Origin: Anaerolineaceae bacterium
Lineage (GTDB): Bacteria; Chloroflexota; Anaerolineae; Anaerolineales; Anaerolineaceae
Direction of reading: 5' to 3'
Assembly: GCA_002702705.1 (NCBI GenBank)
Contig: PABH01000020.1
Span: 1 to 64,000 of the forward strand
Length of the DNA stretch: 64,000 bases
Positions 1 through 64,000 of this stretch are shown piece by piece. The notes beneath the pieces are model-generated. The model was not told the DNA's origin, searched no databases, and saw nothing but the letters and a program-made list of their open reading frames with translations. Numbering within the stretch: position 1 is the stretch's first letter; each line of letters begins with the position of its first letter. Both the position numbers and the translations under genes were made by a program.

Positions 1-322
1 CAATGATTTCCGCAGCAGATCGAACATACTGCATATCTGCTTCGCCCTCAAACCCAGATGGTGTTCCGACTGCTATAAATGCAATTTCAACTCCATCTAA
101 GGCTTCTACATGATTGGTTGTGAAGGTTAACCGTCCTGATTTGACATTTTGTTCAACGAGTTCTTCCAGGCCGGGTTCATAAATGGGCATGATGCCTTGG
201 TGTAAAGAGTTGATGCGGTTCTCGTCGATGTCCAAACAAGCAACTTCATTTCCCAGGTCGGCGAAACAAGTTCCTGTTACAAGACCGACATAACCAGTTC
301 CAATAACGCAAATTTTACTCAT
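1..322 (-). CDS. UDP-glucose 6-dehydrogenase, N-terminal part (runs off window)
   Basis: The reading frame starts at the ATG complementary to 320-322 and leaves the window at base 1, so about 107 N-terminal residues are seen. They begin [20 protein letters not shown], the Rossmann NAD-binding glycine motif of the UDP-glucose/GDP-mannose dehydrogenase family, followed by the conserved YEPGLEEL segment near residue 50 and an AVGTP segment near residue 88. Family members oxidise a nucleotide sugar to the uronic acid for envelope polysaccharides. A strong ribosome site, AGGAGGAC, sits at 331-338 on the minus strand and fixes the start. The gene is divergent from folD. Substrate (UDP-glucose versus a related sugar) cannot be decided from this part. 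Confidence 0.88.
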
Positions 323-422
323 ATAAGATGGTCCTCCTGTGTTCCATGATTATAATCGAGAAACAACAAAAACATAATGTTTGTAAAAAATTTCACAATC
401 GGTTTTACTTTAAGAATTCGTT

Positions 423-451
423 TTGTGAGAATAATATTCTAATTGTATAAT
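423..451 (+). promoter_or_regulatory. Sigma70-type promoter of folD
   Basis: TTGTGA (423-428) and TATAAT (446-451) are separated by exactly 17 bases, and the folD start lies 48 bases downstream behind a GGAGG ribosome site at 489-493. This is seen in the sequence; use as a promoter is inferred. Confidence 0.6.
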
Positions 452-498
452 TTCTATGGAATAAAGCGAAGAAATTGTTTTATGTTATGGAGGAATAA

Positions 499-1374
499 AT
501 GACAGCAGAATTTTTAGACGGAAAAGCAATCGCAGAAGACTTGCGAAAAGAGATTAAACAAGAAGTAGATGAACGAATTAAATCGGGAAAAAGGGTACCA
601 GGTTTGGCAACCGTTTTAGTGGGTGAAAATCCTGCTTCGCAAGTTTATGTGCGGATGAAACATAAAGCCTGCCAGGAAGTGGGAATTAATTCTTATGCAA
701 TTGAGATGCCCAAAACTTCTACGCAAGAAGAAGTTGAAAAGAAAGTTAAAGAATTAAATGCCGATCCAAATGTACATGGTATATTGGTTCAATTACCTTT
801 GCCCAGTGGTTTGGATGAAGAAAAGGTACTGAATGTAATCAGTATCGAAAAAGATGTTGATGGGTTTCACCCATTAAATATTGGACGATTAGCTCAAAAA
901 GGTCGTGATCCTTTATTTGTTCCTTGTACACCTGCAGGTTCAATTTATTTACTTAAAAAAGTTGTTCCAAAAATCGAAGGGAAAAATGCAGTTGTTTTAG
1001 GCCGGTCTAATATCGTTGGAATGCCAGTTGCATTGTTATTGGTGCGTGAAAATGCTACAGTCACGATTTGCCATTCCAGGACAAAAGATTTACCGGGGGT
1101 TGTTCGCCAAGCCGATATTTTGATTGCTGCCGTTGGAAGACCAGAAATGGTAAAAGGTGATTGGATCAAACCAGGTGCTGTTGTTATTGATGTGGGTGTG
1201 AACCGCGTGGAAGATCCTTCAGCAAAACGTGGATACCGGTTAGTCGGTGATGTGGATTTTGAAGAAGCAAAAGAAGTTGCTGGTGTGATTACACCCGTGC
1301 CGGGTGGTGTTGGACCAATGACAATTGCTATGTTATTACAGAATACATTAAGGGCAGCAGAATTAGCAGATTAG
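499..1374 (+). CDS. folD: Bifunctional methylenetetrahydrofolate dehydrogenase / methenyltetrahydrofolate cyclohydrolase FolD
   Basis: The 291-residue protein has the usual length and signatures of FolD. An N-terminal catalytic domain contains the [14 protein letters not shown] segment with the catalytic Lys (about residues 51-65) and the [10 protein letters not shown] segment (about 92-101). The Rossmann domain contains [12 protein letters not shown] (about 166-177), and the C-terminal PGGVGPMT signature is near residue 268. FolD interconverts methylene-, methenyl- and formyl-tetrahydrofolate in the cytoplasm. It supplies C1 units for purine synthesis or accepts them from purine breakdown, which fits the purine genes that follow, although a separate promoter and operator lie between. 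The start is supported by the GGAGG site ten bases upstream. Confidence 0.97.
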
Positions 1375-1377
1375 TCA

Positions 1378-1443
1378 TTGTCTGACAATTGACTTTTATG
1401 GGAATTATTGTAAAATGGATTTAGTTGTGTAGTTGTCTAACAA
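1378..1443 (+). promoter_or_regulatory. Promoter flanked by two GntR-like operators before the purine operon
   Basis: TTGTCTGACAA (1378-1388) is a perfect palindrome around a central T. A near-copy, TTGTCTAACAA, lies at 1433-1443, 55 bases later. Between them is a promoter: TTGACT (1389-1394), 16 bases, TAAAAT (1411-1416). One copy touches the -35 and the other lies just after the expected start site, the geometry of a repressor. The half-site resembles the TTGTCTAGACAA type bound by HutC/UTRA GntR regulators; the regulator encoded at 4701 is the obvious candidate. The link is inference. Confidence 0.5.
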
Positions 1444-1479
1444 TTGTATTAAACGAATTTTACCCAATAATCCCAAACC

Positions 1480-2874
1480 ATGAAAAAAAATACACTTTTA
1501 ATAAAAAATGCTGCCTTGCTGGTAACGATGGACGGCCACCGTCGTGAAATAAACGATGGTGGTCTTTATATTGTGGATGGTATCATCACTCAGGTTGGAA
1601 AAACTATGGATCTGCCTCAATCGGCAGATGAAGTGATTGATTTAACAGGACATATTGTACTGCCCGGTTTGATAAACACTCATCATCATTTTTATCAAAC
1701 CTTAACCAGGGTGGTGCCAGGTGCTCAGGATGCTAATTTATTCAATTGGTTAAAGACCTTGTATCCGATCTGGGCGAAAATGTCCCCGGAAGATATTTAT
1801 ATCTCCACCAAAACTGCGTTGGCTGAATTGGCTCTTTCCGGCTGTACAACAGCCTCGGATCATTTATATTTATTTCCGAATGGATCAAAATTAGATGATG
1901 AAATTGCAGCAGCCCAAGAGATGGGTTTAAGAATTCATGCTTCACGTGGCTCGATGAGTTTAGGAGAAAGTAAGGGGGGACTGCCGCCAGATAGTGTTGT
2001 TGATTCGGAAGAAGAGATCTTAAAGGACAGCCAACGTTTAATTGAACAATTTCACCAAGATCAACCTGGAGCGATGGTACGGATTGTTTTAGCACCCTGT
2101 TCTCCTTTTAGTGTTACAGGGGATTTGATGCGGCAGAGTGCAAAATTAGCCCGCCAATATGGGGTGCAATTACATACACATCTGGCTGAAACGCAAGACG
2201 AAGAAGCTTTTTGTTTAGAGAAATTTGGTTATCGTCCTTTGGGCTATATGCAGTCTCTCGATTGGGTTGGAAATGATGTTTGGTTTGCCCATTCCGTGCA
2301 TATTAATTCCGATGAAGTTCAAATATATGCCAATGAAGGCTGCGGTGTAGCTCATTGTCCAAGTTCGAATATGCGTTTGGCATCCGGGATTGCACCGATT
2401 TCAGAATATATGGCTGCCGGGGTCAAAGTCGGTTTGGGAGTGGATGGATCTGCCAGTAATGATGGTTCGCATATGTTGGCTGAAGCAAGACAGGCTATGC
2501 TTCTTGCCCGTCTTCAAGCTGGATTAAAAGGAGCTTCTTTATCAGGAAATGATGCTCCCAAATTATTAACAGCCCGTGAATCATTGGCATTGGCAACAAT
2601 TGGTGGCGCTTCCGTCTTGGGTAGAGAAGATCTAGGTTCATTGGAGCCCGGAAAATGTGCTGATTTTATTGCTATAGATCTTAACCGATTAGATTATACG
2701 GGGGCATTGGTTGATCCTTTGGCTGCTTTGGTGTTTTGCCATCCGCAGCGAGTTGATTGGAATTTTGTTCATGGAAAAGCAATTGTGAAAAATGGTGAGC
2801 TAACAACCTTAGATTTGGCACCTCACATCCAGCAGCATAATTCCGCAGCAAAACGATTATTACAAGACTATTAA
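1480..2874 (+). CDS. Amidohydrolase, probably 8-oxoguanine deaminase (AtzB/Pa0142-like)
   Basis: This 464-residue protein belongs to the COG0402 amidohydrolases. Metal ligands are visible as HHHF near residue 68, HTHLAE near 237 and a DGSASND segment near 327. The region RGSMSLGESKGGLPPD (about 153-168) is typical of the subgroup that includes 8-oxoguanine deaminase and hydroxyatrazine ethylaminohydrolase. Lying 16 bases ahead of adenine deaminase, it most likely deaminates an oxidised or hydroxylated purine in the cytoplasm, feeding urate or xanthine-level intermediates. An SsnA-like role is less likely because this subgroup signature is intact. No good ribosome site precedes the ATG; an operator pair and promoter lie just upstream. 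Family is firm, substrate inferred. Confidence 0.8.
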   Translation: MKKNTLLIKNAALLVTMDGHRREINDGGLYIVDGIITQVGKTMDLPQSADEVIDLTGHIVLPGLINTHHHFYQTLTRVVPGAQDANLFNWLKTLYPIWAKMSPEDIYISTKTALAELALSGCTTASDHLYLFPNGSKLDDEIAAAQEMGLRIHASRGSMSLGESKGGLPPDSVVDSEEEILKDSQRLIEQFHQDQPGAMVRIVLAPCSPFSVTGDLMRQSAKLARQYGVQLHTHLAETQDEEAFCLEKFGYRPLGYMQSLDWVGNDVWFAHSVHINSDEVQIYANEGCGVAHCPSSNMRLASGIAPISEYMAAGVKVGLGVDGSASNDGSHMLAEARQAMLLARLQAGLKGASLSGNDAPKLLTARESLALATIGGASVLGREDLGSLEPGKCADFIAIDLNRLDYTGALVDPLAALVFCHPQRVDWNFVHGKAIVKNGELTTLDLAPHIQQHNSAAKRLLQDY

Positions 2875-2890
2875 GAAGAAAGGACCGGTT

Positions 2891-4693
2891 ATGCAGGCAT
2901 TCTGGGAAAAAGATTCTCGATTGTTGGTGGATGTGGCAATGGGAAGAACTTCAGCCACATTGGTTATTAAGAATGGGAAATGGGTCTGCGTTCAGACCGG
3001 TGAAATTGTTCCTAATACCGATATAGCGATTGTAAATGACCGAATTGCATTTGTTGGTAACAATGCAGACCACACAATTGGAGAAAATACTCAGGTAATT
3101 GATGCCAAGGGTGCTTATCTTGTACCTGGTTTGTTAGATGGCCATATGCATGTCGAATCTGGCATGTTGACTGTTTCTGAATTTGTACGAGCAGTATTAC
3201 CTCATGGCACCACAGCTATGTTTATTGACCCGCACGAAATTGCCAATGTTTTTGGACTTAAGGGTGTGAAACTGATGGTGGATGAGGCTTTAAAACAACC
3301 GAATCACGTTTTTGTTCAAGTACCATCTTGTGTACCTTCTGCTCCTGGCTTGGAAACCCCAGGCTCAGAAATCACCCCCGAGGACGTTGCAGAAGCGATG
3401 CAGTGGGAAGGTATTATTGGCTTGGGTGAAATGATGAATTTTCCCGGGGTAGCTGCCAGTGATCAAAAACTACATCAAGAGATGGATGTTACTCGAAAAC
3501 AGCGTAAAGTTATCGGAGGCCATTACGCTGCCCTGGATTTAGGCCTACCATTTCATGGGTATGTTGCCGGCGGAGCACAGGATGATCATGAAGGTACCCG
3601 ACCTGAGGATGCGATACAAAGAGCGCGACAAGGTATGAAAGTAATGATGCGTTATGGTTCTGCCTGGCATGACGTTGCTACCCAAGTTAAAGCGATCACA
3701 GAATATGGACTAGATATTCGTAATTTTATTGTTTGTACGGATGATGCCCACTCTGAAACATTAATCAATGAAGGCCATATTGATCGCGTAATTCGACATA
3801 CGATACAACAAGGGGTGAACCCAATTCAGGCTATTCAGATGGCAACAATAAATACAGCCGAACATTTTGGTTTGACAACCGAGGTTGGGCAAATTGCACC
3901 AGGACGGTATGGTGACGTACTTATCGTTGATGACCTGATTCGGTTTGAAGTAAAAAAAGTAATCAGTAAGGGAAAACTGGTTGCAACGGAAGGACATTTA
4001 AATGTTGCTAAACCAAAAATATCTCATCCGAACTGGGTGACCGAATCGGTCAAGATTAAACGAAAATTTCAAGCCGAAGATTTCCAAGTCAAAACTAACC
4101 AGGTAGGTCAGGTTAAGGCAAACATTATTGGCGTTATTGAAAATCAAGCACCTACAAAACATGTTAAGGCCATGTTACCAGTTCAAAATGGGCGGGTCAT
4201 GATGGACAAAACACAAGACATTGTGAAATTGGCTGTTGTGGAACGACATCAGGCTAGTGGCAGAGTTTCAGTTGGTTTTGTGCAAGGATTTGGATTTACA
4301 ACCGATTGTGCTATTGCCACTACAGTTGCACATGATTCTCATCAATTAATTGTGACGGGAACAAATGAGCGTATGATGGCTTTAGCGGTTAACCATCTGG
4401 TAGATTTGGGGGGTGGACAAGTAGTGGTTCGAGATGGTGAAATAATAGGCGAAGTCTCTTTACCAATTGCTGGATTAATGTCTGATCAACCCGCAGCGAT
4501 TGTTGCAGAGCAAGCAGCTTCTGTTTTAGAAGGTTTTGAAAAATGTGGTTGTAAATTGAATAATCCGAATATGCAGTTAAGTTTATTAGGCCTGGTCGTG
4601 ATTCCTGAAATTCGTTTATCGGATCTCGGGTTAGTCGATGTAAATCAATTTGATTTTATACCAGTGATCGAAGAATTAAATGAATTGGAGTAG
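2891..4693 (+). CDS. ade: Adenine deaminase
   Basis: The 600-residue protein matches the Ade family in length and motifs: DGHMHVESGMLT near residue 85 (metal-binding HxH), DPHEIANVFG near 115, GLGEMMNFPG near 178, GHYAALDLG near 214 and CTDDAHSETL near 282, followed by the long Ade-specific C-terminal domain. It converts adenine to hypoxanthine and ammonia. It follows the amidohydrolase by 16 bases and precedes the GntR regulator by 7, so the three are probably one transcript. The N-terminal stretch before residue 25 is family-like. Together with hpt (33431) and the BMP importer it suggests adenine or adenosine is taken up and used for nitrogen or salvage. Confidence 0.95.
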   Translation: MQAFWEKDSRLLVDVAMGRTSATLVIKNGKWVCVQTGEIVPNTDIAIVNDRIAFVGNNADHTIGENTQVIDAKGAYLVPGLLDGHMHVESGMLTVSEFVRAVLPHGTTAMFIDPHEIANVFGLKGVKLMVDEALKQPNHVFVQVPSCVPSAPGLETPGSEITPEDVAEAMQWEGIIGLGEMMNFPGVAASDQKLHQEMDVTRKQRKVIGGHYAALDLGLPFHGYVAGGAQDDHEGTRPEDAIQRARQGMKVMMRYGSAWHDVATQVKAITEYGLDIRNFIVCTDDAHSETLINEGHIDRVIRHTIQQGVNPIQAIQMATINTAEHFGLTTEVGQIAPGRYGDVLIVDDLIRFEVKKVISKGKLVATEGHLNVAKPKISHPNWVTESVKIKRKFQAEDFQVKTNQVGQVKANIIGVIENQAPTKHVKAMLPVQNGRVMMDKTQDIVKLAVVERHQASGRVSVGFVQGFGFTTDCAIATTVAHDSHQLIVTGTNERMMALAVNHLVDLGGGQVVVRDGEIIGEVSLPIAGLMSDQPAAIVAEQAASVLEGFEKCGCKLNNPNMQLSLLGLVVIPEIRLSDLGLVDVNQFDFIPVIEELNELE

Positions 4694-4700
4694 ACAATAA

Positions 4701-5459
4701 ATGGATCAATTTGGTGAAGCACAATCAGATAAATTAATCACCCCTTTTCAGCGTTTGCAAAATGACTTGGCACATGTGATTGCGGATACAGCAGCTGGAC
4801 AAAAACTGCCCTCTGAACCAAAATTAGCGAAACAATTAGGTGTATCACGTGCAACCTTACGTGAGGCAATGCGGTCTTTTGAAGGGCAAGGTGTAATTCG
4901 CCGTAGGCAGGGTGTGGGTACCTTTGTCGTAGGTCCAGGTCAGGTTTTTGAGACCGGATTGGAAATTTTGGAAAGCATCGAAACTTTGGCAGAAAAAATG
5001 AAGATCGATGTGAAAATGGGGGAATTGGTCGTAGAAAAAATTGAAGCCAATGAAAAATATGCAAAAAAATTAGGCGTAGCGTTAAAAACTCCATTGGTCA
5101 GTGTTTCTCGTGTGATCTTAACGGAAGAACGCCCTGTAGCATTTTTAATTGACGTTTTACCGGAATCCGTTTTGGCTTCCGAAGATTTAAAGGCTGGATT
5201 TAGTGGATCCGTATTAGATCGATTAATTGAAAGTAAAAATTATTCATTATCAAAATCAAAAACCATAATTCATGCTGTGGCTGCTTCATCTTCAATTGCC
5301 CGCTCTTTAGAGATTCAACGAGGAGATGTTTTATTGTATTTTGAAGCTAGTCTTTATGACGAAGAGGGCAGTGTCATTGATTATTCCCACAGTTATTTTT
5401 TGCCGGGTTATTTTCGTTTTCAAGTGATGCGCAGCATCGGCGGTACATTCAAACTTTAA
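4701..5459 (+). CDS. GntR-family regulator with UTRA domain (HutC subfamily)
   Basis: The 252-residue protein has an N-terminal winged helix (about residues 15-77) with the typical KQLGVSRATLREAMRSFEGQ recognition region and RRRQGVGTFV wing. A UTRA effector domain of about 145 residues follows (about 90-245). UTRA domains bind small metabolites and release the DNA. The gene sits inside the purine operon between ade and the YgeY-type hydrolase, so it is probably a local regulator, and the two TTGTCT-type operators at 1378 and 1433 are its likely targets. The ligand is unknown; a purine or pathway intermediate is a reasonable guess. Confidence 0.9.
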   Translation: MDQFGEAQSDKLITPFQRLQNDLAHVIADTAAGQKLPSEPKLAKQLGVSRATLREAMRSFEGQGVIRRRQGVGTFVVGPGQVFETGLEILESIETLAEKMKIDVKMGELVVEKIEANEKYAKKLGVALKTPLVSVSRVILTEERPVAFLIDVLPESVLASEDLKAGFSGSVLDRLIESKNYSLSKSKTIIHAVAASSSIARSLEIQRGDVLLYFEASLYDEEGSVIDYSHSYFLPGYFRFQVMRSIGGTFKL

Positions 5460-5471
5460 TTGGAGCAAATT

Positions 5472-6686
5472 ATGATAGAAAAAGATGTAATGCAGAAGTT
5501 AACTGATAAGGTCTCTGAAAACCGAGCCAATATCATCCAGTTTATGAGAGATATTGTGGCCATACCCAGTATGGATTCTCAGATTGGACCAGTGGGAGAG
5601 CGTATTGCTGAAGAAATGAATAAGCTTGGATTTGAAGAGGTCCGCTTTGACGTAATGGGCAATATTCTTGGAAAAATTGGTAGTGGTGAAAAAGTAATGG
5701 TGTTTGATTCCCACATTGATACCGTTGGCATCGGTGATCCGGATGAATGGACACACGATCCTTTTGAAGGAAAAATTGAAGATGGTATTTTTTACGGACG
5801 TGGTGCCTGTGATGAAAAAAACAGCACCCCAGGTATGGTCTACGGTTTAGCCTTTGCAAGGGATTTGGGATTACTTGATGGTTGGACGGTTTATTATTTT
5901 GGTAATATGGAAGAATGGTGTGATGGTATTGCACCAAATTCATTTGTTGAAGTTGATCCTAAAGTAAAACCGGATTTTGTGGTCATTGGTGAACCCACCA
6001 AAATGAATGTCTATCGTGGGCATAAAGGGCGCCTTGAATTAAAAGTGACTGCTAAAGGCCGCACGGCACACGCAGCCAGTAATCACCTGGGCGATAATCC
6101 CATTTATGCTTTGCTTCCAGTTATTGCAGGTATTCGTGATTTGGAACCTGAATTGGGTGACCATTCATTTTTAGGTCATGGCAAAATTACTGTCAGCGAT
6201 ATGGTTGTTCAAACACCGAGCATAAACGCTGTTCCGGGTGAAGCTGTGATTTATATTGACCGACGAATGACCTTTGGAGAAACTAAAGAAGGTGTGACAG
6301 CCCAAATTGAAGCGTTAATTCCACAGGAATATAAAGATCGTGTCAAAATTGAAGCCTTGTTTTATGAAGAACCTTCTTACACAGGTTTTGTATTCCCAGT
6401 GGATAAATACTTCCCAGCCTGGGTTTTAGAAGAGGATCATCCTTTGGTAGAAGCAGGCCTCCAAGTACGGAGCCTAATGGGCTTGCCTGAAGCACCGGCT
6501 GGAAAGTGGAATTTTAGTACCAATGGAATTTATTGGGCTGGAAAAGCAAATATTCCGAGTATCGGTTTTGGTCCTGGTGATGAAGAAACGGCACATACCA
6601 TCAATGATTGTGTGCCGATCGACGACATGGTAAATGCAACATTGTTTTATGCATTAATTCCCAAAGTATTAAAAGAAAAAATATAA
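5472..6686 (+). CDS. ygeY: YgeY-type M20 family metallohydrolase (selenium-metabolism hydrolase group)
   Basis: The 404-residue M20 zinc hydrolase shows the metal-site motifs HIDTVG near residue 77, RGACDEKN near 110 and MEEW near 145, plus a dimerisation domain in the middle and GHKGRLELK near 182. It matches the YgeY group, which in E. coli and clostridia is encoded beside a carbamoyltransferase (YgeW) and hydA in anaerobic purine loci; its proposed role is hydrolysis of an acyl or carbamoyl diaminopropionate-like intermediate. The ATG at 5472 is chosen over an in-frame TTG at 5460 because GGAGC lies at 5462-5466 with good spacing. It is cytoplasmic, with no signal peptide. The family call is firm; the substrate is literature-based inference. 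Confidence 0.85.
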   Translation: MIEKDVMQKLTDKVSENRANIIQFMRDIVAIPSMDSQIGPVGERIAEEMNKLGFEEVRFDVMGNILGKIGSGEKVMVFDSHIDTVGIGDPDEWTHDPFEGKIEDGIFYGRGACDEKNSTPGMVYGLAFARDLGLLDGWTVYYFGNMEEWCDGIAPNSFVEVDPKVKPDFVVIGEPTKMNVYRGHKGRLELKVTAKGRTAHAASNHLGDNPIYALLPVIAGIRDLEPELGDHSFLGHGKITVSDMVVQTPSINAVPGEAVIYIDRRMTFGETKEGVTAQIEALIPQEYKDRVKIEALFYEEPSYTGFVFPVDKYFPAWVLEEDHPLVEAGLQVRSLMGLPEAPAGKWNFSTNGIYWAGKANIPSIGFGPGDEETAHTINDCVPIDDMVNATLFYALIPKVLKEKI

Positions 6687-6749
6687 TTCGGTTTAAAAAA
6701 TTGCAAAAATAATCGCAATTTATAATCAAACATTCGGAGGACGAATATT

Positions 6750-7730
6750 ATGCAAACAGATTTAAGGGGCCGTGATTTTATAACAGACCTGGATTTTTCT
6801 AAAGAAGAAATTGATACCATTTTGGACCTTGCCTGGGATTTAAAAATGAAACGTGCTACCCGGCAGCCAACCCCATATCTTCGTGATAAAACGATGGCTT
6901 TATTGTTTTTCTACAGCAGCACGCGAACCCGTTCTGCGTTTGAATCCGCTTTTGCTCATTTAGGTGGGCATCCTTCTTTTATTGAAAGCCGCACCACTCA
7001 AATTTCTCACGGCGATACAGAACGTGAAATCGGTCAAATTATGGGCCGTATTTACGATGGAATTGCCATCCGCCACGTGGATTGGGGAATCGGTAATAAA
7101 TATATGAATTATGTGGCAGAAGCCTCTCCTGCGCCTGTATTTAATATGCAGTGTGAGTATTACCATCCTTTCCAAATTTTGGCTGATCTGATGACCATTA
7201 TGGAGAAAAAAGGCCGAAATCTGAAGCGCAAAAAAGTTGTGATGTCATGGGCTTATGCAGAATCCTATCAAAAACCAATGTCCATTCCGAATTCAATGGC
7301 TTTACAATTCCCGCGATTTGGTGTTGATTTTGTGTTGGCACATCCACCTGAATTCAATTTACCCGATGAAACCATCGAACGTGGTCGAGAAGAAGCGCGT
7401 AAAGTTGGAGCAGGTTTTGAAGTGGTGCATGATATGGAAGAAGCATTTAAAGACGCCGATGTGATTTATCCAAAATCCTGGGGTCCTTGGATGGTAACAA
7501 CCGATGCAGATGAAGCTGGTAAAATTATTAAGAAATACCAAAGTTGGATTACCGACGAACGAAAGATGGCTTTAGCCAAAGAAGATGCTATTTTTATGCA
7601 CCCCTTACCAGCTGATCGTGGTGTTGAAGTGACCGACGGTGTAATGGATGGACCACAATCTGTCATTTTTGATGAAGCTGAAAATAAAATGCACATCTGT
7701 TCCGCTGTATATGCATTAACAATGGCATAA
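6750..7730 (+). CDS. ygeW: YgeW-type knotted carbamoyltransferase
   Basis: The 326-residue protein has the aspartate/ornithine carbamoyltransferase fold. The carbamoyl-phosphate loop STRTRSAF is near residue 55, the HPFQ motif near 142 and HPLP near 284. The YgeW group differs from OTC and ATC by its substrate-side segments such as SWAYAESYQKP (about 165-175). It is expected to carry out phosphorolysis of a carbamoylated intermediate, giving carbamoyl phosphate for the carbamate kinase encoded next. GGAGG precedes the start. It is shorter than the E. coli protein (about 396 residues) but complete in motifs. True ornithine carbamoyltransferase is less likely given the YgeY and hydA context. 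Confidence 0.88.
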   Translation: MQTDLRGRDFITDLDFSKEEIDTILDLAWDLKMKRATRQPTPYLRDKTMALLFFYSSTRTRSAFESAFAHLGGHPSFIESRTTQISHGDTEREIGQIMGRIYDGIAIRHVDWGIGNKYMNYVAEASPAPVFNMQCEYYHPFQILADLMTIMEKKGRNLKRKKVVMSWAYAESYQKPMSIPNSMALQFPRFGVDFVLAHPPEFNLPDETIERGREEARKVGAGFEVVHDMEEAFKDADVIYPKSWGPWMVTTDADEAGKIIKKYQSWITDERKMALAKEDAIFMHPLPADRGVEVTDGVMDGPQSVIFDEAENKMHICSAVYALTMA

Positions 7731-7833
7731 GTTTTTTTACAATAAATCACTGGTTTTAAGAAGAAGAATGTTTCTTAATTATTGGAAAAAGAAGAAGCCA
7801 CTGATTTAAATTTTATTGTTTTTAGGAGTAAAA

Positions 7834-8784
7834 ATGGAAAAAAAAGGAATTGCAGTAGTAGCAGTTGGCGGTAACTCGCTGATTAAGAGCAAAGATAAAA
7901 CAACTATTCCGGATCAATATGAAGCTGGTGCAGAATCAATGCATCATATTGCTGAGATGATCGCTCAGGGTTGGGATGTCGTTGTTACACATGGGAATGG
8001 TCCCCAAGTTGGATTTATTTTACGCCGATCTGAATTGTCCTCTCATGTTTTACATGAAGTTCCGTTAGATTATTGTGGAGCAGATTCACAAGGTGCGATT
8101 GGGTATATGTTTGCTCGCGCATTAACCAATGAATTTAAAGACCGCAAAATGGATAAAAAAGCTGCGGCTGTTGTCACCCAAACAATTGTGCGTGTAGATG
8201 ACCCTGCTTTTAAGAATCCTTCCAAACCAATTGGTTCTTTTATGGAAGAAGATGAAGCAAAACGTCGCCAAGCGGAAGATGGTTGGGATGTTGTAGAAGA
8301 TGCTGGCCGTGGTTGGCGGCGTGTTGTTCCTTCACCCAAACCATTTGATATCGTGGAAGCAGATGCCATTCAGGCTTTGGCGAAGGCTGGAATCGTCGTA
8401 GTTGCAGTTGGTGGCGGTGGTATTCCTGTTGTTCGTGAAGAGAATGGTGATTTGCGTGGTGTGGAAGCCGTTATTGATAAAGATTTCGGTTCATCATTAT
8501 TAGCGAATATGATTGGTGCAGATTTATTCGTTATTTCAACGGCGGTAGAAAAAGTGGCACTTCATTTCAATACCCCTGAAGAAAAATGGCTTGAAACCAT
8601 TACACTGGAAGAAGCCAAAAAATTTGCAGCTGAAGGACATTTTGCTAAAGGAAGTATGCTTCCAAAAGTAGAAGCAATCATCCAATTCCTTGAAAAAGGT
8701 GGCAAGAAAGCCTTAATCACTAATCCAGAAAATATTGGTCGGGCATTAAACGGCGAAACCGGTACCTGGATTGTAAAAGAGTAA
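7834..8784 (+). CDS. arcC: Carbamate kinase
   Basis: The 316-residue protein carries the amino-acid-kinase fold with VAVGGNSLI near residue 8, THGNGPQVG near 53, a VVAVGGGGIPV segment near 190 and VIDKDFGSSLLA near 211, all typical of ArcC. It transfers phosphate from carbamoyl phosphate to ADP, giving ATP, CO2 and ammonia. Coming just after the YgeW-type carbamoyltransferase it would harvest energy from purine ring breakdown. The start at 7834 is preferred over an upstream alternative codon at 7816 because TAGGAG lies at 7822-7827. No arcA or ornithine carbamoyltransferase is nearby, so the arginine deiminase pathway is not indicated. Confidence 0.93.
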   Translation: MEKKGIAVVAVGGNSLIKSKDKTTIPDQYEAGAESMHHIAEMIAQGWDVVVTHGNGPQVGFILRRSELSSHVLHEVPLDYCGADSQGAIGYMFARALTNEFKDRKMDKKAAAVVTQTIVRVDDPAFKNPSKPIGSFMEEDEAKRRQAEDGWDVVEDAGRGWRRVVPSPKPFDIVEADAIQALAKAGIVVVAVGGGGIPVVREENGDLRGVEAVIDKDFGSSLLANMIGADLFVISTAVEKVALHFNTPEEKWLETITLEEAKKFAAEGHFAKGSMLPKVEAIIQFLEKGGKKALITNPENIGRALNGETGTWIVKE

Positions 8785-8799
8785 ATAAATTTTCTATCC

Positions 8800-8839
8800 G
8801 TATGTACAGCTTTTGTTTTATAACGAAAGCTGTACATAC
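8800..8839. repeat. Strong inverted repeat in the 311-base gap between arcC and the BMP operon
   Basis: The arms 8800-8817 and 8822-8839 form an 18-bp stem with one G-T wobble and a TTAT loop. The following bases are an A run, not a T run, so it is not a standard plus-strand terminator. The rest of the gap (8785-9095) is AT-rich, with a TAAAAT at 8933-8938 that could be a -10 element and a ribosome site GGAGGAG at 9084-9090. No gene is seen in it. Confidence 0.7.
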
Positions 8840-9095
8840 AAAAAACGCAAAAATCTCAATTTCCCAAAAATATTCAGATCATTTTAATCATATTTTGTTC
8901 TTTTTCAATTATTGAATTAAGGTAAAATACAACCATCCCATAAAATTTTTGTAAAAGTAGAGTTTCTGTTTTGAAAAATCTTGTTAAAAAGATTAGCATT
9001 CTCTGCTATTTAGAAAGGAGTTGATAGGAGAAAATAATCGTTTCGTTTTTCAATTTGAACAAAAATCAGAGTTTCTTATTTTCGGAGGAGATATA

Positions 9096-10295
9096 ATGAA
9101 AAAAAATGGTTTATGGACTGTGATCACTGTTATGTTGGTTTTGACTTTTGTCTTAACAGCATGTGGTGGTGGCGCTCAGGAAGAAGTGGGCGGTTTTGAA
9201 ATCCCCAATATTGAAAAAGGTAAATTTAATGTTGCAATGGTCTTGATCGGACCTCACGATGATGGTGGTTGGTCACAAGCTCATTACGAAGGTTTAGAAT
9301 ACGTCAAGGAAAATGTTGAAAATACACATATTGCATATATTGAAAATGTACCGGAAGGCGCAGACGCAGAACAGATTTTCCGCAGTCTATCTCGCAAAGG
9401 GTTTGATTTGATTTTTGGTACTTCCTTTGGTTATATGGATCCGATGGAAGTTGTTGCTGGAGAATTTCCGGACACAACATTTATTCACCTGACTGGTTTC
9501 AAATCCAATACAACAAACTTTGGAAATCTGATGGGTGCGATGGAAGTTATGAAATATTTGGGCGGTATGGTTGCTGGTGCCCGGGCGAAAGCTGATGGAA
9601 ATCCAAAATTAGGTTATATGGCGACTTTCCCAATTCCAGAAGAACTTCGCTTAGGTAACGCAATTGCTTTAGGTATGAAAGAAACCTGTCCAGAATGTAC
9701 GATGGACGTTCGCTGGATTAATACCTGGCATGATCCCATCATTGAAAAAGAAGCTGCCGCTTCCTTATTTGATGCTGGTGCTCAAGTTGTCTTCACAGGT
9801 GCCGATACACCAGCAGTGGCTGATGTTGCAACTGAAAAAGGAAAATGGGGCGTAACCTATGACTGGTACGGTTCCTGTAAAGCAGAAGGTTGTTTGACCG
9901 CTCCTTATTGGGTGTGGGGTCCTGTGTACGCCCAAATCGCCCGTGATGTGAAGGCTGGAACATACCAACCCGGTTGGCATTATTTTGATGGCGATACCGG
10001 TGCCTTAGGTTTATACGGTTTTATGGAAGGCCAAGAATTAACCAAAGGTATGCAGGATCTTGATCCGGCTGTGATTGAGGAAGTTCGCTCACTGATCGAA
10101 AAGAATCTCAATGGTGAATTTACTCGTTTTGATGTATTCTCTGGTCCTATTTATGACAATCAAGGCAATTTGGTTGTTCCTGAAGGTGAACATTTAGAAC
10201 AGGTTGACTTAGACGCCTTCCCAGAAATGGAAGTTGGTTGTACTTATTGTATGAAGTGGTGGGCTGAAGGTATCACCGCCGAACTTCCAGAATAA
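9096..10295 (+). CDS. BMP-family nucleoside-binding lipoprotein of ABC importer 1
   Basis: The 399-residue protein starts MKKNGLWTVITVMLVLTFVL followed by the lipobox LTAC, so it is exported and lipid-anchored. The mature part is a periplasmic-binding fold of the BMP/PnrA family, with the characteristic DDGGWSQAHYEG near residue 57 and the conserved NFGNLMG segment near 145. BMP proteins bind purine nucleosides or bases. An in-frame codon at 9021 would add 25 residues, but the GGAGGAG site at 9084-9090 and the signal peptide place the start at 9096. Six cysteines occur as CPEC, CKAEGC and CTYC, possibly disulfides or metal sites. A terminator-like hairpin follows, then the ATPase and two permeases. 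Confidence 0.92.
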   Translation: MKKNGLWTVITVMLVLTFVLTACGGGAQEEVGGFEIPNIEKGKFNVAMVLIGPHDDGGWSQAHYEGLEYVKENVENTHIAYIENVPEGADAEQIFRSLSRKGFDLIFGTSFGYMDPMEVVAGEFPDTTFIHLTGFKSNTTNFGNLMGAMEVMKYLGGMVAGARAKADGNPKLGYMATFPIPEELRLGNAIALGMKETCPECTMDVRWINTWHDPIIEKEAAASLFDAGAQVVFTGADTPAVADVATEKGKWGVTYDWYGSCKAEGCLTAPYWVWGPVYAQIARDVKAGTYQPGWHYFDGDTGALGLYGFMEGQELTKGMQDLDPAVIEEVRSLIEKNLNGEFTRFDVFSGPIYDNQGNLVVPEGEHLEQVDLDAFPEMEVGCTYCMKWWAEGITAELPE

Positions 10296-10311
10296 ATAAT
10301 CACTACTAATG

Positions 10312-10343
10312 AATGGGGAAGTAGATTTTACTTCCCCATTTTT
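10312..10343 (+). terminator. Hairpin between binding-protein and ATPase genes
   Basis: AATGGGGAAGTA (10312-10323) and TACTTCCCCATT (10329-10340) form a perfect 12-bp stem with a 5-base loop, followed by TTT and mixed A/T runs. It lies inside what would be an N-terminal extension of the next frame, so the ATPase start must be downstream. It probably ends part of the transcripts, giving more binding protein than transporter. Confidence 0.75.
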
Positions 10344-10371
10344 AAAAAAATTTTTTATAAAACGAGGTGCT

Positions 10372-11934
10372 ATGGATCCGAAAAATCAAGGTTTAGAAAA
10401 TGAACTCGTGATTAAGATGCGGCATATCGAAAAAAGATTTCCAGGGGTATTAGCCAATGATAATGTCGATTTTAATTTGATAAAGGGAGAAATTCATGCT
10501 TTATTAGGGGAAAATGGCGCAGGAAAAAGCACCTTAATGAATATTCTGGCTGGACTTTACAAGGCAGATAAGGGTAGTATTTTTGTTGAAGGAAAACGGG
10601 TTTCATTTAATTCTCCAAAAGACGCGATTGCCGCTGGAATCGGTATGGTGCATCAACATTTTATGTTGGTTCCATCACAAACCGTTACTGAGAATATCCT
10701 TTTAGGATTAAATGAACCTCGTTTTATCATGAACCTATCTGATTATGATAAAAAAATTGTGGAACTTGGGGAAAAGTTTGGATTACCAGTAGACCCCAAA
10801 GCAAAAATCTGGCAATTATCGGTTGGTGAACAGCAGCGGGTAGAAATATTAAAAATGTTATATCGGGGTGCAAATGTATTAATTCTTGATGAACCAACTG
10901 CTGTTTTGGCTCCTGTAGAAATTGATATTTTATTTAATACCTTGCGTAACATGGTGTCATTAGGAAAATCCGTTATTTTTATTAGCCATAAATTACATGA
11001 AGTACAAAGCATTGCAGACCGGCTTACCGTTTTAAGAAAAGGCAAAATCACTGCAGAAGGTGTGGAAGCCGCCGGGAAGAGTCGGGCCGATTTAGCAAAA
11101 TTGATGGTTGGGCGGGATGTTATTTTTAATTTCGAAAAGGAAGCACATAATCCCGGTAAGACTATTTTGGAAGTAAAAGACTTACATTGTTTTAATGATA
11201 AAGGCTTAAAAGCCCTCAACGGTGTTTCTTTAGAAGTCTGTTCCGGAGAAATTGTTGGATTGGCTGGGGTTGCTGGAAATGGGCAGCGAGAATTGGCAGA
11301 TGCATTAACCGGTTTAAGAAAGTGTGAGCAGGGATCTGTCGTTATTCATGGAGATGAAACTACCAATAAAAGCGCGAAAACGAGCATTAAGAAAGGTGTC
11401 TCACATATTCCGGAAGACCGAACCCATGTGGGAACAGCCCCCAATTTAAGTGTCACCGATAATGTCATCATGAAAAGTTACAACAATAAACCAATCAGTA
11501 ATGGTTGGGTTTTGAATACAGTGGAAGCGGAAAAAAATGCGCGTGAATTAAAAGAAGCATACGAAATTGTGGTGCCATCGATTGATACACCTGTTCGATT
11601 ATTATCGGGAGGTAATTTACAGCGCGTTATTTTAGCGAGAGAAATTTCCGCTGCTCCTTCATTAATGATTGCCATGCAGCCGACCCGTGGGTTGGATGTT
11701 GGTGCTATTGAAGGTGTCCAACGGTTAATTTTAGCCCAAAAGAAAACAGGTGCAGGAATCTTATTGATTTCAGAGGAATTAGAAGAATTGATTGCATTAT
11801 CGGACCGAATTTATGTCATGTATGAAGGTGAGATTATGGGTCAAGTAACAAATGGGGATATTGATGCAATTGGATTGATGATGACTGGTACTCGAATGGA
11901 AGAAATTCAAGAAGCAGGAGTAACCCATGAGTGA
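10372..11934 (+). CDS. Nucleoside ABC importer 1, tandem ATP-binding protein
   Basis: The 520-residue protein has two ABC domains as in sugar and nucleoside (NupA/RbsA-like) importers. Domain 1: Walker A GENGAGKST near residue 46, signature LSVGEQQRVEI near 149, Walker B LILDEPTAVLAP near 170. Domain 2: non-canonical A loop GVAGNGQRELAD near 300, signature LSGGNLQR near 409, and a degenerate Walker B ending in QPTRGLD, all normal for this family. The start at 10372 (GAGGTG just upstream) is chosen because the earlier in-frame ATG at 10309 lies before a terminator hairpin. Eight bases overlap with the next gene. Confidence 0.93.
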   Translation: MDPKNQGLENELVIKMRHIEKRFPGVLANDNVDFNLIKGEIHALLGENGAGKSTLMNILAGLYKADKGSIFVEGKRVSFNSPKDAIAAGIGMVHQHFMLVPSQTVTENILLGLNEPRFIMNLSDYDKKIVELGEKFGLPVDPKAKIWQLSVGEQQRVEILKMLYRGANVLILDEPTAVLAPVEIDILFNTLRNMVSLGKSVIFISHKLHEVQSIADRLTVLRKGKITAEGVEAAGKSRADLAKLMVGRDVIFNFEKEAHNPGKTILEVKDLHCFNDKGLKALNGVSLEVCSGEIVGLAGVAGNGQRELADALTGLRKCEQGSVVIHGDETTNKSAKTSIKKGVSHIPEDRTHVGTAPNLSVTDNVIMKSYNNKPISNGWVLNTVEAEKNARELKEAYEIVVPSIDTPVRLLSGGNLQRVILAREISAAPSLMIAMQPTRGLDVGAIEGVQRLILAQKKTGAGILLISEELEELIALSDRIYVMYEGEIMGQVTNGDIDAIGLMMTGTRMEEIQEAGVTHE

Positions 11935-13063
11935 ACAATTAAATGCCCAGCCTGTTCGAAGGCGATTAATCCCTTTTCGAATCGTTGCTGAACCGAGAAT
12001 TGAGGATTTGCCAAAGTGGTATCCTTTTGTGTTATCGGTTGGTGCGGTTATTGTGGCTTTGTTAATTGGCGCTATTGTGTTAGCGATTGGCGGAGGAAAT
12101 CCTTGGCGGGCCTATGCCCATATTGCTCGTGCTTCTTTTGGCAGTATAGGCGTATTTTCCGACACCATAGTCAAAGCAATTCCATTAATTTTTGTGGGTT
12201 TGGCTTGTTCTGTTGCTTTTCGCATGAAGTTGTGGAATATTGGTGCAGAAGGTCAGTTTTATATGGGGGCTTTTGGCGCTTCTGCAGTGGTTCTCTTACC
12301 CATATTACCTGCAACAGCGCCAACGTGGTTATTTATTATCACAATGATTGTAGCTGGCCTTTTAATGGGCGCTATTTATGGTTTCATTCCAGGTATATTA
12401 AAAGCTAGATTTAATGTCAATGAAGTTATATCCACTTTGATGTTAAATTATATTGCCGTTGCCTGGAATAATTATTTCATCTTTGCCGTCTGGACAGAGG
12501 GTGGGTTTCAGATGTCAAAAATGTTTCCGCAAAATGCATGGTTGCCAAGATTAACGGATTTCGGTAGTGAGATCCCCTTCTTTCGGGGATTAACCACCCA
12601 TTTTGGTTTGGTGATTGCCTTGGTTGCGGTGGTTATTGTTTGGTTCATTATGTATAAAAGTAAGTGGGGATATGAAATTCGACTAATTGGTGATAATCCT
12701 AAGGCAGCAACGTATGCTGGAATTCCGATCAAGCGGCATATGGTATATGTGATGATGTTGTCTGGTGCATTGGCTGGTTTGGCTGGCATGTCAGAGATCA
12801 GCGGTGTGGTTCATCGTTTGCAAGGAGCGATATCACCGGGTTATGGTTTTACGGGTATTATTGTGGCTTGGTTGGCAAAACTTAATCCTTTTGCCGTTAT
12901 TCTTGTATCCGTTCTATTTGGTGGTCTGATTCTGGCGGGTCGAGAGATTCAACCATCTGGTGTACCAAAAATGATTCAGGGAGTTATTTTGGTTTGCTTA
13001 ATCGCGAGTGATTATTTAATTCGTTATAAAGTTCGCATCATAAAAGAATCGACGGTGGATTAA
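11927..13063 (+). CDS. Nucleoside ABC importer 1, permease subunit A
   Basis: This 378-residue membrane protein has about eight to ten hydrophobic segments and the branched-chain/nucleoside permease signature: FRMKLWNIGAEGQFYMGA (about 98-115), then NEVISTLMLNYIA near 166 and GDNPKAATYAGI near 254. It is one half of the membrane pore that takes BMP-bound substrate into the cell. It overlaps the ATPase gene by 8 bases and is followed after one base by permease B, so the three are translationally coupled. Confidence 0.93.
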   Translation: MSEQLNAQPVRRRLIPFRIVAEPRIEDLPKWYPFVLSVGAVIVALLIGAIVLAIGGGNPWRAYAHIARASFGSIGVFSDTIVKAIPLIFVGLACSVAFRMKLWNIGAEGQFYMGAFGASAVVLLPILPATAPTWLFIITMIVAGLLMGAIYGFIPGILKARFNVNEVISTLMLNYIAVAWNNYFIFAVWTEGGFQMSKMFPQNAWLPRLTDFGSEIPFFRGLTTHFGLVIALVAVVIVWFIMYKSKWGYEIRLIGDNPKAATYAGIPIKRHMVYVMMLSGALAGLAGMSEISGVVHRLQGAISPGYGFTGIIVAWLAKLNPFAVILVSVLFGGLILAGREIQPSGVPKMIQGVILVCLIASDYLIRYKVRIIKESTVD

Positions 13064-13064
13064 T

Positions 13065-14033
13065 ATGGATATTTTAATCATCTTACAGGCCGGGGTTGCT
13101 TCCGGTACAGTATTGTTATTCGCAACGGTAGGTGGAATTTTTAACGAACGCAGCGGCATCATGAATTTGGGTTTGGAAGGAATGATGTTGTTTGGAGCAA
13201 TGAGTGCCTTCAGTGTGACGGTAAGCACAGGAAATCCTTGGTTAGGGGTATTGGTTGCTATGTTGGCAGCTGGTTTATTAAGTCAAATCCACGCTTTTAT
13301 CACCATTCAATTACAGGCAGATCAGGTTGTGAGTGGCTTAGCTTTAACCTTTTTGGGAACAGGAATAAGCCTGGTGTTAGGAGAAGGATTAAGTAAAGCT
13401 GGTGTTGTCTCCTTGTTACCCGCCTTTTCAGTTCCTTTATTGTCTCATATTCCAATTATTGGAAGAATTTTCTTTACCAATCAGAGTATTTTGGTGTATG
13501 TAGGTTATCTAATTGTTCCTTTGAGTTGGTATTATATTAACCGTACCAGGCCAGGATTACATTTGCGTGCAGTAGGAGAGTACCCTGCAGCAGCAGATGC
13601 ATTGGGCATTAATGTTTACAGGCTTCGATACTTTTATGTTTTTGTAGGTGGTTTATTTGCCGGATTGTCAGGTGCAACCATTAGCTTGGCGATCTCACCC
13701 GGCTGGTTTAGTGAGTTAACCACTGCTGGTCAAGGATGGATTGCTATTGGGTTAATCATCTTTTCCCAATGGAACCCGGTTAGAGCTGCTTTCGGGGCCT
13801 ATGTATTTGGTGCCTTGCGACGGCTAATTTTAGATATTCAAGGCCCAGCGTTGATTTTTGGTTTAGCAAATCCATTTTATTACAATCCCTATTATGGCTT
13901 TTTCCTTCAAATGCTGCCTTATGCTTTCACAATTATTGTTTTGGTGTTGGGCTCAAAAGAGGCTGTAAAAAAACGATTGGGAGCACCTGCAGCCTTAGGA
14001 ACACCGTATATTCGTGGTCAACGTGGGCTATGA
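13065..14033 (+). CDS. Nucleoside ABC importer 1, permease subunit B
   Basis: The 322-residue permease carries the family signature NERSGIMNLGLEGMMLFGAM (about 27-46), ADQVVSGLALTFLGTG near 86 and AVGEYPAAADALGI near 168. It is highly hydrophobic, with eight or more membrane spans. It starts one base after permease A. It completes importer 1 (binding protein, dual ATPase, two permeases). An AT-rich hairpin follows the stop. Confidence 0.93.
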   Translation: MDILIILQAGVASGTVLLFATVGGIFNERSGIMNLGLEGMMLFGAMSAFSVTVSTGNPWLGVLVAMLAAGLLSQIHAFITIQLQADQVVSGLALTFLGTGISLVLGEGLSKAGVVSLLPAFSVPLLSHIPIIGRIFFTNQSILVYVGYLIVPLSWYYINRTRPGLHLRAVGEYPAAADALGINVYRLRYFYVFVGGLFAGLSGATISLAISPGWFSELTTAGQGWIAIGLIIFSQWNPVRAAFGAYVFGALRRLILDIQGPALIFGLANPFYYNPYYGFFLQMLPYAFTIIVLVLGSKEAVKKRLGAPAALGTPYIRGQRGL

Positions 14034-14056
14034 TAACATTGTCAATCATCTTGATT

Positions 14057-14099
14057 TTTAATTACCCAATTTTAAATCAAATTAAATTGGGTAATTAAA
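14057..14099 (+). repeat. Hairpin between the two importer cassettes
   Basis: The arms 14057-14072 and 14084-14099 pair over 16 bp (core ACCCAATTT / AAATTGGGT) with an 11-base loop. No T tract follows, so transcription ending here is uncertain; it may protect the mRNA 3' end. Confidence 0.55.
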
Positions 14100-14116
14100 T
14101 CAAATAAGGATAATGG

Positions 14117-15367
14117 ATGAATGCTTTTTTTAATTTATCAAATTGGATAAAAAAATTTTTAATTGTTTCTTTATTATTGTTAATTATAATAACAGCAGCG
14201 TGCAGTCCCATTCCCATACCAGTCAATGATGAAGAAACAACCATTAAGTATGAGAATGATACATTGGTTATGGGGATGTTGCTAGTTGGTGGAATCGATG
14301 ATAATGGTTGGAGTGAAGCACATTACAACGGTGCTCTGTATGCAGAACAACAGATTTCTGGCACTCACTTTGTATTTATTGATAAAGTCAATCCAGGTGA
14401 CCGGCCTGGCGTTTCACCACAAGAATTGGCGGAAGAATTGGTATCACAGGGGGCAAAAATCATCATTTTTAATACAGATGATATGAAAGCAGATGCAGTC
14501 GAATTTTCAAAATCACATCCTGATATTCATGTTATCCATGTTTCTGGCGATTCCGTTTGGCAAGAAGGTAAAAACTACCAACCGCTAACCCAGTTTACAA
14601 ATGTCATGGGTCGTATGGAATATGGAAAAATGATTGCTGGGTGTGCAGCTGCTTTGACATCTGAAAGCGGAAAAATTGCATATTTGGGACCATTGGAAAA
14701 TGGTGAGACGCGCCGCTTAGCTTCATCAACTTATTTAGGTGCTCGTTATTGTTGGCAAAATTATCGGAATAAACCAGTTGCTTCTTTGAATTTTTCCGTG
14801 GAATGGATTGGATATTGGTTTAACATTCCTGGATTAACCCTTGACCCAACTGTAGTTGCTGAATCATTTTATGATGATGGTTTTGATGTGATTATTTCCG
14901 GAATTGACACCACCGAAGCCTCTCAGGTTGCAAAAACCAGGTTTGAACAAGGGGAATCAGTTTGGGTAATTCCCTTTGATTATGAAGGTGCCTGTGAAGG
15001 CGTGGAAGAAGTTTGTCTTGGTGTTCCTTATTTTAATTGGGGTCCGTTTTATGCAAGATATTTAGAAGCCTATAAAAATGAAACACCTTTAGATGGTTTT
15101 TATTATTTAGAGCCTGATTGGAATGATATCAACGACCAACAAACTAGCGCAGTCGGTTTTATTAACGGTCCGGCGATGAACAGTGAGACAACGATGGTTA
15201 TTCGGGAATTCACACAAAAATTATCGAACGGGTTGATTTTATGGGCTGGACCATTAAGTTTCTCAAATGGGGCCGATTTTTTGTCAAAAGGGCAAATTGC
15301 TACCGATGTGGAAATTTGGTACTTGCCGGATATACTTTCTGGAATGCGTAACTACACAACTAACTAA
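14117..15367 (+). CDS. BMP-family binding lipoprotein of divergent ABC importer 2
   Basis: The 416-residue protein has a hydrophobic signal peptide ending in the lipobox ITAAC near residue 29. It is a paralog of the protein at 9096: the DDNGWSEAHYNG segment near 60 matches DDGGWSQAHYEG, and YFNWGPFYAR near 308 matches YWVWGPVYAQ. It is expected to be a membrane-anchored ligand receptor, but low identity to its paralog in the clefts suggests a different ligand. A purine-like compound is inferred from family and place. It starts a tightly packed set reaching to 22582. Confidence 0.85.
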   Translation: MNAFFNLSNWIKKFLIVSLLLLIIITAACSPIPIPVNDEETTIKYENDTLVMGMLLVGGIDDNGWSEAHYNGALYAEQQISGTHFVFIDKVNPGDRPGVSPQELAEELVSQGAKIIIFNTDDMKADAVEFSKSHPDIHVIHVSGDSVWQEGKNYQPLTQFTNVMGRMEYGKMIAGCAAALTSESGKIAYLGPLENGETRRLASSTYLGARYCWQNYRNKPVASLNFSVEWIGYWFNIPGLTLDPTVVAESFYDDGFDVIISGIDTTEASQVAKTRFEQGESVWVIPFDYEGACEGVEEVCLGVPYFNWGPFYARYLEAYKNETPLDGFYYLEPDWNDINDQQTSAVGFINGPAMNSETTMVIREFTQKLSNGLILWAGPLSFSNGADFLSKGQIATDVEIWYLPDILSGMRNYTTN

Positions 15368-15385
15368 ATCAAATGCAGGAATTTT

Positions 15386-16840
15386 ATGGAAATTCGATTT
15401 ACCAACATTGTTAAAGGTATTAAATCAGATATCGCTCTGGCTGAAGTAGATCTGGTTATTCCTGGTACTGGTGTAACTGGCATTTTAGGTGATTATGGTT
15501 CGGGAAAAAGTACAGTTCTATCATTGATTACTGGGTATCAAAAGCCTGATTCCGGTGAAATATATATAGACCAGAAAAAAACCAAATTCAACGAAGTTAG
15601 AGATGCAGTAAAATTGGGGATCGGTTCAGTTGACCCCAACTTAAATGTATATAATAAGTTTTCTATTAGACAAAATTTATTATTAAACCCTGATTTTAAA
15701 TCAAATAAACAAACAGAAATCGAATCAATTTTCTCGAATCTTTGTAAACAACTAGATTTATCATTTGAATTTGATGATCTATTGGGTAATTATCCTGATC
15801 ATATTAAATTGTTATTTGAGATTATCCGGTTATTTAGTTATGGTTTTAAATTGATTGTATTGGATGAACCTTTCAAATATTTTCCAGAAGATCAATTTTA
15901 TAAATTAAAAAACTTGTTTGAGATATTAACTCAAAAAGAGATCCAATTTGTTTTTTCTACTCAAGTTAAAAAAGAAATACTATTCGTTTGTGACACATGT
16001 ATATTCATAGAAAAAGGAAAAATCATTGGACATTTCCAACAGCCTTATAAAGAACTGGATGAAATTTACAAAAATGAATTGTCATCCATATCTTTACCAA
16101 AGTTTTCGGAAATTAATTTATTAACATTAAATGATTTTCAAATTTACCCCAATGAGGATGTCATTAATTACAACTTAAGAGCTGGCGAAATTGTGGGTGT
16201 ATACAGTGAAAATGAGAATTTTGCCAGAGATTTATTGTTATGCTGCGCAGGATTACAAACTGCTGAGCGTGGTGAATTGCTTTTAAATGGATTCGATTTA
16301 TTTGGGCGACCTTTACAAGAATTTATTAATGATGGTGTTGTTTATATCGCTGAAGATCATTTGGAGGGAAATCTCATCCCTGATATGCCATTATTTGAGC
16401 ATTTTGGATTAATAGGCGATTTTTCAGAACCCACTTTTCAACCACAAAAATATAGAAGTGAAACAACAAAACAACTTCGTTCATTGGGCATACACCAAGA
16501 ATTGGATACATCTGTTAAAAACTTATCAAAAAAAGATCAAATTAAATTTTTAATCAATATTCTTCCCAAAACTTTGTCCTTATTAATTGGTATTAATCCC
16601 ACTTCTGGTTTGGATCGAGAAACAAAACAGTGGGTATGGCAGGAAATCCAGCAGCGTTCAAAAAGCGGTATTGGGGTACTTGTTTTTAGTACAGAAAAGG
16701 AAGAGTTACTCCATAATACACATACCATTTGGGTAAATCGAGACGGTAAGTGGCTTGAACCGTTTGAATCTAGTTTGCTTATGGAAAAGTATAATCAACC
16801 AATTGAAATTATCGATGAGGAGAATCATGCAGACAGATAA
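15386..16840 (+). CDS. Divergent tandem ABC ATPase of importer 2
   Basis: The 484-residue protein aligns with the dual ATPase at 10372 but is strongly eroded. Domain 1 keeps Walker A GDYGSGKST near residue 35 and Walker B LIVLDEPF near 158. The signature is replaced by GNYPDHIKL near 135, and the Q-loop neighbourhood MVHQHF reads SVDPNL. In domain 2 the A loop reads VYSENENFARD, and the signature LSGGNLQR of the paralog reads LSKKDQIK. AT content and asparagine/isoleucine content are higher than in importer 1. The frame is intact, so it is expressed or only recently relaxed. ATP may still bind, but coupled hydrolysis is doubtful. Confidence 0.82.
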   Translation: MEIRFTNIVKGIKSDIALAEVDLVIPGTGVTGILGDYGSGKSTVLSLITGYQKPDSGEIYIDQKKTKFNEVRDAVKLGIGSVDPNLNVYNKFSIRQNLLLNPDFKSNKQTEIESIFSNLCKQLDLSFEFDDLLGNYPDHIKLLFEIIRLFSYGFKLIVLDEPFKYFPEDQFYKLKNLFEILTQKEIQFVFSTQVKKEILFVCDTCIFIEKGKIIGHFQQPYKELDEIYKNELSSISLPKFSEINLLTLNDFQIYPNEDVINYNLRAGEIVGVYSENENFARDLLLCCAGLQTAERGELLLNGFDLFGRPLQEFINDGVVYIAEDHLEGNLIPDMPLFEHFGLIGDFSEPTFQPQKYRSETTKQLRSLGIHQELDTSVKNLSKKDQIKFLINILPKTLSLLIGINPTSGLDRETKQWVWQEIQQRSKSGIGVLVFSTEKEELLHNTHTIWVNRDGKWLEPFESSLLMEKYNQPIEIIDEENHADR

Positions 16841-17873
16841 AAAGACAATATTCTTCCTCCTAAGTTTGATTTTATCTTTTGTTGTTATTTTATTATTAAT
16901 TAAACTCCTATTGGCTGCTTATCATATTTCAGGTTGGCAAGTTATTCTCGATTTAATTCGGTTACCATTTTCATCCTCTACTAAATTTTTTGCAGTAATT
17001 GCTGCCTGGTTCCCATTATTATTGGTTTTGGCATCTGTTTTATATGCTTTTAGAGCTGGTTTTTGGAATATTGGTGTAGAAGGTCAAATTGTAATTGGCG
17101 CTGTTTCTACAACCTATATTATTCGTATACTACAAAATTCAACCATTTCCCCCGCTCTTGTGATTGTGATCGGATTAGCTTTTGGCGTGATTGGTGGTGG
17201 TGTTTGGGCATTTATTAGTGCAGTTTTAAAAACACAAAGTGGTTTACATGAAATTGTCAGTGGTATTGGTTTAAATGTGTTGGCGCTGGCGATTTCAAAC
17301 TGGTTAATTTTAGGACCTTGGAGGAGATTTGGCGCTGGTTCATTAGGGGGGACAGATATGTTTAATCAGGCTGTATGGCTTCCGGATATTGGTAATACGC
17401 CAATTAGCTACCTGTTTTTATTAATAGGCTTAATTATTTATTTTGCGGTTTCTTTTATTTTACGTCGTACCCGTTATGGATTACACCTAGCTGCTTTTCA
17501 CTTAAACCCAAAAGCAAAATATATTAATGCTTCTTTTACTTCACAATCCATTTGGCGCATTTTAGTTTTCTCTGGCATGTTAGCTGGTTTTACAGGTGCA
17601 ATCTTGGTTTTAGGAACGTATCACAGACTTATTCCTTCGGTTGCGTCTGGGATGGGTTATATTGCGATTTTGATTTCCTTAATGGTGCAGCAGCAACCAT
17701 TATGGGCTGCTGTTGTTGCTCTTCTATTTTCAATGACAAATACAAATAGTTCCCAATTGGCAATGCAGTATCAATTGGCTCCCTCAATCGTTGGTGTATT
17801 TCAAGCAGGCTGGGCTTTTTGTATGCTTGTTTTTTATCAGACCTTTCAAAAAGTTTTTCGGGTAAGAGAATAA
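16827..17873 (+). CDS. Permease A of ABC importer 2
   Basis: The 348-residue multi-span protein keeps the family segment FRAGFWNIGVEGQIVIGAVS near residue 70 and a GLHEIVSGIGLNVLA stretch near 137, both equivalent to importer 1 permease A. The start at 16827 is chosen over a longer frame from 16755 because GAGGAGA lies ten bases upstream and the overlap with the ATPase is then only 14 bases. The highly conserved GDNPK region of the paralog is changed to FHLNPKAKY near 223. Confidence 0.87.
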   Translation: MQTDKKTIFFLLSLILSFVVILLLIKLLLAAYHISGWQVILDLIRLPFSSSTKFFAVIAAWFPLLLVLASVLYAFRAGFWNIGVEGQIVIGAVSTTYIIRILQNSTISPALVIVIGLAFGVIGGGVWAFISAVLKTQSGLHEIVSGIGLNVLALAISNWLILGPWRRFGAGSLGGTDMFNQAVWLPDIGNTPISYLFLLIGLIIYFAVSFILRRTRYGLHLAAFHLNPKAKYINASFTSQSIWRILVFSGMLAGFTGAILVLGTYHRLIPSVASGMGYIAILISLMVQQQPLWAAVVALLFSMTNTNSSQLAMQYQLAPSIVGVFQAGWAFCMLVFYQTFQKVFRVRE

Positions 17874-17876
17874 GAT

Positions 17877-18875
17877 ATGGATAATCCGATCATTCAATTT
17901 TTATTTGATAGTATAGTTTTTGTTACACCGCTCCTAATTGTTTTAATGGGTGAGCTACTCTTACAACGAAGTGGGCTTGTTAATCTTGGATTAAATGGCA
18001 TTATTTTATTATCAAGCGTGTTAAGTTTCCTTGTTTTCAGTAAAACCGAACAATTGATTTTGTCTTTTATTGTGGCGATATTAACCGGAATTGTTTTGTC
18101 TGTAATTTTAGGTTTCGTACATATTCAATTAAAGCTGCCTATTTTGATTACAGGTTTTGCAATTGCATTGTTCGGTCAAAACTTAACAAGGTTTTTGGGA
18201 AATGATATTGTCTTAGGAATCGATGTTCAATTTAACCCGGTCAATATACCAATTCTCAAATCAATCCCATTTTTAGGTCCGGTATTATTTCAACATACCG
18301 CCTGGGTATATGCAGCACATCTTTTAGTGCTAGGAGTCTGGATTTGGGTGTTTAAGAGCCGTTTTGGAAAAATATTGATTGGTTTAGGTGATAATCCGGA
18401 TGGACTATATCGCCGTGGTTATAAAACCACTCATATTCGCTATACATACCTGATTTTTGGTGGACTATTAACTGGCTCAGCTGGGTTTGTTTATACTTTT
18501 TTGGTGGATTTGGGGTGGAGGGGAACGTATGCCAGTTATGATGGGATCGGTTGGTTTGTTTTTGCTTTACTTATGATTGGTAATTGGCGCCCTGGTCGAA
18601 CAATGTTGTTCGCTTATCTTTATACATTTATGTTTTTAGGTTTTCAGTTATTCCAATCTACCCAAACCGTTTTTTCAGTCCAAGCTATCAACTTAATCCC
18701 GCAAGCCATTATAATTCTTTTGTTAGCGATAATTCATATTGGAAAAAGAAGTTGGATGATTACACCAATTAATAAAATTTTATCTCAAGAATATACTTTT
18801 ATTAAGAATTTAAATGAAAAAATTCAGATACCCGTTGTTGCGGAATCAAAAATTGAATCAATCAATGAAGGCTGA
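17877..18875 (+). CDS. Permease B of ABC importer 2
   Basis: The 332-residue membrane protein keeps LQRSGLVNLGLNGIILLSSV near residue 28, matching the NERSGIMNLGLEG signature of the paralog but with the Glu changed to Asn. GLGDNPDGLYRRGY near 171 is also conserved. The last 40 or so residues are a polar tail not present in importer 1. It begins three bases after permease A. Confidence 0.87.
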   Translation: MDNPIIQFLFDSIVFVTPLLIVLMGELLLQRSGLVNLGLNGIILLSSVLSFLVFSKTEQLILSFIVAILTGIVLSVILGFVHIQLKLPILITGFAIALFGQNLTRFLGNDIVLGIDVQFNPVNIPILKSIPFLGPVLFQHTAWVYAAHLLVLGVWIWVFKSRFGKILIGLGDNPDGLYRRGYKTTHIRYTYLIFGGLLTGSAGFVYTFLVDLGWRGTYASYDGIGWFVFALLMIGNWRPGRTMLFAYLYTFMFLGFQLFQSTQTVFSVQAINLIPQAIIILLLAIIHIGKRSWMITPINKILSQEYTFIKNLNEKIQIPVVAESKIESINEG

Positions 18876-18880
18876 TTAAA

Positions 18881-20128
18881 ATGCAAAAATTTTTAGGATA
18901 TCGATGTTCTTTATGTAATAAAGAATATTCACTCACCCAAGAAATTTACACTTGTCCTCAAGATGGGGGAAATTTAGATGTTATTATGGATATTTCCGGT
19001 ATTAAGCGGAAATATGAAATTGAGGATATTACTTCAAGGAAAGAACAATCGTTATGGCGATATTTGCCATTATTACCGGTTAGTGATCCGGGAGAGCAGG
19101 AAACTCCGTTAAGGATGGCTGGTTGGACTCCGATATATTCTCCAAAAATTTTGGCAGAAAATTTAGGATTAAGAAATCTCTGGGTAAAAGAAGAGGGAAG
19201 AAATCCAACCGGATCATTTAAAGATCGGGCTAGTGCAATTGTTGTTGCAAGATCCAAAGAAATTGGTTCTGATGTGGTGGTAACCGCCTCAACAGGTAAT
19301 GCTGGTGCTGCTTTGGCAGGTATGGCTGCAGCAGTAAACCAACAGGCAATTATTTTTGCTCCAAAATCGGCACCTCCAGCCAAAGTAGCTCAGTTATTAA
19401 TCTATGGTGCTAAAGTCATCCTGATTGATGGAAATTACGATGCTGCTTTTGATCTTTCAGTTCAGGCCGCACAAGAATTTGGTTGGTATTGTAGAAATAC
19501 TGGTTATAATCCCTTTACTGTGGAAGGCAAAAAAACAGGCGCATTTGAAATTTGGGAACAAATTCATATAAATCTTGGAGTTTCTTATCGCCCATTATCA
19601 ATTTTTGTAAGTGTCGGTGATGGAAATATTATTTCCGGCTTACATAAAGGATTCAAAGATTTACTTGCTTTAGGATGGCTGGAACAAATGCCAAAAATAT
19701 TTGGTATTCAATCGGAAGGATCTGCTGCTGTGGCAAATGCATATTTTGCGAACACAGAAGAAATTAAACCGGTTTCAGCTAAAACAATAGCTGATAGTAT
19801 TTCTGTTGATTTACCACGAGACGGTGTTCGAGCCGTTCGTGCTGCAGCCGAAACGAATGGATCTTATATTCTTGTTCAGGATAATGCTATTATTGAAGCT
19901 ATTGCTGATTTGGGAAAGGTGGGAATCTTTGCAGAACCAGCTGGTGCAGCAGCTTATGCAGGTTTAAAGAAGGCCGTGAGCGAAGAAAAAATATCCCCTG
20001 ATGATCCAGTATTGGTATTAAATACGGGATCAGGATTAAAAGATATACGGGTTGCTATGCAGGCTGTTCATGAAGCACCTGTAATTAAACCGTCCATGGA
20101 TTCGTTAAAAGAATTTTTGGAAAAATAA
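18881..20128 (+). CDS. Threonine synthase-like PLP enzyme with N-terminal zinc ribbon
   Basis: The 415-residue protein is a fold-type II PLP enzyme of the ThrC family. The N-terminus carries a small ribbon with CSLC near residue 9 and CPQDGG near 25 (one expected Cys is Asp). The PLP lysine lies in GSFKDRAS near 111, the ASTGNAGAA phosphate loop near 137 and the C-terminal LNTGSGLKD near 384. ThrC makes threonine from phosphohomoserine. Here it lies five bases after an importer permease and ahead of another PLP enzyme, away from other threonine genes, so a catabolic lyase role is also possible. Family firm, substrate open. Confidence 0.8.
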   Translation: MQKFLGYRCSLCNKEYSLTQEIYTCPQDGGNLDVIMDISGIKRKYEIEDITSRKEQSLWRYLPLLPVSDPGEQETPLRMAGWTPIYSPKILAENLGLRNLWVKEEGRNPTGSFKDRASAIVVARSKEIGSDVVVTASTGNAGAALAGMAAAVNQQAIIFAPKSAPPAKVAQLLIYGAKVILIDGNYDAAFDLSVQAAQEFGWYCRNTGYNPFTVEGKKTGAFEIWEQIHINLGVSYRPLSIFVSVGDGNIISGLHKGFKDLLALGWLEQMPKIFGIQSEGSAAVANAYFANTEEIKPVSAKTIADSISVDLPRDGVRAVRAAAETNGSYILVQDNAIIEAIADLGKVGIFAEPAGAAAYAGLKKAVSEEKISPDDPVLVLNTGSGLKDIRVAMQAVHEAPVIKPSMDSLKEFLEK

Positions 20129-20139
20129 GGAGATAGGAA

Positions 20140-21099
20140 TTGACAAAAGAGCCAACTTTTACGATTATTGCACCGATATTTAATGAAATTGATAATCTTC
20201 CTGTTCTTCATAAAAGAATTACTGAGGTGATGGAGCAAAGTGGTGGCACGTGGGAACTGGTTTTGGTTGATGATGGTTCTACGGATGGTTCTACTGAATT
20301 AATTAAATCGTTTGGCGAGCAAGATGCTCATGTACGACCTGTTATTTTTGCCAGAAACTTCGGCCATCAGATTGCAGTCACTGCCGGAATGGAATACAGC
20401 CGAGGTGATGCTGTTATTATCATTGACTCCGATTTACAAGATCCACCGGAAGTTATTTTAGAAATGATTCAAAAATGGCGTGAAGGTTATGAAGTTGTTT
20501 ACGCTGTGCGCTCTGAACGGGAAGGCGAGACATTTTTCAAAAAATTTACAGCCGCATTCTTTTATCGATTAATTTATCGGATCACGGATGTGAAAATTCC
20601 AATGGATACTGGTGATTTCCGATTGATGGATCGTAAAGTGGTTGATGTGATGAATGCAATGAAAGAACATCACCGTTTTTTGCGAGGTATGTCGGCTTGG
20701 GTTGGATTTAAACAAGTAGGTGTTCAGTATAAACGTGCCGCCAGGTTTGCGGGTGAAACCAAATATCCCATAAAAAAAATGCTTCGTTTGGCGTTAACTG
20801 CCATCACGGGTTTTTCATATGTTCCATTGCAATTAGCTACAATTATGGGGTTTATATCTGCTGGAATAAGCTTGATTGCGATCCCGATTGTTGCCATTAT
20901 GCGAATCACGGGAGGTGGTGCATTTTTTGGCCAGGCGACAACACTAATCGCTGTATTATTTTTTGGTGGGGTTCAATTAATTTCGTTAGGTATTTTAGGT
21001 GAATACATTGGCAGAATCTATGATGAGGTTAAAGGTAGACCTTTATATATTGTTAGTGAAGCACCTTCTAATAAATCAAAATTATCCGATGAGGAGTAA
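20140..21099 (+). CDS. Family 2 glycosyltransferase (DPM1/GtrB-like) with C-terminal membrane helices
   Basis: The 319-residue protein has a GT-A domain (about residues 5-230) with [11 protein letters not shown] near 43 and the DSDLQDPPE nucleotide-sugar motif near 95. Two membrane spans follow (about 230-255 and 267-290). It is expected to transfer a sugar from a nucleotide donor to a polyprenyl phosphate at the inner face of the membrane. The start is a TTG at 20140 after AAGGAGATAGG. It is an odd neighbour inside a set of importer and PLP genes and has no clear link to them. Confidence 0.88.
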
Positions 21100-21103
21100 G
21101 TAA

Positions 21104-22582
21104 ATGACAAAAATAGATTTATCTGTAAATCAAGAAGGGCGTGAACACGCCATCAAACGTGCAAGAGAACGAAATATTATTATTCCTACTTTTGCTCAAA
21201 TGCGTAATCCTGATTTAATTCCCCAAAAAATTAAGGATGAATTAAAAGATATCGGTTTATGGGATATTCACCCAAGAAATCTATTTCGAATTACATGGAA
21301 AAATGAAGGTCGGGAAAGTGGGGGAGATTTTTCTGATGTGAATTATTTAGAATTGCCAAGTTCTTTAACTGGTGTGGATGCAAAAATTGTGGTTTTGGTT
21401 GGTAAATGGTTCCCAACAGGTGCTCATAAAGTAGGTGCAGCCTTTGGTTGTCTGGCACCGAGATTGGTTACCGGACAGTTTGATCCAATTCATCAAAAAG
21501 CAGTTTGGCCTTCAACAGGAAACTATTGTCGTGGTGGAGCTTATGATTCCGCTTTATTAGCTTGTGAATCGATCGCAATTTTGCCTGAAGGTATGAGCAA
21601 AGAACGCTTTGATTGGTTAAAAAATGTGGCTGGAGAAGTAATTGCCACTCCAGGTAGTGAATCGAATGTGAAAGAAATTTTTGATAAATGCTGGGAATTA
21701 AGAAATTCTGGTGAAGATCTTTCCATTTTTAATCAGTTTGAGGAATTTGGTAATTATTTGTGGCATTACAATGTAACCGGACAAGCAATGGTTGATGCGT
21801 TGAATAAAGTCATGGGACCAGACGATGAATATGCTGGTGTATGTTTAACCACTGGTTCTGCTGGTACGATTGCTGTAGGGGATTATCTCAAAACTTTATA
21901 TCCAACCTCAAAGGTAGTTGCATCAGAAGCTTTACAATGCCCAACTCTTTTAAACAATGGATTTGGTGCACATCGAATTGAAGGTATTGGCGATAAACAC
22001 GTTCCCTGGATTCATAATGTAAAAAATACGGATATGATTACAGCGATTGACGATAATGCTGTAGTACGAATTGCACGCTTGTTTAATGAGCCTGAAGGAA
22101 TTCAATACCTGTTAGATAAGGGTGTGGAGCCGGAAATGGTTGAGAAATTAAAATTATTTGGATTTTCCGGTATTGCAAATATGTTAACAGCGATTAAATT
22201 TGCTAAATACTATGAATTAACGAAGAATGACGTAGTATTAAGCGTTTTAACAGATTCCATGGAATTATATGGTACTCGGATTGAAGAATATAATGACGAG
22301 ATGGGCAAATTCACTCAATGTGACGCTGCAGAAGCTTATGCTGCAGATTTAATGGGTGAATCTACTGACAACATGTTGGAATTATCCTATCAGGATCGAA
22401 AACGGGTTCATCATCTTAAGTATTACACCTGGGTTGAACAACAAGGGAAAACTTACGAAGAAATTATGGACCAATGGTATGATAAGGATTATTGGACAGA
22501 ATTGGCTCCACAAGCGGATGAAATTGATAAATTAATTGAAGAATTTAATAAAGATGTTGGTTTGATCCAAAAATACCAATAG
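21104..22582 (+). CDS. Uncharacterised fold-type II PLP-dependent enzyme
   Basis: The 492-residue protein belongs to the tryptophan-synthase-beta/cysteine-synthase superfamily. The Schiff-base lysine is likely in PTGAHKVGAAFG near residue 109, with a PSTGNYCRGGAYDS substrate/phosphate loop near 136 and TTGSAGTIAVGD near 249. It has a long N-terminal part (first 85 residues) and a roughly 80-residue acidic C-terminal part that ordinary cysteine synthases lack. I do not recognise a proven function. Its place between a BMP importer and HydA, in a locus with YgeY, YgeW and ArcC but no YgeX (diaminopropionate ammonia-lyase, same fold), makes an ammonia-lyase step in purine breakdown a reasonable hypothesis. 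A terminator follows. Confidence 0.75.
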   Translation: MTKIDLSVNQEGREHAIKRARERNIIIPTFAQMRNPDLIPQKIKDELKDIGLWDIHPRNLFRITWKNEGRESGGDFSDVNYLELPSSLTGVDAKIVVLVGKWFPTGAHKVGAAFGCLAPRLVTGQFDPIHQKAVWPSTGNYCRGGAYDSALLACESIAILPEGMSKERFDWLKNVAGEVIATPGSESNVKEIFDKCWELRNSGEDLSIFNQFEEFGNYLWHYNVTGQAMVDALNKVMGPDDEYAGVCLTTGSAGTIAVGDYLKTLYPTSKVVASEALQCPTLLNNGFGAHRIEGIGDKHVPWIHNVKNTDMITAIDDNAVVRIARLFNEPEGIQYLLDKGVEPEMVEKLKLFGFSGIANMLTAIKFAKYYELTKNDVVLSVLTDSMELYGTRIEEYNDEMGKFTQCDAAEAYAADLMGESTDNMLELSYQDRKRVHHLKYYTWVEQQGKTYEEIMDQWYDKDYWTELAPQADEIDKLIEEFNKDVGLIQKYQ

Positions 22583-22604
22583 CTTGAAATCATCACTAAA
22601 CAAG

Positions 22605-22640
22605 TACAAAGGGTTCTTAAATATTCAGAACCCTTTGTAT
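22605..22640 (+). terminator. Terminator-like hairpin after the PLP enzyme gene
   Basis: The arms 22605-22617 (core ACAAAGGGTTCT) and 22627-22639 form a perfect 13-bp stem with a 9-base loop. The tail TAATTAAT is only weakly T-rich. It separates the importer-2 operon from the next gene. Confidence 0.65.
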
Positions 22641-22678
22641 AATTAATAGAAGTGAATTTCTCGGGAGGTAAAACGATC

Positions 22679-23251
22679 ATGCAGCTTCCAAAAGATATGG
22701 ATTTGATATTAATTGCAGTTATGCCCCAACCTAAGGACCTTGAAATTGCAAGGTTGTTGGGATGGTATCGCATCCCACTGAAAAACGCACCGAAAGTGAT
22801 ATCAGTTGATTATCTGGCATTTTATCAGCCATCGTCATTTGGAGAAGAACATCGTTGGAAAATTGAATATGTTTCAAAAATGCAAGGTCATGAATTGACA
22901 ACCCGTGCTGCTTTATTTAAAGACGAACCAAACCACCCTCGAGCAAATGAGGAATATTTTAAAATTCAACTTGGTAATCTGATTAAATTACCTAATCCGA
23001 TTTCAGCTGATCATTGGCGCAGGATCACTTTTTTATATACCACAGGTGGATTATTAAATCGGGCAAATACGATAAGAGATATGGTTGTCGATGGGGAAGA
23101 AAGAGAAATCTTGTGGAATTCCCTGCGTGAGCGTGCAGCAAAATTTGATATATCTGGGATGCCTCAACCTCAACATCCTGAGTTTGAAATTGATTTGCTG
23201 ACCTTTTTTACAGAATGGGATAAAATCAAAGACAGTGATTTGAAGGATTAA
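22679..23251 (+). CDS. Conserved protein of unknown function
   Basis: The 190-residue protein has no membrane span or signal peptide and no motif I can assign. Its features are an N-terminal alpha/beta-looking half (MPQPKDLEIARLLGWYRIPL near residue 15), a VDYLAFYQ strand, several invariant-looking aromatic and histidine residues, and a C-terminal helix-rich part containing HWRRITFLYTTGG. The ATG at 22679 is used rather than a GTG at 22652 because GGGAGG lies at 22663-22668, between the two. It sits between a terminator and the dihydropyrimidinase gene, which starts 26 bases later, so the two are probably cotranscribed. Function unknown. Confidence 0.75.
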   Translation: MQLPKDMDLILIAVMPQPKDLEIARLLGWYRIPLKNAPKVISVDYLAFYQPSSFGEEHRWKIEYVSKMQGHELTTRAALFKDEPNHPRANEEYFKIQLGNLIKLPNPISADHWRRITFLYTTGGLLNRANTIRDMVVDGEEREILWNSLRERAAKFDISGMPQPQHPEFEIDLLTFFTEWDKIKDSDLKD

Positions 23252-23277
23252 AAAATTTATTAATATGGAGGAAGACA

Positions 23278-24699
23278 ATGGAAAAAATTATTTCTGGTGG
23301 AACCATTATTACGGCTGAAGAAACCTATCGTGCAGACATATTAATAAAAGATGAAAAGATCACTCAAATTTTCTCTTCATTGGAAAACTATGAAGGGTAT
23401 GAGGTAATTGATGCGACCGGGAAATTAATTCTTCCTGGTGGTGTGGATGTGCATACTCATTTTGATTTACCTATGTTCGGCACTGTTTCCTCTGATGATC
23501 ATTATACAGGCCATAAAGCAGCTGCTTTTGGTGGAACCACAACCGTCATTGATTTTATTCCTCAAGATTTTTCTCCGTTAGTTAAAAATGTGGATGTATG
23601 GCATCAAAAAGTTACCTCCAAGGCTGCCATTGATTTCGGATTTCACATGAATATTACTCGATATGATAAGAATCTTAAAAATGAAATACCTTTGCTACTT
23701 AATGAGGGGATCACAAGTTTAAAAGTATTTACAGCCTACAATAATCGCTTGCGCTTAAATGATGGAGAAATATTTCAAGTAATGCGAATTGCTGCAGAAC
23801 ACGGCTTTTTGACCATGATGCACGCCGAAAATGGTGATATTATCGATTTGTTAGTTGAAGAAGCGTTAGCGATGGGAAAGTCCACCCCGGAATGGCATGC
23901 ATATACTCGACCATCGTGGGGTGCAGTAGAAGCAGTTGCTCGTGGAGCAGCCTTTTCGGCTCAAACGGGTGCACCGCTTTACATTGTGCATATGAACGCA
24001 GCTGGTGAGGTTGATCAACTAAAATATGCAAGAGAACAGGGTTTACCTGTCATGGGAGAAACTTGTCCTCAATATTTGTTTTTCACTGTTGAAGAACTTA
24101 AACGAGATGATGGATCAAAATGGATCTGTTCTCCGCCTATGCGTACCAAATATGATAATTTGCGGTTATGGAAAGGAATCCAAGATCAAACCATTCAAGT
24201 TTTAGCTACCGACCATTGTCCTTTTTTTTATGATGGAAGCAATCCTATTATTTATGAAGGCAACCCTGTAGCAATTCCTGGAAAAGAATTAGGAAAAGAT
24301 GATTTTACAAAAATACCCAATGGATTGCCTGGTGTTGGAGACCGGATGGTCATCATGTGGACAGAGGCAGTCACTAAGAGGAAAATGACCGCCAATCTAT
24401 TTGTTAAATTAACAGCAACCAATCCTGCAAAGATTTTTGGTTTGTATCCTCAAAAAGGGACCATCTTACCTGGTAGTGATGCGGATTTGGTGATTTGGGA
24501 CCCTGAGCAAGAAATAAAATATGGCGTTGAATTCTCACAACAACGGACAGACTATAATTTATACGAAGGTTGGCATTTAACTGGTTATCCTGAAAAAGTA
24601 TTTTTACGCGGAAAGATGATTGTTAATCAGCAGGAATGGTTAGGAGAAGCTGGAGAAGGAAATTTTATACATCGTGATCTCTGTAAAACCATCCTTTAA
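23278..24699 (+). CDS. hydA: Dihydropyrimidinase / hydantoinase (HydA/HyuA type)
   Basis: The 473-residue amidohydrolase has the D-hydantoinase pattern: metal HxH in DVHTHFDLP near residue 57, the carbamylated Lys in LKVFTAYNN near 149, MHAENGDII near 181, IVHMNAAGE near 237 and ATDHCPFF near 311. It opens cyclic amide rings such as dihydropyrimidines or hydantoins. In E. coli and gut anaerobes the same gene lies with ygeW, ygeX and ygeY, so here it likely opens a purine-derived ring, feeding the YgeY and YgeW steps encoded 15 kb upstream. GGAGG precedes the start by seven bases. Confidence 0.92.
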   Translation: MEKIISGGTIITAEETYRADILIKDEKITQIFSSLENYEGYEVIDATGKLILPGGVDVHTHFDLPMFGTVSSDDHYTGHKAAAFGGTTTVIDFIPQDFSPLVKNVDVWHQKVTSKAAIDFGFHMNITRYDKNLKNEIPLLLNEGITSLKVFTAYNNRLRLNDGEIFQVMRIAAEHGFLTMMHAENGDIIDLLVEEALAMGKSTPEWHAYTRPSWGAVEAVARGAAFSAQTGAPLYIVHMNAAGEVDQLKYAREQGLPVMGETCPQYLFFTVEELKRDDGSKWICSPPMRTKYDNLRLWKGIQDQTIQVLATDHCPFFYDGSNPIIYEGNPVAIPGKELGKDDFTKIPNGLPGVGDRMVIMWTEAVTKRKMTANLFVKLTATNPAKIFGLYPQKGTILPGSDADLVIWDPEQEIKYGVEFSQQRTDYNLYEGWHLTGYPEKVFLRGKMIVNQQEWLGEAGEGNFIHRDLCKTIL

Positions 24700-24708
24700 T
24701 AATATTTT

Positions 24709-26298
24709 ATGATTGCATTAACCCCATTTATCTTACTGGTATTTGCTGCCATCCTAATATTGGTGTTAAATCAAATTAAGATCAATCTCGGTCGTTTGTG
24801 GTTAATCGCCATGGTCTTTTCTTTATTAAACTGGGGATTGGTGTTAATCCTATATTGGTTTATGCCTTTTACTTTCACCATAAATAATTGGTTTTCGGTT
24901 TCCAATATATTTCAAACAGGTTTTTCTTTTACTTTAAATCAATATTCTTGGATTTATTTGTTTTCACTGTCGGCGGTTTTTCTAGCGGTGATAATGTCTG
25001 AATCTACTCGCATTACAGAAGATTATCAAGCGCAGAATTGGGTTGCTTCTTTTTTAATTGCTGCAATTGGGGTTCTTATTTCGGTCAGTGATAGCATATT
25101 GACAATTATTCTGGTGTGGACCGTGATTGATCTTGTGGAGTTTGGGGTGATTCTAGGTACGGTGAAAACACAGAAGCAAAGTTTGGAAACGGTACTATCA
25201 TTTGTGGTTCGATTAGGTGGTACGGTATTATTAATTTTTGCAGCATTATATTCCAATTATATTAATGGTTATTTTGACTTCGGTTCGGTTCCTTTTAATA
25301 TTGGATTTGTTCTTTTAATTTCAGTGGGATTGCGATTGGGAGTCTTACCATTTAATCTGCCATATATGAAGGAAATACCTCTGCGTCGTGGTTTAGGTAT
25401 TATAATTCGCATGACTTCTGTTGTTTCCTCGATTGTCGTTATCAATCGATTTGTTTTAATTTCTAATGCTGAAAGTAATTATCATTTAATTCAAATTTTT
25501 GTTACCCTGGCAATTGCAGCCGGTTCGATTTTATGGGTGGTTTCTAAAAACGAGCTGGAAGGTAGGCCATTTTGGATTATTGTCCTCAGTGGGTTTGTGA
25601 TTGAATCTCTGATCAATGGATATCCTACTGCTGCTATAGCTTGGAGTTTGGTATTGTTATTAACAGGTTCAGTCTTGTTTTTATTCTCTGATCGAAGTAA
25701 ATGGTTATTTATTTTGCCAGCAATTTCCATTCTATCTATGATTGGACTTCCTTTTACACCGAATGCGATTGGATTATCTGGTTTAATTGGAGACAACTTA
25801 ATTTTTACATTGACTAACCTCTCGGCCTGTTTTGTTTTGATCTTTGGATATTTAAGATTTGCTTTAAAACCGGCTAAAAATTTAGAATCCAATGAGCGTT
25901 GGGTGTGGTTGGTGTATCCACTGGGATTGGTTTTACTAATTGTTACACATTTCATTGTTTTTTTTATTACAGACTTAAATTGGATTATCTTGGGTCCGCT
26001 ATGGATTAGTATTCCCATACTTGTTTTAAGTATTGTTGTTGTTTTCTTTAATCAACGAGTAAAAACGGAAAACCAATATTCTGCTTGGGCGAGAGTATTC
26101 TCGGAGAGGCTTTCAGCTTCTGTTTCAACATTTTTGAGGTTTGATTGGCTGTACAAAATATTATGGGGAATATTTCAGTTTTTTCAATCAATCCTGAATA
26201 ATTTATCGGGGATATTAGAAGGTCATGGAGGTATTATTTGGGTTTTGGTTCTGGTTGCTTTATTAATAACTTTAGTATCTCCCAAAGGAATACAATAA
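24709..26298 (+). CDS. Complex I / Mrp antiporter-like membrane subunit (NuoN/HyfF-type, divergent)
   Basis: The 529-residue protein is almost wholly hydrophobic, with roughly 14 predicted spans. The segment LGVLPFNLPYMKEIPLRRGLG (in the middle, near residue 210) occupies the place of the PFHxWLP broken helix of NuoL/M/N proteins, and VIDLVEFGVIL near 140 offers an acidic residue in the expected helix. The key C-terminal lysine region is altered (IGLPFTPNAIGLSGLIGDN near 345). It follows hydA by nine bases without a clear ribosome site, so translation may be coupled. A role in ion translocation is inferred from family only. Confidence 0.7.
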   Translation: MIALTPFILLVFAAILILVLNQIKINLGRLWLIAMVFSLLNWGLVLILYWFMPFTFTINNWFSVSNIFQTGFSFTLNQYSWIYLFSLSAVFLAVIMSESTRITEDYQAQNWVASFLIAAIGVLISVSDSILTIILVWTVIDLVEFGVILGTVKTQKQSLETVLSFVVRLGGTVLLIFAALYSNYINGYFDFGSVPFNIGFVLLISVGLRLGVLPFNLPYMKEIPLRRGLGIIIRMTSVVSSIVVINRFVLISNAESNYHLIQIFVTLAIAAGSILWVVSKNELEGRPFWIIVLSGFVIESLINGYPTAAIAWSLVLLLTGSVLFLFSDRSKWLFILPAISILSMIGLPFTPNAIGLSGLIGDNLIFTLTNLSACFVLIFGYLRFALKPAKNLESNERWVWLVYPLGLVLLIVTHFIVFFITDLNWIILGPLWISIPILVLSIVVVFFNQRVKTENQYSAWARVFSERLSASVSTFLRFDWLYKILWGIFQFFQSILNNLSGILEGHGGIIWVLVLVALLITLVSPKGIQ

Positions 26299-26301
26299 AC
26301 A

Positions 26302-26892
26302 ATGCGAACAAATATTATTGATTTTGCCCCAGTCATTTTGGTTTCCATTGCCTCTCTTTTGTTGTTATTACAAGCAAATTGGCGTTGGAGCATTATAGCT
26401 TTGTCATTACAATATATCGCAGTGTTTTGGATGGTTTTATCAGTGTGGCCAGTTGGTTTAGCTGCTGTTAAATTGGTAACAGGGTGGATGGCAGGGGCTG
26501 TGTTAGGTGCCAGCATTACCGGTGAAGAAGGATTAAGAATCTCTTTTAAAGAAATATTTCAGGAATTACGATTTCGATTTGTTTTGGGTTTATTAATAAT
26601 TTTATTTGTTTTCTTAATTTCACCCAGGATTAATAACTTATTACCAATTCCCAATCCATTTTTAATAGGTGGTGGTGTTTTAATTGGCATGGGTCTACTG
26701 CAAATTGGATTGACCAAAGAGCCACTGCGTGTAGTATTAGGATTATTAACGTTTTTATCCGGTTTTGAGGTCTATTATGCTTTTATTGAACGATCAGTTA
26801 TGGTGGCTGGATTTTTATCCATTATTACATTGGGAATTGCTTTGATGGGTGCTTATTTATTAAATTTACAAAATAAAGGAATTTCTGAATGA
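26302..26892 (+). CDS. Small membrane subunit resembling HyfE/MrpC/NuoK
   Basis: The 196-residue protein has about six membrane spans. The C-terminal half (about residues 115-190), with GLLQIGLTKEPLRVVLGLL followed by two more helices, has the look of NuoK/HyfE-like proteins, including a charged residue at helix starts (FIERS). The N-terminal 60 residues form two helices, with a glycine-rich GWMAGAVLGAS. It starts three bases after the upstream gene and overlaps the downstream gene by four (ATGA). Function inferred from the triad only. Confidence 0.6.
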   Translation: MRTNIIDFAPVILVSIASLLLLLQANWRWSIIALSLQYIAVFWMVLSVWPVGLAAVKLVTGWMAGAVLGASITGEEGLRISFKEIFQELRFRFVLGLLIILFVFLISPRINNLLPIPNPFLIGGGVLIGMGLLQIGLTKEPLRVVLGLLTFLSGFEVYYAFIERSVMVAGFLSIITLGIALMGAYLLNLQNKGISE

Positions 26893-28298
26893 GCGCACCC
26901 ATTATTTGGATTGGCATCCCGTTCTTAATTTCTATCATCGTTTGGTTTTTTAGAAAAAACAGACCATTAATCATTTATTTAATTTCGGGCTTTTGTTTTT
27001 TACTAGCTGTGACAGCATTGATTGTTAAATTTGGTGAAGTATTTTCTTTGGGGCCGCTTACACTAGAAATTAATACAACCTTTACCGTTTTTGGAAGAAG
27101 TTTTATTTTACAAGACAGTGAGCGATTTATTGTTGCCTTATTGTATTTCTCGGCTGGGATATGGTTTTCTGCTGCAAGAATATCAGGAAGCAACGAATTC
27201 TTTTTACCACATGGATTGGCAGTAATCTCATTTTTAATCGCAGCCCTGACTGTTCAACCATTTTTATATGCAGCATTGTTTGTTGAAATCGCAGTGTTAT
27301 TAAGTATTCCTATGTTAATAAAGTCCGGAGAAGAGATTACGGACGGTGTATTACGATTTTTAGTTTTTCAAACGTTGGCCGTTCCTTTTATTTTATTGGC
27401 TGGTTGGGCTTTTGAACAGGCTCCATTTAGTGCAAATAGCCAACTTCAATTCTTTCAAGCCAGTATATTTTTAGGATTAGGATTTGCATTTTGGTTGTCA
27501 ATTTTCCCTTTTCATGCCTGGGTTCCGATGGTGGCAGAAGAAGGACAACCTTATGTATTTGCGTTCTTAATTAGTATGATTTCAACATCAATTCTTGTTT
27601 TAAGTATGGATTTTTTCAATTCCTACTCCTGGCTGCGGAATGAACCTGTCTTGTTACAATCTATACAAATTATTGGAACAATTATGGTTGTTTTTGGTGG
27701 AGTATTTGCTGCTTTTCAAAAACGATTATCCAGATTAATTGGATATGCATATATTTACGAAATCGGTTTTTCTCTGATCTCTATCGGTATTACAACCGAA
27801 ATAGGATGGGAGACGCTGATTTATTCCTTTATCCCAAGAATTTTTTCATTAATGGTGCTTTCACTAAGCGTTGCTGTTTTGAATAATAATTTTAAAACAG
27901 ATCAATTAGATGAAATTCGAGGCCTTTTTTATAAATCACCATTTATATCTATCGCAACGATTCTCGCGTGGTTTACTATAGCGGGACTTCCACTATTAGG
28001 AAGTTTTCCGATTAAAATGACAATACTTTCTGAAATTTCATCGACTTCGATTTTATATACAATTTGGATCATGATTGGCTTGGTAGGAAGTTTATTTATG
28101 GGTGGGCGATTATTATCAGTTTTATTTGTTTCTAGTCAAAAAACTGATGTGGATTCTCAATTAAAGATCCAAGAAACAACAGCCCAGGCGGTGTTTTTGT
28201 CGATTGAATCAATTATATTGATTGTATTGGGATTATTTCCTTCGATATTTATTTCGATAATGGTAGATGTTTTAAATGCATATACCAATTTATATTAA
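26889..28298 (+). CDS. Complex I / Mrp antiporter-like membrane subunit (NuoM/NuoL-type)
   Basis: The 469-residue protein has about 13-14 spans and clear proton-translocating-subunit marks: FVEIAVLLSIPM near residue 137 with the key helix-5 glutamate, FPFHAWVPMVAEEGQP near 209 matching the PFHxWLP motif, and GLPLLGSFPIKMTIL near 365 with the C-terminal lysine. No NuoA-I, hydrogenase or other redox subunits lie nearby, so the redox partner is missing or elsewhere. With the two genes upstream it may form an ion-translocating membrane module. The 4-base ATGA overlap shows translational coupling. Confidence 0.8.
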   Translation: MSAPIIWIGIPFLISIIVWFFRKNRPLIIYLISGFCFLLAVTALIVKFGEVFSLGPLTLEINTTFTVFGRSFILQDSERFIVALLYFSAGIWFSAARISGSNEFFLPHGLAVISFLIAALTVQPFLYAALFVEIAVLLSIPMLIKSGEEITDGVLRFLVFQTLAVPFILLAGWAFEQAPFSANSQLQFFQASIFLGLGFAFWLSIFPFHAWVPMVAEEGQPYVFAFLISMISTSILVLSMDFFNSYSWLRNEPVLLQSIQIIGTIMVVFGGVFAAFQKRLSRLIGYAYIYEIGFSLISIGITTEIGWETLIYSFIPRIFSLMVLSLSVAVLNNNFKTDQLDEIRGLFYKSPFISIATILAWFTIAGLPLLGSFPIKMTILSEISSTSILYTIWIMIGLVGSLFMGGRLLSVLFVSSQKTDVDSQLKIQETTAQAVFLSIESIILIVLGLFPSIFISIMVDVLNAYTNLY

Positions 28299-28321
28299 AA
28301 AACATGGTTATTAAAGCTGAA

Positions 28322-28330
28322 TGGTATAAT
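28322..28330 (+). promoter_or_regulatory. Extended -10 promoter element before the coiled-coil/selB pair
   Basis: TGGTATAAT (28322-28330) is a full extended -10 box in the gap between the membrane module and the coiled-coil gene. No good -35 is seen, as is normal for extended -10 promoters. Confidence 0.45.
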
Positions 28331-28378
28331 TTTTAGCATAAAAAACCTCCCATTGAATTAATTTGGAGAAAATAAAAT

Positions 28379-29554
28379 ATGGATTTTGAGCAGATTGCAC
28401 AACGATTAGAATGGTTAGATAATGAGCGAAGAAAAGACAAACTTGTTATTTCGACCTTAGAAGAACGCTTAATGAAGCTTGAAGGGGATATTCGTCCTGT
28501 ATTTCAGGAAATGCGTGATATGGAAGAGGAAATAAACCGTATCCGTTCGATGTTAAACCGATTTGATTCCATTGAAGCATCTATATCAAAAATTCGTGTA
28601 GATTTAACTAGAATGGTTGAGCAAGTTGAAAAAAGTCAAGTGGATCGGGAGCGGGAAATAGAAAAAAATCGATTAGCGGATATTGAAGCCTTAAATCAGT
28701 CAATAAAAGCGGTACGAGATGGGCTGGATCCAATTCCTATGATTAAGAAAGACTTAAAAGCAAGAGAAGCAGAGGAACACCGCTTAAGCCGATTAATTGC
28801 TGAAGTTGATAAAAAACTTCTTGAGATTCAACGCTCTGATGAAGAATATATCCGCGCCCAAAAAATTATGGAAGAAAACCAACGTCAAAGCTCTAAAAAA
28901 GTCGTGGATATGCAAGGAGAAGTTTCTTCCATACGTAAACGGGTGGAAGAGCAGCGCAGTAAAGTTGATCTTGTTAATGAGACATTAAAAAAACTGGAAA
29001 TGCGTCAAAATGAATTATTGAGTGCCGAAGTAGACCGTAAACAAAGTCAAACCGCTTTTATTGATCGTCATAATTTAGCTCAGGTCGAAAGAGACCGTAC
29101 CTGGCGTGAGTGGGAAAATCGGTTTGAATTAATTGATAAGCAATCACTTTCTCTGGATGAACAACTTCAATCTTTAGATGCCACTCAAAGACAGGTTAAA
29201 CACGCTCAGGAAGCCTTTGAGGATATTACCCAAAGGTTTGAAAGAAGAATTAATGAGATTACTGAAATGCAGCGCTTGATGGAAGATCGTTCCCGACAGG
29301 AATGGGTTTCTTTCAAAGCCGATGACCAAAAGCGCTGGTCAAATTATCTGTTGTCATCTGATGAATCTACACGAGAAATTAACCGCCATTTTGAAAAACT
29401 CGAAGGCCGCATGGTATTGGTTGAAGATCAATCTCAGGATATGATTGATCATATCTCTCAAATTTTACAAGAATTAAAACGAAGATATCAAGCTGAATTG
29501 ACTTTTGCGCGGACCCTTAATGAAGAGTTTGACGATAATTTTGATATCAAATAA
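28379..29554 (+). CDS. Coiled-coil protein of unknown function
   Basis: The 391-residue protein is charged, soluble and almost entirely heptad-like helix from residue 1 to about 380, rich in Glu, Lys, Arg and Gln. It has no signal peptide, membrane span or enzymatic motif. It could be a structural or scaffolding protein; short resemblance to SMC-like coils is compositional only. It starts after GGAG with a 10-base gap and ends nine bases before selB, so the two probably share a transcript from the extended -10 box at 28322. No function can be assigned. Confidence 0.7.
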   Translation: MDFEQIAQRLEWLDNERRKDKLVISTLEERLMKLEGDIRPVFQEMRDMEEEINRIRSMLNRFDSIEASISKIRVDLTRMVEQVEKSQVDREREIEKNRLADIEALNQSIKAVRDGLDPIPMIKKDLKAREAEEHRLSRLIAEVDKKLLEIQRSDEEYIRAQKIMEENQRQSSKKVVDMQGEVSSIRKRVEEQRSKVDLVNETLKKLEMRQNELLSAEVDRKQSQTAFIDRHNLAQVERDRTWREWENRFELIDKQSLSLDEQLQSLDATQRQVKHAQEAFEDITQRFERRINEITEMQRLMEDRSRQEWVSFKADDQKRWSNYLLSSDESTREINRHFEKLEGRMVLVEDQSQDMIDHISQILQELKRRYQAELTFARTLNEEFDDNFDIK

Positions 29555-29563
29555 GAGCAGCCT

Positions 29564-31465
29564 ATGTTTGTAATTGGTTCTGCAGGCCATATCGATCATG
29601 GAAAATCCACATTAATTAAGGCTTTAACAGGCACACACCCCGATCGTTTAAAAGAAGAAAAGGAAAGACAAATGACGATTGATTTGGGATTTGCCTGGTT
29701 AACCTTGCCAAATGGTGAAGAAGTTGGTGTGGTGGATGTGCCAGGCCATCGAGATTTTATCGAAAATATGTTGGCAGGAGTGGGGGGAATTGATGCGGCA
29801 CTTTTGGTAATTGCCGCTGATGAAGGGGTAATGCCGCAAACTAAAGAACATTTGGCAATTTTGGATTTACTTCAGGTTAAAGCCGGTATTGTTGTGATGA
29901 CCAAAGTTGACTTGATTTCCGAACCGGAATGGCTTGATCTTGTGGAATTGGATATCCATGAAATCTTGGAAGGAACAATTTTTAAAAACGCGCCTGTTGT
30001 TCGCGTTTCGGCTGTGACCCAAGCGGGAATTCCGGAATTAATTTCGACCATACAAGATAAATTATCTACAACCAGTCCAAAATTAGACTTAAATCGGGCA
30101 CGTTTACCGATTGATCGGGTTTTTACGATTACCGGATTTGGTACTGTTGTAACAGGCACTTTATTAGATGGAGTTATTCAGGTTGGTGACGAAGTTGAGA
30201 TCTTACCCAGCGAGATTAAAGCAAAAATCCGTGGTTTACAGACCCATAAAAACAAAGCACAAACGGCTTTCCCTGGGGGGAGAACAGCGGTTAATTTAAG
30301 TGGGGTAAATCATGACCAGGTCTTTCGGGGGAATGTATTATCTTTACCGGGAAAATATAACTCCACTAGAAGGTTTGATGCGTACATTCGATTATTGGAA
30401 GATGCCAGCAGTCCATTAAAACATAATCAGAAAATGAAATTATTTGTTGGTGCGAAAGAAAGTCTTGTTAGAATCCGGGTTTTGGGGGCAGATGAAATTC
30501 CGGCAGGTTCCGAAGGATGGATACAACTTGAATCGGATGAACCATTGGTTGTGGTACGATCCGATCGTTTTATCTTAAGGAGGCCATCACCTGGTGAAAC
30601 CATTGGGGGAGGCACTGTTATTAATACGGATCCTAAAAGGAGATATAAACGCTATTCCAAAGATGTGTTAGCCAAACTTGAAGCGTTAAAATCAGGTACA
30701 CCAGAGGATATTTTATTTCAGGTATTGATGGAAATAGGAGCCGGTAGTTTTGAAGAGGTTTATAAAAAAAGCAAGCTGGCACAAGAAACGGCTGTTGGTG
30801 GAATGTTAGCATTAGAAAAATCCGGGATGATTCAACGCCTGAATGAATTTACGGATGAGATATCCCTAAAAACGATTTTTGCATCTGTAAATTGGTTAAA
30901 TTTACAAAAACAAAAAGCAATAAAACACCTATCAGTTTTTCATAAAACAAACCCTTTGCGAATCGGTATGCCGCGTCAGGAATTACAAAGCAAATTAGAA
31001 ATAAATCAAAAGCTTTACCCCTTACTGGTTGCTTTATGGCGTTTGGAGAACGTTGTTCGTGTTGATGAGGAAAAAAATCAAGTCGCTTTAGCAGACTTTA
31101 AAATCCAATTAAATGCGAAGCAAGACCAAATATTTCAATCTTTCGTTCGTCAGTTAGAAGCTAATCTTTTTACACCTCCTTCTGTGAAACAGGCTGTTAC
31201 TGAGTTAGGGGAAGATTTATATGCCTATTTGGTAGAACAAGAATTAATACAATTGGTTTCTCCGGACGTGTTTTTTTATCATACTGCTTACCAGAAAATG
31301 GTAAACTGGGTCCGGTCAGAAATTATAAAAAAAGGATCAATTACCGTGGTGGATTTTCGGGATCATTTTTCTACCAGTCGAAAATATGCTCTCGCATTTT
31401 TGGAATACCTAGATCGAATCAATATTACGAAACGAGATGGGGATGAGCGGGTATTGGTAAAATAA
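29564..31465 (+). CDS. selB: Selenocysteine-specific elongation factor SelB
   Basis: The 633-residue protein is a translational GTPase. G1 is GHIDHGKST near residue 8, switch DLGFAWL near 45, DVPGHRDFI near 58 and TKVDLI near 113, followed by beta-barrel domains and a C-terminal set of winged-helix repeats (about residues 390-633). These mark SelB, which delivers Sec-tRNA to UGA codons at SECIS hairpins. Length fits bacterial SelB. selA, selD and the Sec tRNA are not in this window, and none of the genes here shows an interrupting in-frame UGA, so the target selenoproteins must be elsewhere. Confidence 0.95.
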   Translation: MFVIGSAGHIDHGKSTLIKALTGTHPDRLKEEKERQMTIDLGFAWLTLPNGEEVGVVDVPGHRDFIENMLAGVGGIDAALLVIAADEGVMPQTKEHLAILDLLQVKAGIVVMTKVDLISEPEWLDLVELDIHEILEGTIFKNAPVVRVSAVTQAGIPELISTIQDKLSTTSPKLDLNRARLPIDRVFTITGFGTVVTGTLLDGVIQVGDEVEILPSEIKAKIRGLQTHKNKAQTAFPGGRTAVNLSGVNHDQVFRGNVLSLPGKYNSTRRFDAYIRLLEDASSPLKHNQKMKLFVGAKESLVRIRVLGADEIPAGSEGWIQLESDEPLVVVRSDRFILRRPSPGETIGGGTVINTDPKRRYKRYSKDVLAKLEALKSGTPEDILFQVLMEIGAGSFEEVYKKSKLAQETAVGGMLALEKSGMIQRLNEFTDEISLKTIFASVNWLNLQKQKAIKHLSVFHKTNPLRIGMPRQELQSKLEINQKLYPLLVALWRLENVVRVDEEKNQVALADFKIQLNAKQDQIFQSFVRQLEANLFTPPSVKQAVTELGEDLYAYLVEQELIQLVSPDVFFYHTAYQKMVNWVRSEIIKKGSITVVDFRDHFSTSRKYALAFLEYLDRINITKRDGDERVLVK

Positions 31466-31481
31466 AAATTCAATAGTACCG

Positions 31482-31510
31482 TTGACAGAGATGGCTGATG
31501 CCTGTATAAT
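31482..31510 (+). promoter_or_regulatory. Perfect consensus sigma70 promoter of the rplU operon
   Basis: TTGACA (31482-31487) and TATAAT (31505-31510) match the consensus exactly, with a 17-base spacer. The L21 gene starts 115 bases after the -10. Such strength fits ribosomal protein genes. Confidence 0.88.
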
Positions 31511-31516
31511 TTCATT

Positions 31517-31624
31517 CGCTTCGCCCCGGCTAATGCTGGGGCTAAAATCTGTATTTCCAGCTTCCCCGCTGTATGGCGAATAACTCGCGAGATCCGTGGT
31601 GAAGTGAAGATGGAGAAAAAATAA
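31517..31624 (+). promoter_or_regulatory. Structured 5' leader of the L21-L27 mRNA
   Basis: The leader predicted from the promoter at 31505 is about 108 bases. It contains a strong hairpin, GCCCCGGC (31523-31530) with GCTGGGGC (31535-31542) around a TAAT loop, and a second GC-richer part with the palindrome CTCGCGAG at 31583-31590. L21 operons in other bacteria have autoregulatory leaders; that role here is inferred, and the RNA class is not identified. Confidence 0.5.
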
Positions 31625-31942
31625 ATGAAATACGCTATTATTGATTCAGGCGGTAAACAGTACAAAGCCGTCGAAGGCGCAACCATTCAGGTGGATCGCC
31701 TTAATGCCGAGATCGACGAACATATTGACATGGATAAAGTGTTATTGTTGGTTGATGAAGATAAAGTTGAAATTGGTGCACCTGAAGTTGTTGGTGCAAA
31801 AGTGATCACAAAAGTTGTATCACATGTAAAAGGCCCGAAAATTATCGTTTTCAAATACAAAGCGAAAAAGAAAATTCGAACAAAAACAGGCCATCGCCAA
31901 CAGTATACTCACTTGTTGGTCGAATCAATTGAGATGGAGTAG
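31625..31942 (+). CDS. rplU: 50S ribosomal protein L21
   Basis: The 105-residue protein starts [15 protein letters not shown], the L21 signature, and ends with the usual KTGHRQQYT basic segment near residue 86. It binds 23S rRNA in the large subunit. It is first in an operon with L27, five bases downstream, as in most bacteria. Ribosome site GGAG is at 31611-31614. Confidence 0.98.
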
Positions 31943-31947
31943 GAATT

Positions 31948-32211
31948 ATGGCACATAAAAAAGGTGGTGGATCTAGTCGTAACGGTCGTGATAGCAATTC
32001 GCAGCGCCTTGGTGTGAAGCGATATGCTGGTCAAAAAGTTTTATCCGGAAATATTTTGGTTCGCCAACGCGGCACAAAAATTAAACCGGGTGTGAACGTT
32101 GGTCGTGGCAAAGATGATACTTTGTTCGCGACAATTAATGGTGTGGTTCAATTCGAGACCTTACCAACTGGTCGAAAACGCGTGAATGTTTTCCCAGAAG
32201 ATGCCGCATAG
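31948..32211 (+). CDS. rpmA: 50S ribosomal protein L27
   Basis: The 87-residue protein starts [20 protein letters not shown], the invariant L27 N-terminus that reaches the peptidyl-transferase centre. No cleavable N-terminal extension of the Firmicutes type is present. It lies five bases after rplU. Confidence 0.98.
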
Positions 32212-32284
32212 CATCAAATTCGATACCCGTTTTTCCGCACAAGGAAATACGGAAGTAACGTAATTTTGAAAGAGGTTTAATTAA

Positions 32285-32749
32285 ATGAGAGAAAAAATTC
32301 ATCCAACTTATTATACGGATGCTACAGTAACCTGTGCATGTGGGAACACTTGGAAGACTGGTTCCACAAGAAAAGAAATCCGAACAGAAGTTTGTTCAAA
32401 TTGTCATCCTTTCTTCACAGGACAACAACAGCGTATTATCGACATTGAAGGTCAGGTTGACCGCTTCTATAAACGTTTACAAGCCCGCGAGAATTATTTG
32501 GAAGAAAAGAAATCCCGCGAAGAATCCAAGACATCTCTGGAACGTCCAGTTGCTGAACTCGAATTGGGTACCCGCGCAACTGATTCCTTATTAAAAGCTG
32601 GATTAGATTCAGTCGGTAAGGTAATGGAACTGCTTGAAAAAGGTGATAATGAAGTTTTGGCAGTTGAAGGTTTTGGTAGAAAATCTTTAATTGATCTGAA
32701 GAAGAAATTACGCTCTTTGGGTTATACAATCCCGAGTGATGAAGCGTAA
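32285..32749 (+). CDS. rpmE: 50S ribosomal protein L31 fused to an RNA polymerase alpha-CTD-like domain
   Basis: The first 70 or so residues are a zinc-type L31, with CACG and [10 protein letters not shown] motifs. After a charged linker (about 66-88) a second domain of about 60 residues follows, with [16 protein letters not shown] near residue 95, a helix, [19 protein letters not shown] near 129. This matches the pattern of the alpha-subunit C-terminal domain: Arg of R265, and the GRKS loop with the Lys-Ser pair that contact UP-element DNA, while Asn268 is Asp here. Total length is 154 residues, about twice a normal L31. Whether the extra domain binds DNA, RNA or protein is unknown. Confidence 0.9.
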
Positions 32750-32768
32750 GTAAATTCCAATCAAAAAT

Positions 32769-32803
32769 AAAATACAGCTTGTGAAAACAGGCTGTATTTT
32801 TTT
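32769..32803 (+). terminator. Rho-independent terminator after rpmE
   Basis: AAAATACAGC (32769-32778) pairs with GCTGTATTTT (32791-32800), with extra pairs inside, followed by TTT. It ends the rplU-rpmA-rpmE region. Confidence 0.85.
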
Positions 32804-32848
32804 GTATGTTGGGGTAGAATCTTTTCATCTCTCGACAGGAGGATTTTA

Positions 32849-33418
32849 ATGAAACATCATGCTGGGACAATTGAAGTAGTATGTGGATCAATGTTTTGTG
32901 GAAAAACTGAAGAATTAATCAGGAGATTACGCAGAGCTGTGATCGCCAAGCAGAATGTACAAGTGTTTAAACCAATCATTGATAATCGTTATCAGGCGGC
33001 CAAAGTTTCATCTCATAATGGTGATGCTTTTGAAGCGCAACCTATTGAAAAGGCTGCTGACCTTCTAAAAAACTTGGAAAGTAAAACAACAGTTGTGGGT
33101 ATTGATGAAGCCCAGTTTTTCGATCCTGAAATTATTAAAATTGTGCATGATTTAGCAGATAAAGGTATTCGGGTGATATTAGCCGGTTTGGATATGGATT
33201 TTAAAGGAGAGCCTTTTGGTGTAATGCCGGAATTGTTAGCAATTGCCGAACGTGTGGATAAGTTAAGTGCAATTTGTATGGTGTGTGGGGATTCAGCAAG
33301 CAGAACGCAACGATTGGTAAATGGAAAACCCGCCCGGTATGACGATCCGGTTATTATTGTTGGTGCTTCAGAATTATATGAGGCACGATGTCGAACCCAT
33401 CATGAAGTTCCACGTTAA
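32849..33418 (+). CDS. tdk: Thymidine kinase
   Basis: The 189-residue protein has the type II thymidine kinase P-loop [17 protein letters not shown] near residue 11, the DEAQFF Walker B near 89, a zinc pair CMVCG near 145 and a final CRTHH. It phosphorylates deoxythymidine for salvage. AGGAGG lies seven bases before the start. It begins a salvage set with hpt, 12 bases downstream. Confidence 0.96.
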
Positions 33419-33430
33419 AGGCAGGTTATA

Positions 33431-33997
33431 ATGCGCAATTATTCAGAATTTTTGGCAGAGGTATTAATTTCGGAAGAGGAACTTCAAACCAGAATTAAAG
33501 AAATGGGGCAGCAAATTAGTGAGGATTATAAAGATTCAAAAAATTTGTTGTTAATCTGTATCTTACGCGGAGGAGTTATGTTTTTGACAGACCTGATGCG
33601 TCAGATACATATTCCCCATGCTATTGAGTTTATGGCTGTATCCTCTTACGGATTAGGAGCTAGAGAAACCACAGGCCAAATACGAATTTCTCATGATTTG
33701 AATACAGACATACATGACCGAGATGTGATTTTAGTAGAAGATATTATTGATTCCGGGCACACATTGTCTTCTGTCCTGGACATGTTATCTACCCGGAAAC
33801 CTAAAAGTTTGGAAGTTTGCACACTTTTGGATAAAGCAGAACGGCGAGAAGTATCTGTGCCGGTTAAGTATGTTGGGTTTACTATCCCTAATAAATTTGT
33901 TTTTGGTTATGGGCTGGATTTAGATGATTACTACCGGCATTTACCATTCATTGGAGTAGTAGATGAAAATAAATATCAGGCAGAATCGGACGAATGA
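33431..33997 (+). CDS. hpt: Hypoxanthine phosphoribosyltransferase
   Basis: The 188-residue protein has the PRPP-binding motif VILVEDIIDSGHTL near residue 100, a KYVGFTIPNKFVFGYGLD segment near 140 and a CILRGGVMFL loop near 40. It turns hypoxanthine (the product of adenine deaminase at 2891) or guanine into nucleotides. It overlaps the next gene by four bases. Confidence 0.95.
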   Translation: MRNYSEFLAEVLISEEELQTRIKEMGQQISEDYKDSKNLLLICILRGGVMFLTDLMRQIHIPHAIEFMAVSSYGLGARETTGQIRISHDLNTDIHDRDVILVEDIIDSGHTLSSVLDMLSTRKPKSLEVCTLLDKAERREVSVPVKYVGFTIPNKFVFGYGLDLDDYYRHLPFIGVVDENKYQAESDE

Positions 33998-35508
33998 CAG
34001 AAATATTTTTCAATCGATATATTCAATATGTCCTTAAAAACCTGAATCAAGTATTAAAACCAGAAGAATCCGTATATCTGGTAGGCGGCGTTGTTCGGGA
34101 TCTGTTTTTAAATCGGGATATTTACGATATTGATTTGGCTGTAAAAGGAAATGTCCGGAAAATCGCCAGATTATTTGCAAATAATATCAAAGCTCCGTTT
34201 TTTATGTTAAATGAAAGTTTTGATACCGCTCGGGTGGTTTGGACCACTGAAAATAATACAAAAATTTTTATCGATCTGGTGGGATTAAGAGGGAGTTCCA
34301 TTGAAGCTGATTTGAAAGCCCGAGATTTTACCATTAATGCTGTTGCAATTGATATAAAAAGTCCTAACCATGTAATCGACCCAAATGGTGGACTGCAAGA
34401 TATTCAGTCAAAATTAATTCGTTCTTGTTCTGTGAATACTTTTAACGATGATCCATTACGTATTCTTAGAGCTGTTCGCCAATCAGTTATATTTGGGTTC
34501 CGTTTTGAGGACCAAACATTGGCTCAATTAAAAAGATCGATTGATTTGATCCGCTCAGTATCAGATGAACGTCTTCGTGATGAATTATTTAAGCTATTTG
34601 ATTTGGAAAATCCAGCGGTTCCATTGGTGTTATTAAATCATCTTGGCATTATTCCTAAAATTTTTAACGAAATTAAGGACTTGCTGTTTTATCAATGGCC
34701 ATCCATACCGTCAGAATCAGTTTGGGACCATACAATATCAGCGATTAAAAACATGAGTTTATTATTTGATGTATTGGTTGGAGAATATAAATCTGGTGGA
34801 GCACATGAACTACAGTCTGGAAAGGCCGTGCTTAAATTAGGTCGTTTTCGTGAATCCTTGGAAGATTATTTTCAAGAGAGCATTTCCGCAGAGCGAAGTG
34901 TGAAGTCTTTGTTGTTTTTTTGTGCTTTCCTTCATGATGTTGGGAAACAACAATCGGAGAGGAAACGGGAAGATGGATCGATTTCATTTCGAGGTCATAA
35001 TGTATTTTCGCTGGCGTTATTTGAAAATACAGCCGAACGATTGGCTTTATCAAACTTAGAAATAAAATGGGGTGGCTTGGTAATCAAGAACCATATGGAA
35101 ATCCATCAGGCAGCCAAAGACCCAGGCGATGTGGATTCCAGATGGTTATACCGCTTTATCAAAACAAATCAGGATGCAGGAATTGGACTGGTTTTCTTTT
35201 CCCTGGCTGATTGTCTAGCTCATCAATATGAATTGGATTTTGAAGCTCGTTATGAAAAAGAGCTCAACATAAGCCGAAAGATTTATGATGCTTATTTTGG
35301 TGAAGATGATCGATTAAGAAATCCGCCCAAATACTTGGACGGAAGAGAAATAATGTCTTTAACTCAATTGGAAGCTGGACCAAAATTAGGCCAACTTATC
35401 CGTCAATTAGAAGAAGAGACCGCTATTGGTAACCTAAACTCAACCCAAGAAGCCGTAGCGTATGTAAAAGATGTTGCTAAAGTGTTAAATACGGGTTCTC
35501 CGAATTAA
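33994..35508 (+). CDS. CCA tRNA nucleotidyltransferase / poly(A) polymerase family with HD domain
   Basis: The 504-residue protein has the class II nucleotidyltransferase head (GGVVRDLFLNRDIYDIDLA near residue 31, with the catalytic aspartates) and the ARDFTINAVA motif near 108. The RNA-binding neck follows (DDPLRILRAVR near 149), then an HD phosphohydrolase domain with FLHDVGKQ near 312. HD-containing members usually repair or add the tRNA 3' CCA end. Translation is coupled to hpt by ATGA. A terminator-like hairpin follows. Confidence 0.87.
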   Translation: MTEIFFNRYIQYVLKNLNQVLKPEESVYLVGGVVRDLFLNRDIYDIDLAVKGNVRKIARLFANNIKAPFFMLNESFDTARVVWTTENNTKIFIDLVGLRGSSIEADLKARDFTINAVAIDIKSPNHVIDPNGGLQDIQSKLIRSCSVNTFNDDPLRILRAVRQSVIFGFRFEDQTLAQLKRSIDLIRSVSDERLRDELFKLFDLENPAVPLVLLNHLGIIPKIFNEIKDLLFYQWPSIPSESVWDHTISAIKNMSLLFDVLVGEYKSGGAHELQSGKAVLKLGRFRESLEDYFQESISAERSVKSLLFFCAFLHDVGKQQSERKREDGSISFRGHNVFSLALFENTAERLALSNLEIKWGGLVIKNHMEIHQAAKDPGDVDSRWLYRFIKTNQDAGIGLVFFSLADCLAHQYELDFEARYEKELNISRKIYDAYFGEDDRLRNPPKYLDGREIMSLTQLEAGPKLGQLIRQLEEETAIGNLNSTQEAVAYVKDVAKVLNTGSPN

Positions 35509-35554
35509 GATAAATTCTGAAAGCTGAATTTTGTTAATTTGAAAAGGTTAAGAC

Positions 35555-35583
35555 GTAGAAATAATCCTTATTTCTGCTTGTTT
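35555..35583 (+). terminator. Terminator after the CCA-transferase gene
   Basis: GTAGAAATAA (35555-35564) and TTATTTCTGC (35568-35577) form a 10-bp stem with one wobble and a 3-base loop, followed by TTGTTT. Confidence 0.65.
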
Positions 35584-35893
35584 AAGGATAAACCTCATCA
35601 AGAATGGGTGCATATGAGCAGACACATCCATAACTGTTTGAACAGCCCTCAATAGGTAAGGTGGGTACGTTTTCTTTTGAATAAACTCCTTCCATATCAC
35701 GACAAGTAAGGCATGCCGTTTTTGCTACGCTGATACGGATGGCTGTTACCCTGGGATTTGCTTTTAATTCTTGCAATTGAACTGCATGTTTTGAATATTC
35801 AGATAAATCAGCACCACAATTTAAACAATTTGATTCACTATCTGGGGATTGATAATTACATTTAGAACAAGTTTGCACATTAACCTCACTCAT
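35582..35893 (-). CDS. Small double-cysteine-cluster protein (zinc ribbon plus C-terminal Cys motif)
   Basis: The 103-residue protein begins with a zinc ribbon (CSKC near residue 9, CLNCG near 23). It ends with a second cluster, CLTCRDMEGVY near 61 and CSNSYGCVC near 85, whose spacing recalls the C-terminal CxxC...CxC element of phage head-morphogenesis (MuF-type) proteins, standing alone here. No catalytic residues or signal peptide are seen. Ribosome site AAAGAAAAAATG is weak. It lies between the CCA-transferase and a response regulator gene. Function unknown; metal or nucleic-acid binding is likely. Confidence 0.65.
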   Translation of the reverse strand: MSEVNVQTCSKCNYQSPDSESNCLNCGADLSEYSKHAVQLQELKANPRVTAIRISVAKTACLTCRDMEGVYSKENVPTLPIEGCSNSYGCVCSYAPILDEVYP

Positions 35894-35925
35894 TTTTTCT
35901 TTTAATTTTACTATGGATAAAACAA

Positions 35926-35964
35926 AAAAGAGATAGAATGGATTTGTTTCATTCTATCTCTTTT
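35926..35964 (-). terminator. Terminator of the response-regulator gene
   Basis: AAAAGAGATAGAATG (35926-35940) and its exact complement at 35950-35964 form a 15-bp stem. On the minus strand the stem ends in a T-rich tail, so it fits the end of the gene at 35981. Confidence 0.85.
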
Positions 35965-35980
35965 ATTGAATACCATTTAT

Positions 35981-36367
35981 TTATATAACCAGACCGTTTA
36001 ATTCTCTTTTAACTCTTCGAATTAAAGTATTGATATGAGCAATCAACACCCCACTTGTTACTGGTTTAATTAAGTAATCATCTGCGCCTGCATCCAACGC
36101 TGCAGCGACCATTCCGGGGCTATCCAATGCAGATAAGATTAAGATTGGTGTATTGGAGAAGTTTCGTATTTCTGAACAAACCTGCCATCCATCAATTTCA
36201 GGCATCATCAAATCTAAAATGACCAGATCAGGGTCATATTCTTTACAAAATTGAATGCCAGTTCGGCCTTCATTGGCAGTTAATATCTCGGAATTGGTTG
36301 GTCTTAATAACAGCGCTAGAAGGTCTGTCATAGCCGGGTCGTCATCAATGACTAGGATTTTTAACAT
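35981..36367 (-). CDS. Single-domain response regulator (CheY-like receiver)
   Basis: The 128-residue protein is a receiver domain only. Acidic pocket DDD is at residues 8-10, the phospho-acceptor Asp is in LVILDLMMPEIDGW near 52, Thr/Ser in LILSALDS near 80, and the Lys in YLIKPVTSG near 104. There is no output domain, so it likely acts by protein contact. No histidine kinase is nearby. A good AGGAACC-like site precedes the ATG. Confidence 0.92.
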   Translation of the reverse strand: MLKILVIDDDPAMTDLLALLLRPTNSEILTANEGRTGIQFCKEYDPDLVILDLMMPEIDGWQVCSEIRNFSNTPILILSALDSPGMVAAALDAGADDYLIKPVTSGVLIAHINTLIRRVKRELNGLVI

Positions 36368-36508
36368 GGTTCCTCCGATACATGTAGTGGCTTAATTATC
36401 AGCGATAAATGAGGTTTTTTACTTTGCAAAAAGATTACAATGAATACATTTTTACCTACCTAATGTCTGCAAATCTGTAAAGAAGATGTAAGTTGGATCG
36501 TAATAATG

Positions 36509-36565
36509 AAATGTTAATAAAAGTTAACATCTCACCCGAAAATTTAAACTGCTTTATGGTAAAAT
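36509..36565 (+). promoter_or_regulatory. 20-bp palindrome and extended -10 promoter of ppdK
   Basis: ATGTTAATAAAAGTTAACAT (36509-36528) has 7-bp perfect arms with a 6-base spacer; the same arms and spacing occur before glnA at 52952. Downstream, TGGTAAAAT (36557-36565) is an extended -10 with no good -35. The palindrome centre is about 50 bases before the expected start site, suggesting an activator. The rest of the gap 36368-36642 shows nothing else clear. Confidence 0.55.
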
Positions 36566-36642
36566 TATTAATTGGATTGAAATTAACCAATAAATGAAAT
36601 TGATTGGTTTTTAAATAAGAAATTATTTTTTAGGAGGAATAA

Positions 36643-39423
36643 ATGTCTGAAAAGAAGTGGGTTTATTCATTCCACGAAATCGACCAGGCAATCGACGCAG
36701 TCGGTGGTGATTGGGAAGGTGTTCGTGCGTTATTAGGCGGTAAGGGTGCAAACCTTGCTGATATGACACGCATTGGTGTCCCGGTACCTCCCGGTTTTAC
36801 CGCAACCACTGAAGCCTGTATTGCATATCAGGACAAAAAAGCATTTCCTGATGGCTTATGGGATCAAATGCTTGAAGCGATGAAAAATGTGGAAAAAGAA
36901 ACAGGAAAAGTATTTGGTGGAAAAGAAAATCCACTGTTAGTTTCCTGCCGTTCTGGTGCGAAATTCTCTATGCCAGGAATGATGGATACCGTATTAAATA
37001 TTGGTTTGAATGATGACACCGCCTTAGCAATGGTGAAATTAACCGAAAATGAACGATTTGTGTATGATTCATACCGCCGTTTAATTCAAATGTTCGGTTC
37101 CGTCGTTTTGGGAATTAATGATGAAGCTTTTGAACATGTATTTGATGGTTACAAATCCAACAAAGGCATCAAAGCGGATACTGATTTATCAACCGAAGAT
37201 CTAAAAGTTATCACCGATAAATTCAAAGCTGTAGTCTTAAAAGAAAAAGGTTTTGATTTCCCACAGGATCCTTACGAACAATTAAAACTCGCTACGGAAG
37301 CGGTTTTCAGATCTTGGATGGGTAAACGTGCCATTGATTACCGCCGTGCCTCCAATATTTCCGACGACCTTGGTACAGCAGTTAATATCGTAACAATGGT
37401 ATTTGGTAATATGGGCTGGGATTCCGGCACAGGTGTTGCGTTTACACGTAACCCCGCAGATGGCGAAAGCAAACTTTATGGTGATTATTTATTAAACGCT
37501 CAAGGTGAAGATGTTGTTGCAGGTATTCGCAATACGGATCCGATCCAAAAAATGGGCGAAACCATGCCAGAAGCGTACAAAGAATTCTTAGACATCGTTA
37601 AAAAATTGGAACTGCATTACAAAGATATGCAAGATGTCGAATTCACAATTGAACGTGGTAAATTATGGATGTTACAAACCCGTAATGGTAAGCGTACAGC
37701 TCGTGCCGCCGTTAAAGTTGCTGTTGATATGGCAAATGAAGGTTTGATTGACAAAAATACAGCAATTTCACGTGTAACACCAGAACAGGTTGACACTTTA
37801 TTACACCCACAATTTGATTATGAAACCAAACAGACTGCCTCTCAAGATGGTTCTTTCTTCTGTAAAGGTGTGAATGCTTCTCCAGGTGCTGCTGTTGGTC
37901 GTGTCTATTTTGATGCGGATACTACCCAGCAAAAAACCGAAGAAGAAAAACAAGATACGATTATGGTTCGTCCATTCACAAAACCAGATGATGTTCATGG
38001 TATGTTAGCTGCTAAAGGTATTTTGACCAGTGAAGGTGGTGCTACTTCTCATGCAGCAGTAGTTGCCCGCCAATTTGGTGTGCCCTGTGTTGTAGGTGCC
38101 TCTGAGGTTAAAATTGATTTAGATCATAAGGAAATGAGCGTTGGTGATGTTGTTGTCAAAGAAGGTGATTGGATCTCGGTTGATGGTACAACAGGTGAAG
38201 TATTTGTTGGTAAATTAGAAACTCATGAACCATCTCTCGATGAACAAACCGATCTATTAACCCTTTTGGATTGGGCTGATGACGTATGTGCCACACCTGG
38301 TATTCGCCAGGGCAAAGGCGCAGGTTTCCCAACCAAAGGTTTACAGGTTTGGGCAAATGCGGATTATCCTGCGGATGCACGCCGAGCACGTTCCTATGGC
38401 GCTCGCGGTATAGGATTATGCCGAACTGAGCATATGTTCTTTGAACAGGAACGCTTACCAAGTGTACAGCGAATGATTCTTGCTGATTCCAGTGAAGCCC
38501 GTACCGAAGCATTAAATGAATTATTACCGCATCAACGAAGTGACTTCGAAGGTTTATTTGAAGCAATGGATAACTGTCCAGTTATTATCCGTTTGATTGA
38601 TCCGCCTTTACACGAGTTCCTACCCGGTGCTGATGAATTACAGGATCAAATAATCACCAAACGTGTTGCACAAATGGCTGATTATATTTTGGGTAAAAGC
38701 GAATCTCAAGAAATTAAAGATTTAGAGATGATGCTGGATTCCGTTGAAGCAATGCATGAAAGTAACCCGATGATGGGTATGCGTGGTGTTCGCTTGAGTA
38801 TCATGATGCCGGAAATCGTGGAAATGCAGGTCCGAGCGATTATGGAAGCTGCTGCAAATATGACCTTAAAAGGGATCAAAGTAAAACCTGAAGTTATGAT
38901 CCCCTTGACTGGTCACATCAATGAGCTGAATGTAATTCAACCTCGTTTGGAAGCGATCGCTAAAGAAGTTATGGAAGCCAAGGGTTGTGAGTTTGAATAT
39001 AAATTCGGAACAATGATTGAAATTCCCCGAGCAGCCGTAACTGCAGGTGAAATTGCTTCTGTTGCTGAATTCTTCTCTTTTGGTACGAACGACTTAACCC
39101 AAATGACCTTTGGTTACAGCCGTGATGATGCAGAACGCAGTTTCTTGTTATCATACGTTGAACGCGGTATTTTACCAAAGAATCCATTCCAAACCATTGA
39201 TCGTGATGGCGTCGGTGGATTAATGAAGATGGCTGTCGACCAGGGTCGTGCCGCTCGTGAGGATTTGGAAGTTGGCTTATGTGGTGAACATGGTGGTGAC
39301 CCCGATTCTATCGAATTCTGTCACATGATCGGTCAGAATTACGTTAGTTGTTCTCCGTTCCGTGTACCTGTAGCTCGTTTAGCCGCTGCTCAAGCAGCAT
39401 TAAAACACGCTCCAAAAGCATAA
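36643..39423 (+). CDS. ppdK: Pyruvate, phosphate dikinase
   Basis: The 926-residue protein has the three PPDK parts. The N-terminal ATP-grasp region has LGGKGANLADMTRIGVPVPP near residue 28; the swivelling phosphohistidine domain has GGATSHAAVVARQFGVPC near 466; the C-terminal PEP/pyruvate TIM barrel has CRTEHMFF near 589, SFGTNDLTQM near 813 and LCGEHGGDP near 876. It interconverts pyruvate and PEP with ATP/AMP and phosphate or pyrophosphate, common in fermentative anaerobes. It is somewhat longer than the usual 870-900 residues. AGGAGG precedes the start and a strong terminator follows. Confidence 0.97.
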   Translation: MSEKKWVYSFHEIDQAIDAVGGDWEGVRALLGGKGANLADMTRIGVPVPPGFTATTEACIAYQDKKAFPDGLWDQMLEAMKNVEKETGKVFGGKENPLLVSCRSGAKFSMPGMMDTVLNIGLNDDTALAMVKLTENERFVYDSYRRLIQMFGSVVLGINDEAFEHVFDGYKSNKGIKADTDLSTEDLKVITDKFKAVVLKEKGFDFPQDPYEQLKLATEAVFRSWMGKRAIDYRRASNISDDLGTAVNIVTMVFGNMGWDSGTGVAFTRNPADGESKLYGDYLLNAQGEDVVAGIRNTDPIQKMGETMPEAYKEFLDIVKKLELHYKDMQDVEFTIERGKLWMLQTRNGKRTARAAVKVAVDMANEGLIDKNTAISRVTPEQVDTLLHPQFDYETKQTASQDGSFFCKGVNASPGAAVGRVYFDADTTQQKTEEEKQDTIMVRPFTKPDDVHGMLAAKGILTSEGGATSHAAVVARQFGVPCVVGASEVKIDLDHKEMSVGDVVVKEGDWISVDGTTGEVFVGKLETHEPSLDEQTDLLTLLDWADDVCATPGIRQGKGAGFPTKGLQVWANADYPADARRARSYGARGIGLCRTEHMFFEQERLPSVQRMILADSSEARTEALNELLPHQRSDFEGLFEAMDNCPVIIRLIDPPLHEFLPGADELQDQIITKRVAQMADYILGKSESQEIKDLEMMLDSVEAMHESNPMMGMRGVRLSIMMPEIVEMQVRAIMEAAANMTLKGIKVKPEVMIPLTGHINELNVIQPRLEAIAKEVMEAKGCEFEYKFGTMIEIPRAAVTAGEIASVAEFFSFGTNDLTQMTFGYSRDDAERSFLLSYVERGILPKNPFQTIDRDGVGGLMKMAVDQGRAAREDLEVGLCGEHGGDPDSIEFCHMIGQNYVSCSPFRVPVARLAAAQAALKHAPKA

Positions 39424-39442
39424 TCCCTTTTTTTGAAGGTAG

Positions 39443-39476
39443 CGCGGCTTGCAATTACTTTGCAAGCCGCGTTTTT
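39443..39476 (+). terminator. Rho-independent terminator of ppdK
   Basis: CGCGGCTTGCAA (39443-39454) and TTGCAAGCCGCG (39460-39471) form a perfect 12-bp GC-rich stem with a 5-base loop and a T5 tail. Confidence 0.93.
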
Positions 39477-39555
39477 CTTTTCTATAATTTTATTTTTATG
39501 CGATAATTGTTTGTGTTTATAATAACTGTTTATCCTCAAAATCGTGGAGGCGTCG

Positions 39556-41061
39556 ATGTCTTCTGTATCCACAGAAATCTCACTATCAAAAGATCAAACT
39601 CCAATTTCTAAGAATTTTTTTGCTATTTTATCTTCCAATTTATTTTTGCGTAGCTTTATATTTTCGGGTTTGATTTATTTTTCCGTTGTATTAGGTGGGT
39701 GGCCAGGACAGGCTGCCTTGCCGGTTTTAATTATTAGTTTTATTGTTGGTTTATTGGCTGCTTTTGTGTATGGAAAAATTGAGGATCAAACGGATGCGGA
39801 GCGGGGTTTGTATTTTTATTTAAAAAACCGCTTAGGACAACTTCCCGCATTTATCACTACATTAGTATTATTTATTTCAGGTAATATATTAATTGGTTTT
39901 ATGATCTCGTTTTTGCCTAAATATATTTTTTCTGAATTTTTTTATATAGCAGGGGTTGGTTATGAAAACCGTTTGTTTTTTGATTTTGCAGAACTTTTAA
40001 AAACCCCACAAGCAATTTCATTATTTGGCATTGTAATTGTGATCACTGCATTTGTTTTAACTTCTTTTTCTAAATTGATAATTCCAAAATTTTATGTTTT
40101 TTCTACTTTAATATTGATATCAATTGGTTTTATTCTATTTATACAAATGGGTTTTCCAATTAATCAAGGATTGGAAGTGACCTGGGATGCTTTTTACGGT
40201 GAGGTTAGTTTTTCCAATTTAGTAAATCAGGCCAAAGAAAGTGGTATCAATAACTATTTCTTTGGCGGGTTTTATTCATTTGCAGGAATCATTGTTGTGA
40301 TGTGGTTTTTCATGCAGGGGTATGAACATATTAATCTTAATGTTTTTTATAAAAAAAGAAATTCCGTATGGACAAATCTGATTTCAATATTAATCACCTT
40401 TTTGTTTTTGTTTGGTTTTTATTGGTTATTTCTTAGGAATGTTGGTTTCAATTGGATTCGAGCACAAGCTTATTTAGTTCTGATCGCTCAAGGCGATTTT
40501 CCAGGCTGGTTAACCACCTATGCAGGCTTGTCGTCTCCTTTTCTGGCATATTTTATTTTGACTAGTTTGTTTTTATTGATTTCCGTTATTAGCTTATTGG
40601 GAACTTCCATGATTTTAAACGGTGTTTTCATTCAATCATGGGCTGAAGACAAAATTTTACCGGAAGTCTTTTTATTAAGAAACCGAAGAAATGGAAAACT
40701 TGGTATACCTTATCTCATTGTTTCAATTTTATTTGGTATCGGGATTATTTTAAGCGCTTTTTCAAATTTAATTTCGGATGTGCTTGGTTTCATACTCATT
40801 ATGCAGCTTGCACAAATCCCGATTTTTGTCTCAATTTTAATGCCAAGAAGTAACCAAGATTCCCATAAAAATCCAATATTTATAAATTTCGCAGCAGTAA
40901 TATTGATTATCGTGTTTATTGTTGCTTTTATTTTATTGTTAATTACTCCAGTTCCATTGGGGGTAACACCCTGGTTAGGCTTAATTGTGGGCGGGATAAG
41001 TATCCTAATGGCATTGATTTATTATTTTTTCCTGAAAAACAAGTTTGCCTCAATTAACTAA
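39556..41061 (+). CDS. APC-superfamily amino acid permease-like membrane protein
   Basis: The 501-residue protein has about 12-14 hydrophobic segments with a glycine-rich first span and a cytoplasmic loop containing LKNRLGQLPAF near residue 95, as in amino acid/polyamine transporters. The start at 39556 is chosen over the in-frame GTG at 39544 because GGAGG occupies 39546-39550. Substrate cannot be told. It stands alone between the ppdK terminator and the dehydrogenase operon. Confidence 0.75.
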   Translation: MSSVSTEISLSKDQTPISKNFFAILSSNLFLRSFIFSGLIYFSVVLGGWPGQAALPVLIISFIVGLLAAFVYGKIEDQTDAERGLYFYLKNRLGQLPAFITTLVLFISGNILIGFMISFLPKYIFSEFFYIAGVGYENRLFFDFAELLKTPQAISLFGIVIVITAFVLTSFSKLIIPKFYVFSTLILISIGFILFIQMGFPINQGLEVTWDAFYGEVSFSNLVNQAKESGINNYFFGGFYSFAGIIVVMWFFMQGYEHINLNVFYKKRNSVWTNLISILITFLFLFGFYWLFLRNVGFNWIRAQAYLVLIAQGDFPGWLTTYAGLSSPFLAYFILTSLFLLISVISLLGTSMILNGVFIQSWAEDKILPEVFLLRNRRNGKLGIPYLIVSILFGIGIILSAFSNLISDVLGFILIMQLAQIPIFVSILMPRSNQDSHKNPIFINFAAVILIIVFIVAFILLLITPVPLGVTPWLGLIVGGISILMALIYYFFLKNKFASIN

Positions 41062-41110
41062 TTCCCTTTTGTCTGTACAAAACTATCTAAAGCATAAAAA
41101 ATCCTTGTAC

Positions 41111-41134
41111 AATCATAATTGTAGAATTATGATT
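41111..41134 (+). terminator. Possible weak terminator after the permease gene
   Basis: AATCATAATT (41111-41120) and AATTATGATT (41125-41134) make a perfect 10-bp stem with a GTAG loop, followed by TTGTTAT. All pairs but two are A-T, so ending efficiency is doubtful. Confidence 0.4.
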
Positions 41135-41244
41135 TTGTTATAATTCCTACTGGTTAAAATATAAATAAGATAAAAATACTAAAAATTATTGTTGAGATTT
41201 TCCCTCGACATTTAACAATGCTAAAAAGATAGGAGGACTCCACA

Positions 41245-42204
41245 ATGGAGAAAAGGGAATATCTGGATATCTATCATCAAATGGTTGTTATCCGTATTTT
41301 GGAAGAAAAAGCCGCAGAGCTTTACCAGGAGGGTAAAATTGGGGGCTTTTTACACCTGTATATTGGTCAAGAAGCGGTTAGTACAGGTTTAATATCAGCC
41401 CGAAAACCCCAAGATCGTGTAATAACTGCTTATCGTGATCACGGTGTAGCAATTAATGCTGGTTTATCTGCGAATGAAGTAATGGCAGAATTGTTGGGGA
41501 AAGCAACCGGTAGTACCGGTGGCAAGGGTGGTTCAATGCACCTTGCCGATGTTAAAAAGAATTTTTGGGGTGGTCACGCCATTGTGGGTTCCCATTTGCC
41601 AATCGCAGCGGGACTTGCACTCGGAGATCAATACCAAAAGAATGATGGCATTACGATCTGTATGTTTGGTGATGGAGCAACCAATATTGGATATTTCCAC
41701 GAAGCATTAAACTTATCAAAAGTATGGAATTTACCGGTATTATGGGTTTGTGAAAATAACCAATACGGCATGGGTACTTCTGTAGAACGCGCCTCTGCGG
41801 TATCAGACATCCGACAAAAAGCTGAAGGTTATAATATTAAAAATGACTATGTGGATGGGATGGATGTCATGAAAGTTCGAGAGAAATCCCTGGAAATGAT
41901 TGAAGAAATTCGGGCTGGCAGTGGGCCCCAATTTTTAGAAATTATAACGTACCGTTTCCGTGGGCATTCTATGGGCGATCCTGAACGTTATCGTGAACAG
42001 GATGAAGTTGGTAAGTGGCGTGAAAATGATCCAATTGGTATATATCGAAAATACTTATTGGAAGAAAAAATTGCAACCGAATCGGAGTTAGATGAACAAG
42101 AAAAATCAGCTGAAGAGGTTGTATTGGAATCGGTTCGTTTCGCGGAATCCAGCCCGGAACCAGCTGATGAAGAACTTTTCGCAAATATTTACGCAGATAA
42201 TTAA
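41245..42204 (+). CDS. pdhA: Pyruvate/acetoin dehydrogenase E1 component, alpha subunit
   Basis: The 319-residue protein shows the TPP-binding motif GDGATNIGYFHEALNLSK near residue 140 ending in CENN, the phosphorylation-loop-like RGHSMGDPERYR near 234 and the N-terminal GFLHLYIGQEAV near 34. With E1-beta it decarboxylates a 2-oxo acid. AGGAGG lies seven bases ahead of the ATG. First gene of an E1alpha-E1beta-E2 operon. Pyruvate versus acetoin cannot be separated by sequence reading alone. Confidence 0.93.
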   Translation: MEKREYLDIYHQMVVIRILEEKAAELYQEGKIGGFLHLYIGQEAVSTGLISARKPQDRVITAYRDHGVAINAGLSANEVMAELLGKATGSTGGKGGSMHLADVKKNFWGGHAIVGSHLPIAAGLALGDQYQKNDGITICMFGDGATNIGYFHEALNLSKVWNLPVLWVCENNQYGMGTSVERASAVSDIRQKAEGYNIKNDYVDGMDVMKVREKSLEMIEEIRAGSGPQFLEIITYRFRGHSMGDPERYREQDEVGKWRENDPIGIYRKYLLEEKIATESELDEQEKSAEEVVLESVRFAESSPEPADEELFANIYADN

Positions 42205-42219
42205 TGGGAGGTAGTAAAA

Positions 42220-43197
42220 ATGGCTAAGATTACAATGCGACAAGCTATTTCCCAGGCTTTATGGGAAGAAATGGAAAGAGATCCCAGTGTTTTTATACTG
42301 GGAGAAGAGGTAGGTGTTTGGGGTGGCACTTACGCTGTTACAAAGGGTTTTTATGATCATTTTGGTGAAGAGCGGGTTCGAGATACACCGATTGCTGAAG
42401 CCGCAATTGTTGGTGCAGCGATTGGTGCTTCATTAACGGGTACACGACCGGTTGCAGAATTAATGACCATTAATTTTGCTTTTTCGGCTATGGATCATAT
42501 CGTAAATGAAGCAGCAAAATTTCATTATATGTTTAATGGACAAATGGTTTTGCCACTTGTGATTCGAACCGTAGGCGGCGGAGGTCGTCAATTAGGTGCA
42601 ACCCATTCTCAAACTCCGGATGCAATTTTTGCTCATTTTCCGGGATTAAAGGTCGTATCTCCCGGAACACCGGCGGATGCGAAAGGTTTATTAAAGGCTG
42701 CTATCCGGTCTAATGATCCGATTATGTTTATTGAACACGCTACCTTATATCAAACCCGCGGTGAGGTTCCAGAAGGTGATTATATTGTGCCAATAGGAAA
42801 ATCTACCGTACAGCGAGCTGGTGAACATGTTACTATCGTAACTTATAGCAAAATGCTCGAGCTTTCCTTAAAGGCTGCAGAAAAACTCTCCAAAGAAGGT
42901 ATTGAAGCAGAAATTGTGGATTTGAGGACTTTAAGACCTCTTGATATGGAACCTGTGATTGAATCATTTAAGAAAACAAATCGAGCGGTTGTGGTGGAAG
43001 AAGGTTGGAAATCATATGGGGTTGGTGCTGAGATTGTCAGCCGAATTTATGAAGAGGCTTTTGACTTTGTGGATGCGCCAATTAAAAGAGTAGCCCAACT
43101 TGAGGTTCCATTACCATATAACCGGCGCCTAGAACAAAAAGCGCTTCCTCAGGTGGAAGATATCATTTCTGCCGTAAAGGAGGTTTATAATGGCTGA
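42220..43197 (+). CDS. pdhB: Pyruvate/acetoin dehydrogenase E1 component, beta subunit
   Basis: The 325-residue protein carries the E1-beta signatures: LGEEVGVWGGTY near residue 27, DTPIAEAAIVGAAIG near 55, FAFSAMDHIVNEAAK near 85, and a C-terminal VEEGWKSYGVGAEI segment near 256. It pairs with the alpha subunit, 15 bases upstream, to form the thiamine-dependent decarboxylase. It overlaps E2 by 8 bases. Confidence 0.95.
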   Translation: MAKITMRQAISQALWEEMERDPSVFILGEEVGVWGGTYAVTKGFYDHFGEERVRDTPIAEAAIVGAAIGASLTGTRPVAELMTINFAFSAMDHIVNEAAKFHYMFNGQMVLPLVIRTVGGGGRQLGATHSQTPDAIFAHFPGLKVVSPGTPADAKGLLKAAIRSNDPIMFIEHATLYQTRGEVPEGDYIVPIGKSTVQRAGEHVTIVTYSKMLELSLKAAEKLSKEGIEAEIVDLRTLRPLDMEPVIESFKKTNRAVVVEEGWKSYGVGAEIVSRIYEEAFDFVDAPIKRVAQLEVPLPYNRRLEQKALPQVEDIISAVKEVYNG

Positions 43198-44497
43198 AAT
43201 TGTCCGTATGCCCAAACTTGGTTTTGATATGCAAGAGGGATTATTGGTTCGGTGGGTTAAACAAGAAGGAGATTCGGTTCAGAAGGGCGATATTCTTGCT
43301 GAAATTGAAACCGACAAAGCTACTGTTGAAGTAGAAGCTCATGGTAGTGGAAAATTGTATAGACATTTGGTTGAAGCAGATACCAGCGTGCCGATTGGCG
43401 ATCCGATTGCGATTGTGGCTGATGAAGGCGAAGATGTTAACGTGGATGAATTATTAGGCTCATCAGGTCAAAAAGAAGCCAGTTCTTCTGCTGAAGCAAA
43501 AAAAGAAGCTCCTGAAAAGAAGGAAGAAAGTCAGACTTCAGAATCTGTTGAATCCTCAAGTCAGACAGGTGAGAGAATCAAGGCTTCTCCATTGGCAAAA
43601 AAGATGGCTGAGGATCATCAGTTGGAACTGGCAGACTTATCAGGCAGTGGACCCGGTGGACGGATCGTTAAAAAAGATATAGAAGCAGCACTTGCTGCTG
43701 AAAAATCAAAACCTGTTGAAAAAGAGGTGCAGCCAGAAGCAATTCAACGTCCAACCGAAGAAAAAGTGGAAGCACTACCTCAAGCAATATGGCAGGCAGA
43801 TTATCAAGCACCAAAAGACCAATCTGTGCCAATGAATAAGCTTCGACAAGCCATTGGAAGGCGAATGGTAGAGTCAAAACAACAGATTCCTCATTTTTAT
43901 GTAACTTCTTCGGTTAATGTTGAAAGCTTAATGCTTTTATATAAACAAGTTAACGGTTCTTTACCAAAAGAACAGAAAATTTCTGTGAACGATTATGTTA
44001 TTAAAGCGACTGCATTAACTTTGCGTTCTTTCCCCGCCATTAATGCTTCTATCAAAGGTGATTCAATTGTTAAACATGGTGCTGTGCATATAGGTGTTGC
44101 CGTAGCTGTGGAAGGTGGTTTGTTAACCATTGTAGTGCGAGATGCCGACGTAAAACCAATTCGGGTAATATCTGATGAGGTTAAAAAGATGGCGGCTCGT
44201 GTTCGCGATGGAAAAATAAAACCTGAAGATGTAGAAGGCTCTACTTTCTCCATTAGTAATTTGGGTATGTTTGATGTAGAAAATTTTGCAGCGATCATTA
44301 ATCCTCCGGAAGCCGCGATTTTGGCAGTATCATCTGCACAGCAAGTGCCTGTCGTAGAAGATGACGAACTGAAAATTGGATGGCGTATGAAGCTTACCTT
44401 GTCTGCGGATCATCGTGTTACGGATGGGGTTGAAGCTGCAAAATTTATGCAAACTCTTTCAAAACATTTAGAGAATCCATTAAGGCTGTTATTGTAA
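43190..44497 (+). CDS. pdhC: Dihydrolipoamide acyltransferase E2
   Basis: The 435-residue protein has a lipoyl domain (lipoylated Lys in EIETDKATVEVEA near residue 42), an acidic, Ala/Ser-rich linker (about 85-125), a peripheral subunit-binding domain (ASPLAKKMAEDHQ near 131), a second linker and the catalytic domain ending with DHRVTDGVEAAKF near 407, the HxxxDG active site. It passes the acyl group to CoA. No E3 gene lies in the window, so E3 must be encoded elsewhere. A terminator follows. Confidence 0.95.
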   Translation: MAEIVRMPKLGFDMQEGLLVRWVKQEGDSVQKGDILAEIETDKATVEVEAHGSGKLYRHLVEADTSVPIGDPIAIVADEGEDVNVDELLGSSGQKEASSSAEAKKEAPEKKEESQTSESVESSSQTGERIKASPLAKKMAEDHQLELADLSGSGPGGRIVKKDIEAALAAEKSKPVEKEVQPEAIQRPTEEKVEALPQAIWQADYQAPKDQSVPMNKLRQAIGRRMVESKQQIPHFYVTSSVNVESLMLLYKQVNGSLPKEQKISVNDYVIKATALTLRSFPAINASIKGDSIVKHGAVHIGVAVAVEGGLLTIVVRDADVKPIRVISDEVKKMAARVRDGKIKPEDVEGSTFSISNLGMFDVENFAAIINPPEAAILAVSSAQQVPVVEDDELKIGWRMKLTLSADHRVTDGVEAAKFMQTLSKHLENPLRLLL

Positions 44498-44510
44498 TAG
44501 ATGGTAAGTG

Positions 44511-44544
44511 AAAAGAGGCTGGTAGATTGTCCAGCCTCTTTTTT
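44511..44544 (+). terminator. Rho-independent terminator of the E1-E2 operon
   Basis: AAAAGAGGCTGG (44511-44522) and CCAGCCTCTTTT (44531-44542) form a perfect 12-bp stem with an 8-base loop and T tail. About 110 bases with no gene separate it from the transglycosylase end. Confidence 0.92.
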
Positions 44545-44651
44545 CATAGCAAAGAAATTAAATTTCTTCATTTCCAAATTCGTGAGATCCTTGATAATGG
44601 CTAATCGTTTTGCCTTCAATTTCAGGCTTCTTTTCAAAATGGAAAAGATAA

Positions 44652-47078
44652 TTAGCTGATCGGTATTTCGTACAGATTCTGATATATTTTGTAAAATTCA
44701 AAAATGTGAATGATATATCTTCTGGTTTCTTCGTAGGGGATTACTTCCAAAAATAAATCAGGGTCGTATTTTGCGATTTCCTGCCATTGGAGAACGTTGC
44801 CAGGGCCTGCGTTGTAGGCTGCTAATGCAGAGAATGTATCTCCATCAAAAAAATTCATTTGGCGGCTCAAATAATTAACGCCCATTTTTATGTTGATATA
44901 CGGCAAATATAGATCGTCCGCAACATAATTTGGTGGCCAATTTGAAAAACTGGCAATTTCATTTCCAGTAGCTGGCATAATTTGCATGACTCCACGTGCA
45001 CCTACACCAGAAGATATAAAGCCTTCAAAAAAAGATTCCTGGCGGATAAGACTAAAAATCAACAACGGATCAAATCCATATTGGATGGCTGTATTTTCTA
45101 CGATGTCTTTGTAATACAATCCAAAACGAATGTGGTTAAACCACTTCGGAGCATCGAATGTGGAGAGATCATTTAAGTTTGCCAGGTCCAATATTTGCCT
45201 GCTGCTAAAAATTGCCGATCGATATAATCCAATTTTCACAAAATGATTCGTTAATCTAAATAAATTGAGAGGATCAGAAGAGAAATTTTCTTGGGCAATA
45301 TCAAATTCTCGACGAGCTTCTTCATACAGACCAATTTCCCAAAAAATTTGACCTCTTCTGAAATACGGATTTTGATTAAGTACTTCTAAAGTGGTAAAGT
45401 CATATTCATTTTCCAATGAAAAAGTACTTCGCATCCATACCTCAGCAATAATTCTTTCCTGATCAAGATCAATGGTTGATTTATAATCTTGAACGGTTAC
45501 AAAAGGTTCTTGGTTATTTAATATCTCTTTGGCGCGTTCAGAATAATATCCAGTTGGATCTGCTGTTGCAGCCTGTTGAAAAAATGTATTTGCTTGGTCG
45601 AGATTGTTCATAACTTGATACGTTTTCCCCAACCAAAAAGCCGCTGTTGCAGTATCCGTAGAAAGGGTGCTTAATAATAAAGATCGTTGAAATTGATTAA
45701 GTGCGTCATCAAATCGTTCTAACCTGAAATAGGTTACTCCGCTTAAAAACAAACCACGCATAGAATAATCTGACTGAGGGTATTCATCAATTAGTCGCGA
45801 CCAGGTTTCTGCTGCATCAGTCAAATAATTTCCCCGCTCCAAAATCCGGCCTGCATCATATAATAACTGATGCGCTTTTTCATGGACCGGATTTTTTGCA
45901 ACAAAACTTTTTAATGTTTTGGCAGCATTATCATATTCATTAAAATGGGCCCATTGAGAATATGCAATTTCTTCCCACGCATCCACGTAAAACCTATCAT
46001 CCGGATAAGAATTAATAAGTAATTCCCACTGAGTGATAGCGTTGGAATATTCACTGATGGCTTGATAAGATAAGCCCTTATAATATAATGCGGTTCCATT
46101 ATGATCTGGGTTAGCCGCCATATACCGATCAAAAGCATCAATTGCCAGCCCATATTTTCCAGCATAATAATCAATTAGACCGCGATTCAATTCACTTACC
46201 GGTATACCAGCATTAACTAAAGCTACCAATCCGGAATAGGTGTCATAGGCTTTTGGATAATTTTCAACTGATTCTTGAAAACGTGCATAAGCTTGTTCCG
46301 GTAATTCCAAAGACAAATATGCCTGTCCTGCCAAAAAATTTGTTTGGGCACGTACATATTCGTTGGGACTGGAATCATGAACTTCCATAAATATTCGGAT
46401 CGCATTGGTATAGTCTGAAAGAGCCATATATGCGTTTCCGATTTTTATCTTCAACCAAGCTGTGTCTTGATTTGGAATTGAGTTAATTGCGCTATTAAAC
46501 GCATCAATTGCTTTAGAATAATTAAATAATTTAATATATTGATCTCCGATTAATTCGTAAAAGTATTCATTAATGTCTTGGGGAGCATTTTCGATAAGGT
46601 TTTGATATGAAGAAATGCTTTCAGGAATTTGATTTAAATTTTGATAGCAAATACCTTGAAAATAATATAATTTCCATACAATTTCATCGTTTGGGTTTTG
46701 TTCAATGATATTGTTGATAATCCCTAATGCTGTGCTGTAATTTGAAAGGGAAATATATGCTTGTGCAATACCCAAATCTGCAAGTTGATGGGTTCGAGCT
46801 TCATTAGTTTTTGTTTTGGCAAGCTCAAATTCCTCAACAGCTTTTGTAAAATCACCGGTAAATAAAGCGTATTCACCATGTTCTAGATTTACTTCTGGCA
46901 AAACCGTAGGAGTGGGGGTCGGTTGTGGCGTATCTGTAATATTGGCAACTGGCGTATTAACGTTTTTTTCCGGAGAAATTGTATTGTTTAAGGGCAATGC
47001 CTTTGAGTTAGAACATGCGCTTAGAAAGGTGGAAAAAATTATAATTATAATTACATTTCGATAAACGATTTTTCTCAT
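44652..47078 (-). CDS. TPR-repeat lytic transglycosylase lipoprotein (Slt-like)
   Basis: The 808-residue protein begins with a signal peptide ending in the lipobox FLSAC near residue 22, then a short Thr/Pro-rich linker. At least ten TPR-like helical repeats follow (about 60-560). A C-terminal soluble-lytic-transglycosylase domain (about 640-790) has the catalytic Glu in RQESFFEG near 672, GVMQIMPATG near 690 and LAAYNAGPGNV near 755. It cleaves peptidoglycan outside the cell membrane. The TPR array is longer and more regular than in E. coli Slt70 and could recruit partners. It is transcribed alone, convergent with the E1-E2 operon. Confidence 0.9.
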   Translation of the reverse strand: MRKIVYRNVIIIIIFSTFLSACSNSKALPLNNTISPEKNVNTPVANITDTPQPTPTPTVLPEVNLEHGEYALFTGDFTKAVEEFELAKTKTNEARTHQLADLGIAQAYISLSNYSTALGIINNIIEQNPNDEIVWKLYYFQGICYQNLNQIPESISSYQNLIENAPQDINEYFYELIGDQYIKLFNYSKAIDAFNSAINSIPNQDTAWLKIKIGNAYMALSDYTNAIRIFMEVHDSSPNEYVRAQTNFLAGQAYLSLELPEQAYARFQESVENYPKAYDTYSGLVALVNAGIPVSELNRGLIDYYAGKYGLAIDAFDRYMAANPDHNGTALYYKGLSYQAISEYSNAITQWELLINSYPDDRFYVDAWEEIAYSQWAHFNEYDNAAKTLKSFVAKNPVHEKAHQLLYDAGRILERGNYLTDAAETWSRLIDEYPQSDYSMRGLFLSGVTYFRLERFDDALNQFQRSLLLSTLSTDTATAAFWLGKTYQVMNNLDQANTFFQQAATADPTGYYSERAKEILNNQEPFVTVQDYKSTIDLDQERIIAEVWMRSTFSLENEYDFTTLEVLNQNPYFRRGQIFWEIGLYEEARREFDIAQENFSSDPLNLFRLTNHFVKIGLYRSAIFSSRQILDLANLNDLSTFDAPKWFNHIRFGLYYKDIVENTAIQYGFDPLLIFSLIRQESFFEGFISSGVGARGVMQIMPATGNEIASFSNWPPNYVADDLYLPYINIKMGVNYLSRQMNFFDGDTFSALAAYNAGPGNVLQWQEIAKYDPDLFLEVIPYEETRRYIIHIFEFYKIYQNLYEIPIS

Positions 47079-47173
47079 ATCATTCCTTTAGATCACAAGG
47101 AGTTGGTAATGTATTGTAACAAAATTTAGCCAAATCGGAATATTCTATTGAAATTGTCATAAATAGATAAAAC

Positions 47174-47246
47174 TTTACAATCGGTGAAGAGCATGTTAAA
47201 CTAAACAGGCTTAATCGGAGCGCTCTCCCATAAGAGGGCGTTTTTT
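47174..47246 (+). promoter_or_regulatory. Promoter followed at once by an attenuator-like terminator, before the PfkB-ahcY pair
   Basis: TTTACA (47174-47179), 17 bases, TAAACT (47197-47202, with TG two bases before it) make a good promoter. About 12 bases after the expected start, CGCTCTC (47221-47227) pairs with GAGGGCG (47234-47240), followed by T6. The hairpin lies between promoter and gene, so it may control read-through. No known riboswitch fold was recognised in the very short leader. Confidence 0.6.
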
Positions 47247-47292
47247 GGTGGTTTTAGCGATCTTTATCAAAGAGATGATTGTGGAGTGTCCT

Positions 47293-49550
<2,258 letters not shown>

Positions 49551-49574
49551 TCTTAACTTTTTGGAGTAAAATTG

Positions 49575-49602
49575 AAGCCATTGTGAAAACAATGGCTTTT
49601 TT
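49575..49602 (+). terminator. Rho-independent terminator of ahcY
   Basis: AAGCCATTGT (49575-49584), a GAAA tetraloop and ACAATGGCTT (49589-49598), then a T tract. Textbook form. Confidence 0.93.
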
Positions 49603-49625
49603 ATTTTTATGTGAAGGTTGTTTGT

Positions 49626-50324
49626 ATGAAAAAAATTTTGTTAATTGCTTTTTTATTGTTAATCACAGCTTGCACTCCACAAGTAGAACCAACAGTTGAA
49701 ATCGTTCCATCGACTCAGTTACCCAGCCAGATTCCTACGTTAACATCTACCCCAATCCCCGCCACCAATACCCCTTTGTTACCGACAGATACACCAACAT
49801 TTACCCCAACACCAACCATTACGATGACGGCTACATCCGTTGCTTTATTTGATCAGATTCAAATATTAGGCGGATATTATAATCAGGAGAATTCAATTAT
49901 TTATTTGTCGTTTCCAAAAGTGGATAAAAATTACAAATTTGTTATTGATCAACATGATTATGAATGTAATATCGATCTCGAATATGAAGATCGGGTTAAT
50001 TGTTACGGTCGGTTTTTAGATAATCAAAGATCAAAATCTGTCTTAGTACAAGTTTTTGACCCTGAGAATTCTCAATTATTATTTGAAAATGAAGTTTATG
50101 TTCCCATGACTATTCCTACCCCTATCCCGGTTGGAGATGCATCTACATGGTGTCCCTTGAGAGGACAAAATGTGACTTGTGAAACGGAATGGAGAACAGA
50201 AAACGGGGAAATATGTGTCGTAAGCTCTTGTTTTGATGCATGTGGATACTACTATAGTGAGCATACATGCAATGAGCCCCCCCACAGTAATGCGATCATT
50301 CAACCGACTCCAACTCCTTTTTAG
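49626..50324 (+). CDS. Secreted lipoprotein with Thr/Pro linker and conserved C-terminal Cys domain (paralog 1)
   Basis: The 232-residue protein starts with a short signal peptide and lipobox LITAC near residue 14. A Thr/Pro-rich linker (about 20-70) follows, then a beta-rich domain (about 75-160) and a C-terminal module of about 45 residues with six cysteines (WCPLRGQNVTCETEW, then CFDACGYYYSEHTC). The module is nearly repeated in the next gene, so it is a real conserved domain. The ATG at 49626 is preferred over a GTG at 49611 because it begins the signal peptide. No enzyme motif is seen; function unknown, probably a surface protein. Confidence 0.8.
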   Translation: MKKILLIAFLLLITACTPQVEPTVEIVPSTQLPSQIPTLTSTPIPATNTPLLPTDTPTFTPTPTITMTATSVALFDQIQILGGYYNQENSIIYLSFPKVDKNYKFVIDQHDYECNIDLEYEDRVNCYGRFLDNQRSKSVLVQVFDPENSQLLFENEVYVPMTIPTPIPVGDASTWCPLRGQNVTCETEWRTENGEICVVSSCFDACGYYYSEHTCNEPPHSNAIIQPTPTPF

Positions 50325-50332
50325 AGGCAACG

Positions 50333-51028
50333 ATGAAAAAAACTTTTATTTTTCTCGTATTATTATTGATGTTGACGGCTTGTAAACCACAAAATTCTGG
50401 ACCAATACTAGAAACACCAGCAAATGATAATATTTCAACAAAAACCACATTACCCCCAACTCAGGAACCAACGAAACCAATCCCAACTGCAACACAAACG
50501 CTTACCCCGACTATGGAACCCACAGCTACTTCTATTCCTACAGAAACTCCGGTTCCAACAGAGGTTGTTAATTTTGATGCGGTAAAAATTATTGGTGTGG
50601 ATGAATACCCTGGGTATGCATCGGTGATTTTTGAGTTTCCAGCCATTTCCAAACTTTATTATGTTAAGATAAACAATTCTCCGTATAATTGTCAGATACC
50701 TGAAAGTACGGTTGATCGTTTGTTTTGTTCGGGAGAGGGGATGCGGACTGGGGAATATGCTGATGTAACATTTTACGCAGACGAGAACTTTGAAAGCGAA
50801 ATGATCACAACAAAATTATATGTTCCTGCAGTAATTCCTACACCTTTACCAATAGGTGAGCCAAGTACTTGGTGTCCAGCACGAGGAACAAAAATCTCCT
50901 GTGAAACGGAACATCGGGTTGAATTTGGGGAGGAATGTTGGGTGCAAACTTGTTTTGATGCTTGTGGATATTATTACAGTTACCATACCTGTCAACTGCC
51001 ACCAAACAACAATTTCTTACCCCCCTAA
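50333..51028 (+). CDS. Secreted lipoprotein, tandem paralog 2
   Basis: The 231-residue protein is a clear paralog of the one nine bases upstream: a signal peptide with lipobox LTAC near residue 14, a longer Thr/Pro linker, a similar beta-rich middle and the same C-terminal Cys module (WCPARGTKISCETEH and CFDACGYYYSYHTC). Identity is high only in the last 50 residues, which marks that part as the functional one. The pair is probably cotranscribed and ends at a terminator at 51056. Function unknown. Confidence 0.8.
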   Translation: MKKTFIFLVLLLMLTACKPQNSGPILETPANDNISTKTTLPPTQEPTKPIPTATQTLTPTMEPTATSIPTETPVPTEVVNFDAVKIIGVDEYPGYASVIFEFPAISKLYYVKINNSPYNCQIPESTVDRLFCSGEGMRTGEYADVTFYADENFESEMITTKLYVPAVIPTPLPIGEPSTWCPARGTKISCETEHRVEFGEECWVQTCFDACGYYYSYHTCQLPPNNNFLPP

Positions 51029-51055
51029 ATCTAACCTTGGATTGGATTTGACAAC

Positions 51056-51088
51056 AGGCTGGTCGTCATTACACAACCAGCCTTTTTT
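51056..51088 (+). terminator. Terminator of the tandem lipoprotein operon
   Basis: AGGCTGGT (51056-51063) and ACCAGCCT (51076-51083) form an 8-bp GC-rich stem with a 12-base loop, followed by T5. It overlaps the end of the minus-strand gene by two bases. Confidence 0.8.
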
Positions 51089-51611
51089 ATTCTTTTACAA
51101 CAATATCAATATAAAAAGGATCACCAAAAGGTATGTCGTTTGGATTATAGGCCTGCCAAGCACTGCGGTAATTGCCAGGTGTTGTTGGGGCAAGAAACGG
51201 AATTCGGATAGTAACAATTGCGCCACTCCGGGCTGGAATCAGATCTTGGATCGTTTTTGATCCCAAATCATCTCCTCCTATTAATCGAATTGTATAACCA
51301 GTTTCCCAATTACATGTGCCATTATTTTGTACCTCCCAACGTTTGTCTAATGATGCGCCTGCCTCAATTTCGGTACCATCAGGAATGGAAAGATCATTTA
51401 AAAATAATAAATTATCCTGGCAAATGATTTCCGGGGTAGGTGGTGCAAGCAACGTTGCATTAATGGTCGGGATCGGAGTTGGTTGGAGCGCCTCTGCAGT
51501 GGGCGGAACAAAAGCCAAAACACCTGAAACACCTGGGTCAGGCTGCAGCTTGATCGTACAGGAAGTTAAGAGTAAAACAATGAGAATAAAAATGGTTATT
51601 TTGGTTTTCAT
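51087..51611 (-). CDS. Lipoprotein with NBR1-type Ig-like domain
   Basis: The 174-residue protein has a signal peptide with lipobox LLTSC near residue 18, a Pro/Thr-rich linker (about 25-60) and an Ig-like domain (about 65-172). Its signature is KRWEVQNNGTCNWETGYTI near 90, AP..PG.YRSAWQAY near 142 and FGDPFYIDIVV at the end. This is the NBR1-like Ig fold, which in Chloroflexi-like bacteria is common on surface proteins and binds other proteins or glycans. It is convergent with the lipoprotein pair and lies just downstream of recA on the same strand, with a terminator between them. Confidence 0.82.
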   Translation of the reverse strand: MKTKITIFILIVLLLTSCTIKLQPDPGVSGVLAFVPPTAEALQPTPIPTINATLLAPPTPEIICQDNLLFLNDLSIPDGTEIEAGASLDKRWEVQNNGTCNWETGYTIRLIGGDDLGSKTIQDLIPARSGAIVTIRIPFLAPTTPGNYRSAWQAYNPNDIPFGDPFYIDIVVKE

Positions 51612-51625
51612 ATCCGTTTATATTA

Positions 51626-51654
51626 AAAAGAGACCAGTTTTATTGGTCTCTTTT
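51626..51654 (-). terminator. Terminator of recA
   Basis: An 11-bp perfect stem, 51626-51636 with 51644-51654 (core AAAAGAGACCA), with flanking A/T runs that read as a T tail on the minus strand. It directly follows the recA stop. Confidence 0.85.
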
Positions 51655-51659
51655 GTTGA

Positions 51660-52766
51660 TTAAATTTCGTCATCCAGCAAGCTATCATCATCGTCTTCGT
51701 CATCGCCTGAATCCACGACAGGGATTCCCTCTAATGCCATTTGGCGAATTGTTGTTTCAATTTCATCTGTGATATCGGGGTTTTGTTTCAAGAATTCTTT
51801 GGAGTTTTCTCTACCTTGACCTAACCGAATATCTCCATATGAATAGAAAGCTCCTCTTTTGGTAATGATTTCTAATTCAGTACCAAGATCCAAAATATCA
51901 CCTGTAACGGAAATCCCTTCGTTATACATGACGTCAAACTCAGCTGTTTTAAAAGGAGGTGCCACTTTGTTTTTAACCACTCTGACTCGGACTCGGTTAC
52001 CAATTACCTCGGAACCCACTTTAATGGATTGAATACGGCGAATATCAATTCGGACGGAGGCATAAAATTTTAACGCCATTCCCCCGGTTGTAGTTTCAGG
52101 GTTACCGAACATCACCCCAATTTTTTGACGTAATTGGTTCGTAAAAATTAATGCGGTGCGGGTTTGATTGATGGCTCCAGATAGTTTTCGTAATGCTTGA
52201 GACATTAATCGAGCCTGCATACCCATCGTTGCATCTCCCATATCTCCTTCTATTTCGTTGCGGGGAACCAGGGCAGCTACGGAGTCAATAATGACTAAGT
52301 CAATTGCACCAGATCGTACCAAAGTTTCTGCGATTTCAAGGGCTTGTTCACCGGTATCGGGTTGTGATATTAATAAATCCTCAATATTGACACCAAGTCG
52401 GGTGGCATAAGCTGGGTCTAGTGCATGTTCCATGTCTATAAACGCTGCTGTTCCGCCCAGTTTTTGGGTTTCAGCAACCAGGTGTAAACAAAGCGTTGTT
52501 TTACCTGAGGATTCTGGTCCGTAGATTTCTGTAATGCGTGCTCGAGGAATTCCGCCAACACCTAAAGCAATATCGACCGAAAGAGAACCGGTGGGGATGG
52601 CATCTACGACCATGTGTTTGGCATCACCTAAACGCATGATTGAGCCTTCACCATATCTTTTTAAAATATCTCCAACGGCTTTATCCATGGCAGCTCGACG
52701 AGCTTCGTTGAGGTTACCATCAGCAGCGATTGGAAGTTGGGAATCCGTTTTTTTCTTGCGAGCCAT
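51660..52766 (-). CDS. recA: RecA recombinase
   Basis: The 368-residue protein has RecA's Walker [11 protein letters not shown] near residue 79, Walker [11 protein letters not shown] near 155, the L2 loop [20 protein letters not shown] near 216 and an acidic tail [13 protein letters not shown]. It coats single-stranded DNA, promotes strand exchange and triggers LexA cleavage. A GGAG site precedes the ATG. The upstream minus-strand promoter contains a LexA-like box. Confidence 0.98.
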
Positions 52767-52828
52767 TTTTTTCTCCTTGAGTTAAAAATCTAGCTTAATT
52801 ATATCTATTAATTAAATATTTGTTAATT

Positions 52829-52857
52829 AGTTTATAGTACAAATGTTCAAATGTCAA
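52829..52857 (-). promoter_or_regulatory. recA promoter with internal LexA-like box
   Basis: On the minus strand, TTGACA (complement of 52852-52857), 17 bases, TAAACT (complement of 52829-52834). Between them lies GAACATTTGTAC (complement of 52837-52848), one mismatch from the GAAC-N4-GTTC box of Gram-positive-type LexA. A repressor bound here would block polymerase, as expected for SOS control. Confidence 0.65.
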
Positions 52858-52940
52858 GGATTTGTTTTTGACCACTACATTTCCCCAATGATCGATGAAA
52901 GGAATTTTTTATTTATCTACTATGCAAAGTGTTTGAGATA

Positions 52941-53005
52941 TTGTCTATACAATGTTAACATTTATTAACATATACTTGACAATATTAGGTGTATTCTGCT
53001 AAACT
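52941..53005 (+). promoter_or_regulatory. glnA promoter with two upstream operator-like palindromes
   Basis: From 5' to 3': TTGTCTATACAA (52941-52952), which fits the GT-N-TA-N-AC core of HutC-type GntR sites; ATGTTAACATTTATTAACAT (52952-52971), 7-bp perfect arms with 6-base spacer, the same arms as before ppdK; then TTGACA (52976-52981), 18 bases, TAAACT (53000-53005). The region 52858-52940 shows nothing else clear. Confidence 0.55.
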
Positions 53006-53039
53006 GTCAGACAGTTAATTAAAATATTAATAGTTTTTT

Positions 53040-53185
53040 GGAGATAAGCGGCTGAGTCTCATGAAAATGAGAAAACGAGGAGGAGGTTCCTCTCTGCGAA
53101 GAGAGCGTTAACCCTGGAGGGGATTACAGGGGAAAATCGAAGGATCAGCGGATGCCTCCGGAGTCTGACACGGACTCCAATCTCC
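53040..53185 (+). ncRNA. Compact structured RNA in the glnA leader (candidate riboswitch or cis-regulator)
   Basis: Six complementary pairings fit one fold: a closing stem 53040-53045/53180-53185; an inner stem 53051-53055/53145-53149; three hairpins, 53057-53062/53067-53072 with GAAA loop, 53090-53095/53100-53105 with GCGA loop, 53112-53116/53127-53131; and a 3' hairpin 53160-53166/53172-53178. CCTCC (53155-53159) can also pair with GGAGG at 53079-53083 or 53082-53086 across the inner stem, making a pseudoknot. The purine-rich joining segments look like a ligand pocket. It does not match the glnA (glutamine), ydaO, T-box, lysine, glycine or M-box patterns that I know. All pairings were read by eye. 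Confidence 0.6.
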
Positions 53186-53192
53186 CTTCCAA

Positions 53193-53330
53193 AAAAGAGT
53201 TAACCGAAAATTATATGGTGACATATAACACAAGGCAACTCAGTGAGCAGTGAATCAGCTTATTTAATTTAAGCTCTTTTACCGTAAAAATTGTATGTAT
53301 GAACAGTTCTGTTTTCATACATTCATTTTC
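53193..53330 (+). promoter_or_regulatory. Second part of the glnA leader with possible expression platform
   Basis: AAAAGAG (53193-53199) can pair with CTCTTTT (53274-53280), closing a domain that contains a hairpin TTATATG (53211-53217), GTGA loop, CATATAA (53222-53228). After it, GTATGA (near 53297) and TCATAC (near 53315) form an imperfect stem followed by a T-rich stretch, a weak terminator-like element about 40 bases before the glnA start. Confidence 0.4.
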
Positions 53331-53370
53331 TTTATTAAGCGTTAATCATTTTTAGCCAAAGGAGTACGAA

Positions 53371-54708
53371 ATGGAAACAAAAGAGATTCTAGAACGTGTA
53401 AAGGCTGACGGAGTTAAATTCGTTTCATATCAGTTTACTGATGTGACTGGTACGGTAAAAAGTGTGGATGCCCCCGTGCAGCGTTTGGAGGAAGCATTGC
53501 AGGATGGCGTTTGGTTTGATGGTTCTTCGGTTCAGGGTTTTGCCCGAATTCAAGAAAGTGATATGCACTTGCGCATTGATACAGATACTTATGCGGTTCT
53601 TCCCTGGTCACCTGAAGATAATAAACGTGCTCGTTTCTTTTGTGATATTTTCTTGCCGGATGGAACACCATTTGTTGGCGACCCGCGCGGTTTATTAAAA
53701 CGAAAAATTGCTGAACTGAAAGAGCGGGGTTGGGTATTTAACGTGGGGCCAGAACCTGAATTCTTCTTATTCAAACGAAACGGTGGAGATGTTATACATC
53801 CCGTACCGCATGATGTTGGTGGTTATTTTGATTTCTCTCCAAATGATGAGGCCGTTCGAGTTCGTACAGAATTGATGGCTGCTTTAAACACAATGGGTTT
53901 GGAAATAGAAGTTGGACACCATGAAGTTGCATTAGGCCAGCATGAAATCGACTTTCGATTTAATGATGCCTTAATTGCAGCGGATAATGTGGTTACCTTA
54001 AAATATACAGTTAAAGCAATTGCTGCCCAACACGGATTGGTAGCCTCTTTTATGCCAAAACCGATTTACGGGCAGAATGGGTCCGGTATGCACTGTCACC
54101 AATCCCTTTTTAGTTTGGATGGAAAAAACCTTTTCTTTAATCCAAATGATGATCATCACTTATCTGAGTTAGCTTATCAATTTATTGCAGGTCAGTTAAA
54201 TCATGCACGTGCTTTATCTGCAATCCTTTCACCCACCGTCAATTCTTATAAACGATTGGTGCCCGGATACGAAGCGCCAGTTTATATTGGATGGGCTGGA
54301 ACAAACCGATCTGCCCTGATCCGTATTCCGCGGTACACACCTGGTAAAGATAAAGCTGTACGGGCTGAATTACGCTGCCCGGATCCTTCAGGAAATCCAT
54401 ATTTGCAATTCTCTGCCATGATTTCTGCGGCATTGGATGGGATTGATAATAAGATGGAAGTCCCGAAAGGTTTAAATAATATCAACATTTATGACCTTTC
54501 TGAGGAAGAACTTAAAGCGTTAAATATTCGCCAACTGCCTGGCTCCTTAAATGAAGCACTGGATGAATTATCAAAGAATGATGTTATCCGACATGGTTTG
54601 GGTGATGAGATGTATTCAACTTTCATGAGAGCAAAACGAGCAGAATGGGATAATTACCGAATATTTGTTACTGATTGGGAAAAAGAAAGATATTTGGAAA
54701 CAGCCTAA
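53371..54708 (+). CDS. glnA: Glutamine synthetase type I
   Basis: The 445-residue protein has the GSI motifs: an N-terminal beta-grasp domain with DGSSVQGF near residue 50, the catalytic PEPEFFLFKR near 127, KPIYGQNGSGMHCHQSLF near 230 and NRSALIRIPRY near 311. Its length and lack of the 25-residue insertion suggest the GSI-alpha group, which is feedback-inhibited rather than adenylylated. It makes glutamine from glutamate, ammonia and ATP, and would capture the ammonia set free by purine breakdown. GGAG lies eight bases before the ATG. It has a 360-base leader and a strong terminator. Confidence 0.96.
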   Translation: METKEILERVKADGVKFVSYQFTDVTGTVKSVDAPVQRLEEALQDGVWFDGSSVQGFARIQESDMHLRIDTDTYAVLPWSPEDNKRARFFCDIFLPDGTPFVGDPRGLLKRKIAELKERGWVFNVGPEPEFFLFKRNGGDVIHPVPHDVGGYFDFSPNDEAVRVRTELMAALNTMGLEIEVGHHEVALGQHEIDFRFNDALIAADNVVTLKYTVKAIAAQHGLVASFMPKPIYGQNGSGMHCHQSLFSLDGKNLFFNPNDDHHLSELAYQFIAGQLNHARALSAILSPTVNSYKRLVPGYEAPVYIGWAGTNRSALIRIPRYTPGKDKAVRAELRCPDPSGNPYLQFSAMISAALDGIDNKMEVPKGLNNINIYDLSEEELKALNIRQLPGSLNEALDELSKNDVIRHGLGDEMYSTFMRAKRAEWDNYRIFVTDWEKERYLETA

Positions 54709-54720
54709 CAAAACAAATAA

Positions 54721-54746
54721 AAAACTCCGGCAATTGCCGGAGTTTT
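54721..54746. terminator. Bidirectional terminator between glnA and the TtuA-like gene
   Basis: AAAACTCCGGC (54721-54731), AATT loop, GCCGGAGTTTT (54736-54746), with T runs outward on both strands. It serves both convergent genes. Confidence 0.94.
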
Positions 54747-55688
54747 TTATTTGTTTTTCTTAAGTTGAGTCCTTTTAATGGTATTACAATAAGAACAATT
54801 GCCTTCAGATTGGGTCGATTGTCCACAGGTAGGACATACATATAAGATATCATTTGTATCTCCATCTTCGTCTAGATTCTGGAAGATACTCTTTTTATTT
54901 TTTAAAAATTTTATATAAAATGCTAATTTCATGCCTGGACGTTGATGTTCCAATAGGTTTAAGATTTCTTTTTGTTGAATAGAAGTACTGCCGACTGAAA
55001 ATGGACATTCTTCTTCAATGTATTCAATCCCTGCTAAAAGAGCATAAGCAGCGGTTTCTCGTTCGTAAAAACGACAAAAAGGTTTTGCTTTTGGCAATAA
55101 GCCTTTTTTTGCTTTTAATACCGGGGATTGACGTCTCAAAAAATCGACTTCCCAATTTAATGTATTTCCAAATAGTACAGCAACTTCATCATCAAGATTA
55201 TGCCCTGTAACCAGTACATCGTAATCAAATTGATTGGCAATTTCATTTATAGTATGCCGTTTCACAAGACCACATACTGCACATGGTTTGCCTTTACCAC
55301 GTTTATTATAAAAAGCGATTTCTTCGATCGGACTGCCTGTTTCTTGTTGAACATTATAAATGTGTAAAGGCAGGTTTTTTTCTTTTGCGAATTTTTCTGT
55401 TAAGCGTTGAGATTCCTGGGAATAATCTCCTACACCTTGAATGCCTAAATGTATATATAAGCCACCCGTTTGATAACCCAATTGTTGTAAAACATCCCAC
55501 AAGGCTAAGGAATCTTTTCCACCGGAAACAGCGACCAAAATTTTTTGATCGGGAGTAAACATTTTGTATCGTTCAATTGTTTTTTGGGTTTGATTTTTTA
55601 TCCATTCTAAAAAATGAAAGGAACATAGGGCCAGTTTATGCTGCCGCATATTAATAACGGCATGTTTTGTACACTTTCGACACTTCAT
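54747..55688 (-). CDS. ttuA: tRNA 2-thiouridine synthetase TtuA-like (TtcA/TtuA family)
   Basis: The 313-residue protein has an N-terminal zinc finger (CRKC near residue 3, CSFH near 22), the PP-loop AVSGGKDSLALW near 55, a KPCAVCGLVKR motif near 134 and a third cysteine in EECPFSVG near 228, which together hold an iron-sulfur cluster, and a C-terminal zinc ribbon (CPTCG and CSYC). This five-part pattern is that of TtuA, which thiolates U54 of tRNA using a ubiquitin-like sulfur carrier. The carrier gene overlaps it by four bases. Confidence 0.87.
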   Translation of the reverse strand: MKCRKCTKHAVINMRQHKLALCSFHFLEWIKNQTQKTIERYKMFTPDQKILVAVSGGKDSLALWDVLQQLGYQTGGLYIHLGIQGVGDYSQESQRLTEKFAKEKNLPLHIYNVQQETGSPIEEIAFYNKRGKGKPCAVCGLVKRHTINEIANQFDYDVLVTGHNLDDEVAVLFGNTLNWEVDFLRRQSPVLKAKKGLLPKAKPFCRFYERETAAYALLAGIEYIEEECPFSVGSTSIQQKEILNLLEHQRPGMKLAFYIKFLKNKKSIFQNLDEDGDTNDILYVCPTCGQSTQSEGNCSYCNTIKRTQLKKNK

Positions 55689-55891
55689 CCGGAGCCTCCG
55701 GAAACAACTGGCACAAGTTTGATTACATCACCATCTTTTAAATATTCTTGCTCGACGATTAACTCCCCATTTCGAACCACTAGATAGGATTCTGGTAATA
55801 AGTCCAACTCTTTTAGCGCTTTCTTAACAGTGAGGGTATCATAAAATTCCATTTCATATTCTTTTTTGCGCAGAACAAATATAACTGACAT
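55685..55891 (-). CDS. ttuB: TtuB-like ubiquitin-fold sulfur carrier (ThiS/MoaD family)
   Basis: The 68-residue protein has the beta-grasp pattern of ThiS/MoaD, with VRNGELIVEQEYLKDGDVIKLVPVVSGG near its C-terminus. Instead of ending at the usual Gly-Gly it reads on as GGSG, so either a two-residue trimming or use of the final Gly is needed for activation. The stop overlaps the start of the TtuA-like gene, the classical gene order. AGGA lies seven bases ahead of the ATG. Confidence 0.85.
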   Translation of the reverse strand: MSVIFVLRKKEYEMEFYDTLTVKKALKELDLLPESYLVVRNGELIVEQEYLKDGDVIKLVPVVSGGSG

Positions 55892-55910
55892 ATCATAATC
55901 CTTTCTAATC

Positions 55911-56729
55911 TTAAACGAAGGTAATCATTAAACCTAATAATCCTGCGGCCAAACAATAAAGAGCAAACCCTTTCAGGCTGTGACCTGTTAAGAATTTTAA
56001 TAACCAGTGAATTGAAACATATCCAACAACCATTGCTACTAAGAATCCAATAATCATGCTGGGTAAAAAGTTATTTAGGTCCGGAATTTGTAAAAGGTCT
56101 GGTACGCTGAATACACCGGCACCAATCATAACTGGGATGGACATTAAAAACGAAAATCGCGCGGCTTCTTTTCGTTTAAAATTCAGAAAAATGCTGCCAC
56201 CAATGGTAGAGCCTGACCTGGAAACACCTGGAAAAATAGCTAATACCTGGAAAAAACCGATGGAAATGGCATCTATCCAGGTCATATCTTTTATCATCTT
56301 TTCTTGGTGCCCCCTTATTTCGGACAAAAACAAAATTGCAGCTGTCAAAAATAAAAATAAAGCGGTAGCCAGGGTGGAATTAAATGCTTTTTCAACAATA
56401 TCTTTTACCAATACACCTGCTATTACTGCAGGAATAGTTGCCAGTACAATAAACCAGCCCAATTTTGCCTGTTGGGTTTCTAATGGCTTTTTGTGTAGTA
56501 AACCAGTAATAACAGCTGTAATGATTTGCCATAAATCTTTCCTAAAATAAAAAATGACTGCAACCAATGTCCCTAATTGGACCAAGACATCAAAGGGAAA
56601 GATTTGTTCCTGTGGGATTTGCCATCCAAATAAAGCTGGTACTAATACCAAGTGGCCCGAACTTGAAATTGGTAAAAACTCGGTGATTCCCTGAACAAAA
56701 CCTAATATGAGGGCTTGTATTATCGTCAT
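55911..56729 (-). CDS. uppP: Undecaprenyl-diphosphatase UppP (BacA family)
   Basis: The 272-residue, multi-span protein has the BacA motifs LGFVQGITEFLPISSSGHLVL near residue 8 and FPGVSRSGSTIGGSI near 163. It recycles the lipid carrier for peptidoglycan and gives bacitracin tolerance. It starts next to the stop of tgt, so the two are probably in one transcript with tgt first. Confidence 0.96.
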   Translation of the reverse strand: MTIIQALILGFVQGITEFLPISSSGHLVLVPALFGWQIPQEQIFPFDVLVQLGTLVAVIFYFRKDLWQIITAVITGLLHKKPLETQQAKLGWFIVLATIPAVIAGVLVKDIVEKAFNSTLATALFLFLTAAILFLSEIRGHQEKMIKDMTWIDAISIGFFQVLAIFPGVSRSGSTIGGSIFLNFKRKEAARFSFLMSIPVMIGAGVFSVPDLLQIPDLNNFLPSMIIGFLVAMVVGYVSIHWLLKFLTGHSLKGFALYCLAAGLLGLMITFV

Positions 56730-57884
56730 TTATAAATCCTCTTTGTTTATTAAAGTATCTGCAAATTTTCCAGACTTATATTCATACCCGGATAAAAATT
56801 CTAACGCAGTTTCAAGAATTGTACCGTCTAAAATGGCCTGTCTAAGCTGTTTCATTAATTGCTGAAGCATATGAATATTATGAATTGAGATCAATGTGCC
56901 TGAAAGCATTTCCTTAGCAGCGATTAAGTGTCGGATATATCCCCTTGTAAATGTTTGGCATGTATAACAAGTACATCCCTCTTCAATCGGTTTTTTATCT
57001 TGGGCAAATTTTGCATTCATTAAATTCAATTTACCTTTGAAGGTTAAAGCAGCATTATGTCTGGCAAGTCGGGTTGGTAATACACAATCAAAAATATCTA
57101 CTCCTCGGAGTACGCCAATGACTAAATCTTCAGGAGCCCCAACCCCCATCAGGTATCTGGGTTTGTCTATTGGTAGAATTGCATTCACAATCTCCAGAGT
57201 CGAATACATTTCTTGTTTAGTTTCACCAACAGATAACCCCCCAATTGCGATACCCGGAAGATCCAATTCACTGATAAATCGAGCGGATTCTGTTCTAAGA
57301 TCAGGAAAAATTCCACCTTGAACGATTCCAAATAAGGCTTGATCGGTTCTTGTTTTCGCTTCCACACAGCGTTGGACCCAACGATGTGTGCGGTTCATTG
57401 CTTTTTGGCTGTATTCTTTATCATAGGGTGAAGCACATTCGTCAAAAGCCATGATTATATCCGCACCTAATTTTTCTTGAATTTCAATGGCTTTTTCCGG
57501 TGTGAAACGATGGGTAGAACCATCAATATGACTACGGAATGAAACACCATCTTCGTCAATTTTTCTCATTTCCGATAAGGAAAAAACTTGAAACCCCCCT
57601 GAATCAGTTAACATGGGTTGATCCCACTGCATAAAGTTATGTAAACCGCCCATTTCTTGTACGAGGTCCGGCCCGGGTCGTAAATATAAATGATAGGTAT
57701 TTGATAAAACCAGCGATGCACCAGTTTCTTTGAGTTGTTTCGGTGTAAGAGACTTTACTGTGGCTTGTGTACCAACCGGGGCAAAAACCGGGGTCTGAAT
57801 TTCACCATGGGGTGTGCCAAAAACACCTGCTCGTGAATTTTTTTGCTGCGAAATAACAGTAAATTTAAAATCGTTTTGTTTCAT
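56730..57884 (-). CDS. tgt: tRNA-guanine transglycosylase
   Basis: The 384-residue protein has the Tgt TIM barrel with TDSGGFQVFSL near residue 91, the catalytic MAFDEC region near 146, GIVQGG near 187 and the zinc site CTCYTC near 305 with a later His. It puts preQ1 (bacteria) into tRNA at position 34 for queuosine. The ATG at 57882-57884 is used; a longer frame begins with a TTG at 57941 that lies inside the alr promoter. AGGA is 12 bases upstream, longer than usual. Confidence 0.95.
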   Translation of the reverse strand: MKQNDFKFTVISQQKNSRAGVFGTPHGEIQTPVFAPVGTQATVKSLTPKQLKETGASLVLSNTYHLYLRPGPDLVQEMGGLHNFMQWDQPMLTDSGGFQVFSLSEMRKIDEDGVSFRSHIDGSTHRFTPEKAIEIQEKLGADIIMAFDECASPYDKEYSQKAMNRTHRWVQRCVEAKTRTDQALFGIVQGGIFPDLRTESARFISELDLPGIAIGGLSVGETKQEMYSTLEIVNAILPIDKPRYLMGVGAPEDLVIGVLRGVDIFDCVLPTRLARHNAALTFKGKLNLMNAKFAQDKKPIEEGCTCYTCQTFTRGYIRHLIAAKEMLSGTLISIHNIHMLQQLMKQLRQAILDGTILETALEFLSGYEYKSGKFADTLINKEDL

Positions 57885-57935
57885 AAGAAAAGTAAATCCT
57901 TGAATAAATTTTGCAAATTTAAGTTTGTTCTTATT

Positions 57936-57963
57936 TTGCAATGAGAACTTTGTCGATTATACT
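57936..57963 (+). promoter_or_regulatory. Promoter of alr giving a possibly leaderless mRNA
   Basis: TTGCAA (57936-57941), 16 bases, TATACT (57958-57963). The expected start of transcription is at about 57970, right at the alr ATG (57971), and no ribosome site has room. Confidence 0.5.
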
Positions 57964-57970
57964 ATGGAGC

Positions 57971-59086
57971 ATGCTTAAAACATCGTATGCAACCTGGTTG
58001 GAAGTTGATCTTCAAGCGATCCGCCACAATATTGAAAAAATTCAATCCCTAACAAATGTTTCTGTAATGGCTGTTGTGAAGGCAAATGCCTATGGACATG
58101 GTTTAATTAATGTGGCTCGAACAGTACGAAAAATGGGTTTAGAGTGGCTTGGTGTTGCTCGAATTGATGAAGCCTTATTGTTGAGAGACAAGGGCATTAA
58201 TGGAAAAATATTGGTGCTTGGGCACACCGATCCGATTGATGTTCCATTGGCCGTCCGACATCATATCAGTTTGGCTGTACATTCTCAATCCTTGGTTTTG
58301 CCATACCAGGAAATGGCATCCCATTATGATGAAAAACTAATGGTACATGCCAAAATTGACACTGGAATGAGCCGTTTAGGTGAAGAATACACACAGGCAG
58401 TTCAATTTATTCGATCTTTGTTTGATTGTGAAGGGTTGCAAGTGGAAGGTGTATTTACCCATATGGCACGAGCAGATGAATTATCTCTGGACACCACCGA
58501 TAATCAAATTGAAAAATTTGACAAGATACTTGAGGATTTGGGACCAGAAAGAGAAAAAATTCAATGGATCCATGCGGCCAATTCCGCTGCTGCTGTTTTT
58601 CATCCAAATACACGATTTAATATGGTTCGCCCAGGTATTTCCATTTACGGGTTAAATCCTTCCGAGGAAGCCCCATTACCTGCTGGATTTGAACCAGCGT
58701 TAAGTTGGAAAAGTGTAATCACTTCCGTAAAAACAGTTCCTCCCCATCGCGGGATAAGTTATGGGCACCGATATATCACCTCAAATTATGAAAAAATTGG
58801 AACGATTTCCGTTGGTTATGGCGATGGTTACCGGCGTGTTCCAGGGAATGAAGTATTAGTAAACGGTCGTAAAGTTCCGGTTTTAGGAAATGTTTGCATG
58901 GATCAATGCGTGATCTCTCTTAACGGACTTCCTGATGTAAAGACAGGTGATGAGGTGGTTTTACTAGGTAAACAGGGTGACCAGGAAATTAGTGCAGAGA
59001 CTCTAGCCAAAAAATGGAATACCATCGTTTATGAGCCTATTTGCGGTTTAACCGGACGAATTCCAAGAGTTTACTTAAATGAGTAG
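57971..59086 (+). CDS. alr: Alanine racemase
   Basis: The 371-residue protein has the PLP lysine in VMAVVKANAYGHG near residue 34, a Tyr in GISYGHRYIT near 259 (second catalytic base), KIDTGMSRLG near 130 and NVCMDQC near 310. It makes D-alanine for the cell wall. An in-frame ATG at 57941 would overlap the promoter and has no ribosome site, so 57971 is used. It ends nine bases before recJ. Confidence 0.95.
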   Translation: MLKTSYATWLEVDLQAIRHNIEKIQSLTNVSVMAVVKANAYGHGLINVARTVRKMGLEWLGVARIDEALLLRDKGINGKILVLGHTDPIDVPLAVRHHISLAVHSQSLVLPYQEMASHYDEKLMVHAKIDTGMSRLGEEYTQAVQFIRSLFDCEGLQVEGVFTHMARADELSLDTTDNQIEKFDKILEDLGPEREKIQWIHAANSAAAVFHPNTRFNMVRPGISIYGLNPSEEAPLPAGFEPALSWKSVITSVKTVPPHRGISYGHRYITSNYEKIGTISVGYGDGYRRVPGNEVLVNGRKVPVLGNVCMDQCVISLNGLPDVKTGDEVVLLGKQGDQEISAETLAKKWNTIVYEPICGLTGRIPRVYLNE

Positions 59087-59095
59087 GGAGAATGA

Positions 59096-60781
59096 ATGGT
59101 TTTATCCAATGAAAAAGAATGGGTGATAAAAGAACCTATTCCAATGGTGATCCAAGAAGAATTAAACGAATATCCTAAGATTGTTCAACAATTATTATAT
59201 AACCGTGGAATATTGAATCAAGAACAGGCTAAAGAATATTTAACCCATACTATTAACCACGATCCATTTTTATTTTCTCAAATGGATCGCGCTGTGGAAA
59301 TTATTCTACAAAAAATAAAAAATAATGAAAAAATCGCGGTATATGGCGATTACGACGTCGATGGAATTACCGCTACCGCGTTATTATCGCAGGTCCTAGT
59401 TTCCCAACAAGCAGATGTATGGCCATATATTCCAAACCGTTTTGATGAAGGGTATGGTGTAAATACAAATGCTCTCGACAGTTTAGCTGAAGCAGGAGTT
59501 AAACTACTAATCACAGTTGATTGTGGAATTCGTTCTCCGGAGGAACTAAATTACGCAAAGAAATTAGGTATGCAAGTCATCATTACGGACCACCACGCTC
59601 CTTCAGAAGTTATTCCAAATGTCGATGCGATCATTTGCCAACATCTTAATGATCTTTATCCTGATAAATTTTTATCCGGTGTTGGGTTGGCCTATAAACT
59701 TGCACAGGCGATTTTCTTAAAACAGGGAAAAGCTATTGAATTGGCTGATGAATGGTTGGATTTGGCTGCTTTAGGCACTGTCGCCGATGTGGTTCCTTTA
59801 ATGGGTGAAAATCGCAGAATAGTTAAAATTGGTCTTTCTCGAATTCGTTTGGCAAAACGACTCGGTTTATCCGCATTAATTCGAGCTTCTAATCTGAGAT
59901 TGGGTGAGTTTTCATCAACTAATATAAGTTTTGGAATTGCTCCGCGCTTAAACGCTGCAGGCAGGTTAGAAACACCACAATTGGCCTTGGATTTGCTCAT
60001 GACGGAAGATATTAACCAAGCAGCCGTTTTGGCACAACGTTTGGATGATCTTAACCGTGAACGTCAGAAAATCACCCGTGATATGCAAGTGAAAGCAGAA
60101 GAAATGATTAATCCGGAAAACCTTTTATTATTTGCGGTTGATCCCGATTTCAGTTCGGGGTTAGTTGGATTGGTTGCTGCGAAATTAACAGAATTTTATT
60201 ACCGACCTTCCATTATTGCTTATCAGGGAGAAAAATATACACGTGCTTCTTGCCGGAGTATACAAGAGTTTAATATCACACAGGCATTGGATGAGTGCGA
60301 AGATCTTTTAGTCCAACATGGGGGGCACGCGATGGCTGCCGGCTTTACTGTAGAAAACGATAAATTGGATATTCTAAAACAAAAGTTAATCAAAATTGCT
60401 TATAGAGAATTATCTAAAATAGACTTAAGGCCAGTTATTTCAGCAGATATGGTCATTCCTTTGGAAGAAATCCCAGCTGATATTTTGCCGCAGCTTGATC
60501 ATCTTGAGCCTATTGGTTCGGAAAATCCTCAGGCGGTTTTCGTATCAAAAGGAGTACAGGTTGTACGTTCCAAAGCTGTGGGAAAGGATGAAAGCCATCT
60601 AAAATTAACTCTCAAGGGCAACCAATCTTCAGTTTATGATGCAATCGCTTTTCATCACGGCCATTGGTCAAAAGTATTGCCAAAAAATATTGATATTGTT
60701 TATACAATAGAGCGCAACTTTTTTAATGGAAATATTTATACCCAATTAAACATACGGGATATTAAATCTTCCAAAAATTAA
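59096..60781 (+). CDS. recJ: Single-strand DNA exonuclease RecJ
   Basis: The 561-residue protein has the DHH motifs AVYGDYDVDGITATALL near residue 80, ITVDCGIRSPEE near 139, ITDHHAP near 162, and a DHHA1 domain with QHGGHAMAAGFTV near 404. It degrades single-stranded DNA 5' to 3' in repair. It is a little shorter than E. coli RecJ (577) but complete. GGGAG lies five bases ahead of the start; probably cotranscribed with alr. Confidence 0.95.
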   Translation: MVLSNEKEWVIKEPIPMVIQEELNEYPKIVQQLLYNRGILNQEQAKEYLTHTINHDPFLFSQMDRAVEIILQKIKNNEKIAVYGDYDVDGITATALLSQVLVSQQADVWPYIPNRFDEGYGVNTNALDSLAEAGVKLLITVDCGIRSPEELNYAKKLGMQVIITDHHAPSEVIPNVDAIICQHLNDLYPDKFLSGVGLAYKLAQAIFLKQGKAIELADEWLDLAALGTVADVVPLMGENRRIVKIGLSRIRLAKRLGLSALIRASNLRLGEFSSTNISFGIAPRLNAAGRLETPQLALDLLMTEDINQAAVLAQRLDDLNRERQKITRDMQVKAEEMINPENLLLFAVDPDFSSGLVGLVAAKLTEFYYRPSIIAYQGEKYTRASCRSIQEFNITQALDECEDLLVQHGGHAMAAGFTVENDKLDILKQKLIKIAYRELSKIDLRPVISADMVIPLEEIPADILPQLDHLEPIGSENPQAVFVSKGVQVVRSKAVGKDESHLKLTLKGNQSSVYDAIAFHHGHWSKVLPKNIDIVYTIERNFFNGNIYTQLNIRDIKSSKN

Positions 60782-60832
60782 AAATGATGTATATATTTTA
60801 AAGGACTAATCTAGCATCCATTTTTTTTGACA

Positions 60833-60841
60833 TGCTATAAT
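60833..60841 (+). promoter_or_regulatory. Extended -10 promoter of the AAA ATPase gene
   Basis: TGCTATAAT (60833-60841) is a full extended -10 box 40 bases before the start; no good -35 is needed or seen. Confidence 0.5.
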
Positions 60842-60880
60842 TTGTTTAGTTAATTGATTCCCCATAAAAGGAGGTGTTAT

Positions 60881-62224
60881 ATGGTTTCCGCTGAAGGAAA
60901 AGGGTCTAACACTTTAAAATCAAATCCTGTTCAAAAAGCATTTATTCCTCCACCCATAAACACAATGGAGCAAACAGGTTTATCCATGCTTTGGCTACAA
61001 GACCTGATATTAAAGGTTATTTATTATCAAGGATATATGTCAGGTTTTAAGATCGCTGAAGAAGTAGCATTGCCTTTTACTGGGATCGTTGACCAGATTA
61101 TTGATGTATTAAAAAGAGAAAAGTTAATCGAGTCGCGTACCTCTCAAATTGGTTTAGGTGAAGGCTCATATGTTTATGCCATTACCGGTGCGGGAATCAG
61201 CAGAGCGAGGGAAGCATTGGAGCGCAGTCAATACGCCGGACCGGCACCAGTTCCGATTGCGACTTATAATGAATCAATTTTAAAACAAGGCAGAGCGCGT
61301 ATTCAGGTAACCAATCGTTTAATGCGTCAGGTTATGTCTCACCTTGTCATTGAAGAAAAAACATTTAGTCAGCTCGGCCCAGCGGTAAATTCCGGAACTT
61401 CAATTTTTATGTATGGAGCACCTGGAAATGGGAAAACCAGTGTTGCCAAAGCCATTGGAAATTTGGTTCAGGCACAAACGATGTATATTCCTTATGCGGT
61501 ATATGTGGATGGGCAAGTTATTAAGATGTTTGATTCAGTCAATCATCAGCTTGTAAAAGAAGAAGACGCTACTGCTCGTGGAACAGGCTCGTTAAGAACC
61601 GGTGTTCGCCGTGATCCACGATGGGTTCGAATTCGTCGGCCATTTATTATGACAGGTGGCGAACTTACCATGTCCGGTTTGGACCTGGTTTTTGATACAA
61701 CTAATAAATACTATGAGGCTCCTTTTCAAGTAAAAGCAAATGGTGGAATTCTATTAATTGATGATTTTGGCCGACAACTGGTACGCCCAAGAGATCTATT
61801 AAATCGTTGGATTGTGCCACTTGAAAATAGAATTGATTATATGAGTTTGCACACAGGTCGGAAAGTTGAAGTTCCATTTGATGTTTTGGTAATTTTTTCA
61901 ACGAATTTGCCTCCCAAAGATTTGGTCGATGAGGCTTTTTTGCGGAGATTGCGCCATAAAATTGAAATCGGTGATCCTTCTTATGAAGCCTACCGAGAAT
62001 TATTTAGAAGAGTTTCCGGGCAAAAAGGTGTGACTTATAGTGATCAAGGTTTAGCTTATTTATTGCAAGAACATTATATTAAACGAAACCGGCCTTTGAG
62101 AGCTTCACACCCGCGTGATTTGTGTGATCAAATCCTTGATATTGCCAGGTATCTTAACGTTGAGCCTAAATTAAATCGAGAACTAATTGATAAAGCTGCA
62201 GAATCTTATTTTGTTGAGTTATAA
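60881..62224 (+). CDS. AAA ATPase of unknown role
   Basis: The 447-residue protein has an N-terminal winged-helix-like region (about 20-110) with a GEGSYVYAITGAGISRA stretch. An AAA domain follows, with Walker A YGAPGNGKTS near residue 183, Walker B GGILLIDDFG near 288, sensor-1-like VIFSTNLPP near 335 and an arginine-rich LRRLRHKIEI after it. The start at 60881 follows AAAGGAGGTG. No partner gene (von Willebrand, tail, or secretion protein) is adjacent; neighbours are recJ and a phosphodiesterase. It could be a regulator or a remodelling ATPase; function unknown. Confidence 0.8.
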   Translation: MVSAEGKGSNTLKSNPVQKAFIPPPINTMEQTGLSMLWLQDLILKVIYYQGYMSGFKIAEEVALPFTGIVDQIIDVLKREKLIESRTSQIGLGEGSYVYAITGAGISRAREALERSQYAGPAPVPIATYNESILKQGRARIQVTNRLMRQVMSHLVIEEKTFSQLGPAVNSGTSIFMYGAPGNGKTSVAKAIGNLVQAQTMYIPYAVYVDGQVIKMFDSVNHQLVKEEDATARGTGSLRTGVRRDPRWVRIRRPFIMTGGELTMSGLDLVFDTTNKYYEAPFQVKANGGILLIDDFGRQLVRPRDLLNRWIVPLENRIDYMSLHTGRKVEVPFDVLVIFSTNLPPKDLVDEAFLRRLRHKIEIGDPSYEAYRELFRRVSGQKGVTYSDQGLAYLLQEHYIKRNRPLRASHPRDLCDQILDIARYLNVEPKLNRELIDKAAESYFVEL

Positions 62225-62226
62225 GT

Positions 62227-62973
62227 ATGATTTTTACTGATGATTGCTTAATTATTGCGCACCGCGGTGCATCCGCTTTTGCACCAGAAAATACGGTGTC
62301 AGCTTTTCGAAAAGCTGTTGAATTAAAAGCAGATGCCATTGAATTTGATGTCAAATTAACAATTGACGGAAAAATGGTGATTATTCATGACCAACTTTTA
62401 GATAGAACCACAAATGGTTCTGGAAGAGTAATTGATTGTACTTATGAAGAATTAAATCGTTTGGATGCAGGCTCTTTTTTTTCTGAAGAATTTAAAGGAG
62501 AAAAAATCCCTTTATTACAAGATGTATTAGAGCAATTTTCAGATCTTTTATTAATAAATATAGAGATCACAAATTATAAATCGGCGAATGATGGATTGGC
62601 AGAAAAAATTGCAAATTTAGTGAAAGTTATGGGTGTAGAAAAACGGGTGTTTTTTTCCTCATTTATGCCAAAAAATTTAAAAATTACATCAGAAATTTTA
62701 CCAGATGTTCCAGCAGCCTTACTAACATTACCCGGATTGCCAGGACTCTTAACCAGATCACGATTATTTTTTAATCGGTCACCCCAGCTGATTCACCCTT
62801 ATTTTAAGGATATAAATGCTGCTTATGTAAAAAAACAGCATGTTCTTGGAAGGAAAGTGAATGTTTGGACTGTTAATAAAAAAGAAGATATTCAAGAAAT
62901 GATTCATTTTGGAGTTGACGGTTTAATAACGGATGATCCTGTTTTGGCGAGAAACCTCTTGGAGGATAAATGA
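62227..62973 (+). CDS. Glycerophosphodiester phosphodiesterase
   Basis: The 248-residue protein starts with the GDPD signature IAHRGASAFAPENTVSAF near residue 10, DAIEFDVKLTIDG near 36 and HDQLLDRTTNG near 54, and ends with VNVWTVNKKEDIQEM near 213. It hydrolyses glycerophosphodiesters from phospholipids. It has no signal peptide, so it acts in the cytoplasm. It starts two bases after the AAA gene and overlaps the next by four. Confidence 0.95.
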   Translation: MIFTDDCLIIAHRGASAFAPENTVSAFRKAVELKADAIEFDVKLTIDGKMVIIHDQLLDRTTNGSGRVIDCTYEELNRLDAGSFFSEEFKGEKIPLLQDVLEQFSDLLLINIEITNYKSANDGLAEKIANLVKVMGVEKRVFFSSFMPKNLKITSEILPDVPAALLTLPGLPGLLTRSRLFFNRSPQLIHPYFKDINAAYVKKQHVLGRKVNVWTVNKKEDIQEMIHFGVDGLITDDPVLARNLLEDK

Positions 62974-63932
62974 TCGCCCAAAAATCAATACTTGAAGCAG
63001 TTAAACGACTGGAAGGTAAAATCAATAAAACACCCATTACATTTGATCCGAAATTAAATGTATACCTTAAATGGGAAAACAAACAAAAAACGGGTGCTTT
63101 TAAAGTAAGGGGTGCTTTAAATAAAATATTGGGTTTAGAGCCATGGGAGCAAGAGCGTGGTTTAGTAGCAGCCTCTGCCGGAAACCATGGTTTAGGTGTT
63201 GCATATGCGGCCAAGTTGGTGGGTGCAAAAGCTACAGTTTTCATTCCGGAAAATTCAGTTATTAATAAAGAACAAGCTATTCGTGATTATGAAGCGAGTG
63301 TAGTTAAAGTAAAGGGGGGGTATTCTGCCGCAGAAAAGGAAGCTCAAAGTTTTGCGATCAAGAAAGGTGCTACATGGGTTAGCCCTTATAACGATCCATT
63401 TGTAATAGCGGGTCACGCAACCATTGGTTATGAAATAATCAATCAGATTCAAAATTTTGATGCCACAAGCTGCCTTGTACCGGTTAGTGGGGGGGGGCTT
63501 ATCTCAGGCATTGGATCTGCATTTGAACACCTGAAAAAAAACATCAAACTGATTGGAGTTCAGGCAGAAAATTCCCCTTATTTTCATTCGTTATATCATT
63601 ATGGTCACTATAATTCAGTGTTAGAAGAAGCTAGTATTGCGGACGGCTTAACTGGTGCGGTAGAAAGAAGTTCAATCACAATTCCATTGGTTAGAACGAT
63701 GTTAGATGACTTTATTCTGGTTAATGAAAATGAAATCGAACAGGCTGTCGCTTATGCCTGGTATCATTATCACGAAGTATTAGAAGGGTCTGCTGCTGTT
63801 CCACTGGCTGCGATCCTTTCTAAAAAAATCAATGTTGAAAAAACGATTTTGGTGATTTCTGGCGGAAATATTCAGCAAGAATTTCACCAATCAATTTGTT
63901 CTAAATGGGAAGGAGTCTGGCAAGCCACATGA
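62970..63932 (+). CDS. Threonine/serine dehydratase-like PLP enzyme
   Basis: The 320-residue protein is a catabolic-type threonine dehydratase homolog. PLP lysine is in KTGAFKVRGALNK near residue 45, the phosphate loop is ASAGNHGLGVA near 70, and PVSGGGLISGIG near 168 is the glycine loop. There is no C-terminal ACT domain. Family members deaminate threonine or serine, or racemise serine; a diaminopropionate or hydroxyaspartate role cannot be excluded. It is coupled to the gene before (ATGA) and to the next start. Confidence 0.88.
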   Translation: MIAQKSILEAVKRLEGKINKTPITFDPKLNVYLKWENKQKTGAFKVRGALNKILGLEPWEQERGLVAASAGNHGLGVAYAAKLVGAKATVFIPENSVINKEQAIRDYEASVVKVKGGYSAAEKEAQSFAIKKGATWVSPYNDPFVIAGHATIGYEIINQIQNFDATSCLVPVSGGGLISGIGSAFEHLKKNIKLIGVQAENSPYFHSLYHYGHYNSVLEEASIADGLTGAVERSSITIPLVRTMLDDFILVNENEIEQAVAYAWYHYHEVLEGSAAVPLAAILSKKINVEKTILVISGGNIQQEFHQSICSKWEGVWQAT

Positions 63933-64000
63933 GTTTACGAAAAATTAGTAGTTATTTCTTACTCATTGTATTGCTGACAAGTTTTTTGCCTTATCATGCT
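63929..64000 (+). CDS. Secreted or membrane protein, N-terminal fragment (runs off window)
   Basis: An ATG at 63929 overlaps the previous stop by four bases. The 24 residues seen are MSLRKISSYFLLIVLLTSFL and four more, a typical signal peptide or first membrane span. Nothing more can be said. Confidence 0.6.
   Translation, partial: MSLRKISSYFLLIVLLTSFLPYHA

Follow-up and report, generated by a model that had tools for sequence, protein, structure and literature searches.

The glmS ribozyme usually serves in feedback control of glmS, the gene whose product turns glutamine into glucosamine-6-phosphate (GlcN6P). In Bacillus subtilis, GlcN6P triggers self-cleavage of the glmS leader, and the mRNA, left with a 5'-OH end, is degraded by RNase J1 (PMC3997798). 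A different system, the glutamine (glnA) riboswitch RF01739, acts on the leaders of glnA mRNAs and is a glutamine aptamer rather than a ribozyme. Here we describe a structured leader that precedes glnA in a 64,000-nucleotide stretch of an Anaerolineaceae genome (contig PABH01000020.1; hereafter the window) and compare it with both systems.

A glmS-class leader upstream of glnA

An Rfam covariance-model scan matched the glmS ribozyme family, RF00234, to window positions 53036-53251 on the + strand with 37.4 bits (E = 3.4e-5 over the whole window), and the alignment runs end to end (model positions 1-167), including both catalytic core strands. This was the sole Rfam match at the curators' cut-offs in the whole window, and it stands 0.4 bit above the gathering score of 37 bits. 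Since the match is significant, the element is assigned to a known family, and the claim of the first-pass annotation that the leader fits no known class, against which it had itself named such a match as the counterevidence, has to be given up; judged by its sequence, the leader is a variant of the known glmS self-cleaving ribozyme class and not a new RNA class. The same annotation had called it new or very divergent, and only the second word is fair, given the 0.4 bit over the cut-off and the many relatives that fall below it. It was right to set the motif apart from the glutamine riboswitch: RF01739 gave no match at the gathering score in the whole window, nor any among the weak matches in 52900-53500, and no likeness in sequence or structure to it was seen in the window. 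The elements identified are as follows.

52976..53005, + strand: putative sigma-70-like promoter TTGACA-18-TAAACT (10/12 consensus positions; consensus match alone)
53036..53251, + strand: glmS-class ribozyme, whole element (RF00234, 37.4 bits)
53040..53045, + strand: outer closing stem, 5' strand GGAGAT, upstream of the cleavage site (pairs with 53180-53185)
53047..53048, + strand: predicted self-cleavage site A(-1)/G(1) (RF00234 alignment)
53049..53054, + strand: P2.2, 5' strand C2 G3 (G4 bulge) C5 U6 G7 (pairs with CAGCG 53146-53150)
53057..53072, + strand: P1 hairpin with GAAA loop (98.6% of cells paired; 4/5 pairs with double changes)
53076..53080, + strand: P2.1, 5' strand CGA (53076-78), plus the catalytic G at 53080 (invariant in both homologue sets)
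53082..53086, + strand: P2, 5' strand GGAGG (pairs with CCTCC; 100% paired, compensatory changes)
53090..53105, + strand: P2a hairpin with GCGA loop (double changes in 6/6 pairs)
53112..53131, + strand: P2b hairpin (double changes in 5/5 pairs)
53136..53139, + strand: A50 U51 C52 G53, comprising the P2.1 3' strand (UCG 53137-39) and the ligand-pocket segment (invariant; role from PMC7125110)
53146..53151, + strand: P2.2, 3' strand CAGCG and the following G, equivalent to G65 (TCAGCGG invariant)
53155..53159, + strand: P2, 3' strand CCTCC (covariation)
53160..53178, + strand: P3 hairpin (98.5% paired; 5/6 pairs with double changes)
53180..53185, + strand: outer closing stem, 3' strand ATCTCC (leader-partner fit versus shuffles)
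53197..53241, + strand: P4 domain with GGUGAC hairpin at 53211-53228 (every pair with double changes; 80-90% paired except at the innermost P4 pair)
53252..53370, + strand: spacer to glnA, with ribosome-binding site AGGAG at 53360-53364 (sequence)
53371..54708, + strand: glnA, type I glutamine synthetase, 445 aa (TIGR00653, 537.7 bits, cut-off 429; PF00120)

The element has all the hallmarks of the glmS ribozyme: an A/G cleavage site, two pseudoknots (P2.1 and P2.2), a catalytic G and a G directly after P2.2. Helices P2, P3 and P4 carry compensatory changes; P2.1 and the catalytic G lie in ACGAGG ... AUCG segments that are invariant; and P2.2 forms with one bulged nucleotide (C2-G, G3-C, C5-G, U6-A, G7-C). 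By alignment to RF00234 and comparison with PMC7125110 and PMC11602151, the catalytic G at 53080 would correspond to G40 in Thermoanaerobacter tengcongensis numbering. Like RF00234, the window element sits in a 5' leader and has the same fold with its double pseudoknot, the cleavage dinucleotide, the catalytic G, the bases of the ligand pocket and the peripheral P3 and P4. It differs in its extra P2a and P2b hairpins, which are common to glmS-linked copies of Anaerolineae, in its outer closing stem, in its low Rfam score and in its gene: a position upstream of glmS is usual, though not strictly defining, for the family, whereas here glnA lies downstream.

Every stem read from the sequence at first sight is there. 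The promoter lies where it was placed, the closing stem is GGAGAT/ATCTCC, the three hairpins are P1, P2a and P2b, and P3 accounts for the 3' hairpin, P4 with its own hairpin for the "second stem domain". What had been taken for an inner stem and for a separate GGAGG/CCTCC pairing across it do pair, but both are the one canonical helix P2 (53082-86/53155-59). The pseudoknots of the class, P2.1 (53076-78/53137-39) and P2.2 (53049-54/53146-50), had been missed.

Covariation of the helices and invariance of the core

The structured leader itself is real: covariation in homologous glnA leaders is strong in the helices other than P2.1 and P2.2. The alignment of 44 homologous glnA leaders has 91.5% of its cells paired and double changes in 37/52 pairs; in 43 more divergent leaders the values are 94.1% and 27/41, and in either set none of 500 shuffles scored as high. 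Folding also exceeds chance (z = -3.2); the minimum-energy fold shows no pseudoknots and is not the basis of the structure model. The outer stem (GGAGAU/AUCUCC) closes the core and joins RNA upstream of the cut to RNA downstream of it, with a leader-partner fit of 13.7 versus 12.6 for shuffled partners in glnA-linked copies, 14.2 versus 11.5 in glmS-linked copies of the family Anaerolineaceae, and 11.8 versus 9.7 in other glmS-linked copies.

Invariant in all 44 + 43 homologues are G1-C2-G3, P2.1, the catalytic G and the AUCG and GCGG segments, and among the parsed glnA-linked copies A-1 was found in 52/53 and GCG at nucleotides 1-3 in 53/53. P2.1 and P2.2 do not vary at all within the nitrogen-gene class, P2.2 varying between classes only; these two helices are therefore backed by identity and not by covariation, their strands never varying, as an active site would predict. 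Natural covariation of the active-site helix was seen elsewhere, in glmS-linked copies outside Anaerolineaceae such as locus L082, where the third P2.1 pair can change from A-U to C-G (ACGCGG with AGCGA).

Gene linkage and distribution

Among the loci fetched from the family and the phylum, 54 copies are glnA-linked (all Anaerolineaceae), 141 are glmS-linked and 4 received neither assignment. In the 54 Anaerolineaceae copies the ribozyme lies 51-172 nt upstream of glnA (median about 110). Both kinds occur together in 35 fetched genomes, one of which (G311) carries the tandem order ribozyme-glnA-ribozyme-glmS. A search of 400 genomes of the phylum with RF00234 placed every glnA-linked copy within Anaerolineaceae. 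Within that family a match at E 0.1 or better was found in 113/147 genomes, and only 42/147 exceeded the gathering score; the Rfam model therefore under-annotates Anaerolineaceae glmS ribozymes. In the phylum sample, two copies were counted in 21 of the 34 Anaerolineales genomes with a match, whereas all 46 matching genomes outside Anaerolineales have exactly one, and those fetched and classified precede glmS.

Searching with a covariance model of the variant, whose training set includes the window element, gave matches of either kind in 344/400 Anaerolineales genomes, and nearly all readable regions among 40 more fetched from the order have glnA or gltB downstream. When named genome contigs were scanned for the pattern of the P2.2 variant (see below), 80 loci turned up, with Chloroflexi or Anaerolineae titles, including Levilinea, Bellilinea, Pelolinea and Longilinea; glnA lies downstream, directly or through ada-eamA genes, in 61 of them. 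In many Anaerolineales loci genes for an Ada-like AraC/methyltransferase and an EamA exporter lie between the ribozyme and glnA, and other variant loci precede split gltB-type glutamate synthase genes (Glu_synthase, GATase and GXGXG domains). Chance drift of a glmS ribozyme to glnA in one genome was ruled out, the arrangement being found in dozens of genomes from several families. In the literature searched, whose scope did not take in the McCown 2011/2012 glmS surveys, we found no report of a glmS ribozyme linked to glnA or gltB, and this speaks only weakly for novelty.

Some individual loci deserve mention. A ribozyme-led operon of an Ada-like AraC/O6-methylguanine methyltransferase, a YedA-like EamA exporter and glnA was seen at L220, L373, L387, L388, L390, L392 and L393, and a MOSC and/or DinB-like gene (named by eye) follows the ribozyme at L360 (genome G541), L210 and L381, sometimes before glutamate synthase genes. 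Longilinea arvoryzae KOME-1 has a third copy (L185 301-515, L242 from 785), of the glnA type, with no same-strand gene behind it; the next genes, which by eye are of livF and livG type, run in the opposite direction, and this copy may be an orphan, a relic or an antisense element.

A shifted P2.2 bulge and a separate lineage

All 53 parsed glnA-linked copies have (G/A)CU at nucleotides 4-6 together with UCAGCGG, a combination almost never seen in glmS-linked copies; these have CAN with UCAGCGG or CCN with UCGGCGG (46/46 in Anaerolineaceae and nearly all others). The types can be read as a P2.2 helix with one bulged base at position 4, 5 or 6, of which the nitrogen-gene lineage would have the bulge at nucleotide 4 (G4 in the window element) and not at 5 or 6. 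The canonical second copy in the same genome, on contig C34 at 37413-37615, belongs to the same class and has the same P2a and P2b hairpins but has a P2.2 of CAU/CAG type and glmS downstream. According to PMC7125110, A6C rescues C4A about 24-fold in ribozyme mutant libraries, presumably via a bulged nucleotide 4; the natural bulge at position 4 matches this rescue measured in vitro.

A tree was built from 123 cores in which nucleotides 4-6 were masked along with the variable 3' base; in it, 58 glnA/gltB copies fall on one side of a branch and 65 copies on the other (SH-aLRT 89, not starred), a clan that is consistent with, and not proof of, one origin of the glnA/gltB copies. We also observed a P4-like hairpin in 3/46 Anaerolineaceae glmS-linked copies versus 38/53 glnA-linked ones; from the former, such as L002 1501-1703, the P4 domain appears to have been lost.

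Possible control of glutamine synthetase

A whole-genome scan found two clear ribozyme copies in the window's genome, before glnA and before glmS, and the genome also encodes RNase J (596 bits against a cut-off of 400). We consider it likely that the element is a glmS-class ribozyme that cleaves itself on activation by GlcN6P and that was taken over once, in Anaerolineales, for the mRNAs of nitrogen assimilation (glnA and gltB operons). The class, the intact core, the linkage to these genes, the conservation and the RNase J gene are seen in the sequences; the ligand, cleavage, mRNA decay and direction of control are inferred: plentiful GlcN6P, made from glutamine by GlmS, would bind the pre-formed pocket, the bound RNA would cut itself between A53047 and G53048, and the downstream glnA mRNA, with its 5'-OH end, would be degraded by RNase J. 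Excess of a glutamine-derived amino sugar would then lower glutamine synthesis, an end-product restraint on glutamine synthetase. Such feedback by GlcN6P on the enzyme supplying the glutamine that GlmS consumes would be the simplest reading, and the leader fits the control of nitrogen assimilation proposed at the outset. Since a second glutamine synthetase-like gene (472 aa, contig C55) has no ribozyme, control would not reach every member of this enzyme family.

A transcription terminator as expression platform was ruled out, as no + strand terminator-like site was called between the ribozyme and glnA; the weak hairpin noted there at first does fold but was not called as a terminator on that strand. 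Such a platform would be dispensable because the ribozyme is predicted to cleave. A strong intrinsic terminator-like hairpin (54723-54750, CTCCGGCAATTGCCGGAG then a T run) directly follows glnA and suggests a one-gene glnA transcript.

Several observations count against the GlcN6P reading: the RF00234 match clears its cut-off by a narrow margin, P2.1 and P2.2 are backed by identity and not by covariation, moved-bulge variants were rescued only in part in vitro (PMC7125110), and a changed ligand would also give this kind of linkage to glnA and gltB and not glmS. The activator may indeed be a different amine-bearing metabolite of nitrogen status, acting through the retained glmS fold and cleavage chemistry, a possibility that we hold to be small but real because P2.2 and the genes have both changed. 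The strict lineage split in P2.2, near the active site, and the consistent linkage to GS/GOGAT genes would agree with it, and variant riboswitch classes do switch ligand together with genes, as described for guanine variants in PMC9295807. However, the pocket residues (G1, C2 and the equivalents of A50-U51 and G65) are unchanged in the nitrogen-gene lineage, and the bulge shift is of a kind compatible with GlcN6P-dependent cleavage in the mutant libraries of PMC7125110; the moved bulge probably changes the rate or sensitivity rather than the ligand. If the ligand had changed, this would be a second natural cofactor-dependent ribozyme specificity.

It is improbable, and more so than a change of ligand, that the element is a catalytically dead relative whose fold is kept as an RNA stabilizer or leader spacer with no ligand response. 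A score just above the Rfam cut-off and an altered P2.2 could be expected of such a relic, but its catalytic and pocket bases would be where it drifts, and exactly these stay the same in several Anaerolineales families. That the leader is a glutamine riboswitch or a new RNA class with no relation to glmS, as the first impression and the downstream glnA had hinted, is scarcely credible: the end-to-end RF00234 match with both catalytic strands rules out the latter, and all other Rfam families, including those of glutamine riboswitches, scored below cut-off.

Throughout the order Anaerolineales, the genes for glutamine synthetase and glutamate synthase are thus preceded by a separate and conserved lineage of glmS-class ribozymes, in whose P2.2 variants the bulge shifts that mutant libraries had implied occur in nature. 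Carriers are available in culture (Levilinea, Bellilinea, Pelolinea and Longilinea), which makes a direct test feasible. The conserved linkage suggests that a cell-wall sugar may control nitrogen assimilation in Anaerolineales; if the ribozyme works as expected, an amino-sugar phosphate would set the level of ammonia assimilation through RNA self-cleavage.
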